64,000 nt of DNA from Candidatus Absconditabacteria bacterium (lineage in GTDB: Bacteria; Patescibacteriota; Gracilibacteria; Absconditabacterales; Absconditicoccaceae): NCBI GenBank assembly GCA_028693445.1, contig JAQUVI010000005.1:62001-126000 (forward strand). Reading direction: 5' to 3'. The position numbers were made by a program, and so were the translations under genes. Under the pieces are notes generated by a model. It was not told the origin of the DNA and did no database searches. It worked only from the letters and a program-made list of their open reading frames with translations. Below, piece after piece: positions 1 through 64,000 of the stretch (positions are counted from its first letter, which is position 1; every line of letters begins with the position of its first letter).

Positions 1-1
1 T

Positions 2-460
2 AAAAGACATTCTATGAAAGTTGAAGAAGTAAATGTTGTTGATGAGTTATACTCGGTAATAACATCATCGGCTTTGGCTGCCAAATATATGAAAGATATC
101 TCTCATAATGTATTGGTTTTTGAAGAACAATCAACCTGATGGTTGGCCAAACAATATGATATTTTTAGATCAATGTTGGTTAATTTGTATATTATAATTT
201 CTGAAGTTATTGATGGTAAAGAATCTGATGAAATGCTTAGTAAAATGTTGTCTTTGGTCCAGGATATTAAAACTGTTGACCAGGAATTTATGATTTCTTT
301 GACAAAAGAATTTAGTAAAGATAAAGTTAGAAAATTTGATTTGTCTGATATACTACATGTCAATCGTTATGTCTATTCGTCATCATTATCGTTTGTCGAT
401 GCTATTAAACATCTTTATCTTCAGTCTGTGGAAAAAAAGGTTTTTGATGAGTTGAAGTAG
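2..460 (+). CDS. hypothetical helical protein, possibly partial
   Basis: The frame is open from the left edge and ends at TAG 458-460. The first in-frame ATG is at 14, so either the gene starts there (148 residues) or its 5' end lies outside the window. One internal TGA (137-139) is read as Gly; with the standard code the frame would break. The protein looks alpha-helical and rich in Lys, Asp, Glu and Ser, with no signal peptide or membrane segment. I do not recognise the family. It is followed by a repeat-rich non-coding stretch, so it is probably the last gene of its transcript. Confidence 0.6.
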
Positions 461-465
461 TTTTT

Positions 466-660
466 TTAGAATTTAGAGCTTAGATCTTAGAACTTAGAGC
501 TTAGAGCTTAGAACTTAGAGCTTAGAGCTTAGAACTTAGAGCTTAGATCTTAGTTGTTCTCTTTGTTACTCTGAGTAAAAGCTTATTCTCTTTGTCACTC
601 TGAGTAAAAGCTTATTCTCTTTGTCACTCTGAATGGAATGAAGAGCATAAGAGAACTTAT
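466..660. repeat. short tandem repeats plus 30-bp direct repeats
   Basis: From about 466 to 553 the sequence is made of tandem units built on CTTAGAgCTTAGA / CTTAGAaCTTAGA (period about 7 and 14). From about 556 to 655 three copies of a roughly 30-bp unit of the form TTCTCTTTGtCACTCTGAGT + AAAAGCTTA follow. No ORF covers the region. The second unit is related to the CTCTGAG element at 1981-2057. Confidence 0.8.
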
Positions 661-771
661 AGCTTAGACTTCATGACTTTCGACTAGAATTTGTCTTGAT
701 GATGAATTTTATTTGTTTTTTATTGCATTAATTATCTTTTTATTTAGAGTGTTGATGAGCTAGATTATAGT

Positions 772-806
772 TAGATTCCGACCCCAACCGACGAAGTCGG
801 AATGAC
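772..806. repeat. dispersed palindromic repeat (REP-like)
   Basis: AGATTCCGAC, a variable centre, then GTCGGAATGAC. The arms ATTCCGAC and GTCGGAAT are complementary. Related copies lie at 1550-1583, 38955-38989 and 62233-62266, with a diverged one at 36257-36286. All are intergenic. Confidence 0.8.
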
Positions 807-830
807 TTACTATTTATTATTCTTTTAATA

Positions 831-1538
831 ATGCTAACAGAACTTATCTCTAGTTATTCATTTGAAGAAATTGTTGCTATCGAGAAATCTGATAGGCAAT
901 TTTTAGCGTTGAAATCGGCTTGGGAATTGATTAAAAATCGTAATTTTGGTGGTGTGGATGATAAGGTGGTGAAAGAAGTGTTTTTGAGAGCAGTTATATA
1001 TAATTCGTTGATAAGTTATCAAATAGCGTGAAGTGGTGAGTTGCGATGGGAAGAATTTGCAGATAGATTGAAGTCTGATTTTGATGTATTGTTACTTGAT
1101 TTTATACAATGAAAAACTAGTTTTGATCGGTGGTATAATTTGATGATCACGTCCAAAAACAATAAAAGACTATATAATATCAAAGTAGCTAGATTAAAAA
1201 AACTATCTCAATTTTCTTTGAAATCTATGGATTGATATTATGATAATATGATAGATTTGTGGCAAGATTTATGAAAAGCTATGTGAGTTCCTATTTGGTC
1301 AAAAACCATTTGTTTTGCGGTAAAAATGTTTGGTTATGCAGCAAGGGTAGTTTTTGAAAAATTTATTCCCTATCCTTTGGAAGTAGCTATACCTGTGGAT
1401 TCTAGAATTAGAAAGTTATTTTTGACTAGTTATGGACCTGTTTCTGACAAAGAAATTATAGAAAAAACATATGAATTATCAAAAATTTCTAGTGTTCCGT
1501 CACTACATTTGGATAGTTTGTTTTGGGTGAAGAGATAG
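831..1538 (+). CDS. AGOG-type N-glycosylase/DNA lyase
   Basis: Starts at ATG 831 and ends at TAG 1536; 235 codons with five in-frame UGA read as Gly. The C-terminal half resembles the AGOG family of 8-oxoguanine DNA glycosylases (HhH-GPD superfamily): SKTICFAVKMFGY carries the candidate Schiff-base Lys, IPVDSRI the catalytic Asp, and LHLDSLFW closes the domain. The family excises oxidised guanine and nicks the abasic site. The N-terminal SYQIASGEL + CGA + WEEF fits the family's aromatic-rich segment if CGA is Trp. The family is best known from archaea and is scattered in bacteria. No Shine-Dalgarno motif precedes the start. Confidence 0.75.
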
Positions 1539-1549
1539 ACGTTTTTTAT

Positions 1550-1583
1550 AGATTCCGACTCCAATAGACAAAGTCGGAATGAT
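1550..1583. repeat. dispersed palindromic repeat (REP-like)
   Basis: GATTCCGACT, spacer, AAGTCGGAATGAT: second copy of the ATTCCGAC/GTCGGAAT palindrome, 12 bases after the glycosylase stop. It could act as a transcript-end hairpin. Confidence 0.75.
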
Positions 1584-1665
1584 AAAACGATTAAAAAATA
1601 AAATTTCTTTTGCAATAGAAGTATGAAAAGTTATACAAATCATACTTTATTTTTTTGTTATTATT

Positions 1666-1905
1666 ATGCAGATAGATTCAAAATATCCAGAATGTTCAAA
1701 TATTCAAATCTTTTGAAATGTTGTTGTTGGTGCAAAAGGTCAAATAGTGATTCCTAGTGAAGTTAGAAAAATGATAGATCTTAATCCTGGTGATAGTATG
1801 ATAGTCACTGTAAAACATGGGAAAGCTATTTGATTGGTTAAATCTTCAGATTTGGAGTCTTTTGTGGAAATGATGCAAGAAGAATTGAAGAGAATTAAGG
1901 AATAA
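1666..1905 (+). CDS. AbrB/SpoVT-type DNA-binding protein
   Basis: 79 codons, ATG 1666 to TAA 1903, with two UGA-Gly codons (in IFGNVV and AIGLVK). The core VVVGAKGQIVIPSEVRK followed by DLNPGD is the swapped-hairpin AbrB/MazE-like fold: G-x-I-x-I-P, R, and a PGD turn. Such proteins are transition-state regulators or antitoxins. No toxin gene is adjacent, so a stand-alone regulator is more likely. The C-terminus is a short acidic helix. Confidence 0.8.
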
Positions 1906-1980
1906 GAAAGTTCGTAAGGTTCTTAATGTTATAAAGCTTTAATCTATCTAATCTCTCTAAGTTTTAAGATTTATTTAGTT

Positions 1981-2057
1981 TTGTCCCTCTGAGCCTGCCG
2001 AAGATGATAAATAAATAACGTTTTCTATTATGCTCTTCGTTTCACTCAGAGCGACAA
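1981..2057. repeat. imperfect inverted-repeat element of the CTCTGAG type
   Basis: Left end TTGTCCCTCTGAG and right end CTCAGAGCGACAA are inverted copies (12 of 13 match), with inner CGAAG and CTTCG also complementary. The left part (read in reverse CTTCGGCAGGCTCAGAGG) resembles a repeat class common in many bacterial genomes. It fills most of the gap between the AbrB gene and the efflux adaptor. Confidence 0.75.
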
Positions 2058-2112
2058 ATATAATAACCAAGATATAAATTCTAATATTTATTTATTATAA
2101 AATGTTTAAGAA

Positions 2113-3861
2113 ATGAAAAAGAAAATTGTTTCGTTGATGATTGTTGGAACTTTTGTTTTGATGTTGGCGTGATGTGGAAATTGAAATGGAGAAAAAAAAC
2201 AGGATTTTTTTATTGATATACTTTCTTTTGCTACAGAAAACCAACAAGTATATATTACTAAACCTGGTAAAGTATCTGGAAAACAAGATATTGTTGTAAC
2301 ATCTCAAGTTGCGGGTAGGGTTAAGTCTATAGAAAAAAAAGATTGAAGTTTGGTTTCTGGGGATCAGCTTGTTGTTTCTGTTTCTGATACGGTAGCTAAT
2401 TATGGTTTACAGCTTCAAAGAGCAAAAAATGCGGTAAGTAGGGCTTCTTTGCAAAAAGAACAAACCAAGGTTTCTTTGGATAAATCATTGACTGATGTCG
2501 AATTGGCTTTGGATGTTGCCCAGAATAATTTAGCTGTTAGTAAAATTACGACAGAACAATCTTTGAAAAAAGCAGAGCTTGATTTTTCTAGTGCAACAGC
2601 TCAATCTCAAAATATATATCTTCAATTTGATTTAGAAAAAAATAATGCTTTAAATGTTATTGATACTATTTTACATCAAATGGATAGCTATTTATGAGTT
2701 ACTGAAGAATATAAAAATAGTAATTATTATGTTGAGCCTTATTTATGATGAGATGATGTTGATACAAAAGTAAAAGCAAAGGAATATGTTTTGGATTTAT
2801 ATGATTTGAGAGAAAGTATATCAAAACTTGATTCAAATACCAATGATGCAAAAGTTGTTATTAGTGGTGTTGCCTTGATTGAAAAATGATACAACAAAGC
2901 TAATCAATTATTGGATACTATGAAGATAGTTATTACGAACTCTATTGTAACTTCTATACTTCCTCAAGTTACGCTTGATTGATATAGAACAAGGGTTGAT
3001 GGTTTGCTTTGATCTTTGCAAGGAGCGAAGACGGCTGTGTCTGCATATAGTAGACAAGTTAATGCCTTATTGACACAAGGTACTTGAAATGAATTTATTG
3101 AAATAACAAAAACACAAGCTCAAATTGGTTATGATATGGCTCTTGTTAATTCTCATAATACGATTTTTTCTACTGAAGTTGGTGTAAAAAGTGCTGAGAC
3201 AAACTATGAAACATTACAAAAGAATAAAAATATTCAGATAAGTATGGCTAGTAATGCTGTTTCTGAAGCTAATTTAGCATATCAAGATGCTTTATCTAGG
3301 TTTAATAATTTGTCTGTAGAATCTCCAATAGATGGTGTAATTTGAAATATTATGGTCAAAGTTTGACAAGAAGTCGCTCCTGGGACACCATTATTTACTG
3401 TTTCTAGTAATGATCAACAAAGTATTGAGGTTTATGTAAATGCTGACGAACGTTCTTATATTGCACAAGACCAATTTGCAAAAATTATTTATGATGGACA
3501 AGAGATAACTTGAACTATTTTGTCTGTTTCTTCTGTGGCTGATAGAAATACACTTTATAAAGTTAGTATTGGTTTTGAGGCGGAAGTTTCTTTGCTGGGA
3601 GATGTGGCTTCTGTACAACTTCCTATCTTGTTGCCGTATTCTGTTTTGCCTTTGAATGTGGTTACGCCGATTTCTCAAAATAAATGATTTATTTGGTTGT
3701 ATGATGGAACATGATTACAGAGACAGGATGTTGTTCTTGGACGTGTTTGGGAATCTTATATAGAAATTTTGTCAGGATTATCTAGTTGAATGGATGTTGT
3801 GACTACGGATGTGTCATATTTTGATCCTTTGAAGTTTGAGATTAGTGTAAAATCTGATTAA
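2113..3861 (+). CDS. efflux membrane-fusion (periplasmic adaptor) lipoprotein
   Basis: 582 codons, ATG 2113 to TAA 3859. A signal sequence ends in lipobox LAGC; the Gly before Cys21 is UGA (2170-2172). A long coiled-coil region (about residues 80-400) is followed by a lipoyl/barrel-sandwich part (VESPIDGVIGNIMVKVGQEV, then APGTPLF) and a beta-barrel typical of HlyD/AcrA-family adaptors. The family links an inner-membrane pump to export. The RND permease 365 bases downstream on the same strand is the obvious partner. Family members in this envelope type are usually lipid-anchored. Several UGA codons break the frame under the standard code. Confidence 0.85.
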
Positions 3862-4226
3862 GTCGTTAGTTGGAGTAGGTTGGTTTAATAACAAAGATAA
3901 ACAAAACATCAACGTTCGCAATTTATATTTTTTAACGGCGAAAAACATAAACAAATACTTGGCTCTATGTTTTTTACGCTTAAAAATGTAAGCGTTCACT
4001 TGTTATATATTTGTTTATTGTTTAGTAAGCTCTCGCAATAAAAAATAAATAAAATTCATCCATCATCAAGGCAGTATCATGTTTGGATTTAAAGTCTAGT
4101 TAGTATTGTATCGCTGCTTTTTGGCTACCAATAATGTTGGTTGAGTGATGATTTCCTTTTTTTATTTATTCTTTTTATTACTCGAGTTATTAAGTTAAAA
4201 GTTTATTTATCAAAAAATAATTAAAA
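3862..4226. other. 365-bp intergenic region, nothing recognised
   Basis: A/T-rich spacer between adaptor and permease. No ORF of note in either strand under the recoded table, no clear terminator, and no RNA family I recognise. It contains a few less A/T-rich patches around 4060-4150 that could be a leader or small RNA. Confidence 0.5.
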
Positions 4227-7200
4227 ATGAAAAAGGTGAATATAGAAAAATTTAAAAAGAAATTAGAATCTGGATTTTTTGGTTTTTGGGTTAAGCAACG
4301 AAGATCGACATTTCTTTTTATGTTGCTTATTGTTTTTACAGGTATTTATTCTTTGTATCAAATTCCAAAAGAATCTAGTCCTGATATAGAATTTGGTATT
4401 ATTGCGATAAATACTGTTTATCAATGAGTTAATCCAACAGATATTGATACTCTTATTACCGAAAAAATAGAACAAAAAATCAAAGATATAGAAGGACTTA
4501 AAAAAATGTCTTCTACTAGTAGTATATGAATTTCTTCTATTATTTTGGAGTTTGACAATGGTGTGGATATGTCAAAAGCATTGGTTGATGTAAAAGATGC
4601 AGTAGATAAGGTTTCGCTTCCTTCTGAATCTCAAGACCCTTTTGTAACAGAAATTTCTACAGATAACGAGAGAATGTTTGATATTGTTCTTTATGGAAAT
4701 GATCAGCAATTTTCTCAGCAATATATCAAAGAAAAAGCAAGAAAGCTGAAATATTCATTGGATGGAAAATGAAATATAAATAGGATAGATTTGGGATGAT
4801 CAGATGAAAATATATATGATATTTATGTTTTATTGGATAGAGCAAAAGTTGAACAACTTGGACTTTCTTTACAACAAATAGCTTGATCAATTCGTGCTTT
4901 CAATCAAAATCAACCACTTGGTAATTATGAAATAGATAATTTGTCTTATGATTTTAGAATAGAGTGAGAACTTAAAACATTTCAAGATTTACAAAAAATA
5001 CCTTTGGTATTACAAAATGGTTCGTTTGTTTTTTTACAAGATATTGCAACTATAGAACAAAGACTAAAAGATGATTCTATTCGTAAAATGTGATTTTATC
5101 AAAATTCTGGAAATTATTTTGTCTCTATGACTGTTAATAAAAATCGTTGAGCAAATATATTTTCTTCTTCAAAAGATGCTAAAAAACTTATAGAACAAGA
5201 ATTGTCAAAACAAGAATATGTGGGATTAAATATTGTTTATACTCAGGATTTGGCAGAATATATACAAAAAGATTATAATGATTTGGCTAATAATGGTTTA
5301 CAAACGATTCTTTTGGTATTTTTGGTTTTGTTGTTTTTTGTGGGATTTAAAGAAGCTATTATTGCTACTTTGTCTGTGCCATTGGCTTTTATGATAACGT
5401 TTTTTGTACTTAAACAACTTTGACTTTCTTTGAACTTTTTAACTAATTTTAGTTTAATAGTTTGTTTTGGAATAGCTATTGATGCAACTATTGTAGTTGT
5501 TCAATGAGCTCACGAAAAAATGAGACAAGGATTTGCTTCTAAATCAGCAGTGTTGTTATCCGTAAAAGATTATGCTATTCCTTTGATTTCTGGTACAGCT
5601 ACTACATTGGTGGTTTTTTTACCAATGCTTACTTTGCCTGGGATTATGGGTAAATTTTTGGCTTATATTCCTATTACTATTTTTGTTACTTTGCTTTGAT
5701 CGTTGTTTATTGCTTTGACTATAAATTCAGCAGTATTTTTTAAATTAAGTAAACCAAAAAAAGAATATGAAAATATTTGAGAAATAGATTATCTTCCTTT
5801 GGAAGAAAAAGTTCTTTTGGAAAAAGAAAGACAAGGTAAAATATTATACCAACAGAATGAAAAAAAATCTTCTTTGAGAGAGCGTATGTTGGATAATATG
5901 GCAAGTTGGTATGAATCAAAATTACGTTTGATTATGGAAAATTCTCGTAGTAGAGTTATTGCGTTTTTAGCTCCACTTGTAGCTTTGATTTTGAGTTTTA
6001 TTTTTATAAGTCCTAGACTTTGATTTAATCTTTTCCCTCCATCTGATAGTCCATGGCTTTATGCTACTATTACTGCAAAAAAATGAATATCGCAAGATTA
6101 TGTTGTTGAAAAAATAAATGATTTGGATAGTGTTTTTAATTCAATACCAGAGCTTAAATTATATTATTATGTTATTTCTAATAACAAGATTGATATTACG
6201 TTGGAGCTTGTTGAAAAAACCGAAAGAGAAAGAGATAGTTTTGTGATAGAAGAAGAAATTTTAAAAAAACTTTCTTATTTGACTTCCTATTGATTACAGG
6301 TTGAGACTAAAGTTCAATGATGATGACCGCCTACAGGGAAAGCTGTTTGAGTTAAACTCATAGCTGATTCTAATGATAAATTTGTTCAAATTTTATCTGT
6401 AGCAAAAGATTTTGAAAGTTATCTACGTACAATAGAGTGAACAAAAAATGTTGCTATTTCTAGTTCGCCAAGTCCATGACAATTTGTGTTTAAATATTAT
6501 ATTGATAAACTTTCTTATTTGTGAATTCAGCCTTCAGAATTAAATTTTCAATTATATGCTGTTATTAATTGAATAAGTGCTTGATCGCTTAGAGGACAAT
6601 ATGAAAATAGTGATATAAAAATTAAATATACTGATTTTGATGAGCGTTTAACTCCAAATAATGTAGCAGATATTTCTTTGCCAACAACAAAAGGTTCTGT
6701 CAAAATTGGAGCATTAACTGATTATAGTTTTGATCAAGCTATTACAGAAATTGGTAGAGAAAATGGAAAGATTGTTGTGAAAGTTGATGCTGATATAGAA
6801 AAATGATATTCTTCTGCTGCTTTGCAATCAGAATTTGTGGAATTTGCACAAAAATATAATTATCCAGATGGTGTGTCTTTTGAATCGTGATGAGAAAATG
6901 AAGAGAATATGGATTTAATTGTAGCTATGGTTGTTTCTTTTATTGTAGCTATATTTTTGATTTTGGCTATTTTGATTTTACAATTCAATAGTTATCTTCA
7001 ACCAGCAATTATTACTTATAGTATTGTTGTTTGAGTTTTGGGAGCAAATATTGGTCTTTGGGTAACAGGTAATTCTTATAGTATGACATTTATGATTTGA
7101 TTTATTGCACTTACGGGAATTGTGGTAAATAATGCAATTGTTTTGATTGATAGAATAAATGTTGATGTTGCTAGATGAAAAAATATGTTTGACGCTATTT

Positions 7201-7904
7201 TGGAAACTGGAAAATCTAGACTTGCTCCGATTTTGTCTACAACCCTGACAACTGTTTTGGGTCTTTCTTCTGTAGCTAGACAAGATGAATTTTTTGCTGG
7301 CTTATCCTATACTATTATGTTTGGACTAGCGGTTTCTTCTGCTATGACGCTTTTGGTTATTCCTGCTATTTATTATGATAAACAAAAATTAGTACAACTT
7401 TTGAAAAGAACAATTCTGTCTTTTATTGTTTGGGTTACTTTGCCATTTGTTGGTATTGCTTGATTGGTTTTTGTGTGAATGTTGATTGGTATTAAATTTT
7501 TATCTTATCCATGGTTTGGTGGTTTTGTCGGTTTGTTTTTTGTGGCTTATGTTATTTGGTATGGATGGTATGTTATTCGTTCTACACAAGAAAAATGACA
7601 AACATTTTTGCAAAAATATCTAGGTGTTAGCATATTGAATATGAATTGATCAAAACTAAATAAAAAACAATCTATCAAAAGATTTGTTGTACAGTTTTGA
7701 CTTTTGATAGCTCCGTTTTTGGTTTGAGGGATTTTATCTCCACTGATTTGATCTTTTGGGTGAACACTTTCTGTGTTGTTGTTTTTTGGATATGTTTTCC
7801 GAAATATTTATGTGTTTTGGATAAGTGATCATAACCAGTTATGGCATGATAAAATTTGTGGAACAAAAGTGATTTATGTAGAAAAGAAGAAAGAAGAGGA
7901 TTAA
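4227..7904 (+). CDS. RND-family efflux permease with C-terminal membrane extension
   Basis: 1225 codons, ATG 4227 to TAA 7902, with dozens of UGA-Gly codons. N-terminal PKESSPDIEFGIIAINTVYQ is the usual start of the first periplasmic porter domain of AcrB-type pumps; two porter-plus-six-helix halves follow, with FLAPLVALILSF near the centre and a GIVVNNAIVLIDRIN-type helix in the second half. Normal RND pumps end near residue 1040. Here about 165 residues follow, with several extra hydrophobic segments and a terminal WHDKICGTKVI that recalls the end of RDD-family domains. It pairs with the adaptor at 2113. The stop overlaps by four bases the stop of the convergent gene. Confidence 0.88.
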
Positions 7905-8866
7905 GCTACTAACTTATATTCGTCTTGATTAAAAATATTTTGGGCTAGTTGATTGCTTATTTTTTGTACGCTATTTCATCCTGTTTTGTCTGTCATATAT
8001 GCTCAGAACCTTTCTTTGTTGTTCTTTTTGTAATTTCATTGGTTTGCAATAAAGCCTTTCTTGTCTGGTCATTGATTGTTTGCTAACTCTCTTATGGTGG
8101 GCATTCTGTTTCCGTAAATATTTTGATATTCTTTGATTCTTCGGGCGAGGTTTTTCGCGACAGCGTCGACTCCTTTTTCTCGTGTCGCCCGATCCTTTGT
8201 GCTTCAATCGTCGGTATTTCATACATTACCTGGATTATGTGTTCTTGCTCAAACTCCAGCTGTTCAATAATGACTATCGTTTTTCATTATTGCCATTATA
8301 TATTCTATAGGTACTTGGTGTTCTTTGGCTGATATTATAATCATTTCTGCTGTTAATGGACAATTATTATATTGATTTAATTCAGATTGAATTTTCTGTT
8401 TGATATTTTCTTCATTGTCTATATTTTCTTTTTTTTCTTCGTTTGTTTTTTCTTCTACTATTTCATCATTGTTTTGTTGTTTGTTTGAAAAATTTTCTTC
8501 TAAAATAGTTAGTTCTGATTCTGTTTTACTTTTTTCTAAATCAGCTCTTAATTGCTTTATTTGTTGAATTGTTTCTGTTTCAAAATCTGATTTTTCTAAT
8601 AACTTTTCATAAAACAATTTATCTTTTATTTTATCTCAAAAACCTTCACTTACGAGATAATCTTCTACAATTCAAGTTGCCTGTAAAATAGGATTGTTTA
8701 TGTTTTTTTCTACATATTTTTTTGCTATCGATTTTTTATGCTCGATAAGAGTTTCTTTTGTGTCATTTATTGTATTATCCTCGTCTGTTTCTTTGTTTTG
8801 ATTTTTTTTAAATTCATCTATACCTGTTTTTATAAGCTCTTGTAATAATTCATTATTATTTTCCAT
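7901..8866 (-). CDS. lysozyme-like (peptidoglycan hydrolase-like) protein
   Basis: 321 codons, ATG 8866 to TAA 7901-7903. The N-terminal 150 residues are Glu/Lys/Asn-rich and helical with no signal peptide. From about residue 180 comes LTAEMIIISAKEHQVPIEYI, then MKNDSHYGTAGVGARTHN followed by PGNVGNTDDG, typical of lysozyme-superfamily domains in cell-wall hydrolases; the family's catalytic acid is normally on the first helix, where Glu candidates occur. All four UGA in this stretch fall on Gly. Secretion, if any, must be non-Sec or depend on lysis. The C-terminus overlaps the RND permease stop (shared TTAA). Confidence 0.65.
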
Positions 8867-8966
8867 TTTTTATTCAAATGATAAAATATTTTTATATTAT
8901 ATTTTATTCTAAGAAAAAAGCAATTTTTTAGGGAAAAAACCATGTTTTGTTTTTGATAAAATATGT

Positions 8967-9599
8967 TTATTTTAAAAGTTTTTCTATATCATTTACAACA
9001 TTATCAATAGTTGTATTATTCTCCACTATAATATAAGGTATTCTTAGTTTATCTAATTGTGGAAAAAGTTCTGTTTGATAAAGATCAGATAATTTATCAA
9101 ATTCTTGTGCTATAAATTGATCATTTGCTTTGTTTGTTCGTGCTCATCATTCTGTTTTAATGGTGTTGTTTCTTGCTGTAAGTCTTTTTAATGAAATTTC
9201 TTTATTTGCTTTTACATATACAACAATTCAATTCTTTTGAAGATTTTCTATTCCATATTTATATATTTGAAGTCTTATTTCCCAAGGTATATCTCTTTGA
9301 AAAATAAGTCATGTTGTAACAGAATCTCTATCTAAGACATGAATAAGTTCGTCTTCTTTTGTTTTTAAATGATATTTATTTGAAAAAGCAGCATATAATA
9401 ATCATGTTATTTCTCGTTTTTTTACAATATCCTTATCTGCAACTACTTCTCTAATAGCTTGTCCAAGTGTTTCGTTTTCGTCAGGCATATGATAATATGT
9501 GCTTTTTATGTTTTTTGATTGAAAACGTTCGTTTAATGCCTTTGCTACACTTGATTTTCAAGAACCATGAATTCATTCTATAACAATATATTTTTTCAT
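8967..9599 (-). CDS. tmk: thymidylate kinase-like nucleotide kinase
   Basis: 210 codons, ATG 9599 to TAA 8967. N-terminal MKKYIVIEGIHGSGKSS is the Walker A loop of thymidylate kinases; two of its glycines are UGA. A DRDSVTTGL segment matches the DR(Y/W) substrate loop region. The enzyme phosphorylates dTMP to dTDP in the cytoplasm. Length fits the family (about 205). The absence of a Shine-Dalgarno motif is usual in this window. A related deoxynucleoside kinase cannot be excluded. Confidence 0.8.
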
Positions 9600-9746
9600 A
9601 AATTATAATTAAAAAATTAAATATTGGTTCTTTTGTTTCTTACTTTTTTTTTATAAAAATCAAGTCTTTTATTTGTATATAATATTGAAATAGTTTTTTA
9701 AAACCATACAAGTAGTGTATATATAATTTTTACATAATTGTTTAAA

Positions 9747-10004
9747 ATGTCTTTACATAAACACTTACATCGTCATGTAACAAATGCTTATATGAAGATT
9801 AAAAAACTTAGAAAGAATAGAACAAACATTAATATATTGGTTACCACAATGGCTATAGTGATGATTTGGAGATGAGTTTGGTGACTTTTAGATATGTTTG
9901 TTTTTCCCAATAATCCATTTTTTAGTTATCTTATTTCTGTATTTTTATGAATTTTATTGTTATTTATTGATAATGAAGAATTGGATGAACTTGAAAGTAA
10001 GTAG
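9747..10004 (+). CDS. small two-helix membrane protein
   Basis: 85 codons, ATG 9747 to TAG 10002. A basic N-terminal 35 residues (His/Lys/Arg-rich) is followed by two hydrophobic helices separated by FVFPNNPFFSY, and an acidic tail. Three UGA codons encode Gly, two in IWRGVWGLL. I do not know a function. The divergent start faces the thymidylate kinase gene across about 150 A/T-rich bases. Confidence 0.75.
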
Positions 10005-10083
10005 TATTGAAATTTTGGTTTAGAATAGTATATATAAATCTGATTTTTATTGGCGAATGTTTTTAATTTTTTGTAAATTATTT

Positions 10084-10824
10084 ATGAATTTAAAAAAATA
10101 TTCTGGTTTTCGTTTTTTATTTTGATTTCTAGTTTTTGGTGGCTTATTTGGTTGGTGAGGTTTTGTTTCTATGCAAAACCAAGTAATAGAATTTTATGAG
10201 GAACCTGTTCAACCTATAATTTATGATACAAAAAACGATGATTCAATTCAAAAATATTTGGGAAAATGAATTTATTTGTCTGATTTAAATTATGTTCCTC
10301 AGGATTTAGTTTCTATTGATTCTGACTTTACGGCGAATAATGCCAGAAAATTTATTATGAAAAAGGAAGCAGCCCAACATTTTGCTGATTTAGCACGACA
10401 TTTTTGGAGTCATTATAAATGAGATAGATTATTTATAACTAGCGCTTATAGATCTGCTTCGTTTCAATCATACTTAATTAAAAAATGATGTTCTCGTAGT
10501 AGATGTGCTGAAGTTGGTGCTAGTGAACATCAACTTTGACTTGCTATAGATATTGGTGTAATGACAAAAAATTGAAGATATATTCCTTTGACAAAAACAA
10601 GTCCTTATTATCAGTGGCTTGTTGAAAATTGAGCTGATTGGTGATTTCACAATACATATCAAAAATGAATAGACATAGATGGACAAATGGAAGAAGCTTG
10701 GCATCGAAGATATTTGTGAGTAAGTTTGGCTCAAAATCTTCGTGATAATAATCAGACCTTTTCTGAGCGATATGCTCTTCAACAGACACCAGACTATTTG
10801 ATTTTAGATGATAATTTGTTGTAA
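10084..10824 (+). CDS. VanY-like D-alanyl-D-alanine carboxypeptidase
   Basis: 246 codons, ATG 10084 to TAA 10822. A single N-terminal membrane anchor (to about residue 35) precedes a peptidase_M15/VanY domain: ITSAYRSASFQ, the zinc-binding SEHQLGLAID (His and Asp), and EEAWHWRYLG where the second Trp is CGA (10705-10707), matching the family's E-x-WHW motif with the third zinc ligand. The enzyme trims the terminal D-Ala of peptidoglycan stem peptides outside the membrane. Ten or more UGA-Gly codons. The grpE start lies three bases after the stop. Confidence 0.88.
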
Positions 10825-10827
10825 AAA

Positions 10828-11448
10828 ATGACAAAAAAAGAAGAAAATAAGAAAAATATATCCAATAAAGAAGAAAACACATTAGAAGAAGCGCTGAAAA
10901 AAGTTCAACAAGAAAAATTAGATGAAGAAATAGTTTCTTTTGAACAAGAAAAAAATCAACTTCAAGATAAAATAGATGTTTTGGAAAAAGAAAAGCAAGA
11001 TGCTTTGGATATAGCAAAAAAGATTCAATATGATTATGTTAATTTAAAAACTGATTTTGATAGGTTTCAGAGGATTTCTTTGGAAAAAGAGAAATCTATG
11101 GAAACAGATTCATTAATTAAACATATGAAAAAACTATTTCCTGTTATAGATCAACTAAAAACCTCTTTGGACCATATAGATAAATCAAAAGAAGAAGATT
11201 CTTTTGTGAAGTGAATAAAAATGGTTTATGATAATATGATTAAAACTTTGGCGTCTTTTTCAATCTATCCTATCGAATCAATTTGACTTATTCCAGATAG
11301 TTTTTTACACGAGCCGTTATCTGCAATTCCAGTAGAAGATGAATCCCAAAAAGGGAAAATTGTTCAAGTTTTTCAACAGGGATATTACATAGAAAAAGAT
11401 TGAGAAAAAACTGTTATTGTACCAAGTAAGGTTGTTGTTGGGTCATAA
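10828..11448 (+). CDS. grpE: GrpE nucleotide-exchange factor
   Basis: 206 codons, ATG 10828 to TAA 11446. A long charged coiled coil (about residues 20-95) leads into the family core: YVNLKTDFDRFQRIS, then a four-helix part with KHMKKLFPVIDQL, and the beta-wing with HEPLSAIPVEDESQKGKIVQ and a terminal IVPSKVVVG. GrpE releases ADP from DnaK. No dnaK or dnaJ is in the window. The start is three bases from the VanY stop, so the two are co-transcribed. Confidence 0.85.
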
Positions 11449-11477
11449 CTATAAATTTTAGGTGTTAAGTCTTTGTC

Positions 11478-12278
11478 ATGAAACTATCAATTGACCAGAA
11501 TAATTTCTTGTGCGTTGATCATCCAGAAATACCTCAGGTTAAGCAATATACTTATCAGGTTGCTGGGTATCAATTTTCTGATTGGGATAAAGGTATGATA
11601 GTTTTGCACAAAAAAGATTTTAAAATTTTGAATTTGAAACATTTTGGTGATGGAATGAATTTGATTTATGTGAAGGATGTTGAATGTTGAGAGTTAAATT
11701 TGAAAAAAGATGTTGTAGGGCAGGGGTATGGTTTGTTTAGCGGATTTGACGAAGTCAGCGGGGAACAGAAATATTTCTGGCCAGGGGCACGCGCTCATTT
11801 GGATTTTGTGGTTCCTGCGAAATGTAGATGGAATTTTTCGTGATTGGAAGATAAATTATCCTTGTTGTATGGATTGACTTTGTTGTATGGAAAATTTGAA
11901 GCAAAAAAAGGAGAACTGATGTCTATAAAAATTCAGATTCCATTGTTTTGACAATATTTAAAATATCAAGAAAATTTTGATCAAATAATTTTGGATTTAC
12001 AAAAGCAAGGTATTTTTCTCAAAAAAGATCTTGTAGAAACAAATAATGGTATAGTTTATCAAATATCTTCAAATGATTGGGAATTGTTGGAAGTGTTTGC
12101 GAAATGGTATGAAGCTATTGAAAAATTTGAGAAAATAAGTAAAAAGTTTTTTACACAAGATATGAAAGATAAACTTATTGCTTTTTTGTTGTCTGATGTT
12201 AATATACCAGAAAATGGTAGGCAAGATGTTTTGGATAAAATTCATTCGTGAGTAATTAAGTTTTTGATGAAAAGTTAA
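11478..12278 (+). CDS. hypothetical protein, possible degenerate LAGLIDADG fold
   Basis: 266 codons, ATG 11478 to TAA 12276; five or so UGA-Gly codons. The middle LSLLYGLTLLYGKFEAKKGE followed by alternating strands and DLQKQGIFLK is loosely like a LAGLIDADG half-domain, but no acidic active-site residue is obvious. No signal peptide or membrane helix. It lies 29 bases after grpE and directly upstream of a tRNA gene. Function unknown. Confidence 0.7.
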
Positions 12279-12294
12279 AAGTTGTTCAATTTAT

Positions 12295-12341
12295 GAGGGA
12301 TTGGCCCCGCTAAAGCGGGATAAATTCCGTGGTAACATGAC
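12295..12341 (+). repeat. partial copy of the adjacent tRNA 5' half, interrupted
   Basis: GAGGGATTGG at 12295-12304 and GTGGTAACATGAC at about 12329-12341 repeat the first half of the tRNA at 12344. Between them sits CCCCGCTAAAGCGGG, a small hairpin. The anticodon arm is absent, so this copy cannot be a functional tRNA. Confidence 0.7.
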
Positions 12342-12343
12342 AA

Positions 12344-12414
12344 GAGGGATTGGTGTAGTGGTAACATGACGGTCTTCGGAACCGCAGTCGGGGGTTCAAT
12401 CCCCTCATCCCTCG
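12344..12414 (+). tRNA. tRNA with anticodon UCG, probably tRNA-Trp(UCG) for CGA/CGG
   Basis: 71 bases plus encoded CCA (12415-12417). Acceptor GAGGGAT/ATCCCTC, D arm GTGT/ACAT, anticodon arm ACGGT-CTTCGGA-ACCGC, variable loop AGTC, T arm GGGGG-TTCAATC-CCCTC, discriminator G73. Anticodon UCG reads CGA and CGG, normally Arg. In this genome CGA stands at invariant Trp sites, and the anticodon-stem sequence around CGGTCT and AACCG and G73 resemble bacterial tRNA-Trp, so tryptophan charging is the best inference. G1-C72 differs from the A1-U72 of E. coli tRNA-Trp, and the D arm also resembles tRNA-Gln, so Arg or Gln identity is not excluded by sequence alone. Confidence 0.8.
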
Positions 12415-12486
12415 CCATTTATAGGTAAGCAGAAATGCTTATTTTTTTTGATTTTTAAAAATTAATATATCTATTAAGATTAAGTT

Positions 12487-15400
12487 TTATGCAGCCATTC
12501 AACTATAATATCATTCATCGTCTTCTGCCATTGCAGCGAAATCTTCATCTGTTAAATTATCTTGTTCAAGTTGTCATGAAAGTTTTCTTTTGGTTTTTTC
12601 TATAATTTCAGGATTTTTGATTTTGACAGTTGTTTTTGGATTTAATGTTTCTTGTAATTTTTGGCTAGTTGTTTTTTTTGTTTCAAAACTAAAATATTTA
12701 TCAAACATATTTGGAATATGGTTTTTCCTTTCTATGTCTGTAGCTAATTTATAAATTTCATCATTTATATAGATGTTTTTTCCTGTATATAGTTTTTGTT
12801 TATCTGATCTTCTTTTTCTTTCTTGAGCATTTTCTCACATTACAAATTTATTCTTTTTTATATCTATGTATTCGTTCCAGGAAGCTAATTTTAATGGTTT
12901 TTTGTCTAATTCAGAAACAAAAATGTTACCCATTCCTTGTTCTACTACGTTAGACTTTAGTATTGTGTCTTTGTTGTTTTTGAAAAAACTTTTAAATGAT
13001 TCAAGTCAATTTATAAGTTCATCTGGTGGTTGTTGATTTCAAGAAGACTCTACAACTTTTCATACTATAATATACCATAACATTTCTTCTAATCACTCTG
13101 TATTTCATTTTTTTTCTTCTTCTTTTATTGTTTTTAGTGTTCTTATTAAAAACCTTTTTCATTCTACGTTAAATCATTTTTGTTCAAATCGATTCATAAA
13201 TTTTTTGAGAATATATATTATTTGATTTTCATCGTCTATTTTTTGTTTTGGAATAGATTTTGCAATTTGATTTCGAGCTGTTTTCATTCATTGCTTTTCA
13301 TCTTTATTTTTACCCTTGAATTCTCAATTTTGAAAATCTGTAATTTCTCATATAAGACTTTGGTTTTTTGCTAAAATGTTTTGTTCAAGACCGGATCAAT
13401 TCATTTTTACTTCAGGGTCTACATCTTCATCTTTTTCCAAACTTCTTGATTCTATTTCAGTTAAAATTTCTTTTGTTTCTCCAGAAGTTTTTGGATCGTT
13501 TAATAATTCTATGAGGGTTTTTCATTCGTGATTTTTTCAATTCATAGCAGCAAATTTTGATATTTTTTCAAGACGTCATTTGTTCATAAGTCGGTTGTTT
13601 AATCAATTTTCATATCAAGAAATTTTTTTGTATTGATCTAAATTTTTTCATTTTCAAAATCAGAAATTATTACTGTCATAATCAATTTTATCTTCTTTTT
13701 TTTCATATCATGTAATATCTTCGTTTGTAGCAATTTTTATAAATTGTTCTACTTTGTAATGATGGTTTGGGTCTTTTATTCGCATTCATGGTAAAAATCA
13801 AATAGTTCTGCATATTTTTTGTATAAAACTTTTGTCTTCTTGAGTAATATTATAGAAAACTCATGAAAGCATTCCAGTTAGAACCGCGCTTTCAAATATT
13901 TTCCATTGTGTTGGGGTAACTGCTTTTACTGCAATTTGTTTTAGACATGGTATTGCTTGTTGTGGTCTGTCTCCCAATAATCTAAAGTATTCAAATCTAG
14001 CTAATTCAAAACTATAACTTTTTTCTTTTGTACTTCCACTTACTGATTCTGAAAAAAATGCATTTGATTTTTTTTCTAATTCTCAAGCAAATTTTTTGGA
14101 ATACATTGATTCTAATTTTGGAACATCATCTCTTTCTGCAAGTTGTCTTCAATCTATACAGTGTGTTATATATTTCATCTCTAATTTTAAAATTTCATTT
14201 TGGAGATCGTCAGCCCATGCTTGTCAATTTATATTGTATCATTGTTGAAGTTCTCTTTCTAGCTTTTCTTTCATCAAAATATATCTTTTTTGGTGAGCTT
14301 CTCAAAAAAGTATTCTTATTCGATTTCATTTCCCTGCTCGATCTGTATTTCTACTATAAGGACCTTTTCATTTTTCGATTGTAGCAAGTAAAATACCAGC
14401 AGCTTGATGATGATCTTTGAATTTTTTTTCACCACTTAAATATGGTTTTATTTTTTCTGTTCGCATCATATCACTTCAAAAATCTGGATCATTTTCGTAA
14501 AAATTTTGATATTTTTCAATTTTTTTCCATGTTTTAGTATCTCTTCATGCCATATATTCATCTCAAGCATTTCAAAATGCTTCTTGTAATTTTGATGTTG
14601 GCATTATTCAGGCTAATTTGTGGAATAATTTTCCATGATAAAAAATATTATCAGTTAGATCTTCTACTTGTTCTTCTTCATATTTTTTGAGGCCATCTCA
14701 TATTTTTTTTCCAAAGTTTTTAAATAATCATATAATGCTAGCGAAACTATATCATTTTCGTTTTTTTGGTTCTTTGAGTTTTGCTCAATCACTATCAGGG
14801 GTATCGATTTTTTTTATGCTATTTTCTGTTTTTGGTTGAAGTTTTTTACCTGATATAAAAAGTATAAAATTTGGATAATCTAGGTGTATAACTGTTTTTT
14901 TATCATCATTTGATGTTATTTTAAACCCTTTTTTGCTAGGTTCGTGATCTATTTTGTATATAAAAGCTTTTTCACTTTCTTTATTTTGATCTTCTCATGG
15001 TTTTGTTTCTATTAATCAAAAATGAGAAATGTTTTTACCTTGCTCCTGACCTGCATTTAGAATAAAATTGTTTCAATTCCAACTTAATCATCAAAAACTC
15101 TCACTTGGATCTATGTTATCAATTGATATTTTTCATAACGTAGGAATAAGATTGTTTATGTTATTTGTTGTTTCTTCTTTAGGTAGTTTGTATATTTTGC
15201 TCTCTTCAAAAATTTCTTTAAATTTTTGTATTCATTTTTTTGTTATAGGAATTTTTGTTTTGAACCCTTCCCATTTTCATAACTTTTGCTCATTTCCAAT
15301 AAATTTTATATCCAAAAATCAATTCTTAATATTTATATTTTTTATTTCAGCTGTTATATATTGATAAGATCATAATGGAGGAAAGCTACTTTCTATTGAT

Positions 15401-17760
15401 TGAATAAGCATTTTTTTTCATTCCAATGCTTTTATTTGTTCTTCAACAGTTTTCTTTTCGGTATCTTTGTCTTCATCTTGGTATCATTTTAAATTTTTTC
15501 GTTCTTCAAGAAATTCTTTGTAATCGTTTTTTTCTATATTTTCTTTGTTTGTCTCAGTTTTTTTAATTTCTTCTTTTTCTCAATATTTATCTAAAGTATC
15601 TTTGTACATATTTTCTTTGTCTATTTTTCAGAATTTTTCTGTTATTGTTTTTTCTTGATCTCTTGATAAGCTATTTTTTTCGTTGTATTTTCAAAGTACA
15701 TGAGAAAAAAGCAATCCAGAAATTCATTCTCAATTCAGATTTAATTCTTTTGATATGATTTCTAATTCATAGTTTGCTTCATTTTCTTTTCATTTTATAA
15801 TTACAACAGGGTCTCAATTTGGTTCTCAATTTCGAGTTATACATTCTCTGGCATCTTCAGGTCTAGTAATTGGATGAGAATATAAAAATCGTCAATCTTT
15901 TATATCTTTATTTTCTTCTTCAATATCTTTTGTTGGCGGATAGCTTGATAGATATCATTTAACTGTTTTTCATTCGTTATTTTTTATATTAACTTGATAG
16001 CTATCATTTAGCTTTCTTGGTCAGTTTTTGCTATTGAAAGTATCAAAAAGTCAATCAAAAACTATATTATCCTCAAAAAAGTTTTTGTTTTGTTCTGTTA
16101 CTTTTATCTTTAGATTTAGAGGTAAATTTTGTTGTTGATTTAAATTCTTTTCTCAATTTCATAATTCTGGTATATTATTTGTTGGTCATCAAAAAAAACT
16201 TTTTTCCAAAAAATGTATTGGAAAGTCTCAATATTGAGTTTTTATTATTATGTCTTTTTGATTTAAATCAAAAAGGTTATTTACAAATTCTTGGTATTCG
16301 TCTGATTCTATTCATAATATATTTGGAATTTTGTTTTTTATGCTATCATCTAGTTTTGAAGAAACTAATTTATTGAGTATTATTTGTTGTTCTTCTAGTC
16401 ATAATTTGTTTATATCAAAATTAATATCTACTAATTGATTTATTATTGTTCATAATTTTGAATCTTGTATTTTTATATAATCAGCATAAGCTTTTCGTTG
16501 GGTTTTATTTATATTTTCTTTGATTTTGAAAATTTCATTGCGTATATTTTCTTTTTGTTCATCTGGTGTTTCCGTTTTTTCTAGTTCTTTTTCTTTTTCA
16601 GATAATATATTTGATTGATTTTCATATTCTGTTTTATGTGTTGAATTCTGGTTTATTACTTTTTCATGGTTGTATGGATATATGTTTAATATTTCGTTGA
16701 AATAAGGCGGAAAAGCTTTGAATTCGTTTCCTACTTGTTGAAGATGATATTCTATGTATGATCAACTTTCTTTTGATTGTTCAAATAATTGGCGTGTTGC
16801 TAGTTGATTAAACATCATTCTAAAGTTTTTTGTTTGCTGAGAAAATCATCAGGTTCGATTTATATCTTCTCATTCAAATTGAAATTCCTTGAATATGTCT
16901 CAGTTTGAGATAATTATTTTATCTAATTTTTTTGCTAATTCTTCGTCTATTTGTCATTTGTGTCATTCCAAGAACAGCGTTCGTTTTTGTTTGAGATCTT
17001 TGAGATTTTGAAAGCTAGAATGTATGTTTACTGGTATAGGAAAATCTAAATCAAAATCTCAATGAAGTTCTTCTGGAAGATTTTTTTTGATTTTTTTGAT
17101 AGTAGCGCTTATTAGAAGTCTTTCTGTAGGCAAATAATTTGGTGATAGAATATTTTCTGTTTCAGATTTTTGATTGGGTTTTAATTTTATATTATTGTTT
17201 TCTAGAAATTTTGTCCAAAACGTCAAAAGTTCTCATATTTTTGTGATTTTTGTGTCTTCTGTTATTTCTATATTTGGAGTTGTTTTCAATCCTATTTCAT
17301 TTGCAAATTTACCAAAAATGTCAGACGGCATTTTGTTTTCGGTCTTTTCACAGAATTGTTGAAGTTGTTTTAGACTATCTTTAACTGTTGTCTTTTCATC
17401 TAAGGTTTCTTTGAATTCTTTGTGAAGTTCTTTGGTATTTTTCATTATGTTTTCCAAAGAAAATCACATTTTTTCAAGGCTTTTAACATAAATTGTTAAT
17501 TTTTCTTGTGAATCAATTTCATCAAGTAGCATTGGATGTTTTTGTTTGAAAAATTCCCAAAATTGTTCAAAAAAATCTTCTGAATCAAGAATATTGTCTC
17601 TTTCTTTTTGATTTAATTTTCAAAAATCTTTTAGAGATTCCTCTATTTTTGAGTTTGCTAATTTTGATATAGATTTTGTATCTTTCTCTGATTCTTGTTC
17701 AGGTTTTTTTATGTTTGTATCAGTTTTTCCATCTTTTTTGGTGTATGTTTTTTTTGCCAT
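12487..17760 (-). CDS. 1757-residue cytoplasmic protein of unknown function
   Basis: One continuous frame from ATG 17758-17760 to TAA 12487-12489 once UGA is Gly. There is no signal peptide and no clear membrane helix. The protein is strongly charged (Lys, Glu, Asn, Asp), with long predicted helices in the first 600 residues (Gln/Glu/Lys-rich, for instance around TPDEQKENIRNEIFKIKEN), a mixed middle with Gly/Asn loops (GEPNGDPVVIIKWKENEANY), and a helical final third. Cys is rare. It starts about 150 bases from a divergent membrane-protein gene. I recognise no domain. Its size, about 8 percent of the window, suggests a structural or surface-interaction role. Confidence 0.85.
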
Positions 17761-17908
17761 TATTTTCTGAAACAAGTAAATATATTTATATAAGAATATA
17801 ATGATTTCCTATTTAAATGCAAAAAAACTTAAAAGTTTAATATATAAGTTTCTCTTGAATATTTTGTTGTAATAATGATAGTATTTTTGATTTATTATTA
17901 TCTATTTA

Positions 17909-18772
17909 ATGCACAAAGATATTATTCATCGTAGTATTCAACATATGTCTTCAGATCCCAATATTATTAGGATTACTTTTTTGACGTCATTTTTTCATTC
18001 ATTGATAGTTACTTTGTTGTTGATTTTAAATACAAATAAACTTTTTGTAAATCATTATGAAAATGGTTTATATGTTGGTAAAATTACAGAATTTCTTATT
18101 TGAGAAATAAATAAAAACCATGTTGTTGCTTGAGTTGTAGGTATAACCATAATTTTATTTGTTTTATATTCTTTTGTTTATCCTATTTGACAAGCAGCAG
18201 TTATACACTATCTTCATCGAAAAAAAAGCGTTGGTCACTCTTTAAAATCTGCTTTAAAATATTTCTTTCCTATGTTTGAATATGGATTTATTTGTTTGGT
18301 TTTTTCGCCAGTTGCTTTTTTTATATCAGCATACAAAGTATTTTTACTTGATAATGTTTCGTCTAATTGGATTATATGATTATTTGTTTTTTGGTTTATT
18401 ATTATGTTGATTATCAATACTTTAAAGATTTATACTAGATATTTTATTGTTCTCCAACAAATGTGAACGCCAGAGGCTATAAAAGCTAGTTTTGATAAGG
18501 TTTGGAAATCTTTTGGAGAGACTTTTAGATATATGAAAATGCAAACATTACTTCTGATTAATTTTTCTCTTAATATAGTTTTGATAATAGGTATTCCAGT
18601 ACTTTTGATATATTTGTCTATATCTTGGTGAATTATTGATCTGTGGCGAGTGAAATTTATTGTTTATTTTGTGTTTTTCTTGCTTGTAATTTTGGGATCA
18701 TATATGAGCAGTTTTATTAGAGCGTTTTTTGCTTATTATTGGTATGAAATGTATAATAAAATTAAAAAGTAG
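17909..18772 (+). CDS. polytopic membrane protein
   Basis: 287 codons, ATG 17909 to TAG 18770, with several UGA-Gly codons. About six hydrophobic segments with short loops; an amphipathic YIVLQQMGTPEAIKASFDKV-like segment lies between helices four and five. It may be of the loosely defined families of six-helix integral proteins without known activity. Its 3' end overlaps by 11 bases the 3' end of the convergent helical-repeat gene. Confidence 0.75.
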
Positions 18773-20234
18773 TCAATTTGTTTTCAACAAAACTTATTTC
18801 TTTTGAGTCTTGAGAGCTTGCGATTGTTTTTGCATATCGTTTTTTTGCTTCTTGTATTTTTCATTGTTTAGTTTTAAAATCTCACAAAATATGGTATAGA
18901 TAGCTTTGATTATAAGTTTGACTTAAACTAATAAGTTCAACTTCATTTGATGGTGATAATTTGTTGTTTACAATATCTGATCAAACTTTTCAGTAGATAC
19001 AAATATCATTATCTATTCATAATTGTTTTTCGCATTCTTGTATAAATAATGTAGAGAGTTGTTTGTTTGCTTGATATAATTTAGTATTTTGGGAAAAATA
19101 TCATTTGTAGAATATATTGTAAAAATAAAGAAAAAAATCAGAATTTTTGATATCATTTTGTCCCAATAACTTTTGCCAATATTGAATTGCTTTTTCATTT
19201 TCTTCTATTTCTAGGTAGTTTATTATCATATATCTAATTGTATCTGTTTGATATTTTGTGCTTTTGTTTTGTGATAAATACAGTATTGATGATGTAAAAT
19301 CATTTTTTCGATAATATGATGTTCATACTAGAAATTGATAGGTTTCTTTGTTTTTTTGGTCGAAATTAGCTAATTTAAGAAAATATTCTATAGCGGTATC
19401 TCGATTGTTTGTCAAAAAATGAGCATAAGATAAAACTTGATAAGGCAAAATATAATTTTCATCTTGCAATATTGTTTCTAGTGCTATTTTTCTTGCAATA
19501 GTAAAATATCAATTTTTTAGCGCTGTTAATGCGACTAATCAATCTTGATAATACGTAGGAATAGCTTTGGATGAATCATAACTCTTAATTGTTCTTTCAA
19601 AGCTAGTTATTATTGGCTGATATTGTGGTACCTTTACTTGTTTTCGTTGTTCTAGAGCTTTTGTATAATTTCTATTTCGAATTTCTATAAGTCATACATA
19701 AAATAAGTAATCTTGATTTCATATAGAGTTGTTTTGCACGGTTATGTCTAATAGCGGAAGAAGTTTATTTATACTATCTTTTTGAGTTATATTTAAATTA
19801 TTACTGTTGATGAAAACATATAAAAGTAGATGAACATCTACAGCAATTCAGCTTTTTTCTAATTTTTCTATGTTTTTTCGAGCTTCATTAAAATTATAAT
19901 TTTGAGCTTGTTTTTTTATTATTTCTTTTAAAATTGTAGGCGATTTTTCTTGATTGTATATATATTCTAGTGTTTTTATATCTTGTAAATAACTTTTTTG
20001 ACTTTGAATTTTTTTGTTTATTTTTTCTTCTATATTTGTGTTTTGATCTTGTTGTTCATATGCAGCACTATGTTGTGTCTCTTGGTACTCAACACCAATA
20101 TTTTTGAAATAAACAATGTTTTCCGCAATTTTTTCTTTATTGAAAACACCATCGAAAAAGATAAATCCCAATCGACCTATAAGGAATAACAATAATAAAG
20201 TTCTTTTCTTTTTGTTGTGCATATTTTTCTTCAC
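18762..20234 (-). CDS. membrane-anchored helical-repeat (TPR-like) protein
   Basis: 490 codons, ATG 20234 (an alternative ATG at 20222) to TAA 18762-18764. A Lys-rich start and one hydrophobic segment (LLLLFLIGRLGFIFF) anchor it. The rest is made of helix pairs of TPR/SEL-like type: YQVLSYAHFLTNNRDTAIEY, then TSYYRKNDFTSSILYL and EENEKAIQYWQKLL. Such proteins are protein-protein scaffolds outside or beneath the membrane. It follows the LPXTG-like protein gene, but a terminator-like hairpin separates them. Confidence 0.75.
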
Positions 20235-20270
20235 GATAAAAGCTTTCTCTTAATTATATTTTTTTAAAAA

Positions 20271-20292
20271 AACTGGTCAATTTTAAGACCAG
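20271..20292 (-). terminator. rho-independent terminator of the surface-protein gene
   Basis: CTGGTC (20273-20278) pairs with GACCAG (20287-20292). On the minus strand the stem is followed by TTTTTTT, 28 bases after the stop of the gene at 20320-21252. Confidence 0.75.
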
Positions 20293-20319
20293 CTTATTGT
20301 TATTTTTGATTGACAATTG

Positions 20320-21252
20320 TTATTTTGCTTTTCTATATAGTTTTCTGTAGATTAAATATCCCAAAAATGCAGCAATAATTATCACTATAGCATTTTCTTT
20401 TGGTCATGTTTTTGGTACTACCGGGATAACTGTTCATCAACCTCAATTATTATTATTTCAACCTATAATAGTAGTATTCATTTGTAAACTATAATTTATT
20501 TCTTTTCAGTTGTTGTCTGGTGTAAATTTAAATATGTATTCTCAGTTTCTGTTTGAAGTAAAAGCATATCTTTCTTGGTTCATATTTACAGTAGCAACTC
20601 TATTGAACGAAGAAGAACCAGGAGTCATTACAGATAAATCGATTGTTTCACTTCAATTAACAGCAATTCGTTTAAGCGTTATTGTGTTTCAGTTTATTTC
20701 ATGACTAATATTTGCTAATGTCATATCTGCTCAAGCAGCATCATGAGTTTCTTCTAATGTATATGTTTCGCTTGATCAAGCGTCTCAATAAGTTTTACTT
20801 GAAATATTGAACCATATTTCGTTTGATACTTCTCAAAGGTTCCCTGTAGAATCTTTTGGAATTATAAATAGATAATATTTGGTTATTGGATTTAATCAAT
20901 CTGATATTCATAGTTCTACATAAAAAGGGTTTTCACTTCAAGTTAGTGTTATTGTTTTTTCTTTTGTTTCATTTAATAAGCTTGTATTTTCTAATATTTC
21001 TGTTAGAGGGAATTCACTATACATAAGAGTATAATTTGAAATATTTTCATTGTTTTGATTTTTAATAAGAGGTGACTGAATAACAGCTTTTTCGTCAGTT
21101 ATTTCTTTTATAGTTATTTTTTCTGTTGTAGTATATCAAAAACTTATTTCACTTCATAAACTATCGATAAGATCTCAGAGTCATTGAGCATTTACTGCAA
21201 TAGAAAACAAACCAATTATTAGTATAAGAAGTAATGAGGTTGTTTTTTTCAT
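20320..21252 (-). CDS. secreted surface protein with LPXTG-like sorting signal
   Basis: 310 codons, ATG 21252 to TAA 20320-20322. Cleavable signal peptide (LLLILIIGLFSIAVNAQG), beta-rich Ser/Thr/Asn-rich ectodomain, a GGNNNGGGG linker, then VPKTGPKEN, a hydrophobic helix and the basic tail YRKLYRKAK. This is the layout of sortase substrates (motif-helix-positive tail), with the motif Gly encoded by UGA. No sortase gene is in the window; the tail could alternatively be a plain C-terminal anchor. Confidence 0.8.
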
Positions 21253-21325
21253 TTAATTTAAAAAGAAATTAAAACAATGTGTTTTGTTTGTTATACCTAG
21301 CTTCATATGTTTTTCAAGAGATTTT

Positions 21326-22240
21326 TTATCCTATTCTTTCTACTTCTTTGGTTTCTTTGTGTTTTGTGTATAGTTTTGAAAGATATAATAGTTCAAATAT
21401 AGCCAGACCGATAAAGCTTAGTATTCGAATAACTATTCTCAAAAAAGGATATATTAAAAATAATATCAATATAATAACTGGATATTGGATTGTTGGAGAT
21501 TGAAGTTTTTCATTTATAGTTTTTAGTGTATAATCACAAATTGTGTTGTTTAATTTTTCGTTTTCTTGTAGAGTTTGTGTTATTAAAGCATCTTTTCGAT
21601 TTTTGATTTTATTTATTATATTGTTCTCTTTTGGAGCACTTATTTCTATATTCTTACTAGCTTCAAAAAGATCTCAAAATGTTGATGTAAGAACAGTTTT
21701 TGTGGAGTTTGTAATTTCTTGGGTTTTGTTTCGACTTATTTTAAACGGTTTTGATACTGTGGCAACAACTTTAGCAGATTGATTGCTTAATTCTTGGCAA
21801 CTCATTGGAAATTCGCTAAAAAAATTTACTATAACCGTACTGTAAACCAAAGCTAAAGCCATAGTAAATAAATATCATCCTACAAAAAAATAACTAAATC
21901 AATCAAATCATATATTTCACTCGGTTTGTCGATATAAATTATAGGCCAATAAACCAATTGTAATGTGAAATCATATGTTTGCAACTCGCATTGCTGTTGT
22001 TTGAGGTGAGATTATTATTCATGTTATTATTATTCATAATATTAGTCCTATAATCAAATATCTTGGTTTAAATTTGTAAATTTCTATATAAAAAAAGTGA
22101 AATGATATAAAAAAAATAAATACAGCTATTAAAGATAAAATCAATTCTTGATTATGAAAAAGAAAAGTGATTGCTGAGCCATAACTTGCAATTGTTATAC
22201 TTCCTCGAATAAGAAATCTAATTTTTTGTTTTGTTGTCAT
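21326..22240 (-). CDS. polytopic membrane protein with soluble loop
   Basis: 304 codons if started at ATG 22238-22240 (MTTKQKIRFL); an upstream ATG at 22285 would overlap the preceding gene by 35 bases, so I prefer the shorter form, which leaves a 10-base gap. Stop TAA 21326-21328. Six or so hydrophobic helices in the first 200 residues, a charged loop (about 210-270), and a final helix LILFLIYPFLRIVI. Function unknown; tightly coupled to the prepilin peptidase gene. Confidence 0.7.
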
Positions 22241-22250
22241 ATCTATGTTT

Positions 22251-23135
22251 TTATAAAAAAAGATAAGAAATAATTTGATCCCCATATAATAATATTATCC
22301 AAAAAGATATTATAAGTGTAGGGAAGAAAGGGATTGTGATTTTTTGTTTGTTGGCTATTGATATCGTAGTTTGTTTTTTTAGTAGTCAGATAATTCCAGC
22401 ATAAATTAGTCATAAAATTGCCGCTATAAATATTATACTTATTATTATTTTTAGATGATTTTGTAGTGAAATATTAATTGCATTAAATTGTTCTATTGTG
22501 CTTACTAGTGCTCATAGACTAAATCAAAGAAAAATATCTCATTGTCAGAATCATTCTTGTTCGCTTTTATATTTGATTTTGATGTATATTTTTGCTCAAA
22601 AATAAATTAACAAAAAAATACTAGTAAAAATAATTGAAGCTATTACTGTTCATTGATAATTTCATATTAAACCAACAAATTGTCGGATTAAAATTCGTGC
22701 TGTTGTAAATATTCGTATTGGCATATGTAATTCGTGTTTTTTAATATCTTGAATAATTAATAACAATAATCACCAATTTGTTATAGCTCGAAAAATATAA
22801 TACATTAGATGTAGTCATTTTGGAATAAAATAACTTCAAACATCAAAAACAAGATAGTATGAAAACATAAAAACCAATCCAGAAGTTATTTCCAATATTG
22901 GATATTGTCGTGAAATGGGCTTTTTGCAAAAACTACATTTTCCTTTTTGTAGTCAAAAACTTATCAAAGGAATAAGATTTTTTGCTTGAAGTCTTTTGTG
23001 ACAATGTGGACATTTGGAAAATCCAAAAAGTATTCCTTTTATTTTTCTTCGACTAATATCGTCTTCTAATCTAGTTAAAAGCACTGATCATAATGATCAG
23101 AAAATTGTTCATAATAGGAAAACTACAAGATACAT
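22251..23135 (-). CDS. prepilin peptidase (type IV leader peptidase)
   Basis: 294 codons, ATG 23135 to TAA 22251-22253. N-terminal FLLGTIFGSLGSVLLTRLED, the four-Cys zinc module CPHCHKRL ... CSFCKKPISWQYPILE, and the catalytic GFGQGD of the second Asp site. The Trp in ISWQYP is CGA (22908-22910), a position that is commonly Trp. The enzyme cleaves and N-methylates type IV prepilins in the membrane. All UGA codons fall on Gly, including the N-terminal G-x-x-x-G-S motifs. No pilin gene is recognised here; the KH-domain ATPase at 27725 is a PilT-family relative. Confidence 0.88.
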
Positions 23136-23281
23136 ATTGTTTTTTTTATAATACAAATATTCTAGTTTCTTTTTATGGTTTGGATTGTTTTTTTCAAATA
23201 GAATTTTCTTTATCTAAATTTGCTTTTTTTGAGTTTTTGGTTTATAATTATTTATGGATTTTATTTTTTATTTCTTTTGTT

Positions 23282-24211
23282 ATGATAAAATTGAATAGTT
23301 TACAAGATTTGAATTCTGTTTTGCCTAAAAAAAAGAGAAAACATGACTTTTATAAAGTATATGAACAAGTAGATCTTCCACAAAAAAGTGTGATGGTTCG
23401 TTTTTTGGATACATGAGCTCCTTCAAAAAAAGAATTAAAAGAACTTCTTGATAAGGATTTTGATCTTACAATCAAAACATTAAAAGATATCCAAAAAAAG
23501 CAATTAAAAGAAGCTTTGCTTGCTTTGGATACGTCTGATATTGTTTCTGATTATGTTCCAAATTATTCTAAGAATAAAAATATTATTAATGCAAATAAGA
23601 TTGTAAATAACGCGTTTGTTAAAATTTTGGATGATTTAGACGAAAAGGATGTAAAAAACTTTGTAAATAGTGTTGATCTTTCAAAAAAGATGATGGAAGA
23701 GAAAGTTTATATGGGAATTGTATCAAATGTAAGTAAAGAATGATTAAGTGTTTCTCTTGGGAATAAATTTTGACATTCTGTAAGGTATGATATTCTTTAT
23801 AGTAATTTGTCAAATTTTGCAAAAAATAAAAATTTTCATAAATGAATGACTGTTTTTGTTGATGTGAAAAAAGACCATACAAAAACTAGTTTGGTTTCTA
23901 GTAAAGATTTTGATAAACAAAGATTTGATGAAATTAAAAATATGTGAATTGAAATTGGTTGATATAGACCTATTTTTTATATGACAAAATCAGGGAAAAT
24001 TTTGAAAGGCAAGATTGTTTCGTTGGGAGATGATGTTTTTGGGAAACAAGTGATTTTTGAAACAAACAAAGGTAAAAAATTTCCTGTAACTATTGAAAGT
24101 TTAAAAACATGAATGAGTTTAGCAAACAAAGAATACCATAAACATAAAGCTAATTTTCGCAATAAAAAGCCAATTAAGGTTGTTTCAAAAACCAAAGAAA
24201 AAATAGATTAA
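23282..24211 (+). CDS. hypothetical protein with S1-like segments
   Basis: 309 codons from ATG 23282 to TAA 24209. The frame is open further upstream but that part would overlap the divergent prepilin peptidase start, so 23282 is chosen. Basic N-terminus (LPKKKRKHDF), helical acidic middle, then two beta-rich stretches with the shape of S1-type RNA-binding barrels: EEKVYMGIVSNVSKEGLSVS and GKILKGKIVSLGDDVFGKQV. A nucleic-acid-binding role is inferred, not shown. Its stop shares TTAA with the convergent flippase gene. Confidence 0.65.
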
Positions 24212-25764
24212 AACAATTCTTTATTTTCGGGTATAGGGTCCTCGATGCCAAGTCAGCGAGCGACCTTTTTTATTGTTTTTCGAGAAATTGCAAGTATTGT
24301 TAGGTTGATACCAATTGCCCATAAAAATCGTGTTCGGTTTGTCGGATTGATATATATTTTTATCAAAGATCAAAATATTCATAATAATAGAAAAACTCAT
24401 CGAATTTTTGCTGTATGAGAGAGATTTTTGATAGGAGATATATTGTTTTTGTGTGCAACTATTATTGCTCAAAACATAAATAAAAATTCTATAATTAGTT
24501 GTGTGAGGACTCAACCAGCTAGACCTCGTTTGGGAATCACGAAGATTCATAGGGATACTCAGATGATTACTCCGACTCCGTTGATTCCCAAGAGGACATT
24601 TTGCTTATCAACTGTCACAAATAGATAATTATAAACTTGTTTTATAAAACTGAAAAACAAAACAACCCCCAAAAATGGTAAAATCTGATTGGATCACCAA
24701 AGTTGAATATTATCAAAACTTCCTATAAATTTTTCTCCTCATACAAATTTTATAATCTGATTTGAAAAGATCCAAAAATTTATAGCGATGCATCATCCAA
24801 TTCGTAGTACCATATTCAACAAACTTCATATGTTTTTACGTTTTGTTTCTAATTGGTAGCCGGCTATTTTGTGCAACAAACTATTTCATAGTGATGAAGG
24901 AATTATCAAAAGAATTTCTATCAAGGATAGTGCCAAAGCCCATATTCCTGCATAATCAATCCCTTTTGATGTTGGAAAAAACCAACCTAAAAACATTAAA
25001 ACAACCAATGTGTGAAAACTACTTAAATAATAAGATACTCAATATTTTCGATTATTTTTGATAATGTCTTTGGTAAATCATAGGTCAAATTTTATTTTGA
25101 GTGGGAGTATTTTTTTTGCTCTAAAATGTATTTCCAAGTTTTGTCATACTCAGCTTGCAACTACAGATATAAGTATCATACAAAATGCAGCGATAGAAAG
25201 TTTGGTTGGAGTAGAAAAATCTACGTATTTGAAAAAAAAGTAAACAGAAGGAACCAAAATTGTTAATTGAGATAATCTTGCTGTTATCAATGAAATACTC
25301 AATCATTTCATTTTCCAAAAAAGTTGTAATGGTAATTGTTGAATACCTGCAAACATAAAGCTTGCAGAAAAAACCATTCATAATGGAAGTCATCGAACAA
25401 TGTATTGATTACTTGTATATGCTGGTAAAAGATATGCTACAATAATAGCAACTACGTAAACGAAAGACATTATAATTAATCTAGTTCCTACAAATTTTCC
25501 ATATTCTTCTTTGAGCTGTGTGTTGTTTGGGTCTTTATTTCTTTCTTTGATTTCTCAAAGTCTTTTGACGGCTAGTACATATAATCATAGATCAGCAAGA
25601 GCTGTCCAAATTGCAAAATATTTTAAAATAGTAGAATAATCTCCATATCTTAGAGGACCAAGATACGGTGTCATTATTTTGATTGTAATAAATCCAAAAA
25701 GTGCACTAATAACTCTTCAAATCAATTGTCGAGCGGCGTCTTTTATTACTAATCTTGAAGACAT
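24208..25764 (-). CDS. polysaccharide flippase (Wzx/MVF-like)
   Basis: 518 codons, ATG 25764 to TAA 24208-24210. Twelve to fourteen hydrophobic helices; N-terminal VISALFGFITIKIMTPYLGP is the usual opening of Wzx/MATE-like O-antigen and teichoic-type flippases, and IPKWGLAGGVLTQ (Trp from CGA) matches the common PxWGxxG loop before helix 12. It would move lipid-linked glycans across the membrane. The adjoining upstream gene (6 bases apart) encodes a small membrane protein. Confidence 0.82.
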
Positions 25765-25770
25765 TGAAAA

Positions 25771-26226
25771 TTATAATTTTAAAATTCTTGCTAATTTTTC
25801 TAATGATGATTGATTATATTCTGATACCAATGGAAGATGGTCATTTATTTCTATTAAGAATTCTTTTATACGATCATTTTTGTCATGAATTGTATATATC
25901 ATATATCATTTTTCTGTTATTAGTACTATATTTCTAATTTGTTGATTCTTTTTTTCTATTTCTATACTATATGCTCTAAAACTTCATCGTAAATAAATTT
26001 TATTGTTTATTATTAGATGGTTTTTTTCTATTTTTAATGAAATAATCTGGTTTGAAACAATACTATAATAAAAGTAAGCTCATAAAATAAAAAACAAAAC
26101 AACTACACCAATCACATTTTGTTTCCAAAGAGATAATCAAATAATCGTTATCAAGACTAAAGCAAATAAAACATACCATCGTCTGTTTCTTTCAAATTTT
26201 TCTCCATTGTAAACACGAAGTGTCAT
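25771..26226 (-). CDS. small membrane protein, PH-like tail
   Basis: 151 codons, ATG 26226 to TAA 25771-25773. Cytoplasmic basic start, two close hydrophobic helices (about residues 20-60), then a beta-rich soluble tail (ISLKIEKNHLIINNKIYL) and a C-terminal helix. The layout of two helices plus a PH/DUF-type tail is common in CPR genomes; no function is known to me. It is read just before the flippase gene. Confidence 0.7.
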
Positions 26227-26257
26227 TTTGTTTTTTAATAAATTAAAAATTCAGATT

Positions 26258-27664
26258 TTATATATTTTTGAATTTATATAATTCTACTCAATTTATCATA
26301 CCTGTTTTTTCATCTTTAATGATTTCGTTTGCTTGTACAATAATAATTTTATCATCAAGAGAAATATTTCATTTGAAAATAATTCTTATCATTTCTTTAC
26401 CAACTCTTTTGAGATTTTCATAATTAAATGATTGAGAAATTTTGTATCATCTTACTCATCGTAGCATATTTATGTATCTATATGTTTCGTCAATTTTTGT
26501 AAAGGCAATCAATGGAACTTGTGGTTTTAGGGATGATAATCTGGATGATGTATATCAATTTTCTGTATAAGAAACAATTGCTTTTACATTAACTTCATTT
26601 GTGATTCTGTATGCATTATAAATAATATAATCTCTTACCAAAAAATCTTCGTTTTCTTTGTAAAAGTTTCAAAGATTTTCGTAAGGCACACAAAGCTCAT
26701 GTTCTTCTAATAATTCTGAAATATCAGTAATCATGTTTATTGTGTCTTCTTCTTTTAAAAGCGTGTTTAACATATAACAATCTAATTGTTGTCCACAATA
26801 TTTTTTGATTTCTTGCTCGCTAATTGTTGTTCATTTACTATTCTTTTTTTGTGTTAGTCAAAATGTAATAACCAATGGTTTTCATTCTTGTTTACATCTT
26901 TTGAATATATCTTTTTCTGTTTTTTCATCCAAAATATTACCAAGTTTTTCCTTTACTAAAATTATTCAATCAGCTGTTTTTATTAATTCATCGATATTTT
27001 TTAATCATTCTTCTGTTTCTATCTTTGCAAAAACTTTCATTTTTTCACGATTTTGACTAGCAAGAAATTCTTTAAGTTCAAAAATATTGTCTTTTGAATT
27101 TGTCAAAGAAGCTGCTATTACGTGAATTCAATATTCTAGTCATCGTAATATATCTTTTTTTTCTCTTTCTCACAAAAAGGGTATTTCAATTTCAAATTTT
27201 GGAAAAGATACTCTGTCGTATTGAATTAAATCTCAACCATTAATAACCTCACATAAAACAAGATCTTCTTTTGTTTCTTTTACTTTTAATTTAATTCAGC
27301 TTTGTTCAAATGTTATTTCTTGACCTGGTTTTAGTTGGGATAAAAATGTTGCATCAACAAAAATTTTTTCGTTATGTTCTTGTGCATATTCAGAATATTC
27401 TACTTCAATTTTTTGTTTATCTTTTAATTTTATGTCTACTACATTTTTTATTCTAACATCGTTTCATCTAGTTTCTAGCATTATTGTTTTGCTATTGTCT
27501 AGTTTCATTAAAGTGTCTATGTATTTTTTATTATTGTCATCAAATCAACCTCATAAACTAATTTTGAACACATCAACCATATTAATTATTTTTGAAAGAA
27601 CCGTTTCTTTTGCTAATGTTGGGCTTACTCAAGCAATTATTTTTCAGAAATGAAAATTAGTCAT
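26258..27664 (-). CDS. divergent pyruvate-kinase-like protein
   Basis: 468 codons, ATG 27664 to TAA 26258-26260. The order of elements follows pyruvate kinase: a start with KIIAGVSPT, VDVFKISLGG (canonical RxNxSHG), LETRGNDVRIKN (canonical DxxGPEIR), a B-domain with LCEVINGGDL, KIETEEGLKNIDELI (canonical KIEnxeGvxnidEI), and a C-terminal domain AYRITNEVNVKAIVSYTENG. But the metal site ARGDLG is replaced by VKEKLG and the N-terminal Arg/Asn by Lys/Ser. Catalysis is therefore doubtful. It could be a regulatory or re-purposed paralogue. Confidence 0.72.
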
Positions 27665-27724
27665 TGTTTTCTATGGAATTTAGATATTAAAAGTTCTTAG
27701 TGATCAACACTTAGAATTGAATTT

Positions 27725-29164
27725 TTAGATTTTGCTTTCATCTATTACTATAAATCATCTTTTTTGAATTGATTTTATGAGTGGTTTGTTTTTTATTGAT
27801 GAAATTCCGTTTGCGTCAGTTTCTAGTTTGATTATTTCATCTCAAACTAATATTTGAACCGTTTTGTTTGAAAATTGTTGTGGAAAAGCAATATCTAGGT
27901 GTCACTTAGCCTCCATTATATCTACTTGTTCGTCTAGAATTGGAAGATCTTCAAATGATTTTACGTTTATTTTTAGTCATATATTTTTTTCTAAATCATT
28001 TATTGCGGTTCCTCATTTTCATATAATACGTCATTTGTAGCCTTCTGGAATATACAAATCTATACTAGTTCATTTTACTTTGGTGAAAAAATCACAAGAA
28101 ATATGTTTATTTAATTTTTGAATGATTGCTTGTTTAGCATATTCAGAAACAGTATTTTGTCTTGATGCTCTTGCTGGATGTGGGCTTGCTCATCAACCTT
28201 CGTGATTATCTCAAACAGGCATTACTACAATTTGTTCTCCAAAAGTGTATATTTCATATTCTATGTTTTTTGTAAGAAAACTTGTAATTACAATTACTGG
28301 ACGAGCTAACTCTTCTGACATCATTCATTCTGGAACTTTAACTGTAAGTGATAGAGTATAAATTTCTTGTATTTCTCATTTTTCTATATAGACAACTGTA
28401 TCAATAACTTGCGGAATTATTCACATTTCAATTGTTCCCAAAAATCTTTGAATACTATCTACCGGTCTTGTTGCGTGAATCACACCGACCAATCAAATTC
28501 ATGTTAATCTCAAGTCTTTATATAAATCAAAATCAGACTTGTTTCTTACTTCATCATAAACTGTGTAATCAGGCCTTGATAAAAGAAGAATGTCTCTTAC
28601 TTCATCATGAGTACCATATGTAAAACTATATTGTACAATATTTTCTGGTAGTTGAAGATCACGTGGTGATTCTATTGTTTTTATTATTTTATTTTCTTTG
28701 TTGTAAACGTCGATAATTGCTTGAGCAAAAGTTGTTTTACCACTTCCTGGTGCTCAAGAAACTAATATTCATTTTGCTTTGTTTTTTAGTAAATCAAATG
28801 TCTCTGGACTTAATTTATAATCTTCAATACTGAGTCTTACAATGGGTTTTACAACCGTCATTTCTAATCAATCGGAAAGTGGTGGGTATACAATAACTAT
28901 TCTGTAAGGTCATACTTGTGCTACTTTTGAAAGTTTTCTATCTATTTCTAGAAAACCGTCATCTCTTTGTGTGATTTCTTGATAAATAGTATCAATAAGA
29001 TTTGTTATTTCTTGTTTGCTTATAATTTTCTCGTTTACTACTGGTTGTCGATTTCAAGGAGATCATTTTTTTTGTACTATTTTGCTGTTTTCTTTGAGAT
29101 GAAGTGACATAGTGTGTTCATCAAAATATTGATCTAGAATAGAATTTCCGATAATTTGTTCCAT
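27725..29164 (-). CDS. PilT-family ATPase with KH domain
   Basis: 479 codons, ATG 29164 to TAA 27725-27727. Walker [13 protein letters not shown], Walker-B-like DYTVYDEVR, an [12 protein letters not shown] sensor segment, and a C-terminal KH domain with the GxxG loop in YKGRIIGKGGTAI. This is the core of the COG1855 family (PIN domain, secretion-type ATPase, KH). The usual N-terminal PIN nuclease domain is missing: the protein begins just upstream of the ATPase. The KH part implies RNA or ssDNA binding. The family has no settled function. Confidence 0.82.
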
Positions 29165-29188
29165 AAAAAGATTGTTATTTAATAAAGA

Positions 29189-29818
29189 TTATTCTACACA
29201 TACTGGAGGTAATTGGCATCAATTTTCATCTGTTCCTTGGTCTTGAATAATTCAATTTGGACAAAAGTCTGAACTTGGTGGAGCATATTGTGGACATTCT
29301 TGTTGTGCTTGATTTATACATTCTCATATTGTATAATATTCTATTCATTTACTACAAGCACTACATATGTTTCCGTGTGTTTGTCAGTCAGATCAACAAA
29401 CAGGCATATATTCCATTGTACACATTTCTGCTGCTTTTTGTTCTTCAGTACAATATATTTTTTCGTTATTTTCTGGAATTTGATTTTCTTGTTCGTTGAT
29501 TATTCCATTTGTTTCGTTTTGATTTCCAAGATTACATTCTCCTCTAAAAAAAGCTCGTTCCTCACAAGAAGATCAGTCAGAAAACGTACAAATACCTATT
29601 TGTCATTCATTTCCATCTTTGATTTCAAGGGTTCAATTGTTCTCTATACAATAAGTTGATGCTGGATTTGCAATACCAACTTTTGAATCTTTTTGTAAAA
29701 TTTTGTTTACTAATGTTTTTGCTTGTAAAACATAGGTGTTTTCTGGGTTTTCTTTTGTAAAGAAATATCCGAATACAATAATTCAACCCAAGATTAATCA
29801 AAAAAGAAAGTTTTTCAT
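29189..29818 (-). CDS. secreted DUF333 plus Kazal-type protein
   Basis: 209 codons, ATG 29818 to TAA 29189-29191. N-terminal membrane/signal segment (LFGLILGGIIVFGYFF), then a DUF333 domain (NPASTYCIENNGTLEI ... CTFSDGSSCEEWAFFRGEC; Trp from CGA 29555-29557), an Asn/Gln linker, a Kazal-like domain (CTMEYMPVCGSDGQTHGN ... CSACSKGIEYYTIGEC), and a Cys/Pro-rich tail. Kazal domains inhibit serine proteases; DUF333 is a small Cys-containing domain of unknown role. The product probably stays at the cell surface facing outward. Confidence 0.85.
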
Positions 29819-29934
29819 AATTTACTTGTTAATAACTAAATTTTTGGCGCCCTTATATATTGATTTTTTTTGTTTTTTCAATATAAAAACGCAATGACTA
29901 TATAATAGTTCAATTTATACCTGCTTTTTTTGTA

Positions 29935-31095
29935 ATGACTTTTGTCGTAAATACTATAAAACAAGATTCTAAAGAGACAAAAAAACCACAAAATATTCAA
30001 TTTCTTTTGGATTTGAGTTCTCCTTTGTTTGCTAGAAAATTTATTGAAGAATCTTCTTTAGTTTTGCTTTCTTTGGGCGATTATAGTTGAGACTTAAATT
30101 CTTTTGGTCCTCTTTATGTAATTGTTTCTTTTGAAGCTAAAGAAATACGTGTTGTATCTACAAAAGATTTTAACTTAAAAAGTTTTGTTCTTCTTTTTTT
30201 AGGTTTGTGATTTGATGTAATTGATTGAAATTATTTTGTAGATCCACAAACTCCAGAACAAATTAAAAAAGTAATTGATGTTTGTAAAAAAGAATTAGAA
30301 ATCCAACAGGAATCACAAAAAGATGCAGCAAAAGAAGAACAGGAAAAAGAAAAGAAATTTTATTATCAAGATGATTGACTTGAAAAAGCAAAAAATGTTA
30401 TTGCTTGGTCTTTGGATAAGGTTAATTCTTTGCTTGTAGATAAATGAGCTTTTATTTCTGCAAAAGATCTTAGAACAATAAAAATTAAAGTTGAAGAATT
30501 AAAAAAAATGAGAATGTGAACAAATTATGAAAAGATAAGAGATATGTTGCAAGAGCTTTTTTCCATAGTTGATCGTATAGAAGAAGATTACTATGCTTCT
30601 TTGGAGGACTCTTCAGAAAAATTATTTGATTGAACTTCAGTTACGGCTGTAGATTTGGAGAGACAAGTATCTATATTAGAAAAAGTTCAGCAACAACAAA
30701 TGTTTTGATGAAATGTGTCTGTAAAAAGAAAAGATTATGTTGCATTTGGAGAAGTTTTGATATATCTTATGTTTCTAAAAAAAGATTTTATAGAATTGTT
30801 TCAAAAAATATTATTGTATGTATATAGGATTTTTGATTTTATGCAGTTGGGATTGATAATTATTCTTGTTTTCCTTTGATGAAGTGTTGTTTATTTTTTG
30901 TTACTTTCTTCTTCTAAATGGTTGGATAATATATATTATTCGTTTTTTACTTTATGATTTTTATGATTGCTTTCTTTTTTGTTTTCTTATATAAAATCTA
31001 AAAATCCTTTGTTGATTTGAGTGCTTTTTGTAGTTATGATTGTTTTGTATTTTGTGTGAATACCTATTTTAAAACACACCTTTGCTTTATCTTAA
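29935..31095 (+). CDS. hypothetical protein, soluble N-terminus and four-helix membrane C-terminus
   Basis: 386 codons, ATG 29935 to TAA 31093. Residues 1-100 form a mixed alpha/beta domain; 100-160 is a Gln/Glu/Lys coiled coil (KKELEIQQESQKDAAKEEQE); 160-290 is helical; four hydrophobic helices close the protein. Many UGA-Gly codons in the membrane part. No family recognised. It is followed after 18 bases by another membrane-protein gene, probably the same operon. Confidence 0.72.
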
Positions 31096-31113
31096 TTATT
31101 TTTTTATAAAACT

Positions 31114-32409
31114 ATGTTTTTCTTGCTTGCACTAATTGTTTTGGTTGCTTGTGTGTTGTATTTCTATTTTTTGGGACTTTGGTTTTTGGCTTTAATTCCA
31201 CTAATTTTTTTGATTTGATGATTTGCTTATGTAGCTATTAAAACGCCTATTTCTTTTTCGAAATTTGAACTTAGTAAATATAGTTTACATATTGCATGGG
31301 TAATTGTTTTGTTGGCAATATTTTGAATTTTATCTTTTTTGAATATAAACTTTCCAAGTTCTTTGTTGTATATGTTAGTTTGAAATTTTTTATTTTGGAT
31401 TTTATCATATTTTTTTAATTATGATGATGGTAAAAAAATATTTCAATTCTGATATTATTTAATTTTGTTATTATTTGTGTTTATATGATTGTTTGTTTTT
31501 AATTGAAGCGAATTGAATTCATTTATAGTTATGCTATTGTCATTACAGCTTTGATTTATTTGATTTTTGAAATTTATATTGTGAATATTTGTAGATATAG
31601 AAGACACTTTTTTATATACTCTTTTTGTTAGTTGATTATTGCTGTTTTGTGTCTTGATTGTTTCTTGGTTTTCATCTTTATCAGCATGATTGTCTTTGAT
31701 TAGTGTGATTTTAACTTGATTATATCTTGGTTTACGATGGTTTGTACAAAAAAAACCTGTTAATCATGGTCGTATTTCTGTAAGACGTATTTTGGCTTGA
31801 GAAAGGGTGACAAATAAAACATTTTTTTCTAATGAATTTTTGTCTAAAATGTATGACTTTGTAGTCGATATGCCACAAATATTTAGATATATAATAGAAA
31901 TTCTAAATGTTTTGGTTGTGGTAATTTTATTTGTGTCTTTTGTAGCTAATTGGTCTAATATGTCTTGAGTAAATCATTTGTTTTATTGGATAGTAATTTC
32001 ATTTTTTGTGGGTAATGTATTATTGCTTAAAAGAATAGAATATACTAGTTTTTTTCAGAATTTATTTTTGTTTTTTGTAATTCATTTCGCTGTTTATGTT
32101 AGTTTGTTTTCGTATTTTGAATCAAATATTAAATCTATTGTTTTGTGGTCTGTCGTTTGGAATATTATAACAAGTCTATGATTGTTTGTTCTGCCCGAAA
32201 AATACAAAGATTTCTTTGATCATAAAGATTATTGGTATTGGATTGTGGCTAGTATTATGTCATTTTTGGTTAATGTATTTTTGCTTTTGAAATCATGATT
32301 GGCTGGTGAGTTGGTTTTCTTTTTGTTACTTTTGTATGTTGGTATAGAATCAATGTTGGTTTTTTATGGGATAAAACATATATCAAACAGATTTCAAGAT
32401 AATTCATAA
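31114..32409 (+). CDS. polytopic membrane protein, about 12 helices
   Basis: 431 codons, ATG 31114 to TAA 32407; about 18 UGA-Gly codons, mostly in helices. A single basic cytoplasmic loop (FVQKKPVNHGRISVRRILAG) splits the protein into an N-terminal group of about seven and a C-terminal group of about five hydrophobic segments. No transporter motif is apparent to me. It is co-directional with the gene before it and 54 bases from pyrG. Confidence 0.72.
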
Positions 32410-32462
32410 AATTAATTTTTGTTTAATATATCTAAAGATATTTATTTTTTTATGTGTTTTTT

Positions 32463-34061
32463 ATGAAATTGATCGTTGTTACAGGATGAGTTATTTCTGG
32501 TCTAGGAAAAGGAATAACTGCTGCATCTATAGGTAGATTGATGAAATCTTGTTGATATTCGTTGACTATGATGAAGCTTGATCCATATTTGCAAATTGAT
32601 GCTGGTACTATGTCTCCATTTGAACATGGAGAAACTTTTGTAACAAAAGATTGATTTGAAACAGATTTGGATCTCTGACATTATGAAAGATTTATAGATG
32701 AAGAGTTGACTAGAAATAGTAGTGTGACAACAGGTCAGATTTATTTATCTGTTATCCAAAAAGAAAGAGAATGAAAATTCTTGGGTGAAACAGTACAGGT
32801 TATACCACATGTAACAAATAAAGTAAAAGATAAAATTCGTGAAGCTTCTGAGTGAAAAGATATAACAATTATTGAAGTATGATGAACTGTGTGAGATATT
32901 GAATGACCTCATTTTTTGGAAGCATTGAGACAATTTAGAGGTGAGTTGGGAAGAGAAAATGTTCTTTTTGTACATGTTGTGCCTGTTCTTCGTGTTTCTA
33001 CTTCTGGAGAAATGAAGACAAAAGCGTTGCAACATTCTGTTTCCAAACTTAGAGAACTTTGAATTCATGCAAATGTTTTGGTGTGTAGAACCGATGCTCG
33101 TTTGACGCCTGAAATCAAAAAAAAGATAGCAATGTTTTCTGATTTGGATGAAAATCGTATTATAGAAAATTGAGATCAAAAAAGTATTTATAGTGTGCCT
33201 TTAAATTTTTTGGAACAAGGTTTACACAATATTATTACTCAAAGATTTTTTGATAAAACTGTTGAATGTAATCTTGATGATCGAAAATCGAAAGTTGAAT
33301 GATTATTAAATCCAGTATCTGTAGTAAATATTGCTTTGGCTGGAAAATATACAAAACTTGATGATTCGTATATTAGTGTAGTGGAAGCTTTGAAACATGC
33401 CTGAGCATCTCATCAAACCAAAATCAATATTCATTGGCTCAATACTGAGCAATGCGAAGATAAAAATCGAGAAGTTTTTGTACAGAATTTTATCAAAGAA
33501 AAAGATATTCGTGGTATTTTGGTTCCTGGATGATTTGGAAATAGGTGAATAGAAGGTATGATAAATGTGGCTAATTATGCTAGAGTAAATAAAATTCCTT
33601 ATTTGGGACTTTGTTTGTGACTTCAAATTGCGACGATTTCTTTTGCTAGAAATGTTTGTTGATTGCCAAAAGCTAATTCTACAGAATTTGATAAAAATAC
33701 TCTAGATCCAGTTATAGATTTTTTGGAAGATCAAAAAAATATTACCAAAAAATGAGGAACTATGAGACTTGGTAATTATGAAGCTTATCTAAAAAATAGT
33801 TCAATAGTATCAAAATTATATAAATCTGATTTTGTTGTGGAAAGACATAGACATAGATATGAAGTCAATCCCAAATATCATGATATTTTACAAAATAATG
33901 GTTTATTTATTTCTGGATCATCAAAAGATTGAACATTGGCTGAATTTGTAGAAATTTCTGATCATCCTTTTTATGTAGCAACTCAAGCTCATCCAGAGTT
34001 TAAATCAACTTTGCAAAAACCACATCCTTTGTTTTGTGGATTTGTTAAAGCGAGTTTGTAA
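32463..34061 (+). CDS. pyrG: CTP synthase
   Basis: 532 codons, ATG 32463 to TAA 34059. Synthetase domain: [52 protein letters not shown]. Glutaminase domain: VPGGFGNRGIEG, the nucleophile Cys in YLGLCLGLQ, and AHPEF. By hand count 20 of its 44 glycines are UGA, including one in the first phosphate loop. LDDW before the linker has Trp from CGA (33282-33284), matching the family. It converts UTP and glutamine to CTP in the cytoplasm. Length is normal for the family. Confidence 0.95.
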
Positions 34062-34067
34062 ATAAAA

Positions 34068-36173
34068 TTAAAACCCATTCATAGTCAAAGTAAGAGTACC
34101 GCTATAACTACCTGGTGCTTGATTAGCTGGTACATTAACCAAAAGTGATACATCATTAGTACTTACTTTACATATTTTATTGCTTTCTGAAGCCTTTGCA
34201 AAAATTTCATAAGGAGCACTATAAAATTGTGTAGGAGTTCAATTATTTCAAGTACAAGCTAAATCACCTTGAACTACAACAGGATCATGAGAGATAAGAA
34301 GATTACTACCAGAAATGGTATTTCATTTTTCGTTGGTTAGATCAGTTGTTTGGATAGTTAACGTCCACCCTCAATCAATACCTTGATAATCTTGACAATA
34401 CCAAGCAGAAGGAAAAGTTCCTGAGAAGGTATAAGGGATACCAATTTTGACATCTTGAGCATTCATATCTAGGGATGTTCAGTAGATACATTCTGTCACT
34501 CATCAGGTGATGTTGAGGGAGATATTTCCTTCAGTTTGACCAGGAAGAAGATTTGTATATTCAATATCATCAAAAGTAGAAGCGTCAGCAGAATAGTCTT
34601 CATCAATATCAAACTCTGCATAAACAGTTTTTTCACCATATCATTCTGATAATAACCAAGATTTTGAACCACTATAAGATTCCCAGTCAGATCGATTAGA
34701 ACCACTGATATTAGAAAATCTCATATATTGACTTCCTGATGCTGAAATAGTTAAAGTAACATTTTGAGAGGCAGTAGTAGAGTCATCATTGTTAATAACA
34801 AAAGATCAGATTTCTTCACCGATAGCAAAGTATGTAGCATGATCAGTAGTAAATTCTACATAAGGAACTCAATTGATATCTATTGCTGTTGCTGTAGTAT
34901 GGAATGTCCAATAATCTGATAAATTTTGAGCATAATATATTTTTACTGTGTCGTTTATGTTTTTGCCCAAAGCAGGCATTCTGACAGTTACTGGCAGACT
35001 AAAATTTATACTCTTTGTACTATCTCCAAATTTGGTAAGAGCAACAACATTATCCAATCATTTAACCGCTCATGTAGTGATCAACAATGGTCATTGTAAA
35101 AGCCCAGTAAATGATTGTCAGTTACTAGTAAGTAATGTTCAGTTATCAAATTGCACTTCTACGGTGTTTTGATAATAATCTTGATTATATCCATTAGTGT
35201 TTTCAGATTTCATCACCGTTTTTGCTAGTATTTCATTTGTGACTCAAGGTAAAAAGCTAATAGGAGAAGATCAGATATAATAGCTTCCATCTAAATTCAA
35301 CAATCCTCATCAAGGATTGTAACTTCTGTTGTTTAATCAGTCAATAAAGTCGCCTGAATTGTCTGTGTCTACGATACTACAGAAATTGTTGTCTGTATCT
35401 GTTTCTTTGTTGTTTCAGAAATAGATAGTAATAGGTGTTGTAGTACAAACATTATTTATATATAGATATTGCAGTATTAATAAATTATCAAAAGCATTGT
35501 TGTCTATATGATAAATAGGATTAAAATTAAGATATAAACGAGTCAAACTAGAAAGCCCAGAGAAATCGCCACTTTCGATAGAAGTAATTTGATTAGAATC
35601 AAGATATAACTCAGTCAAACTAGAAAGCTCAGAGAAAGATTCGCTTTCGATAGAAATAATCTGATTAGAATTAAGAAATAAACGAGTCAAACTAGAAAGC
35701 CCAGAGAAAGATTCTCTTTCGATAGAAGTAATCTGATTAGAATTAAGACTTAAATAAGTCAAACTAGAAAGCCCAGAGAAATCGCCACTTTCGATAGAAG
35801 TAATCTGATTAGAATCAAGATGTAAATAAGTCAAACTAGAAAGCCCAGAGAAAGATTCGCTTTCGATAGAAGTAATCTGATTAGAATTAAGACCTAACTC
35901 AGTCAAACTAGAAAGCCCAGAGAAATCGCCACTTTCGATAGAAGTAATTTGATTATAACCAAAATATAAAGTAGTCAAACTACTATGATTTGTAAATGTC
36001 CCTGGTGCTATACTCGTGATTTTTGGACTTTTATTGGAGAGATTACAACTTGTAGCACTTGTAGCACAATTATAAGGGGCTTGTGTGATGTTGGTGCTAT
36101 TGAGTTCAACAGCAAAAGTAAAAGAAGAGAGAAGCCCAATGATAATAATACCTGCAGAAAATATTTTTTTCAT
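34068..36173 (-). CDS. secreted leucine-rich-repeat surface protein
   Basis: 701 codons, ATG 36173 to TAA 34068-34070. Signal peptide (FSAGIIIIGLLSSFTFAVEL), then eight 24-residue LRR units of the form FSGLSSLTxLxLNSNQITSIES (about residues 60-245), then about 450 residues of Thr/Ser/Asn-rich beta modules with a dockerin-like DTDNSGDFIDG stretch. The first 252 codons hold no UGA, whereas the C-terminal part does. No sorting signal or C-terminal anchor is evident. The LRR pattern with Phe-Ser and Asn-Gln-Ile resembles BspA/internalin-like adhesion repeats; role inferred. Confidence 0.85.
35524..35985 (-). repeat. 72-bp tandem repeats encoding LRR units
   Basis: Six nearly identical 72-bp units, with AAACTAGAAAGCCCAGAGAA and TCGATAGAAGTAAT recurring every 72 bases on the plus strand. 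Divergence between units is only a few bases, so the array is recent and can probably expand and contract. Confidence 0.85.
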
Positions 36174-36438
36174 TATAGAAATTATAAAAAATAAACTTAT
36201 CCAAGTATATTCATAAAAACTTTTTTGTCAAAAAAACGAATAGTTTTTTGTTAGTTAGATTGCCACGATAACACTCGCAATGACAGAAAAATATCTCAAT
36301 AAAAAACCAGTTACCACCTATTCAAACTTTTTGTCATACTTTTGTCAGTTTTTTTCTTTTTTTGGATTAGTAAAATTCTCGTGCTTTCATGAAAGAGCGA
36401 AAAATAAAAAGAAAAAAAAATGTTTAACTTAAAAACTA
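36174..36438. other. intergenic region with a degenerate REP-like element
   Basis: A 265-bp divergent spacer between the LRR gene and the papain-like lipoprotein gene. It contains AGATTGCCACGATA + ACACTCGCAATGACA (36257-36286), a diverged copy of the dispersed palindrome. Promoters for both flanking genes should lie here; I see no clear -35/-10 pair. Confidence 0.5.
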
Positions 36439-37290
36439 ATGCTTATGAAAACAAAAATTGTTGTCCTATTGGTGATAGGAATTGTGGCTATGTTTGTAGC
36501 AGGATGTGAAAAAGACGATATTGTCATCGATGAAAATCAGAATCTTGTTGATGATGTCTTGTCAGATGAAAATCGGCCCAAATCTTTGGGGGAGTTTGTA
36601 CCAGAAGATGATCAATTCTTCAAAGAAAATGTGTTGGACTATGATTATGAATCCGAAAGCAATATTCAGAAAAGCAGCGATGCTATGTATGATATTGTCA
36701 ATAATGCACTTTCTGTTTGGTCAATTCCTACTTATGCGTTTCGGTGTTATGATAACTATAAATGGGCGTATAGGCATGTTCGACAGCCAAATGGAACTAG
36801 TTGTTCTTGGACTTCGTATGTAATTTGTACGGGAAATATTGCTGCGGTTTGTGGTCATGATTATCCTGTAAATGTTGATCAGGTATATTTGGTTAAAAAT
36901 GGGTGTGGTGGTTCTAAGCTTATAACAAAACTTAGAGATTATGCCAATACTACCGATAGAAATATTGTAAAAGCGAGAACGATTAGTTTGCAAAAAAGCA
37001 CAACAGAGTCCTTATCTGTTTTTAAAAAAATGATGCTTTTGATGTATGTAAACAAAACTCCTTTTGTGACTATTGCTATGTCTGGAAATTATACTCATTA
37101 TGTAACAATTTATAGTATTTATTGGAAAAGAGGAATTATTGGATCTAAAATTTATTTTACTGATTCGTTGGATCCTGATCGAGGATCGTTTGATAAAAAT
37201 GTAAAATATATGGATCTTTGGGATTTCTATTGCGCCATGAAAAATAATGCCAATAGTTATTATAATTTTTTGGAATTACTTCCTCGGTAA
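36439..37290 (+). CDS. lipoprotein with C39/papain-like peptidase features
   Basis: 283 codons, ATG 36439 (or 36445) to TAA 37288. Lipobox FVAGCEKDD (Cys23), acid-rich linker, then QPNGTSCSWTSYVICTGN with a Cys at the start of a helix, GNYTHYVTIYSI with a His, and YFTDSLDPDRGSF with an Asp: the Cys-His-Asp order of C39-like peptidases. Not one UGA codon occurs although it has about 15 glycines, and it contains five CGA/CGG codons in 283, more than neighbours. That usage is unlike the host and suggests recent acquisition. Confidence 0.72.
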   Translation: MLMKTKIVVLLVIGIVAMFVAGCEKDDIVIDENQNLVDDVLSDENRPKSLGEFVPEDDQFFKENVLDYDYESESNIQKSSDAMYDIVNNALSVWSIPTYAFRCYDNYKWAYRHVRQPNGTSCSWTSYVICTGNIAAVCGHDYPVNVDQVYLVKNGCGGSKLITKLRDYANTTDRNIVKARTISLQKSTTESLSVFKKMMLLMYVNKTPFVTIAMSGNYTHYVTIYSIYWKRGIIGSKIYFTDSLDPDRGSFDKNVKYMDLWDFYCAMKNNANSYYNFLELLPR

Positions 37291-37399
37291 TATGGTTTTG
37301 GGGAGGTTTACCTCCCCAGTTTCTTTCGCTTATTCTTGTGATTTTTTGTTTTGTTATTGTTTTTTTGAGAACATTTTATTTCTGTTCACTGTTTTTCTG

Positions 37400-38947
37400 A
37401 TGATTCAAAAAATCAGAACGTATACGCATCTGGGGCTTCAAGGATATGAAATTGTGGTAGAAGCGGATGCAAATAATTCTATTCCTTCTATTGAAATTAT
37501 TTGACTGCCTGATGCGGCTATCAAAGAATCCAAAGAAAGGATTAGAGCGACGTTTAGAAATGTCGGAATTACGATTCCCAATAAAAAGTTTATTTTGAAT
37601 CTGGCACCTTCGGATATCAAAAAGGTTGGGACAAGTTTTGACCTGCCGATGGCAGTGGCACTTTTGTTTCTGATATTTGAGGATCATGTTTTTGTTCCAA
37701 GATTTTTCGGGGAATCTTTGTTTTTTGGAGAGCTTTGACTTGATTGATGTTTGAAGCCAGTTAATGGTCTTTTGCCTTGCGTGATTGATGCGGTGAAACG
37801 TGGCTATACGACATTTTTTATCCCAGCAGAAAATGTGTATGAGTTGGAGTATATTCCTTGAATAACCTTGTATCCGCTTGCTCATTTCCAACAAGTTTTG
37901 GAGTTTTTTTTGTATGGCAAGGAAATTGAAGCGGTAAATCAACCAAAGCAACTTCCTGAAATGAATTATAATGTTGTTTGAGGTGTTGATTTCCAGCATA
38001 TCAAAGGACTACTTTTTGCTAAGAGAGCTTTGGCTATTGCTGCAGCATGATTTCATAACTTATTGTTGGTTGGAGCTCCAGGAAGTTGAAAGACATTGTT
38101 GAGTAAGGCAATCCAATGAATATTGCCACCTTTGTCATTTGAAGAAATATTGGAAGTAAGTCAGATTTATTCTGTTGTGTGAAAATTACACAAAGATCAG
38201 CCATTGATTTTGCAAAGACCGTATAGGCAAATTCATCATACGGCTTCTAAGATTTCTATTGTATGATGAGGTGCTGCGTTGACGCCAGGAGAAGTGAGTT
38301 TGGCACACAAAGGAATATTGTTTTTTGATGAATTGACTGAGTTTCCAAGAGAGGTTTTGGAAGTACTTAGACAGCCATTGGAAGATAGTGTTATAAATAT
38401 TTCTAGGGTATCTGGAAGTATCCAATATCCTGCAAATTTTATGTTTGTTGCGTCGATGAATCCTTGTAAATGCGGATATTATAAAGACAAAGATAAGCCA
38501 TGTATTTGTTCATTTGCGGATATCAAAAGATATCAAAGTAAAATATCTGGACCACTTTTGGATAGAATTGATATGATTTTGGAAATACCAAGAACGCCAG
38601 TTGATAATTTATTGGACGATAATTTGGAGGAAACTTCGGCAAATTTTAGAAAAAAGGTTTTGTCTGCTCGAAGTTATCAGCAAAAAAGATTTCAATGACT
38701 TTGATTGACAGCAAATGCTCATATGAAATCCCAACATTTATCTGAGTTTGTACCTTTGGAATCCGCGTGTACGGATTTTCTCAAAGAAGCTGCTTATAAA
38801 CTTACTCTTTCGCCAAGAGTAATTCATAGAATTATTAAACTTGCTAGGACTATTGCTGATATGGAAGGAAAGGAACATGTCGATATTCCTTGTTTGGCAG
38901 AGTCGTTGCAATATAGAAATAGGACTTTTTTTGTGGAGTCAGAGTAA
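37400..38947 (+). CDS. comM: ComM/YifB family Mg-chelatase-like ATPase
   Basis: 515 codons, ATG 37400 to TAA 38945. An N-terminal ComM-type domain (IEIIGLPDAAIKESKERIR), Walker A LLVGAPGSGKTLLSKAI where one loop Gly is UGA, Walker B KGILFFDELTEF, the SIVGGGAALTPGEVSLAH region, zinc-like NPCKCGYYKD ... CICS, and the C-terminal Mg_chelatase_C. ComM is a hexameric helicase that promotes branch migration in natural transformation. Most Arg are AGA; one CGA in SA-CGA-SYQQKR lies where Arg is usual, the main exception to the CGA=Trp reading. Confidence 0.9.
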
Positions 38948-38954
38948 TTAGTTT

Positions 38955-38989
38955 AGATTCCGACTCCAAATCATTTAGGTCGGAATGAC
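38955..38989. repeat. dispersed palindromic repeat (REP-like)
   Basis: AGATTCCGACTCC, spacer, GGTCGGAATGACA: third close copy of the ATTCCGAC/GTCGGAAT element, 8 bases after the comM stop. Confidence 0.8.
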
Positions 38990-39052
38990 AACATGGAGTA
39001 ATTTATCTATTCAAGATGCAAGATCTTCTTTTATCTATTAAATATTTTTCTT

Positions 39053-39433
39053 ATGCTTATCAAAGATTTTACTGATGTTCTTGCTTGGCAAAAAGCCCAA
39101 GCTTTTGCTGTGACAGCTATTACTACACTTGGTGGTAATGATGATATTACCTTGAAATATGAAATTATTAAAGCAGCATTAAGTGTGCCATCTGCTATTG
39201 CTGCTGGTTTTGAAAGACGATCTCAAGGTGAGTTCAAAGAATTTCTTTATCTTGCTAAATCAAAATCAGCAGAGGTTCGTACTTTGCTTTTGGTAGCAAA
39301 AGATATCCAAGAGATTGACCAATCAACCTGTGATGATCTTGTTTCTCAGGTCGAAGATGTTTCAAAACTTATTTATGGTTTTATAAAGACATTTATCGAC
39401 AAAAAGAAAAAAACCACAGAAGCTGTGGCTTAG
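39053..39433 (+). CDS. four-helix-bundle protein (23S rRNA IVP/S23 family)
   Basis: 126 codons, ATG 39053 to TAG 39431. FTDVLAWQKAQAFAV at the start and GFERxSQGEFKEFLYLAKS-like middle are the signature of the bacterial four-helix-bundle family named after 23S rRNA intervening-sequence proteins. No UGA codon. The family is common as orphan genes in CPR and Bacteroidota; its function is not settled. The gene stands alone between a REP element and a convergent lipoprotein gene. Confidence 0.82.
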   Translation: MLIKDFTDVLAWQKAQAFAVTAITTLGGNDDITLKYEIIKAALSVPSAIAAGFERRSQGEFKEFLYLAKSKSAEVRTLLLVAKDIQEIDQSTCDDLVSQVEDVSKLIYGFIKTFIDKKKKTTEAVA

Positions 39434-39485
39434 TTGCTGTGGATTTTATCTTGTTTTTTTCTTGCATCTTGAATAGATTTTTTGC

Positions 39486-40121
39486 TTATATTGTCCATTC
39501 GTTATGGATTATTGCTCTAATTTTCCACTCGTTGTCTTCTTGTTGGAGAACAAGTGTTAAACTTTTTCGATCCATTCATTCGTATTCTGGATTGATACCT
39601 GGTACAAAATATTCTATGGTTGAAACTCCTGTGTAAATATCTTCTAAATTGTTAATTGTATTTCCTCTTTGAAAATTTTGATCATAATGCTTTTCTGACA
39701 TTTGCTCGAAATCAACATCATAGACATATCTCTTGAGATAGCTTTTGAAGGTCATCAAAATAGGATCCCCAGTACCATCTTCTGATCATCGTACATATTG
39801 TGTTTCTGATTCGAAAGCTTGTTTGAGTTCATCTTTTTGTAGTGTGATATGTGTGTCGATATCTACATAGCTATAAGGAGAAAAACGGATTCATTCTTTA
39901 CTTGTAACCTTTGTTAAATTATCCATATTTTTGTCTTTGAGTGCTTTGATTGTATAGTCGACAACCTGTTTCTTGTTTGTTATGTCTATTTGAATTTCTG
40001 GTTCTTCTACAATAATTTCTTCTTTGATTTCAGTTTCTTCAGTAGGACTTATTGTGATTTTTGTACATCAAACCAAAATGATAGAAAATCCAAATGTGAA
40101 AATAATGATAAATTGTTTCAT
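39486..40121 (-). CDS. lipoprotein with NTF2-like domain
   Basis: 211 codons, ATG 40121 to TAA 39486-39488. Lipobox ILVGC (Cys19; its Gly is UGA), a Glu/Thr/Ile-rich linker, and a C-terminal alpha+beta domain (VVDYTIKALKDKNMDNLTKV ... WKIRAIIHNEW) with the shape of an NTF2/SnoaL-like cone. A similar lipoprotein architecture is frequent in CPR. Role unknown; anchored outside the membrane. Confidence 0.75.
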
Positions 40122-40208
40122 GATGTTTAATAAAAATTAAATTCTGATTTTATTTCATATGGATATTGAAAATAGATATAAATTCAAGCTTTGTTCTTTT
40201 TATAAAAA

Positions 40209-40238
40209 AAATCCCTCGTATATTTTGTGAGGGATTTC
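40209..40238 (-). terminator. terminator of the 33-codon gene
   Basis: AAATCCCTC and GAGGGATTT form a 9-bp stem; on the minus strand it is followed by TTTTTTTAT. It lies 18 bases after the small gene's stop, which supports that gene being transcribed. Confidence 0.75.
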
Positions 40239-40255
40239 TATGCTTTGGTAATCAT

Positions 40256-40357
40256 TTATGCAGCAGCTTCTTCAGTTGCTTCTTCAGTTGCTTCTTCTGT
40301 TGTTTCAGTAGTTACTTCTTCAGCAGCTACTTCTGGTGTTGTTGTTTCGTCTGTCAT
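40256..40357 (-). CDS. 33-residue acidic Thr/Glu/Ala protein
   Basis: ATG 40357 to TAA 40256-40258. Composition is almost only Thr, Glu, Ala and Val in EEVTTETTEEATEEATEEAA-type repeats. No signal peptide. The strong terminator right behind it and the isolated intergenic location make it a real short transcript; whether the peptide is made is unproven. It is too short for routine gene callers. Confidence 0.5.
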   Translation of the reverse strand: MTDETTTPEVAAEEVTTETTEEATEEATEEAAA

Positions 40358-40533
40358 CTCTCTTTCGATTAGAAATTAAAAATCGCGTGTTATCATAATG
40401 ATTTCATCACGACTGATATGATATGGTTTATTTTATAGAAAGCAAGCACTTAATCTGTTTTTTCTTTGTATTGATTTTTTATTGCCAGAAAGTACATATA
40501 GTTATATGTTTTTTTATTTTCTTTTTTCTGACT

Positions 40534-41406
40534 ATGAAAGCAAAACCGAAAAAAAATTTGGCTAAAAAGGTTGTTTCAAAACAATCGGTAGCAAAAAAAC
40601 CAGTTTCTGTTTCTAAAAAACCAGAGAGAAACTTTTGGTTATCGTTTCTTGCGATTGCTAATATCTTGGCTTTTGGTGCTGTAGTTGTTGTAAATTATTT
40701 GGCAACATCATTGCCTATTTGATGATTGTCTACATGAGCATTGTCAGATTTGTACCCAAATCTTTTTGTACCAGTTGGTATGACATTTTCTATTTGGGGA
40801 TTAATTTATTTGTTGGTTTTGGGATTTGTGGTTTGGCAATTGGTTGATTTATTTAGAAAAAATAGTCTTGGGATTACAAAGAAAATTGGAATCTGGTTTC
40901 TTTTGTCATGTATGGCTAATATTGGTTGGATTTTTGCATGGCATTATCAACAAGTATTGCTTTCTGTGGTAATTATGTTGTTGTTTTTGGTTGTCTTGAT
41001 TGTGATAGCACAAAAAGTTTCTATTGGAAAAAAACTGGGAAATTGGAAAGATAAATTGTTTTTACAAATTCCATTTTCTGTCTACTTGTGACGAATTTCT
41101 GTTGCTACTATAGCAAATGTTTCTACTTTTTTGGTTAATTTTGGATGGAGTATGTGGTGAATGACAGATGTCTTTTGGACAATTGTTGTGATAGTTGTTG
41201 CAGCACTTCTTGCTTTGATAAGTCTGTGGAAGAAATATGATGTTGTATATGCATTGGTTATAGTTTGGGCCTTTGTAGGGATTATTCTCAAAAGACTCGC
41301 TGTCGATCCTGTCTATGCAATGCCAATACTTTGGACACTTGGAATTTGTATAGCTGTGATTAGTGGAGGAATTTGATGGAGATTGCCAGAGTGGAAAAAA
41401 AGATAA
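40534..41406 (+). CDS. TspO/MBR-like tryptophan-rich membrane protein
   Basis: 290 codons from ATG 40534 (Lys-rich start MKAKPKKNLAKK); the frame is open upstream but without a better start. Five or more helices with VPVGMTFSIWGLIYLLVLGF, ANIGWIFAWHYQQ and YLGWISVATIANVS. The Trp of YLGWI is CGA (41092-41094), an invariant family position. TspO relatives bind porphyrins or sterols; the long form with an extended C-terminus is common in bacteria and has no known ligand. A bidirectional terminator follows. Confidence 0.8.
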
Positions 41407-41427
41407 TTGAAATAAATTTTATATAGA

Positions 41428-41453
41428 AAAAAGAGGCTTTTTTGCCTCTTTTT
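41428..41453. terminator. bidirectional rho-independent terminator
   Basis: AAAAAGAGGC / GCCTCTTTTT, 10-bp stem with TTTTTT loop, T-runs on both strands. It serves the TspO-like gene (+) and the secreted-protein gene (-) whose stop is three bases away. Confidence 0.88.
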
Positions 41454-41455
41454 AT

Positions 41456-41836
41456 TTATTTGTTATTTCTTACCATTCCATTTCTTTGACCATTTCCTAG
41501 TCATTGTTTTTGTCCTGATCAATCTTTTTGTCCAAGTCAAAGTTCTGCTTTTAGTTTGTTGTAAGTTGTTGTATCGCCTTTTGCGTAAGCATCTCTCATA
41601 GCAATAAATGATTTGAATTGTGCTTCTGTTGTGATTTTGTTGAGCACACCTTTACCAGCCATAAGATTTTTCCATTCTGTGTAATTGTTTGTTTCCAATG
41701 CTTTTTGCATTGATTCGTGTCTTACAGGGTCTGTAGGATTTGGATTTTGAACTCCTGGTGTTCCTTGATAAGCAAATGTGGAAACAGCTGCTAATCACCC
41801 TGCGGTGATTAATCAAGCAAGTAGTAGTTTTTTCAT
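41456..41836 (-). CDS. small secreted protein with Gly/Gln/Asn-rich tail
   Basis: 126 codons, ATG 41836 to TAA 41456-41458. Signal peptide (LLLAGLITAGGLAAVSTFA), a short helical domain (ALETNNYTEWKNLMAGKG ... FKSFIAMRDAYAKGD), then a tail of Gly, Gln, Asn and Lys (GLGQKDGSGQKQGLGNGQ). Several of the tail glycines are UGA. Similar small proteins recur in related genomes to my recollection, without function. Confidence 0.75.
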
Positions 41837-42186
41837 GTTGATAGTATAAAAGAATAAAATTGCATAATATACCAATAGATATTCTCATTTGTATATATTA
41901 TTGCGTGTGTAGTATACGGATAAAGTGTAAGAGGTGTGTAAAAGTTTTTAAATAAAAAATATAGCAGTTTTAAACTGTTTACTATAATTATAAAAATATA
42001 ATTTTTATTTAGAAAATTTATTTTTTTTGTATTTTAAATATAAGTAGTAACTTATTCAAAAAACAATTAATCACAAAATTCTAATAATTATATGTAGCTT
42101 TCAAGTTAATATGTATGTTATAATAAATCATATTATAAGAAAAAATATATTTATAATTATTTTTTTATGTTTTTTTAATGATTTCA
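41837..42186. other. 350-bp A/T-rich intergenic region
   Basis: Extremely A/T-rich, no ORF of note in either strand, no hairpin with a G/C stem. It holds the promoter of the secreted-protein gene on the minus strand. Confidence 0.5.
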
Positions 42187-42564
42187 TTATTTAATAAATC
42201 CAATGTATAAGAAAACTAATCCTAGTATAAATGAAAATATAGTTATTAATCGTGATTTTTTTGCTATGTTAATAGACATTTTCATCAGATTGTTTGGTAG
42301 AATGAATAGACTTAATCCTTTTATTGTAGCTATTCGTCCAATAATTGTAACAAGTAATCATCGATGTCGAGTCCATACATTGTATGAGAAAATGATAATC
42401 ATTCCTACGATAGTTGTGATCCACGCAGCAAGAAATGTTAGTCCAGGACTTTTGATAAAATCATCCAAAAGTTTTTTCATAGATGAAGGATTAATCAGTG
42501 TTCATAATCCAATAGCTAAATAGACAACCGCTGCAAATTTTGAAATTAAAATAGCGTTTTCCAT
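42187..42564 (-). CDS. small three- to four-helix membrane protein
   Basis: 125 codons, ATG 42564 to TAA 42187-42189. Hydrophobic segments at about 5-22, 45-63, 70-90 and 105-122. The middle reads NVWTWHWGLLVTIIGWIATI followed by KG with Trp from CGA three times; GW-x-x-x-x-KG is a recurrent pattern in small membrane proteins of this kind. No function known. Confidence 0.72.
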
Positions 42565-42641
42565 GAGAAAAAAAATTAAAGGATAAAGGTTGTATGAGTA
42601 GAAGATATCCTTTTTTTATATGTTTTCAAGAATAAAAAAAA

Positions 42642-42659
42642 TCACAGCTTTTGCTGTGA
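42642..42659 (-). terminator. orphan terminator-like hairpin
   Basis: TCACAGC-TTTT-GCTGTGA followed on the minus strand by TTTTTTTATTC. No minus-strand gene is recognisable upstream of it (42660-43030), so it may end an unknown RNA or be a relic. Confidence 0.5.
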
Positions 42660-42849
42660 AATGTTTCGGAGCACAGCAACGGAGTTGCGAACTTTTTTCA
42701 GTACAGTTCCCGACTATGATTTATGACAACTGCTAAATCTAGAGTATTTGGATTTTGGGGAATATAAGTGAAAAGTTTGGAGTCCTGTGTCTGACTATTG
42801 TGTAATCCGTGGTAAGGATGGTAAATTTAGGAGGCAAAGGAAATAAGTT

Positions 42850-42877
42850 TCTAATAAGAGCTAGTAATGCGAACTAT
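42850..42877 (+). repeat. 28-base direct repeat, copy 1
   Basis: TCTAATAAGAGCTAGTAATG + CGAACTAT. Copy 2 at 45090-45117 matches in 23 of 28 positions. Both are intergenic within the island. Confidence 0.65.
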
Positions 42878-42975
42878 ATTAATATGATTTATTAAATTTG
42901 ATAAAATACTATAATTGAAATGATTATGAAAAAGTCTTGATTTGTATTTTTTTATGGATATACATAAATACATCT

Positions 42976-43022
42976 ATCTTGTCAAGATAATGTTTGACAT
43001 ACATCTTGTTGTATAATATATT
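42976..43022 (+). promoter_or_regulatory. promoter and palindromic operator of the antitoxin-toxin pair
   Basis: TTGACA (42994-42999) and TATATT (43017-43022) are 17 bases apart; a TATAAT overlaps at 43012. Just upstream is the perfect palindrome ATCTTG-T-CAAGAT (42976-42988), a plausible autoregulatory operator. Confidence 0.6.
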
Positions 43023-43031
43023 TAATCCGTA

Positions 43032-43520
43032 ATGGATACAAAAATGACCTATTCTACTAAAAAAATTGCCAAATTCTTTATAGAAAAGGCTAATTCTCAA
43101 AAAATAGAAACTTCTGATGGACTTATTGTAGAGTGAATTACTAACTTAAAACTTCAAAAGATAATATATTTCGCTCATGCATATTTTTTAGTAAAAACAA
43201 GTAGTCCATTAGTGGATGAAACATTTCAAGCTTGGAATTTATGACCAGTTTTGAAAAGTTTGTATATGGAATTAAAAGGTTTTGGAGATAATTCTATTTC
43301 TAGTGATGCTATACAAGAAGATATTAAAGATATTTCTACTGATGATGTTTCTATTCTTGATAATGTTTGGACCGATATGGGTAAATTTTCTGCTTTCGAA
43401 TTAGTTAGAATGTCTCATGACCATTGACCATGGGTAGATTTTTATAAGGCATGAGTGAGTGATATAGAGATTCCAAATGATATAATAAAAGAACAATTTT
43501 CTAAAATATTTATTGACTAA
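43032..43520 (+). CDS. Panacea-domain antitoxin (SocA/DUF4065-like)
   Basis: 162 codons, ATG 43032 to TAA 43518. VEGITNLKLQKIIYFAHAYF, then EXFxAWNLGPVLKSLYMEL-type segment and HDHGPWVDFY match the Panacea domain, described as an antitoxin module paired with many unrelated toxins. UGA encodes the Gly in EGITN, LGPV and HGPW. The next gene starts eight bases after the stop, so the pair is an operon. An upstream palindrome at 42976 suggests autoregulation. Confidence 0.85.
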
Positions 43521-43527
43521 ATAAGAA

Positions 43528-43947
43528 ATGGCTAAGCTTCTTTCAACAACAGCACATGATGCCATTCTTGCACAAACTAAATCTGATTCTAAAGTCAGAT
43601 TTAGTTTTAAATATTGTAAGCTGAAGAGAAATTTTTGTTTAACAGAGCTTCAACCTACAGAGATAGAAAAGTTCTTTAAGAAATTATGAGAAAACGAAGA
43701 CCTGACAACTCATCAATTTTGTAATAAAGGAAGAACTAACTGATGATTTTCTATCTATTCTGATAGTAGTGAGTCATATAAAATATTAAAACAAGAATTT
43801 CCCGCTTTTGATTTGTTTGGACATTTTTGGATAACCTGAATTCCCACTAAGGGTACATTTAGAATTATGGGAACTAGAAAGAATGAAACAATATATGTAC
43901 TATTAGTAGACCATGAATGAAAAATAGATAAAGAAGCTCATAAATAA
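43528..43947 (+). CDS. candidate toxin partner of the Panacea antitoxin
   Basis: 139 codons, ATG 43528 to TAA 43945. FSFKYCKLKRNFCLTEL, a helix (EIEKFFKKLGENEDLT), and beta-rich KGTFRIMGTRKNETIYVLLV + DHEGKIDKEAH. The order helix-beta with a final D-x-E/H-K stretch recalls small RNase-like proteins of unnamed families often beside Panacea genes; I cannot assign an active site. The toxin role is inferred from operon position. Confidence 0.65.
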
Positions 43948-44074
43948 AAATTTCATATGTTATGAAGTATAAGAATAAAATAATTTTCAAATTATTTCAG
44001 ACTTTTCTAAAAAATTAAAATCTAGAAGAAAAGAGTCTTATTTAGAATAAGACTTTATTTTTTGATATATTTTT

Positions 44075-44263
44075 ATGAAAAAAGAAAAATTTGAAACTCC
44101 TTTGAAAAGTCTTCCTAAACTCTTGTTTAAGAAAAACGCTGAAGAGTTTCTTAAGAAAGATAAGAAGGATAAACTTACTAGAGAGGATTTGGATGATTGG
44201 ATTGATTTGTTAAAATCTTTTACTAATTTTCTTAAATGGAGAAAAGAAGTTGAAGGCAATTAA
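44075..44263 (+). CDS. small charged protein
   Basis: 62 codons, ATG 44075 to TAA 44261. Lys/Glu/Asp-rich helices (KLTREDLDDWIDLLKSFTNF). It resembles in composition and layout the 49-residue product at 49876 (both end in a K-L-x-x-E-x-L ... SF ... KE helix). No known function. Confidence 0.5.
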   Translation: MKKEKFETPLKSLPKLLFKKNAEEFLKKDKKDKLTREDLDDWIDLLKSFTNFLKWRKEVEGN

Positions 44264-44339
44264 AGTATATGTATTTATTTGAAATTAATAAAGGAAAGGG
44301 TATGTTCTGAATATAATCATTTATATTTCTTTTTAAGAT

Positions 44340-45086
44340 ATGACTCATTTTAAACCTCTTAATCGGTTATTATTTGATATGTCGGTTTATCTTAAACCAG
44401 AACTTTTTAATAAGGAATGGATAGATAATGTTAAAATAGATAAGCCAAACATTCTAATGCTTAATAGATATAATGAGCTCGTTTCTGCTATAAATTGGAG
44501 CTTTAATAAGGTGTTGAAGTATAAACTCTATTTTGAAGAGTTTTATCCAAATTCTATTAATATTCCAGAATATGAGGCACTAGAATATCATATCCACTCT
44601 TATCTTGAAGATTTAACCATTTTAAAGAATAAAATTGAGGTTTTTTTAAATTCTCTGAAAACAGATATTAGTAAAGTAGCAGATAATAAAAAAGAAGTAG
44701 TTGTCCATTATAAAACCTTGGTAGTTAGAATAAACAAAATATTCAAGGGGGTAAAAGAAAGTAGAGACCCTCATCATCATAAGGGTTGAAAATTTCTTGA
44801 CGCTGATATAGTTGATGCCGAGGGGATGAGTATGATGACCAAATTTAATGAACTAATACCTGGGACTTTCGGTTCTGAGAGAATAGAACAAATGAATAAA
44901 AAAGCACAAGATGCTTTTAAATTAGCAAAAACCAAGAGAATAGCTCTAGCAATTGAGAATAATAGAAATATTTCTGATTTGATAGATGAGTTATTTTCGG
45001 GATTGAGACAAAATATTTATAAGTTATTGAACATTAAGCCAATGGAAGAATTCCTTGCTAAGAAATCTAAAGACATAATCAAATAG
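44340..45086 (+). CDS. hypothetical helical protein
   Basis: 248 codons, ATG 44340 to TAG 45084. One UGA-Gly after RDPHHHKG. All-helical with regular Leu/Ile heptads; LKSLKTDISKV-like amphipathic helices suggest a bundle. No signal peptide or membrane segment, family unknown. Island cargo. Confidence 0.65.
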
Positions 45087-45089
45087 TCT

Positions 45090-45117
45090 TCTAATAAGAG
45101 TGGGTAATGTAAACTAT
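45090..45117 (+). repeat. 28-base direct repeat, copy 2
   Basis: TCTAATAAGAGTGGGTAATG + TAAACTAT, 23 of 28 identical to 42850-42877, directly after the stop of the gene at 44340. Confidence 0.65.
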
Positions 45118-45214
45118 TAACCCATCTAGGATGAATTAATTTTTAAAGAGTTGTCTTGAATTTTTATAGTAATAGACTATGTTTATATGGTATTTATTCT
45201 TTATGCGGATTATT

Positions 45215-46141
45215 ATGTTTAAAAAACTTTTGAATTCTTTAAAAGCACAAAAGGTTAGTTATTCGGGTGTAGTAAAACATAATGAGCAAAATTATGAGTG
45301 AGCTATTGAAGATTATAATAAGGCAATAGAATTAAATCCAAAATTTGCTATAGCTTATTATAATAGAGGCTTGGTAAAGCAAACTCAACAAGACTATGAG
45401 TGAGCTATTGAAGATTATGATAAGGCAATAGAGTTAAATCCTAAATTTGCTATGGCTTATTATAATAAGTGATTGGTAAAACACACCCAACAAGAATACG
45501 AATGAGCTATTGGAGATTATGATAAGGCAATAGAATTAAACCCAAAACTTGCTATAGCTTATTACAATAAAGGGAAAATAAATTTTTATTTTGAACGCTA
45601 TGAGTGAGCTATTGAAGATTATGATAAGGCAATTAAATTAGATTCGACAGATTTCGCTGCATATTCTAGTAGAGGAGAATCAAAATATCATTTAGAAGAC
45701 TATGAGTGAGCTATTGAAGATTATGATAAAGCATTATATATAAACCCTAATAACGATAGCGATTATTATAATAGAGGTTTGGTAAAGCAAACTCAACAAG
45801 ACTATCAGTGAGCTATTGAAGATTATAATAAGGCAATAGAGTTAAACAAAACAAACTTTAAAGCATATTACAATAGATGAAAACTATATTTGGATTTGAA
45901 GGATTATAAAAACACTATAAAAGACTTTAATATTGCAATCAAAATAAATTCGAAAGATATAGAAATTATGGGAGCTTATTATAATAGGGGTATGGCAAAA
46001 GATGGTTTAAAAGACTACAAATGAGCTATTGAAGATTATGATAAGGCAATTGCATTAGACCCTAAAAATATCTGGATTTCTGAACTTAAAAAAGCTAAAA
46101 AGATATCGAAGGAGAAAGAACAAAAGAAAAGCCTTTCATAG
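45215..46141 (+). CDS. tetratricopeptide-repeat protein
   Basis: 308 codons from ATG 45215 (a second in-frame ATG at 45203) to TAG 46139. About eight TPR units of 34 residues with the consensus YEGAIEDYDKAIELNPKFA + AYYNRG. The Gly at the start of helix A is UGA in almost every unit, which alone shows the codon's meaning. No signal peptide: a cytoplasmic adaptor by inference. The high similarity between units shows recent duplication. Confidence 0.88.
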
Positions 46142-46203
46142 AGGCGGAATATCTTAGAGATACTGTATTCTTTCTGTGTTTTTATTGATTTACATAAATA
46201 ACT

Positions 46204-47334
46204 ATGTATTGGCAAACTATAATTTCATTTTTTTGAGGATTTTTTTTATGAAAATATTTTGCTAAGGTTAAAAAAAAGAAATATAATAATGATTTAAATT
46301 TAGTATATGAAATTAATCGTCGAATAACCGATATTCAATTTAAATTATTATTTGCAGATATTTGTTGAATAAAAACATCTGCTAAAGATTTAGATAAAAA
46401 CATAAAACATCATATAGATAAGTTTATAGCTCGATGATGAAAAACATATAAAAAGTCATTAGAAGATATTACAAAAAGCAATAACCATAAAGATATTTAT
46501 GAAGCATTTTTATTTGATAACGAATATGGTTTTTTTGACAAAAGCTTATCAGATTCAAAGAACTTCCCTAAAATTAAGTTCTTATCATTAGATTTATATG
46601 ATAAACTTTATAGTTGATTTGAAAAAACTGGCGTTGAAGATTATTATGGTGCTCAAGAAATTCACAATCAAAGACGTCATCTCCTAAAAGAATGAATATA
46701 TACTGATTATAGAAAATACAATGAATTTTGTTCTTATTATCCGGTTAACAGACGAGATAGCTTCCTCGATAAATTATTTGAATCTAAATATCCTTTTTAT
46801 GATATTAAAGTTAAATCTCACTACATTGCTGGTCGAGGTAATCTACTAAGAGACTTCATTCGAAGTGATAATGAAAAAATAAGAGAATATAGAAAAGATT
46901 ATAATGAGCATTTTACGATATTCAAAGACTTCTGCGACGACTTTGGAAAGGATTTCGTATTAAGACAGTGTTTATGAATTTCCTATGGTAAACAACATTT
47001 TAGTAAAGATGAAATTAAACATATAAATCTTTGGATAGATTTAGATATTTCTAATGTTGTTAATATTGTAAAACAACGAATATCTCAAATACCAATGACA
47101 TTAAGTAATGAACAGAAAGAAACATATATAAAACAATTAGAAGACAACCTATATACAATATTTTCTGATGATAAAGATATACTACTGACAAACAATAACG
47201 AATCTCCTATAAAAGCTCGATTTGATTCAAGTGATTCTCGAGAAATAAACATTGTATTTAATACAAAATATATAAACTATTATTTTAATTTTGATGTCTA
47301 TTTGTTTCTCAAAAACATAAATAGAAAATACTAA
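46204..47334 (+). CDS. membrane-anchored hypothetical protein
   Basis: 376 codons, ATG 46204 to TAA 47332. One N-terminal hydrophobic helix (WQTIISFFGGFFLGKYFA), a Lys-rich stop-transfer, then about 340 soluble residues rich in Asp, Lys, Asn, Phe and Tyr. CGA is unusually frequent here (about eight). No family recognised. Two terminator hairpins close the unit. Confidence 0.65.
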
Positions 47335-47341
47335 ACTTTTT

Positions 47342-47370
47342 TAGTAGACACAATTCAATTGTGTCTACTA
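47342..47370. terminator. long perfect hairpin
   Basis: TAGTAGACACAATT-C-AATTGTGTCTACTA: 14-bp perfect stem with a one-base centre, extendable by flanking T/A. It begins eight bases after the stop of the preceding gene. Its dyad could also be a protein-binding site. Confidence 0.6.
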
Positions 47371-47376
47371 AAATAC

Positions 47377-47404
47377 AAGACTAGGCTTATTACCTAGTCT
47401 TTTT
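47377..47404 (+). terminator. rho-independent terminator
   Basis: AAGACTAGG-CTTATTA-CCTAGTCTT followed by TTTT on the plus strand. Ends the operon that includes the gene at 46204. Confidence 0.85.
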
Positions 47405-47477
47405 GCTATTGATTTTTGGTATCATATCGTTAATAGTAGACTAAAGATATATATTTACTTATTAAGTCTATCAAAAT

Positions 47478-48068
47478 ATGCAGTTTGTCGAACCGATAAG
47501 AGATATAAAGAAAGTGACTCAGATTAAGAATATGTTGAGGGGAGAAAATAAGATTAGAGATTTGCTTCTCTTTGAATTGGGAATCAATTCAGCTCTAAGA
47601 ATCTCAGATTTATTGGGAATACAAGTAAAAGACCTATTTGATGAACAAGGGAATATAAACGGTTTCTTTGATATTAAAGAGGATAAGACCAATAAAACGA
47701 ATAGAATCACACTTACGCCCAAAGTCCAAGAGACACTGAAACAATACAAGGAAACATATTCTTTCATTATTGATAAGCCAGATTTCTATGTATTTTTTCA
47801 TAGCAAAAGGAGTCCAAAGGGAGAGAAACACATAGATAGGAAGCAAGCACGAAAAATGATTCATCAATGGTGCGTTGATGTATGACTAAAGGGTAACTTT
47901 TGAGGGCATACATTAAGAAAGACTTGGGGGTATCAAGCAAGGCTAAACGCTATTCCTTTGGAGATAATACAGCACAAATTGAATCATAGCTCATTGGCAG
48001 TGACTCAGAGATATCTTGGGATAACAGCAGATGAGATAGCAGATGCTTGTAATAAACTAGATTTATAA
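47478..48068 (+). CDS. tyrosine recombinase, catalytic domain only
   Basis: 196 codons, ATG 47478 to TAA 48066. Catalytic set present: Arg in NSALRISDLL, HTLRKTWGY (His, Arg), LNHSS (His) and the Tyr in VTQRYLGI. No N-terminal core-binding domain, so a short integrase of the kind found on phages and plasmids. It may serve plasmid-like or cassette recombination within the island rather than integration, since two serine recombinases are also present. Confidence 0.88.
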
Positions 48069-48093
48069 AAGATTTATTCATTAATTATAAAAG

Positions 48094-48588
48094 ATGACAA
48101 AAGGTCAAAATTTCAAATGAAAAAAGCCGACAAATACCCCTAAATGACCTAGCACTCAAGCTCAGGTTGATTTGAGAATAGCTGAGGTTTGAAAACTTCT
48201 TATGCAGGGGTATCAAAGATTTGAAATTGTTTCTATTATTCAAGAGAAATATTCTATCAGTTCACAACAAATAGATAGATATATAAAAAAGGTAACAGAG
48301 AGAATAAGAGAGTATAATAGTGAAAATTTAGATGATGATATAGCTTTAACCGAATCAATGATATCTGATATTTATAGATGTGCTAGGGAAGAAAAAAAAC
48401 GAGGTAGTGCACTTAGAGCCTTGAAGTTAAAAATGGAACTGAAATGATTACAAGTACCAAGAAGAATGGATACTCCATGATGACTTTGTATAAGAGAAGA
48501 AGATTTGATTGAATACGGGGATGATTTACTCAATTCCGAAGAAAAGAAAATGGTTCAAGATATTACGGGATTGAAGGATTTATATTAG
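48094..48588 (+). CDS. terminase-small-subunit-like HTH protein
   Basis: 164 codons, ATG 48094 to TAG 48586. A basic N-terminus (GKKPTNTPKGP), helix-turn-helix EIVSIIQEKYSISSQQIDRY, and GSALRALKLKMELKGL, the end-helix pattern of phage terminase small subunits. No large subunit follows, so it may be a remnant or a stand-alone DNA-binding protein. Weak match; other HTH families are possible. Confidence 0.55.
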
Positions 48589-48643
48589 AAAAGCAGTGTT
48601 AATCTATAGAAAATGGGTTCGTTTTATAAAATAAACTATAATT

Positions 48644-49657
48644 ATGACAAATGCACCAACAAGACATCATACAATACCATGTTCGTATTTACGATGATTT
48701 TCTCAAAATCTTCAATGAAGGGATAGTATGCTTTGGGTTTATGATGTTCACACACAAAAAATAAGAGAAGATAAAGTAGATAATTTCTGATGGTCTAGGG
48801 ATTTTTATACAATAGAAGATGGGTCTTGAAATAAAATTTATTCTATAGAAGAGTTTCTTTGAGAAAATATAGATAATGTAAATAAAATTATTGAAAAGAT
48901 AGATAATAAGAATTCACTTACAGACGATGAAATTGCTAAGTTGGCTTTATTTATATCATTTCAAGAGTTAAGGACTCCCAATAGGTTTAATCGGAATAAT
49001 AGCAATGAATTAGATGTTATAAAAATGTCTTTGAGAGAGATTTTTTACCATTGCGAAACAAAAGAGGAAAGAGCTAAATCGTTAAATAATACTCTAAAAG
49101 AATACTTTCCAACATCAGATATGATTGGTAAGGAAGAAGAAATTATTGAAAAATACGAGAAATGAGAAGAAATATCGTGCAATAATCAGTTGTCTAACAT
49201 AAAACAAATGCTCATGTTTGGACATGAAATAGCAGACTGGCTTTTGAGTCGTGCTTGGGTTATTATTCATAATGACAATGATAATTTTATAATTTCTGAT
49301 TACCCAATTTATTTGGAATGAGATTGGGAAGGTCCTTTCGGTGTTTGATTTGGTACTGCAAAGACAATCTGATTCCCATTATCAAAAAAGTCTTATTTGA
49401 TGATGACTTATGATTTCAAAATAAATGATATAAAAGTAGAAAAACAATATACGGTAAAAAATGTATATCAAAACACAGAAGATGTATTGGGCGAAGAAGA
49501 TGCAAAAGGCCTTATAAATGGGTTTAACTACCAAACTTGTTGGTGTACGAACAGAAATATAGCAGGGAATGATAAAGATTATTTATTGAAAATTATTGCA
49601 GATGTAGACCAAGCAGATAAAAAACATTTAGGAAAATGTAATAAATCGAATGATTAA
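48644..49657 (+). CDS. DUF4238-like protein
   Basis: 337 codons, ATG 48644 to TAA 49655. HHTIPCSYL-x-GF near the start and a middle NFGWSRDFYTIED, then LALFISFQELRTPNRF, are characteristic of DUF4238. The x is CGA, where Arg is usual in the family; this is a second exception to CGA=Trp, or a true substitution. DUF4238 genes occur in defence and mobile contexts; the activity is unknown. Cytoplasmic. Confidence 0.72.
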
Positions 49658-49875
49658 AATCTGATTTATTTTATTGAAAACGGAAAAAATATTATTATTT
49701 CTAATGTATTTTATCTAAACGATTTTATTTCTTACAACATATGGTGCGTCTTTGAGCAGATGTAAAAAAACTAATGCCACTATATATTGGAAAATAGTTC
49801 TCCGCAGACCGTTGACTGCGTTAAAAAAGAGATGTTAGGGATTCTACGTAGTAATTGAGTGTAATTACTTACATT
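49658..49875. other. 218-bp intergenic region
   Basis: A/T-rich with a short G/C patch around 49800-49830 (CCGCAGACCGTTGACTGCG). No gene. Nothing further recognised. Confidence 0.4.
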
Positions 49876-50025
49876 ATGAAACAATTAATCAATGCGTCTT
49901 GATTGAAAAAAAAGAAGGAAATTTCTACTCCTAAGAAGGAAAAAAAATCAAAATTGTCTGATGAATGATTGAAGAGTCTATTAGAGTCTTTTAATAGAGT
50001 AAAGAAAGAACTCCCTATACTGTAG
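49876..50025 (+). CDS. 49-residue charged protein
   Basis: ATG 49876 to TAG 50023; two UGA-Gly codons (ASGLKK, DEGLKS), which argue that it is translated. Lys-rich with a C-terminal amphipathic helix SLLESFNRVKKEL. Short for standard gene callers. It lies 68 bases before the first serine recombinase and may be its accessory factor. Confidence 0.5.
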
Positions 50026-50092
50026 AAATAAGAAATTGAAAAAGAATTGTGTTTGGATATAGTTACAATAACTTTATCTATATTTTTTTACG

Positions 50093-51727
50093 ATGAAAAA
50101 GAAATATTTTCTTTATACTAGAGTCTCAAATGATGAGTACGAAAAAAGTATAGGTAATCAAAAGGATATTCTTGAAAAGATAGCCAGAGAGAAGACTATT
50201 TTTGAGCAGATTGTGACTCCATATTATGAGGAGCATAGAGGTTGAAGTGTCGCTTGAGATAGACCTTTGTTTGAGGATATGATATGAAAACTTGAAAATG
50301 ATATGAAAGAGGCAGGGAAAAGTGTGGATAAGAGAAAATATTGATGAATTTTGTTTTTCAAAATAGATAGACTAGCTAGAAATGATAAGGATTTTGAAAG
50401 ATTACTTAGGTTGTTGGACGCATGATATGAATTTATAAGTGCTACGGAAACTATCGAAAACACACCTACTGGTAGACTACTTTTTAGAATGTTGTCTTCT
50501 TTCGCTGTTTATGAAAGTGAAAAATTAAGTAATAGGCAAAGTATTGCCAAAATCCATAATCTTATTTTACAAAAATTTGATAGCCTTTGAGGAGATATGA
50601 TAATATTTGGTTACGAATTGGATAAGGATAAAAAAGTTCAGATAAATACTAAACAATCTAATATAATTTCCAGAGCCTATGATTTATTTATAGAAAGCAA
50701 CTGAAAGATTTCATATAAAAATCTATTTGAAAAGTTAAATAAAGAAAGTAATTGAGAACTTATAAAATATATAAAAGAAAAGTGAAAAACAACACCAGAA
50801 AAATTTATTAGAAATATCATCATAAATGAGACAGCCTTCCAATATAATGGATATATAGAGATTAATATAGGAGTTAATGATGAATTGATAAAAAACTACA
50901 TAGATACAGTAACTGAGAAAAAATATGATAAATATTGATTTGTTATAGAGTGAGATTGTAAGATAGGAGGCAAGGTTAAGTTTGTCTATTTTTTGGATGA
51001 GTTGATGATAATCCCAGATTTTATATATAAAGAGAAAGAAATTATTATAAAACAAAGAGAATTTGAGAGAAAGCCTATTGATGGAAAGAAGGCTTTATTT
51101 GAAGGAATTCTTTACATTAAAAACAACTCTGAATTATATGAATTTTCTTGAAAGCCTGAGCAAAAGAAATGATTATATAATAATTATAGAAGGAAAGTCG
51201 GAGATGAAACATTTAACATTTCGGAGAAAAAGATAGATGATACAATCATCAATTCTAAGAAAGTACCAGTTATATTACATAATCTTCAGTCTCATCTTGT
51301 AGAAATTAAAAATCTATTGTTAGCTGGTAATAAAGTTAATATTTCAAAGGAACTAAAGAAGCTAACTGTTACCAATAATCTTTATAAGTGAGCTAAAGAT
51401 AGATATGCTTCATTATTAGAAATGACAAATGGAGATATAGAACAAAATACAAAGCTTTTCAAAAGATATTCTGATTTAGAAAAATCAGTTAATGATAAAT
51501 TACATTCTTTAGAACAAGACTCTATTTACGAAATTGAGAAATATTTAGAGATAATGAGGATAGAGGATTTAGGTAATCAGTCTAGTTTAATGAAAAGACT
51601 GGTCTATATTTCTCTTTTTGAAAAAATAGCTTATGAGCCCTTGGAGAAAGATAAGTTTAGAATAATTCTATATCCTTTTACCTTCTTGTCTGAATTTCTA
51701 TGACTAGCAAATGAGATTGTTATATAG
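50093..51727 (+). CDS. large serine recombinase 1
   Basis: 544 codons, ATG 50093 to TAG 51725. Resolvase domain: FLYTRVSNDE with the nucleophile Ser, IDRLARNDKDF, TIENTPTGRLLFRMLSSFAV. A recombinase domain and a long Lys/Glu-rich helical region follow. The second recombinase starts 28 bases before this stop, so the two overlap and are probably translationally coupled. UGA encodes Gly in the conserved EEHRGGSVAG segment. Confidence 0.88.
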
Positions 51728-53292
51728 CCTATGTTCGTGTGAGTTCCTATGAACAAGCGGAAAGGAATTTGAGTGTCCCTTCCCAAATAGACCAAATACA
51801 GAACTATGCCAAGCAGTCCTGAATTTTGATAAGCAAGATTTATAAAGATGAAGGTCATAGTGCATATAAAGGTAATAGACCCGCTTTCAATCAAATGCTC
51901 AAGGACGTTAAGCATAATAAGACGTGGAGAGGATTAGTCGTATTCAAATTTGATAGACTAAGCAGGAATTTAGAGGATTTTATCAAGTTGGAAAAGATAC
52001 TAAAAGACCATACTATGGACTTAGTTTCTGTGACTGAGCCTATGCTCAACAACTATCTAGGAAAATATATGGTTCGTGATATGCAGAATAGAGCTATCCT
52101 ATATTCTGAAGAGCTTAGTTTTAGAGTAAAACTTGGTTTTAGAAAGAAAATGCAGATGGGTGGCTATATAGGTGGGCACGCTCCTTATGGCTTGAAGTGT
52201 GTAAATGGATATATTCTTCCTGATGATGAAAAGGCAGAAATAGTTTCCTTTGTCTTTGAAAACTATGCTACTGGATATTTTGGATTCAAGACTTTAGCAG
52301 GATTGGTAAGAAAAACCTTCAAACTAAAAATCTTTACTCACGCTAGAGTAGAGCATATTATAGATAGTTCAATGTATTGTGGATATAAGACCAAGGAATG
52401 GAATCTTTCTAACTCTGAATATGTTTTCTGGGGCTATGATAAGCCTTGAAAGTATACCGAAGTTTATCAAATGAAATATATAACTCCTATTATTACTAAA
52501 GAGCTCTACGATAAATGCCAAATAATTAGAGAAAAAAATAATGTATGCAAGGTGGAGAGGTCTGGGACGGCTAAATTTCCTAAGATATTCCAATGTGTAT
52601 GCGGAAGAAATCTCAAAAGGGATGATAAAAAGGGGCATAGGTACTTTGGATGCACCAAACAGATGAATAACGTTTTTAGCGTAAAATGTACTCAAGGGTA
52701 TACTAATTTTAACGTCCTTGAGCCTCAGTTCAAGAATCTATTATCAAGAATCCTTTTAACAAGCAATATTAGAGAAAAGATAATCAAAGAGACAGAAACA
52801 AGAATGTCCGCAACTGAGGGGCAGAGAAATGAACAGCTTCTATGTAAGTTAAAAGAATATGAACAGGTACAGAGTAAAATATCAGACATAACAAATAGCT
52901 ATACTGCCTGAAGAATAGAGCAGGAAACCTTTGAATTGACTCTCAAAGGGGTTGGTGCTAAAGTTGCGAACCTAAAAACTGATATATCTCTTCTACAAGA
53001 TACTAAACAAACTACGGAAGCAGGTCAAAAAGTTATTAGGTTTATGAATATCTTAGAAACATATGAGCAAAAGCTCAATTCAAAGGATAAAAACGAAAAA
53101 AGTTCGCAACTGTTTCCCATTCTTTTTAAGGGGGTTGCGAACCTTATTATAGACCGTTGAAACATTAGGTCTCATCAACTATATAAGCCTTTCGATATTC
53201 TCGAAAAGAGCGATAATTTACAATGGCGGAAGATGGGGGATTCGAACCCCCGGTACCTTGCGGTACACACCGTTTCCAACGGTGCTCGTTAA
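51700..53292 (+). CDS. large serine recombinase 2, reading into tRNA-Ser
   Basis: 530 codons, ATG 51700 to TAA 53290. Resolvase domain YVRVSSYEQAERNLSVPSQ with the nucleophile Ser, FKFDRLSRNLEDF, a recombinase domain, a zinc ribbon (CVCGRN ... GCTKQ) and a coiled coil. At UGA 53158 the standard code would stop; with UGA=Gly the frame continues through GNIRSHQLYKPFD and WRKMGDSNPRYLAVHTVSN, the last part being translated from the opposite strand of the tRNA-Ser gene. This WRKMGDSNPR ending is a known mark of recombinases integrated at tRNA 3' ends. Confidence 0.85.
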
Positions 53293-53311
53293 ACCGCTCT
53301 GACAACCTTCC
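53227..53311 (-). tRNA. tRNA-Ser(GGA)
   Basis: 85 bases on the minus strand with long variable arm; CCA encoded at 53224-53226. Acceptor GGAAGGT/ATCTTCC, anticodon loop TTGGAAA (anticodon GGA, reads UCC/UCU), variable arm GTACCGCAAGGTAC, T arm GGGGG-TTCGAAT-CCCCC. Its 3' part overlaps the end of the recombinase gene on the other strand and is the likely attachment site of the island. Confidence 0.95.
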
Positions 53312-53363
53312 TTTTGATTGTGGTTATTGTGTAGGGAAAAGGTGTGATTTTTCAAGAAAAAAT

Positions 53364-53392
53364 AAAAAACCCCTATAATTGAGAGGTTTTTT
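53364..53392. terminator. bidirectional terminator-like hairpin
   Basis: AAAAAACCCCT / AGAGGTTTTTT with one mismatch. On the minus strand it lies about 60 bases after the copA stop and ends the copper operon; on the plus strand it could end read-through from the recombinase. Confidence 0.7.
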
Positions 53393-53453
53393 ATCTTTGT
53401 ATGTAATGAAATGGTATAGCTTTCGACTTTAACTGGCAAAGTAGTAATAGTTA

Positions 53454-55778
53454 TTATTTACTTATTTTGGCAAAATTCCAAAAGAGAAGAAGGAAAAAAA
53501 TTGTCATAATAATTGGTGCTATGATTGATAACCAGTTTTTCTTTTTTGGATGAAAGAATTTGAGGAGTAATGAATTTATAACAACTGAAACTGAGCTCAT
53601 TGCCATAGCTAACCCTGCAAACTCTGGTTTGAGTGTGATTCCTCGTACAGCGAGTGCCCCGCCTGCTATAGGTATTCACATGCTGTTATACAAGAGCGCA
53701 AAGAACATATTTTGTCTGATTTTTCAAACCGTTTCTTTGCTGAGTTTGATGGCGGTGAGGACATCTGAGATATCGTTTTTCATAATAACTACTCCGCCAG
53801 CTTCTATCGCGACATCGGTTCATGAGCCCATGGCGATTCCTACATCAGCTTGTGTAAGGGCTGGGGCGTCATTGATTCCATCTCCTACCATGACAACTTT
53901 CCAGCCCTGTGTCTGTAATTCTTTTACTTTTGATGCTTTATGCTCTGGTAATACTTGTGCAAAAACGTTTGTTATTCCTACTTGTTCAGCTATTGCTTGT
54001 GCTGTTTTTTGATTGTCTCCGGTGATCATATATGTCTTGATTCCTCGTTTTTGTAAGGTTTTGATAGCTGCTGCTGAATTTTCTTTGATTGTATCTGCAA
54101 CGGCAATTGTTCCTATCATTTCTTTGTCTGTTGCTATCAACATAACTGTCTTACCTTGTCATTCCATGTGTTCTATTTCGTTGAGGTTTTCTAGTTGTAT
54201 TTTGTTTTCTTGTAGTAAGATTTTGGTTCAGCAATAAAAAATCTGGTTATTTATTTTTCATTTTACTCCTTTTCCTGGGATAGCTTGGAAATCGTGGATT
54301 GTTTGTATTTCTGTATTTTGGGATTGTCCATAATTGACTATAGCTTCCGCTAATGGATGTTCAGATTTGATTTCTAAGCTTGTTGTTATACTTATGATTT
54401 GTTCTTTGGTATAATTGTTTGAAGTTGTGATGTTTGTTACTGTTGGTTTTCATTCGGTAATTGTACCTGTTTTGTCAAAAATGATAGTGTCTATTTTACA
54501 TAGGGCTTCCAATGGTTCTCATCCTTTGATTAAGATTCATTTTTCGGCTCATTTCCCTGTTCCTACCATGATCGCTGTTGGTGTGGCGAGTCAAAGTGCA
54601 CATGGACAAGCGATAACTATTACTGCTGAAAAATAAAGAAATGCGGTTTCGAATGATGCTCAACCTACGGTTAGCCGAAGCGCAAATACGATGATAGCTA
54701 TTCCGATAACTACGGGCACAAAGATTCCAGATACTTTGTCTGCGAAACCTTGTATAGGTGCCTTTGATCCTTGCGCTTCTTGAATCAATTTGATAATTTG
54801 CGCAAGAGCTGTTTCATCTCATATTTTGGTGGCTTTCATTTCAAAACTTCATAATTTATTTATTGTTCATCCAAAAATCTTTGAATCGATGGTTTTTTCT
54901 ACAGGTAAACTTTCTCAGGTTAGCATTGATTCATCGATGCTTGAGTGTCATAATATAAGGATTCCATCTACAGGTACTTTTTCTCCAGGTTTAACTAAAA
55001 TAATATCTCCTTTTTTTACTTGTTCTATTGGAATTTCCTTGAATAAATCGTTTTGTTTGATTCTTGCAGTTTTGGGTGCAAGGTTCATTAGTTTTGCGAT
55101 AGCCTGTGATGTTGATCCTTTGGCTTTTGCTTCCAAATATTTTCATAAAACAACAAACATAATTAATAATCCTGCTACTTCAAAATATATTCCTGGAATC
55201 ATCATTCAATCAAGTCATATTATTGATTGTTTTTCGTATATAAATATTGCAAGATGATAGAGACTATATATATATGCAACTCATGTACCAATAGCTATTA
55301 GGCTGTACATATTGAATGTCTTCATTTTGAGAGCAGATCGAGCTCCTTTGAAAAAGTCCGATCATATGATAAATAATATGGGTGTAGTACATACAAAAGA
55401 TATTAAAGCTGCCCATGGCATTATACTTTCTTTCCATGGGAGTATTCAAGGTAAAAGATCGTAGAACATAAATATAATCATAGGTATACTCAATAAAAAA
55501 GCAGACCAGAATTTTTTCTTTCGATAGTTTGTTTCTTTGTTTCTTTTGTCCATTTCATTTGTTTGTTTGTCTTGAAGTTTTCATTTATATCCAGCTTTGT
55601 TGATAAGTTCTATTAAAGTGTTTTCTATGCCCTCATTGGCTTTGATAACTGCTTGTGAAGATGAGAAATTTACATTAGCTTCTTGTACTCAATCGGTTTT
55701 TTTGAGGGTATTTTCTATAAAAAGAGCACAAGAAGAACAGTGCATTCATTCTATATCTATGTTTATAAGTTTAGTCAT
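53454..55778 (-). CDS. copA: copper-exporting P1B-type ATPase
   Basis: 774 codons, ATG 55778 to TAA 53454-53456. One N-terminal heavy-metal domain (GMHCSSCA), eight-helix membrane part, phosphatase motif TGES, the metal site CPCALGLATPT, phosphorylation site DKTGTIT, HPLAEA and MVGDGINDAPAL. CPC indicates Cu(I) export. One helix reads IIVFALWLTVG with Trp from CGG (54675-54677), a usual Trp position. It ends the csoR operon. Confidence 0.95.
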
Positions 55779-55799
55779 GTTTATTGATTAGAGATTAAA

Positions 55800-57104
55800 T
55801 TACTGTACTACGATTTGTCATTGGTACATTCACATTGTTCAACATACAATTGCATATTGTCATTTTTGAAGATTTGTGAATTTATAAACAATAGGCTGAT
55901 TCTTTTTGATAGGGCGAATAGTTTTGTCTAATTTTGGAATAAGCATATTTACCATACATCATCTTCAATCACTATTTGGTGTGATAATAAATTCGTAATT
56001 TTTACCAGCTTCTAAAGTGATTTTTTGTGGTATCATTTGATATCAGTCATGTTCTATATTTATGGTTTCATATGGTAATGTAGAGTTAAATTGTTGTTCT
56101 ATTATAGGTTGTTGTGGCGCTCTTGTTCAAAGTAATGTTCGACTATTATTGATCATAAATATTCCAAAAAATATTATAATCACTCAGATGATAGTGTGCA
56201 ATAGCGTAAACTTTTTTTCTTTGATATATGAGCTTCCTAGTCCCAATCCAAATAAAACTGGCATTGTACCTAGTGCAAATATAGTCATAATCAATCCTCC
56301 TTGTAAAATATTTCCACTACTTATTGCAACTAATTGCATAGAAAGAGTAAATCCACAAGGAAGAAAAAAGGTTAGAGCCCCTATTATTGGTGCAAAAACA
56401 GGGTTTTTTGTTGTGAGAGTTTTTTCTGTTCGTTTTTTTGGAAGATGAATTCCAAGAGAGCTAATACTTGGTACTATTTTGAGTACGTGTAGTCACATCC
56501 ATAATACAACTATTCCTACTATCAAGGTAAAAATACTTGTCATTGTTAATGAAATAGCGAATGTTTGACCTAGTAAACCAAGAATTGCTCCACCAATAAA
56601 AAATCATCAAATTCTTCCTAAATGAAATGATAGATGGGTTTTGATTAGTCATTTAGTTCATCTCGTAGTATCAGTATATTCTCAAAACCCAAGAACAATA
56701 CTTCACACAATAGCTAAACATGTAGAAACAGATGCAATGATTCCTGTTAGAAGAGCAATTCCATATGATAGTTTTCCATCTGAAGATGGTACATATTGAG
56801 CGATATCTAATTTATTTCATAGTATTATCAGAAAAATAATAACGACACTTGCTATGATGATATTGCTTCGTTGTTTTTCTCTTTTTGTCGGTTTGTTTTG
56901 TTCTTTAGATGTAGTGTATCCTAATGATTTAATTGTTTTTTCTATTTCTTTGATGATGTTTTCGTTTTGTATTTCCAAATCTACAATTCCTTTTTTTACA
57001 GAAATATTTTTTATTTCTACTCATTTATGTTTTTCTAATCAATTTTTGATGAGCATTTCACATGACGCACAATGCATTCCTTTTATATATAAGGTTTTTT
57101 TCAT
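55800..57104 (-). CDS. HMA domain - sulfite-exporter-like (SafE/DsbD-like) - cupredoxin fusion
   Basis: 434 codons, ATG 57104 to TAA 55800-55802. N-terminal metal-binding GMHCASCE domain; six-helix membrane region of the SafE/UreH-like family (ALTFFLPCGFTLSMQLVAIS, FHLGRIGGFFIGG); C-terminal cupredoxin-like fold with a possible Cu site (GCMVNMLIPKL ... YAIVCGTMGMYQG: Cys and Met ligands). It lies between copA and the small His/Cys protein in the operon and probably passes copper across the membrane. Note the Phe-Leu-Pro-Cys-Gly motif. Confidence 0.88.
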
Positions 57105-57170
57105 TATAAAAATAAGATATGTAAAAATTGTAATGTACCCTAAAAGGTAAATCAGAATTTTTTTAATATC

Positions 57171-57563
57171 TTATATTAAATTAACTATAATTCAGACTAA
57201 ATCAGAGAAATTGTTTAATTTGTTGTCTGTTTTTCGTCACGGAGGACTATGTATTATTGTTGATAGATGTGTAATTTTTTTTATTTCTTGAGTAATAAGA
57301 TTGATTGGTGCAACTGAAAAATAATTCTGACAAAAGGTTTTGAGAGATAATTTTGTATTCGAATATTCGTTTGAATAAACAAGTTCGCAGCAATCTATAT
57401 TGTTTTGGTCTGGTGTGTTTTCATTTGCACTGGTATGTGTTTGATGACAATGTGATGATGTATTTTGTTTGTGATCAAAAAAATCCATGGTACTTGCATG
57501 TACAAGAGCATTTGCTGAGAAAAGATATATTATTCAACTGAGTATTCAGAGAACTCTTTTCAT
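57171..57563 (-). CDS. small secreted His/Cys-rich protein
   Basis: 130 codons, ATG 57563 to TAA 57171-57173. Signal peptide-like start (VLGILSGIIYLFSANALVHA), HCHQTHTSANENTPDQNN + IDCCELVY with His and two Cys, then a C-terminal hydrophobic segment (LVGIIVNLI). A UGA after HSPP is Gly, otherwise the protein would stop 22 residues earlier. It sits second in the copper operon and is a candidate periplasmic copper binder. Confidence 0.68.
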
Positions 57564-57583
57564 GGGAGATAAAAGAAGATAAA

Positions 57584-57856
57584 TTATTTGTTTTGAGCTG
57601 TTTTGACTATAGTAAGTATTTCTTGGATCATTTCGTGTTGTCTTTTTTTGTTGTCTGATTTGATGGCGTCTACAAAACAACAAGAAAGATGTCCTTCCAA
57701 TAATTGTAAGTTTGTAGATTTAAGTAGTCATATCACAGCAAGATTTTGTTGAATAACATCTATACAGTATTGATCGTTTTCTGCCATAGTGATTATTTTG
57801 TCTAAGAGAGTTCTTGCTTTTTTGAGAGATGTAATAGTTTTTTTGTCTGTTTTCAT
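57584..57856 (-). CDS. csoR: CsoR-family copper-sensing repressor
   Basis: 90 codons, ATG 57856 to TAA 57584-57586. Three-helix CsoR/RcnR fold with the metal-ligand triad Cys (NDQYCIDVIQQ), His (LEGHLSCC) and Cys. The conserved Cys-His-Cys pattern indicates Cu(I) sensing. It is the first gene of the operon and a palindromic operator precedes it. Confidence 0.9.
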
Positions 57857-57883
57857 TTGATTGTTCTGATATAAATTTGATAT

Positions 57884-57932
57884 ACCTATACCTAGGGTAT
57901 AGGTGTTATAGTCGAAAAGAAAATAAAAGCAA
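57884..57932 (-). promoter_or_regulatory. copper-operon promoter with CsoR-type operator
   Basis: Minus-strand TTGCTT (57932-57927) and TATAAC (57910-57905) with 16-base spacing form a sigma70-like promoter. Immediately downstream is the perfect palindrome ACCTATACC-TAG-GGTATAGGT (57884-57904), of the TATACC/GGTATA type bound by CsoR proteins. Binding here would block transcription start. Confidence 0.82.
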
Positions 57933-57947
57933 GAGATTTTTGTTTTT

Positions 57948-58217
57948 TTATAATTGTTGTTGAAGTAATGCTTTATATTTTTCTATTTCTTGTTTGAGTT
58001 GTTCGTTTTCTTGTAAAAGTGTTTGTACTCTTTGTACTTGCTCTTGTAACATTTGTTCTAAATTAAAATTCTGATTTTTTAGTCAATTTAGTTGTTCCAT
58101 TGTTTCGTTTAATTTTTTTTCTATTGAGATATTTCATAAATCTGCAAGATTTTTATTTTGTAAAGAACATCATGTTAGAAGTAATAGTGGAATAATTAGT
58201 AAAAAGAGTTTTTTCAT
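57948..58217 (-). CDS. small coiled-coil lipoprotein
   Basis: 89 codons, ATG 58217 to TAA 57948-57950. Lipobox LLTGC (Cys17; Gly is UGA), then an uninterrupted Gln/Glu/Leu coiled coil (QEQVQRVQTLLQENEQLKQ). Lipid-anchored rod of unknown partner; size similar to Lpp-type spacers but no homology seen. Sits 91 bases upstream of csoR on the same strand. Confidence 0.75.
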
Positions 58218-58426
58218 AAGAAATATGGCAATATTTAAAAAATATTTTATTTTTAATACTTGATTCTTTTATATATTTATATGTTTCTTTATCAACAATA
58301 TATATTTGTATTTATTGGGAAAATTTGTGAATTAATTTATAAAAAGCAAATAAGTGTTTGACTTTTATTATCTAATCTTTATAGGTATTTTTTAATAAAA
58401 ACAAAAACAAATAAAAACTAAAACAT

Positions 58427-60133
58427 ATGGGAACGTCAGAGAATAACGAAGAAATTCTTCGTTTAACATCAGAAAATTTAAAACATAAGCAGACTATTTC
58501 CTATTTGTCAAAAATAGGTCAGTTCTCTTATAAAATCACAAGAAATGTTAATAAGGTATCAGATTTGACCGAGTTCTGCAAAATCATACATCAAGAATTA
58601 ATGAAAATTATTGCATGTGAAAATTTTTACATAGCATTGTATGACGATAACAGAAAAGAATTTCATTTCCCTTATCACGTAGATAAATATGATAAGATTG
58701 ATGATGATACCTATATGAAATTACCAGGTTCATTGACTGATTACATTAGAAGGTCAGGTAAAGCTATGTTGATTGACGATATCGTTGAAGATGATCTTTA
58801 TCAAAAAGATGAAATTGTTAAAATGATAGGTGAACCTACTTCTATTTGGATGGGCACTCCTTTGTTTTCGGCAGAGGAAAATGTAATTGGCGTGGTAGCA
58901 GTTCAGAATTATGAAGATAAATCTGCATATAAAGAAGCTGATTTGTCTCTTTTGAAACAGGTATCTAGATTTATTGGTGTAGAAATTGAGCTTTTGCGGG
59001 CAAAGCAAAATGCAGAAAAAGCAAATAAGCTTAAGTCTGAATTCTTGGCTAATGTATCTCATGAAATTAGGACACCTATGAATGCTATCATGGGATTTGC
59101 TGGAATATTGTCTAGGAGTGTGTTGTCTTTGGAGCAACAAGATTATTGCTATATAATAGAAACCAATGGACAAAAATTATTGGATTTATTAGACGATGTT
59201 CTTGATCTTTCGAAAATTGAGAGTGGTAATGTTGATTTAAAAATAGAAGAGGTTGATTTAAAGCCATTTTTCCAATCTATATTTTTTAATTTTACAAATA
59301 CTATTTCTCTAGACAAAAAAGAATCAATTGATATTGTCTTTTCCAATAAAAGTCCTGATATTAAAGTATATTTGGATCCAAAAAGATTGCAGCAAATTGT
59401 AGATAATTTGATTACCAATTCTATAAAATTTACAGAGAAAGGTCTTATAAAATTTGGCTATACTATTGTGAATGATTTTATAGAGATTGAGGTAAAAGAT
59501 ACTGGTCTCGGTATCGTCGAAGAATATAAAGATAAGATTTTTGAAAAGTTTTATCGTATTCAAGACGATAGATTATCAAAAAATGGTCAAGGGCTTGGTC
59601 TTGCAATTTGCAAAAGTCTTGTAACTAAAATGGGAGGAGAAATTTGGGTTGAAAATAACGATCCTTGTGGTAGTTCATTTCGTTTTAAACTACCTTATCG
59701 TCCTGTTGAAAGTGTAAAATCTTCTGATATCAAAAACAATACGGAAGTTTTTGAAGAATACCAAAAATTAGATTTTACTGATAAAGTCATTCTATTGGTT
59801 GATGATGAAAGTATTAATATTCTTTTGTTAGAAACCATTTTAAAGGCAACTAATGCAGTGTTAATTTCCGCAAAAAATTCTCAAGAGGCAATAGATTTTG
59901 TATTGGATCAAAAAATTGATTTGATATTGATGGATTGTAAAATGGATGGGAATTCCAAGGCAGGAATTTATGCAACAAAGGAAATTCTTAAACACAGGCA
60001 AATTCCTATTATTATGCAAACAGCTTATGTGAATGGTATAGAATTAGAAGCTATGCAAGCTGGCTGTGTTGGATATATTAGTAAACCTATTAATCATCAT
60101 CAATTATTGTTGATGATTAATAAATATTTATAA
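58427..60133 (+). CDS. hybrid sensor histidine kinase (GAF-HisKA-HATPase-REC)
   Basis: 568 codons, ATG 58427 to TAA 60131. GAF domain (about 45-190), HisKA with phospho-His in VSHEIRTPMN (residue 212), HATPase (NLITNSIKFT, DTGLGI, GQGLGLAICKSL), and a C-terminal REC domain with phospho-Asp in LILMDCKMD (about 503). No membrane segment. All 27 glycines are GGN and no UGA is used; one CGG (58997-58999) falls on an Arg position in ELLRAKQNAEKANKLK. This is standard-code usage and points to recent transfer, probably from a Bacteroidota-like donor. Confidence 0.93.
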   Translation: MGTSENNEEILRLTSENLKHKQTISYLSKIGQFSYKITRNVNKVSDLTEFCKIIHQELMKIIACENFYIALYDDNRKEFHFPYHVDKYDKIDDDTYMKLPGSLTDYIRRSGKAMLIDDIVEDDLYQKDEIVKMIGEPTSIWMGTPLFSAEENVIGVVAVQNYEDKSAYKEADLSLLKQVSRFIGVEIELLRAKQNAEKANKLKSEFLANVSHEIRTPMNAIMGFAGILSRSVLSLEQQDYCYIIETNGQKLLDLLDDVLDLSKIESGNVDLKIEEVDLKPFFQSIFFNFTNTISLDKKESIDIVFSNKSPDIKVYLDPKRLQQIVDNLITNSIKFTEKGLIKFGYTIVNDFIEIEVKDTGLGIVEEYKDKIFEKFYRIQDDRLSKNGQGLGLAICKSLVTKMGGEIWVENNDPCGSSFRFKLPYRPVESVKSSDIKNNTEVFEEYQKLDFTDKVILLVDDESINILLLETILKATNAVLISAKNSQEAIDFVLDQKIDLILMDCKMDGNSKAGIYATKEILKHRQIPIIMQTAYVNGIELEAMQAGCVGYISKPINHHQLLLMINKYL

Positions 60134-60138
60134 ATTTT

Positions 60139-60167
60139 GAAAAGAGGGGATTTTTCTCCTCTTTTTT
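60139..60167. terminator. bidirectional rho-independent terminator
   Basis: AAAAGAGG / CCTCTTTT stem with T-runs on both strands, between the convergent kinase and glmS genes. Confidence 0.85.
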
Positions 60168-61988
60168 TTATTTTACAGTAACACTTTTGGCGAGGTTTCT
60201 TGGCTTGTCAATGTTTTTTCATAGAATATCGGCTGTGTGATAGGCAAGTAGCTGTCCAACGATAACTGTGATAAATGGATAGATATCGTCAATTGTTTTT
60301 GGGATTTTTATGGTATAGTCAGATCCTTCTATTTCTTTGTCTGAAACTGCTATAACTTTTCCGTTTCTTGCTTTGATTTCTTGGATTGAAGATAGATTTT
60401 TTTCAAAAAGAAAATCTTGTGGACAAAATATCACACTCGGAATTTTCTCGTCAATGAGTGCCAATGGTCCATGCTTCAGCTCGCCAGAAGGATAACTTTC
60501 GGAGTGAAGATAGGTAATTTCTTTGAGTTTGAGACTACTTTCGTTGGCAATAGGAAATTGGTAATGTCTTCATAGGAAAAAGAAGTTATTGTATTTTTTT
60601 AATTCTTGTGCTAGTTCTCTGATTTGTGTTTGGTCTGCGAGGAGGTCTTCGATCATTGTGGGAACCTTGGCAAGTTCTCGCAGGATTTGTTCGTATTTTG
60701 CTTTTGGGAGAGCTCTCTTTTTCCCTAGAAATAGGGCTAATAAGAGGATACAGCTTAGCTGGGCAGTGAATGCTTTTGTCGAAGCAACTCAGATTTCGGC
60801 TCCAGCTCTCGTAAATAATCCGTAATCGGTTAGACGAGAAATAGTCGATCCTACGACATTTACGATACCAAAAGTGTGTCATCATTTCTCTTTGATCATC
60901 TTGAGTACTTCTATGCTATCTGCAGTTTCTCCTGATTGAGAAATGAAAACATAGAGTGTTTTTGAATTGACGTTGATATTTCTATATTCGTATTCGCTTG
61001 CAATTTCACAGGATGCAGGAATTCCTGCAAGGTTTTCCATCCAGAGTTTTCCTAGTGATCCTGCATTGTATGATGTACCACAACCGATGAATACAATATG
61101 TTCGAAATTTTCGTTTTGCATACCGTGAAAAGCTTCAGCATTTAATATTTTGTTTTGAAAATCTACTCTTCATTTAAAAATTCTTCTGATAATATTTGCT
61201 TGTTCAAAAATTTCTTTGAGCATAAAATGTTTGTAATTTCCTTTGGAGCTTTCTATTTCTTTGATGTCCATTTCTTCAAAAGGTTTTTGAGTTGGAATCC
61301 CTTTGGAAGTGACAGTATATTCGTTGTTTTTGATATGCAAAAGATCCCCATCTTCAAGATAGGTGAGTTGATCAACATAGCCAATAAGTCATTGTTTATC
61401 AGAAGATAAGAAAAAATTATTGTCTTTGTCGTGTCCGAAAAGAAGTGGACTTCCTATTTTTGCAGCGATCATTTCACCTGGGGCAAGCGGAGAAACTATC
61501 AATAAAGCATAAGCTCATTTGATAATCTGAAGTATTTTTTCTACGGTTTCCAAGAAGTTTCCGTTTCGATGTTCGGTCAAGAGATTGGCTATTACTTCGC
61601 TGTCGGTTTGTCCATAAAATTCGTATCATTTGGCGATAAGTTCTTGTTTGAGTTTGTGATAATTTTCGATAATTCCATTGTGGACCAGATAGAATTGTTG
61701 TTTGTTGTCGTAGTGAGGATGCGTGTTGTTTTCTGTGATTCCTCCATGAGTCGCTCGACGAGTGTGAGCAATTCCAAATGAAAATTGTTCTTCGGCGTTT
61801 ATTTCTTTTTGTACTTTTTCTGAAAGGTTGGAAACTTTGCCGATGGCTTTAACTAGTTTGATTTCTTTTTGATTTCCAACTAATAATCCGGCTGAATCAT
61901 ATCAGCGATATTCCAATCTTTTGAGTCCGTTGAGGAGAATATTTTGCGCATGGGTTTCTTTTCCTTGATATCAGAATATTCCGCACAT
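60168..61988 (-). CDS. glmS: glutamine-fructose-6-phosphate aminotransferase (isomerizing)
   Basis: 606 codons, ATG 61988 to TAA 60168-60170. N-terminal glutaminase with Cys2 nucleophile (MCGIFGYQGKE), RGYDSAGL, and HTRWATHGG where Trp is CGA (61755-61757). Two SIS domains with GCGTSYNAG, SQSGETADS and ASTKAFTAQ, and the closing KSVTVK. It makes glucosamine-6-phosphate for peptidoglycan. Length equals typical GlmS. UGA-Gly occurs in every domain. Confidence 0.96.
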
Positions 61989-62304
61989 GAGTTGATCTTA
62001 TGAGTTAAAAGTCTTAGTTTTTTCTTTCCAGTCTTTGAGTGTTAATCTCTTTATTTCTCCATGAATAATCTCTCCAGTAAGAAGTTTCCACAAAAGATAA
62101 GTAACTGCGCATTGTTCGCATTTTGTTCATCATCAAAAAGTACACCCTCACTCTTTTTCTCGGAGTTGTAAACAGAAGTTTAGTTCGTGGAGATAGGTGT
62201 CTTGCATTGAATGTTGTTTTGTGTAAAAGATTAGATTCCCGCAGCAACTGGCAAGGCGGGAATGACAATATGGATTGTCACGCTTACGCTCTCAATAACT
62301 TAGA
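61989..62304. other. 316-bp intergenic region with one REP-like element
   Basis: Between glmS and the split-barrel gene. The element AGATTCCCGC, spacer, GCGGGAATGACA (62233-62266) is the CCCGC variant of the dispersed palindrome. Short open stretches on either strand show no similarity to genes. The glmS promoter should be here. Confidence 0.5.
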
Positions 62305-62646
62305 TTATCAAATAATTTCTAATTTGTCTAAGTCTCAAATTTCGTTTATGGTAATTAGGATGGCGTGTTTTACGATGAAACCTTTGCTTTTTTCTTGAGC
62401 GATTTGGAAAATTTCTCCAGAATTAAAAAGTTCTACTGTCCCTCTAAGTCTATAATAACCACCAATTACGCAAATATTTTTGTTTGCTTGGAGATTTGCA
62501 ATTGTTGTTGTCATTTGACAGTTTGCGACAAGTAATTTGTTGTCGATAAATCAAAGTGATATTACGATGTTTGCATTTGGTTGGTTTTTGTTCGCTGTCG
62601 CGAGAATTACTTTGCTACCTTCTTTGAAATTTTCTTGTCGATTCAT
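62305..62646 (-). CDS. pyridoxamine-phosphate-oxidase-like flavin split-barrel protein
   Basis: 113 codons, ATG 62646 to TAA 62305-62307. EGSKVILATANKNQPNANIV, then NKLLVANCQMTTTIANLQAN and VIGGYYRLRGTVELF + NSGEIFQIA follow the beta-barrel order of PNPOx-like proteins. UGA occurs late (EIGDLDKLEIIG). Enzymatic partner unknown; a flavin cofactor is inferred from the fold. Confidence 0.75.
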
Positions 62647-62670
62647 GGCTGGAAGGTTATGGGGTAAATT

Positions 62671-64000
62671 TTAGATTACAATATTTAGAATTTTTCATGG
62701 TATATAGATTATTTTTTTTGGTTCTCATGCTAGATGTGTGGAAAGTTTAGGGTCTGATTTTACTATTTGCATTACATCTTCCTGTGTTGTTTCTTTGTTG
62801 ATTTCAATATCTCATCTTATTTTACCATTAAATTGTACTCAGATTTTTACTGTGTCTGAGACTAAATAACTTTCGTCATAACTAGGCCAAACTGTAGTAG
62901 TGAAAACAGAATAATTATTTCCTAAGTTTTCCCAGAGTTCTTCTGCGAGATGTGGAGCAAAAGGCGCTACAAGAATTACTAGTTTTTCAAATGTATCTTT
63001 GGAAATTATTGTTTGATCAGTTAAGTGATTTACCAAAATCATCAGCTGAGAAATAGCTGTGTTGAATTTGAATCCATCGATATCTTCGGTGAGTTTTTTG
63101 ATCGTTTGATGAAGTTGGGTAAGATTTGTTTTTGGCTCTTCTTGGTCGCTGATTTTGTCTTTGAGAGCAACGATTTTATCTAGGAATTTTTTGATTCCTT
63201 TCATTCCATTTGTGCTTCGTGCAATTGCTTGTTCAAAAGGGCCCATAAACATTTCGTAGGTTCTGAGTGTGTCAGCGCCATATTCTGCGATAATATCGTC
63301 AGGAAGCACGACATTTCCTCGTCTTTTGGACATTTTACGACCGTCTTCAGCCATAATTAATCCTACTTTGTGATATTTTTCGAATGGTTCTTCTTTTGTA
63401 ACAACTCCTATATCAAATAAGAATTTTTGTCGAAATCTAGCGTAAATCATATGTCTGGTTACGTGTTCTGCACCACCAACATAAACGTCTACATTTCCTC
63501 GGTATTTTTCATTTTCTGGACTGACGAGTTGTTTGTCGTTTTTGTTGTCCATATATCTGAGTCGGTATCGACTAGAACCAGCTCGTCCTGGCATGGTGTT
63601 GGATTCTCTTTTTGCTGGTTTTCCGCATGCTGGACAGGTGGTGTTTATTCGTTCATTGATGGCAGCAAGTGGTCATTCTTCTGTTCCTGTTGGCGCGTAA
63701 TTTTCTACGTCTGGAAGAGTGAGAGGGAGATCTGATTCGTTCATAGGAACGATTCCACAATCATCACAGAAAACCACTGGAAAAGGTTCTCCTCGGTATC
63801 TTTGGCGGGAGAATACTCGGTCTTGGATTTTGAAGTTTGCTTTTTTACCTCCGATATTATTTTTTGATAATCGTTCTTGCATTTTTGCGATAGCCTCGTC
63901 AGAAGTGAGTCAGGTAAATTCTTTAGAATAGAACAGTTTTCATTTTCAAGTTACTGGTTTGTCGTCATTTTCTAAACGTTTTCTGGCATATTCTTGTGTT
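62671..64000 (-). CDS. leuS: leucyl-tRNA synthetase, C-terminal part
   Basis: Runs off the right edge; stop TAA 62671-62673; about 443 residues present. Conserved Trp sites are CGA: MPGWAGSSWYWLRYMD (63583, 63568, 63562), QDWVFSRQRYWGEPFP (63817, 63793) and AWSTNG (63217). Signature KMSKR followed by GNVVLPDD, CDDCGIVPM zinc-like motif, an anticodon-binding HLAEELWENLG, and the LeuRS C-terminal domain. It charges leucine; the missing N-terminus holds HIGH and the editing domain. Confidence 0.95.

Follow-up and report, generated by a model that had tools for sequence, protein, structure and literature searches.

NCBI lists an Absconditabacterales genetic code. Reassignment of sense codons in bacteria is rare, and the evidence for it rests on computation. 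For Absconditabacteria, CGA and CGG were predicted to encode tryptophan and UGA to encode glycine, and the tRNAs of this group were judged consistent with these meanings by the same rule of a G at position 73 and a nucleotide other than A at position 20 (Shulgina & Eddy 2021, PMC8629427). The portions of that paper available to us include an examination of MetRS from the AGG clade, and no TrpRS analysis for Absconditabacteria was seen in them. An earlier note on the DNA described here proposed that a tRNA gene with a UCG anticodon is the decoder that such a code needs. We compare this gene, and the genome that carries it, with the published code.

The UCG tRNA gene and the tRNA set of the genome

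The gene lies in a window of 64,000 nucleotides, the whole stretch of DNA that the earlier note covers. ARAGORN predicts a tRNA gene at 12344-12417 with TCG as its anticodon, and Rfam model RF00005 matches 12344-12414 with 59.9 bits (gathering 29). By both programs, the boundaries 12344-12414 proposed earlier are exact except for the encoded CCA at 12415-12417. The features in this region are as follows.

12344..12417, + strand: tRNA gene, anticodon UCG, CCA encoded; predicted tRNA-Trp(UCG) (ARAGORN; Rfam RF00005; comparative identity elements)
12376..12378, + strand: anticodon TCG (positions 34-36), reading CGA, and through wobble CGG (gene position 33 in ARAGORN; sequence)
12414..12414, + strand: discriminator G73, Trp-type, with A73 in 12/13 sister tRNA-Arg(UCG) (sequence, comparison)
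12295..12341, + strand: 5' half of the tRNA, copied partially and imperfectly (GAGGGATTGG ... GTGGTAACATGAC) and interrupted by the hairpin CCCGC-TAAA-GCGGG (repeat search; fold z -2.3)

The sequence carries G1-C72, G5-C68, U20 and G37, and the G73 named in the earlier note is indeed found at 12414. Judged against bacterial tRNA-Trp, the major identity element G73 and the minor element G5-C68 are present, G1-C72 stands in place of the minor element A/G1:U72, and the anticodon is UCG rather than CCA, as expected for a reassigned decoder. The bacterial tRNA-Arg element A20 is absent, its position being occupied by U20. Positions 27 and 43 (A-C) do not pair here or in the UCG tRNAs of relatives G001, G002 and G017, and they lack a standard pair in 7 of the 22 UCG tRNAs of the family. 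The partial copy at 12295-12341 is directly upstream of the gene. The UCG tRNA of G017 is preceded by a related tRNA-like fragment, and none was seen in the 83 bases upstream of that of G002. This element is probably a tRNA remnant outside the decoding mechanism.

The genome comprises 1.17 Mb in 11 contigs, with 36 Rfam tRNA matches. Its parsed tRNA set contains one UCG tRNA, namely the gene described above, and one tRNA-Trp(CCA). There is also a single copy of tRNA(CCG) (C1:182491-182563, minus strand), which carries A1-U72, G73 and U20. The earlier note has the UCG tRNA reading both CGA and CGG; tRNA(CCG), which it leaves unmentioned, is another decoder of CGG outside the window. The Arg tRNAs with anticodons UCU, CCU and GCG keep A20 and A73.

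A UCA tRNA is encoded at C8:40122-40195 of this genome (G000), with G1-C72, C2-G71, G3-C70 and U73. ARAGORN labels it 'SeC', but it has a Gly-type acceptor stem and U73. TGA corresponds to glycine in 482 of 532 conserved columns. No RF2 match above the prfB cut-off was found in the genome; the best prfB match stays under that cut-off and is RF1, so that RF1 was found and RF2 was not. This genome therefore combines UGA read as glycine, a Gly-type UCA tRNA and no RF2, as in the Absconditabacteria code.

Meaning of CGA and CGG

The meanings of these codons were assessed by translating ~99% of the genome with UGA as glycine and with CGA and CGG masked, and by aligning reciprocal best hits to two references. 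These were G039, a relative from the same class that uses UGA as stop (364 proteins), and E. coli K-12 (128 proteins, ~257 kb of conserved regions). Codon log-likelihoods were computed with substitution rates learned from the remaining codons.

CGA aligns with Trp at 94 of 323 sites in G039, a 31-fold enrichment (39-fold for TGG), and at 29 of 90 sites in E. coli, a 40-fold enrichment (41-fold for TGG). Where the two references agree, CGA corresponds to Trp in 17 of 29 columns and to Arg in one, and this single Arg codon belongs to an ORF that runs antisense to a longer one of 481 codons. Seen from the other side, 66 conserved Trp columns are occupied by TGG in 32 cases and by CGA in 17. Log-likelihoods against G039 place Trp ahead of Arg by 574, of Gln by 438 and of the next best amino acid, Tyr, by 220; against E. 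coli the corresponding values are 154, 153 and 60. CGT, CGC, AGA and AGG still encode Arg. These data decisively establish that CGA encodes Trp in this genome, where its frequency is 37.7 per 10,000 codons across the ORFs that have homologues.

Inside the window, CGA is aligned with Trp at several places, including four in leuS.

62671..63882, - strand: part of leuS; CGA occupies the conserved Trp positions 63217, 63499, 63793 and 63817, W in both references (alignments)
53454..55778, - strand: heavy-metal P-type ATPase; its CGA at 55338 and its CGG at 54675 correspond to Trp in G039 (alignments)

The earlier note had claimed that CGA is present at conserved Trp sites, which the enrichments above bear out, and that it is absent from conserved Arg sites. 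The latter is nearly but not strictly true in the window, because the CGA at 38669 aligns with an Arg of G039; the 55 other Arg-aligned sites carry AGA, AGG, CGT or CGC.

CGG is rare (47 of 132,002 codons). At 28 sites aligned with G039, Trp is ahead of Arg by 25.5 log units and of Tyr by 5, and the 8 sites aligned with E. coli single out no amino acid. CGG leans to Trp. The code named in the earlier note, which had been published before, is accordingly found here in its CGA and UGA parts, with CGG tending the same way.

Identity elements, origin and competing readings

Forty genomes were searched by pattern and by similarity, which yielded UCG tRNAs from 22 members of the same family and from 13 genomes of the sister families. 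Those of the family all carry G73 (22/22) and never A20 (0/22), and 19 of 22 have A/G1:U72. In contrast, sister UCG tRNAs carry A20 (13/13), A73 (12/13) and either G1:C72 or G1:U72, and by these elements are ordinary tRNA-Arg. Family CCG tRNAs resemble the family UCG tRNAs, with G73 in 21/21, A20 in none and, as parsed, A1:U72 in 20/21, and the family tRNA-Trp(CCA) has A1:U72 and G73 in 14/14. The loss of A20 and gain of G73 are thus clade-wide, and the identity switch belongs to the clade. G73 without A20 in CGA/CGG tRNAs, a feature of the Absconditabacteria code, is present here as throughout the family. The G1-C72 pair, which had been listed among the changed identity elements, does exist. 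However, within the family it is confined to this genome and the relatives G002 and G014, and is a late local change outside the recoding, most relatives keeping the Trp-like pair.

A separate observation concerns the sister genome G034 (C5, L268), in which a TrpRS frame contains many UGA codons and the CCG tRNA has A1-U72 and G73 plus A20. Its TrpRS anticodon loop is of the standard type, and its UCG tRNA was not found by the pattern search. G034 is possibly an intermediate.

The anticodon stem (CGGTC/...ACCG) had been cited as resembling that of tRNA-Trp. It is present as described, but it is not diagnostic of Trp, because the CGGTCTTCGGAACCG arm is also found in sister tRNA-Arg(UCG) genes (G027, G029, G030, G032, G035 and G038) and the genome's own tRNA-Trp(CCA) carries GGGAGTCTCCAAAGCTCC as its anticodon arm. 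If anything, this arm would favour descent from tRNA-Arg(UCG). The D arm matches neither tRNA-Arg(UCG) nor tRNA-Trp. Mean identities of the family UCG tRNAs to family CCG tRNAs, sister UCG and CCG tRNAs, tRNA-Trp and tRNA-Gln all fall between 0.49 and 0.60, and such overall similarities favour no particular origin. In a 2026 paper about anticodon stems of 4 bp, the tRNA-CCG of Absconditabacterales is described with 5-bp stems (PMC13092985); 'UCG' has no match in its main text.

Several features could be taken to indicate that the gene is an ordinary tRNA-Arg(UCG) and that CGA still means Arg: ARAGORN labels it Arg by its anticodon, C35 and G36 are Arg-type, and sister lineages possess tRNA-Arg(UCG). 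This is highly improbable when the only doubly conserved Arg column of 29 is an antisense artefact, Arg falls 574 log units below Trp, and A20 is lacking from all 22 family tRNAs. A mixed outcome, in which CGA is read mainly as Trp and in a minority as Arg through ArgRS, draws on the retained C35-G36 and on CGA codons at Arg sites, 27 of 323 for G039 (1.3-fold) and 10 of 90 for E. coli (1.6-fold). There is no clear Arg excess, because TGG shows comparable levels at such sites (0.9-fold and 2.1-fold, respectively, its excess being confined to the E. coli comparison), and we consider ambiguous decoding very unlikely. Nevertheless, U34 and G36 differ from the CCA anticodon read by bacterial TrpRS, and G1-C72 departs from the minor Trp element A1-U72. 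Because U34 and G36 are not Trp-type and C35-G36 is also Arg-type, some charging with Arg may occur.

A tRNA-Gln(UCG), comparable to the CGG = Gln reassignment in Peptacetobacter, is hardly credible. G73 also occurs in tRNA-Gln, and family UCG tRNAs are about equally similar to the tRNA-Gln(UUG) of this genome (0.585) and to family tRNA-Trp (0.56). However, Gln is excluded by the codon data (438 log units), and a tRNA-Gln would be expected to have a weak 1:72 pair, A37 and U35, none of which is present. The candidate tRNA-Trp(UCG) of the earlier note is the reading best supported by the codon meaning, by the identity elements in 22 relatives versus 13 sisters, by the lack of RF2 and by the Gly-type UCA tRNA. 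On these sequence grounds, it is very likely that the UCG tRNA is charged with Trp by the single bacterial-type TrpRS, and that it reads CGA, and CGG by wobble alongside tRNA-CCG, as Trp.

TrpRS and comparison with known systems

In the E. coli TrpRS-tRNA structure, Glu155 contacts G73 and Gln152 stacks; C34 is read by the backbones of Tyr270 and Gly271, C35 by Thr225, Asp226 and Lys274, and A36 by Ser227 and the Thr225 backbone (PMC12135181). This genome encodes one copy of TrpRS (TIGR00233, 281.8 bits; cut-off 176.75), which is bacterial-type. Glu155, Thr225 and Lys274 are identical in 23/23 TrpRS sequences of the clade, and Ser227 is kept in 5/23; the corresponding figures are 63/79 for bacteria sampled broadly and 12/14 for the other members of the class. 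A tree of all TrpRS sequences recovers the clade as monophyletic, and when columns are ranked on it by excess change within the clade, 226 and 227 come 2nd and 7th of 293. Gly271Lys was considered as the strongest clade-specific change and rejected. Two full-length TrpRS genes are present in the family member G013 (C1:8115-9086 and C5:255139-256104).

The earlier claim that TrpRS must have co-evolved finds modest support in the acceleration at residues 226 and 227 beside frozen Thr225, Lys274 and Glu155. The data are supportive rather than decisive, because Ser227 is not universal and varies in some standard-code bacteria, because Asp226 reads C35, and because Lys271 is shared with standard-code Patescibacteria. 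Moreover, since C35 is common to all three anticodons, the change at Asp226 is not explained by base 36. Taken alone, the TrpRS evidence is weak.

We tentatively propose, at just short of an even chance, that one TrpRS serves CCA, UCG and CCG tRNAs through an anticodon loop (including Ser227, at base 36) freed from constraint, and that the gene for the UCG decoder arose from an old tRNA-Arg by a switch of identity rather than as a copy of tRNA-Trp. An ancestral tRNA-Arg(UCG) would have lost A20 and exchanged A73 for G73, ArgRS would reject the product for want of A20, and TrpRS, reading base 36 less strictly, would charge it with Trp.

The view that this gene is a further case of the published code, and no new phenomenon, is well-supported. 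Having a clean case across the whole genome, together with the decoder and a testable change in the TrpRS loop, opens a direct route to biochemical proof, and annotation of this group's proteins must translate CGA as Trp. With the Absconditabacteria code, as described in PMC8629427, this genome has in common the meanings of CGA and UGA (with CGG leaning the same way), low GC, AGA as the main Arg codon, CGA exceeding CGG, and UCG and CCG tRNAs with G73 and without A20. The UCG tRNA differs in its G1-C72 and unpaired A27-C43, and CGA usage here, for which another set was counted than in that paper, lies at the top end of the range. For Anaerococcus and RFN20 Bacilli the same paper describes CGG as Trp, likewise an Arg-to-Trp reassignment with a G73 tRNA without A20; unlike here, CGG alone is reassigned there, by tRNA-CCG, and tRNA-UCG is missing. 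The UCG tRNA shares G73, G5-C68, the lack of A20 and C35 with canonical bacterial tRNA-Trp(CCA), from which it differs in its UCG anticodon, G37 and G1-C72, and its D arm and anticodon stem are unlike those of the genome's own tRNA-Trp.

Follow-up and report, generated by a model that had tools for sequence, protein, structure and literature searches.

In a 64,000-nucleotide stretch of the genome of a Candidatus Absconditabacteria bacterium (hereafter the window), an open reading frame on the forward strand at positions 58427-60133 starts with ATG, runs for 568 codons to a TAA stop and is called identically with translation tables 11 and 25. Its 568-residue product matches the Pfam families GAF, HisKA, HATPase_c and Response_reg: a GAF sensor domain at residues 45-187 (58559-58987; PF13185, E 5.8e-12, and PF01590, E 2.1e-9), a HisKA dimerisation and phospho-acceptor domain at residues 203-267 (59033-59227; PF00512, E 2.9e-20) bearing the motif SHEIRTP and His212, a HATPase_c domain at residues 317-425 (59375-59701; PF02518, E 6.6e-27) and a receiver domain at residues 455-564 (59789-60118; PF00072, E 7.5e-19) with DD459-460, Asp503 and Lys553, all encoded on the forward strand. 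The phospho-accepting histidine, the HATPase_c domain and the receiver aspartate that define a hybrid histidine kinase are all present, and in the alignment with the orthologue of RAAC1_SR1 His212, Arg215 and the named receiver residues are invariant. From these domains, which are clear in the sequence, the product is predicted to be a cytosolic GAF-HisKA-HATPase-REC hybrid kinase, in which, by domain logic, a ligand on the GAF domain would lead to phosphorylation of His212 and transfer of the phosphate to Asp503.

A putative promoter, with TTGACTTTT at 58358 and TATAGG at 58380 (58358-58385, forward strand), precedes the gene and is of a type common to other standard-code genes, and a hairpin resembling a terminator, AAAGAGGGG-ATTTTT-CTCCTCTTT (60141-60164), lies in the gap between the kinase gene and glmS. 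Both elements are kept in RAAC1_SR1, the promoter with 81% identity over 78 bases and the hairpin with 84% identity over 32 downstream bases. The downstream neighbor, glmS (60168-61988, reverse strand), is written in the code of the host genome, and on the other side the kinase adjoins a copper-type cluster whose first gene, CsoR-like (57584-57856, reverse strand), is named by sequence resemblance and has an orthologue flanking the RAAC1_SR1 kinase. In both species a short conserved sequence, possibly a small ORF, separates the kinase side of the locus from the LeuRS side (window 62014-62268; L059:4661-4888). Elsewhere in the window, at 50093-53311, two recombinase genes adjoin each other, the first recognized by inspection of its sequence and the second by a serine recombinase domain match; the second overlaps a tRNA-Ser (GGA) at 53224-53311, and the pair may belong to an integrated element.

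The 27 glycine codons of the kinase comprise GGA (8), GGT (13), GGC (4) and GGG (2) and no UGA, and its arginine codons are CGT (4), CGG (1), AGA (6) and AGG (4), with no CGA, so that all the counts from which a preliminary description of this locus had read a standard-code kinase (0 UGA in 27 Gly, one CGG, 568 codons) are reproduced. In the source genome (G000; 1.17 Mb in 11 contigs) UGA makes up 45% of the glycine codons of genes with RAAC1_SR1 orthologues, the preliminary description having given nearly half for neighboring host genes, while the values of the nearest kinase neighbors are lower or similar (glmS 11/47, TauE-like 19/44, CopA 26/65). The probability of finding no UGA among 27 Gly is 8e-8 at the 45% rate and 7e-4 at the glmS rate, and of 81 orthologous genes that have 15 or more Gly codons only 4 are UGA-free (genomes were sampled in stretches, in this case the 400-kb samples of G000 and G002). 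Chance absence of UGA was rejected, since neither 0/27 in this gene nor 0/31 in its orthologue is probable at host rates.

Regarding the code of the host genome, the CGA and CGG codons (CGR) of host-code genes align with Trp at 178 sites and with Arg at 2, as the preliminary description had assumed. The tRNAs with anticodons UCG (12344-12417, forward strand) and CCG both carry G73 and lack A20 as read from their sequences, and these features constitute the published rule for Trp identity in such tRNAs (eLife 2021, PMC8629427). A tRNA-Arg with anticodon GCG is present, and none was found for CGA/CGG, the UCG and CCG tRNAs both being of the Trp type. Likewise, no RF2 above the cut-off was found in 22 genomes of the same family, which gave only sub-threshold, UGA-containing (RF1-like) matches, whereas the same search recovered RF2 above the cut-off in 12 of 14 outgroup genomes. 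The host genome reads UGA as Gly and CGA/CGG as Trp. Codon 191 of the kinase (58997-58999, forward strand) is the single CGG, which the standard code reads as Arg and the host code as Trp; it had been described as standing at an expected Arg, but the RAAC1_SR1 orthologue has CAG (Gln) there, and in 23 relatives the column holds A, E, S, K or I and in none an aromatic residue, so that the codon stands and the conserved arginine does not.

The genome RAAC1_SR1_1 (G002), a complete one-contig genome of the same genus, encodes a full-length orthologue of 60-62% identity without UGA among 31 Gly, placed as in the window, with LeuRS on one side and the CsoR/TauE/CopA cluster on the other. Codon 325 of this orthologue is CGA, at a site that is Lys in 22 and Arg in 2 relatives, and is thereby a more convincing example than codon 191 of the window gene. 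The synonymous divergence between the two kinases is 0.38; host orthologues show 0.32 +/- 0.07, and 0.51 would be expected at saturation. A tree that includes 22 Bacteroidota sequences among others places the two as sisters (support 100/100), a third UGA-free kinase of the genus joins them at 98/94, and the clade of three adjoins Bacteroidota, thereby falling outside the host clade, with several long branches that make deeper placements unsure. The closest match to the kinase core across 395 Bacteroidota genomes has about 40% identity and outside the genus the best result of a two-pattern scan over 84,980 species was 39%, the two together being a partial sampling of donors. In agreement with the standard-code donor proposed earlier, the kinase core groups with Bacteroidota, and sequence, synteny and tree point to a gene gained from a Bacteroidota-type donor before the split between the G000 species and RAAC1_SR1, which has held the same locus and kept the standard code ever since. 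Separately, a second kinase in the genome of a third species (G001; L061:2756-4340) stops at a TGA, after which a receiver domain is found in another frame.

These data bear directly on the earlier proposal that the gene arrived recently from a standard-code donor and had not yet been ameliorated. Such a transfer would account for the lack of UGA and for the donor-side phylogeny, but the sister species is occupied at the same locus, with shared flanks, by a UGA-free orthologue of about 61% identity and host-like synonymous divergence, and the composition is not that of a donor: third positions (GC3 of 0.189 for UGA-free genes of this kind and 0.188 for host genes in G000) and codon usage in general have already come to resemble those of the host, only the code-sensitive codons being left unchanged. 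A recent transfer was consequently rejected and we regard it as hardly tenable. The refuting condition that had been suggested, close homologues with UGA in sister species, had an outcome it did not foresee, in that descent is vertical and yet the orthologue is without UGA. An assembly chimera or misbinned Bacteroidota DNA, to which the 6% contamination estimated for the bin could lend some support, was also rejected and can almost be dismissed, because the kinase is flanked by host-code genes, the same arrangement recurs in the independent one-contig RAAC1_SR1_1 genome, and single UGA-free genes stand amid UGA-rich neighbors in many other genomes.

The preliminary description was correct in regarding the kinase as written in the standard code, but overlooked that it is one of many such genes. 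A survey of 16 genomes, about 1 Mb in all, yielded 59 ORFs poor in UGA, with 5 UGA against 2312 GGN codons, and 711 host-code ORFs, with 7725 UGA and 11295 GGN; since the UGA-poor class was picked by its lack of UGA, its UGA count cannot serve as independent evidence, which comes instead from the meaning of CGR, stop codons, synteny and composition. Five of the 59 (TyrRS, two housekeeping genes of G012, one gene of G060 and a recombinase) were removed by inspection as host-coded, because an orthologue bears UGA or TGG or the name is that of a housekeeping gene, and after these hand-picked removals the class holds 2 UGA against 2147 GGN, both UGAs lying at gene ends (PorP of G000 and a CHU_C gene of G009). 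In the 400-kb samples, long UGA-free genes are common to G000 and G002 in synteny, namely the kinase, a lipoprotein, one gene of a set of three in which Por_Secre_tail or Ig-like parts occur, and a locus of PD40, PorP and SprB that adjoins the same neighbor in a third species too; syntenic pairs of class genes also occur between G063 and G024 and between G068 and G015. At the glycine sites shared by G000 and G002, UGA is found at 0 of 156 in either species, although the third base differs at 86. The predicted lipoprotein is the second class gene in the window (36439-37290, forward strand), with 0/13 Gly as UGA and 5 CGR codons that align with Arg, Lys or Gln of the homologue G000:C11:132055, and its syntenic RAAC1_SR1 orthologue is 80% identical with 0/17; a 23S rRNA intervening-sequence protein (39053-39433, forward strand) is a possible member, its 0/5 being too few to judge. 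On these comparisons the kinase is assigned to a family-wide, Bacteroidota-like class of predicted genes in Absconditabacteria that includes T9SS-tagged surface proteins, the SprB/PorP/PD40 trio and lipoproteins. A UGA-free island of a different kind, not T9SS-like, lies in G002 at C1 ~878600-894700 (L066), with PP2C-like, SPFH-like and radical-SAM-like genes recognized by inspection, some of which have the same TTGAC-type promoters as class genes.

CGR codons and stops bear on the code in which the class genes are read. The CGR sites of the class align with R/K/Q at 19 and with W/F/Y at 3, whereas host genes have 18 sites of the first kind and 228 of the second (Fisher p 4e-16, computed on the class before the five removals). 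In the PD40 gene of three species one Arg site is written CGA, CGG and CGT, and another AGA, CGA and CGT. The CGR share of Arg is 0.19 in the class and 0.14 in low-GC Bacteroidota-type ORFs, and there is accordingly no sign of CGR purging. Several class genes end in TGA: in PorP of G000 the TGA lies in an ATGA overlap and the stop of the orthologue is TAG; in a T9SS-tagged gene of G008 (L149:8629-9882) it comes directly after the canonical T9SS end, where a host-code reading would add 57 residues; and TGA stops are also seen in PorP of G070 and in the CHU_C gene of G009. As a separate observation, an ORF of G001 with a TTGAC-type promoter (L060:11030-11560) has a TGA stop and a second stop directly after it.

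The time available for conversion was estimated with G001 as third species over 68 ortholog triples. Since the split, UGA gain per GGN site amounts to 0.21 in G000 and 0.07 in G002 by a star-tree fit, and to 0.31 and 0.06 by parsimony, so that under host-code evolution the probability of no UGA gain would be 4e-4 at the 25 shared sites of the kinase and 6e-22 at the 156 sites of six loci, loci that were themselves chosen for lacking UGA. Too little time for conversion was rejected on these polarised rates. The synonymous divergence of the six class loci pooled is 0.37, slightly above that of host genes (p 0.046), and across the 16 genomes the GC3 of class genes is correlated with that of host genes (r 0.61, p 0.012). 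The absence of UGA-Gly, CGR at Arg sites at a normal share and some TGA stops, together with third positions that are nevertheless host-like, suggest that selection works on class genes as read in the standard code. The kinase is therefore a representative of a gene class resisting code conversion, and not a fresh import.

Translation in the host code within the Absconditabacterium itself would require that UGA be selected against for expression level, timing or fidelity, with CGR at Arg sites a tolerated remnant decoded as Trp. That some UGA-rich genes have the sigma70-like promoter too agrees with this, as does the behavior of some housekeeping genes: UGA use is lower in G001 (L213-L252), where EF-G, a DnaK-like gene and others avoid it, which suggests an expression-linked avoidance separate from the class. 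However, the CGR share of Arg is unreduced, with CGR at conserved Arg sites, class genes have TGA stops, other exported proteins are UGA-rich, and the hybrid kinase, with its GGG, GGC, AGG and CGG codons, does not resemble a highly expressed gene. We thus consider host-code translation unlikely, and high expression as the sole cause was rejected, given that it leaves CGR = Arg and the TGA stops unexplained.

Renewed replacement is another, rather unlikely, route to the same pattern. Uptake of host-cell DNA and homologous recombination would overwrite the loci again and again, so that the copies follow the standard-code gene of the host at an unchanged place and in native surroundings. This would explain how CGR = Arg, TGA endings and the standard code can go together with stable loci, and for Vampirococcus both competence genes and a reliance on DNA from the host have been discussed (PMC8080830). 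Nevertheless, no close donor was encountered: the best kinase outside the genus reaches about 40%, and the best PorP about 33%, whereas the PorP proteins of the two species are 76-79% identical. Between the species, moreover, these genes differ at synonymous sites about as much as host genes do, and their GC3 tracks that of the carrier.

The upstream regions of the class bear on where its genes are transcribed. An element of the form TTGAC[AT]TT...AAAT...TA precedes 14 of 38 genes of the class and 10 of the 482 in the host code (p 1e-11, an optimistic value, as the pattern was drawn from the same regions in which it was scored). Since this promoter is sigma70-like and also found upstream of some UGA-rich genes, class genes are likely transcribed in the Absconditabacterium itself. 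Upstream of class genes the Bacteroidota -7 motif TANNTTTG shows no enrichment (0.53 per kb, against 0.86 in shuffled sequence), and Shine-Dalgarno sequences do not separate class from host genes, none being found in either (0/58 and 0/19). A shared promoter type could also mean stage-specific decoding, in which one life stage of the Absconditabacterium does without UGA and reads CGR as Arg, and to which the class would belong. A change of code from early to late genes is known in phages. Alternatively coded phages are discussed in PMC10746230. Yet no tRNA-Arg for CGA/CGG was found, the UCG and CCG tRNAs have Trp-type features and RF2 is lacking, which makes such decoding quite improbable.

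Proteins with Por_Secre_tail occur in 36 of 99 relatives, mostly of the same family and nearly all in UGA-free frames, and many class genes carry a C-terminal sorting domain of the Por_Secre_tail or CHU_C type. The SprA translocon was found in 0 of 50 relatives and, in a separate comparison, in 4 of 4 control genomes and in neither G000 nor G002; T9SS tags and PorP without SprA are what would be expected if such proteins work elsewhere. Genes for PD40, PorP/SprF and SprB/CHU_C, which are of Bacteroidota outer-membrane and T9SS types, were observed at G000:C11:47665-52479 (L091), in G002 near C1:1157000 (L079-L080) and in G001:C27 (L239), UGA-free where seen; G001 shows only PD40, at a contig end. 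In the open-access literature we found no papers linking Absconditabacteria or CPR with type IX secretion, nor any on standard-code chromosomal genes in these bacteria.

Based on these observations, we tentatively favor, as a possible rather than a probable account, a Bacteroidota-type kinase inherited in the standard code, within a class selected for standard-code reading, whose product is made in a standard-code partner cell. The Absconditabacterium would act as carrier, its DNA would pass to the partner cell, a step that is purely inferential, and the useful product would be made on the standard-code ribosomes of that partner or host cell. Production in a partner cell would be the simplest cause of selection on standard-code reading, but it is opposed by the promoter type and by the lack of any match to a VirD4-type coupling protein (PF02534) in G000 and G002, several relatives giving weak matches. 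The broader proposition, that a cellular chromosome stably inherits genes in a code foreign to its own ribosomes for reading in another cell, as a code-defined bacterial counterpart of T-DNA, we consider doubtful. If the pattern holds, genes can persist in an alternative-code genome over species lifetimes and adopt its base composition and not its code; given that shortage of time or of mutation cannot explain this, the target of selection becomes testable. It would also offer a route, from sequence alone, to Absconditabacteria genes that act inside partner cells or by way of them. For annotation, a host-code reading gives class genes false Trp residues and false C-terminal tails.

The kinase resembles Bacteroidota-type GAF/HisKA/HATPase_c/REC hybrid kinases in domain order, catalytic residues and a core 37-42% identical, and differs from them in residing in a genome of another code and in having kept the standard code from a time before two species diverged. 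It shares with horizontal transfers into alternative-code genomes a donor-type protein and standard-code codons, but the expected conversion is absent despite converted third positions and sufficient time; for Vampirococcus, extensive gene acquisition has been described, and recoding has been speculated to protect against foreign DNA (PMC8080830). Many class genes have the Por_Secre_tail/CHU_C tags of Bacteroidota type IX cargo, and one locus the SprB/PorP/PD40 genes, whereas the SprA translocon is absent and the kinase itself has no tag. If the partner-cell reading is right, the class would resemble Agrobacterium T-DNA in that genes in one cell are written for the expression system of another, although no transfer apparatus or border was found and G000 and G002 lack a VirD4 match; class genes are single loci amid host genes. 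The nearest prior report concerns the code-11-compatible phages of Absconditabacteria and Gracilibacteria, likewise standard-code DNA linked to code-25 hosts, for which the authors infer an advantage of the standard code, perhaps a wider host range (PMC10746230). Unlike those phages, the genes described here are single chromosomal genes of T9SS, kinase and lipoprotein type, fixed at their loci and inherited between species, with CGR at Arg sites and TGA stops.
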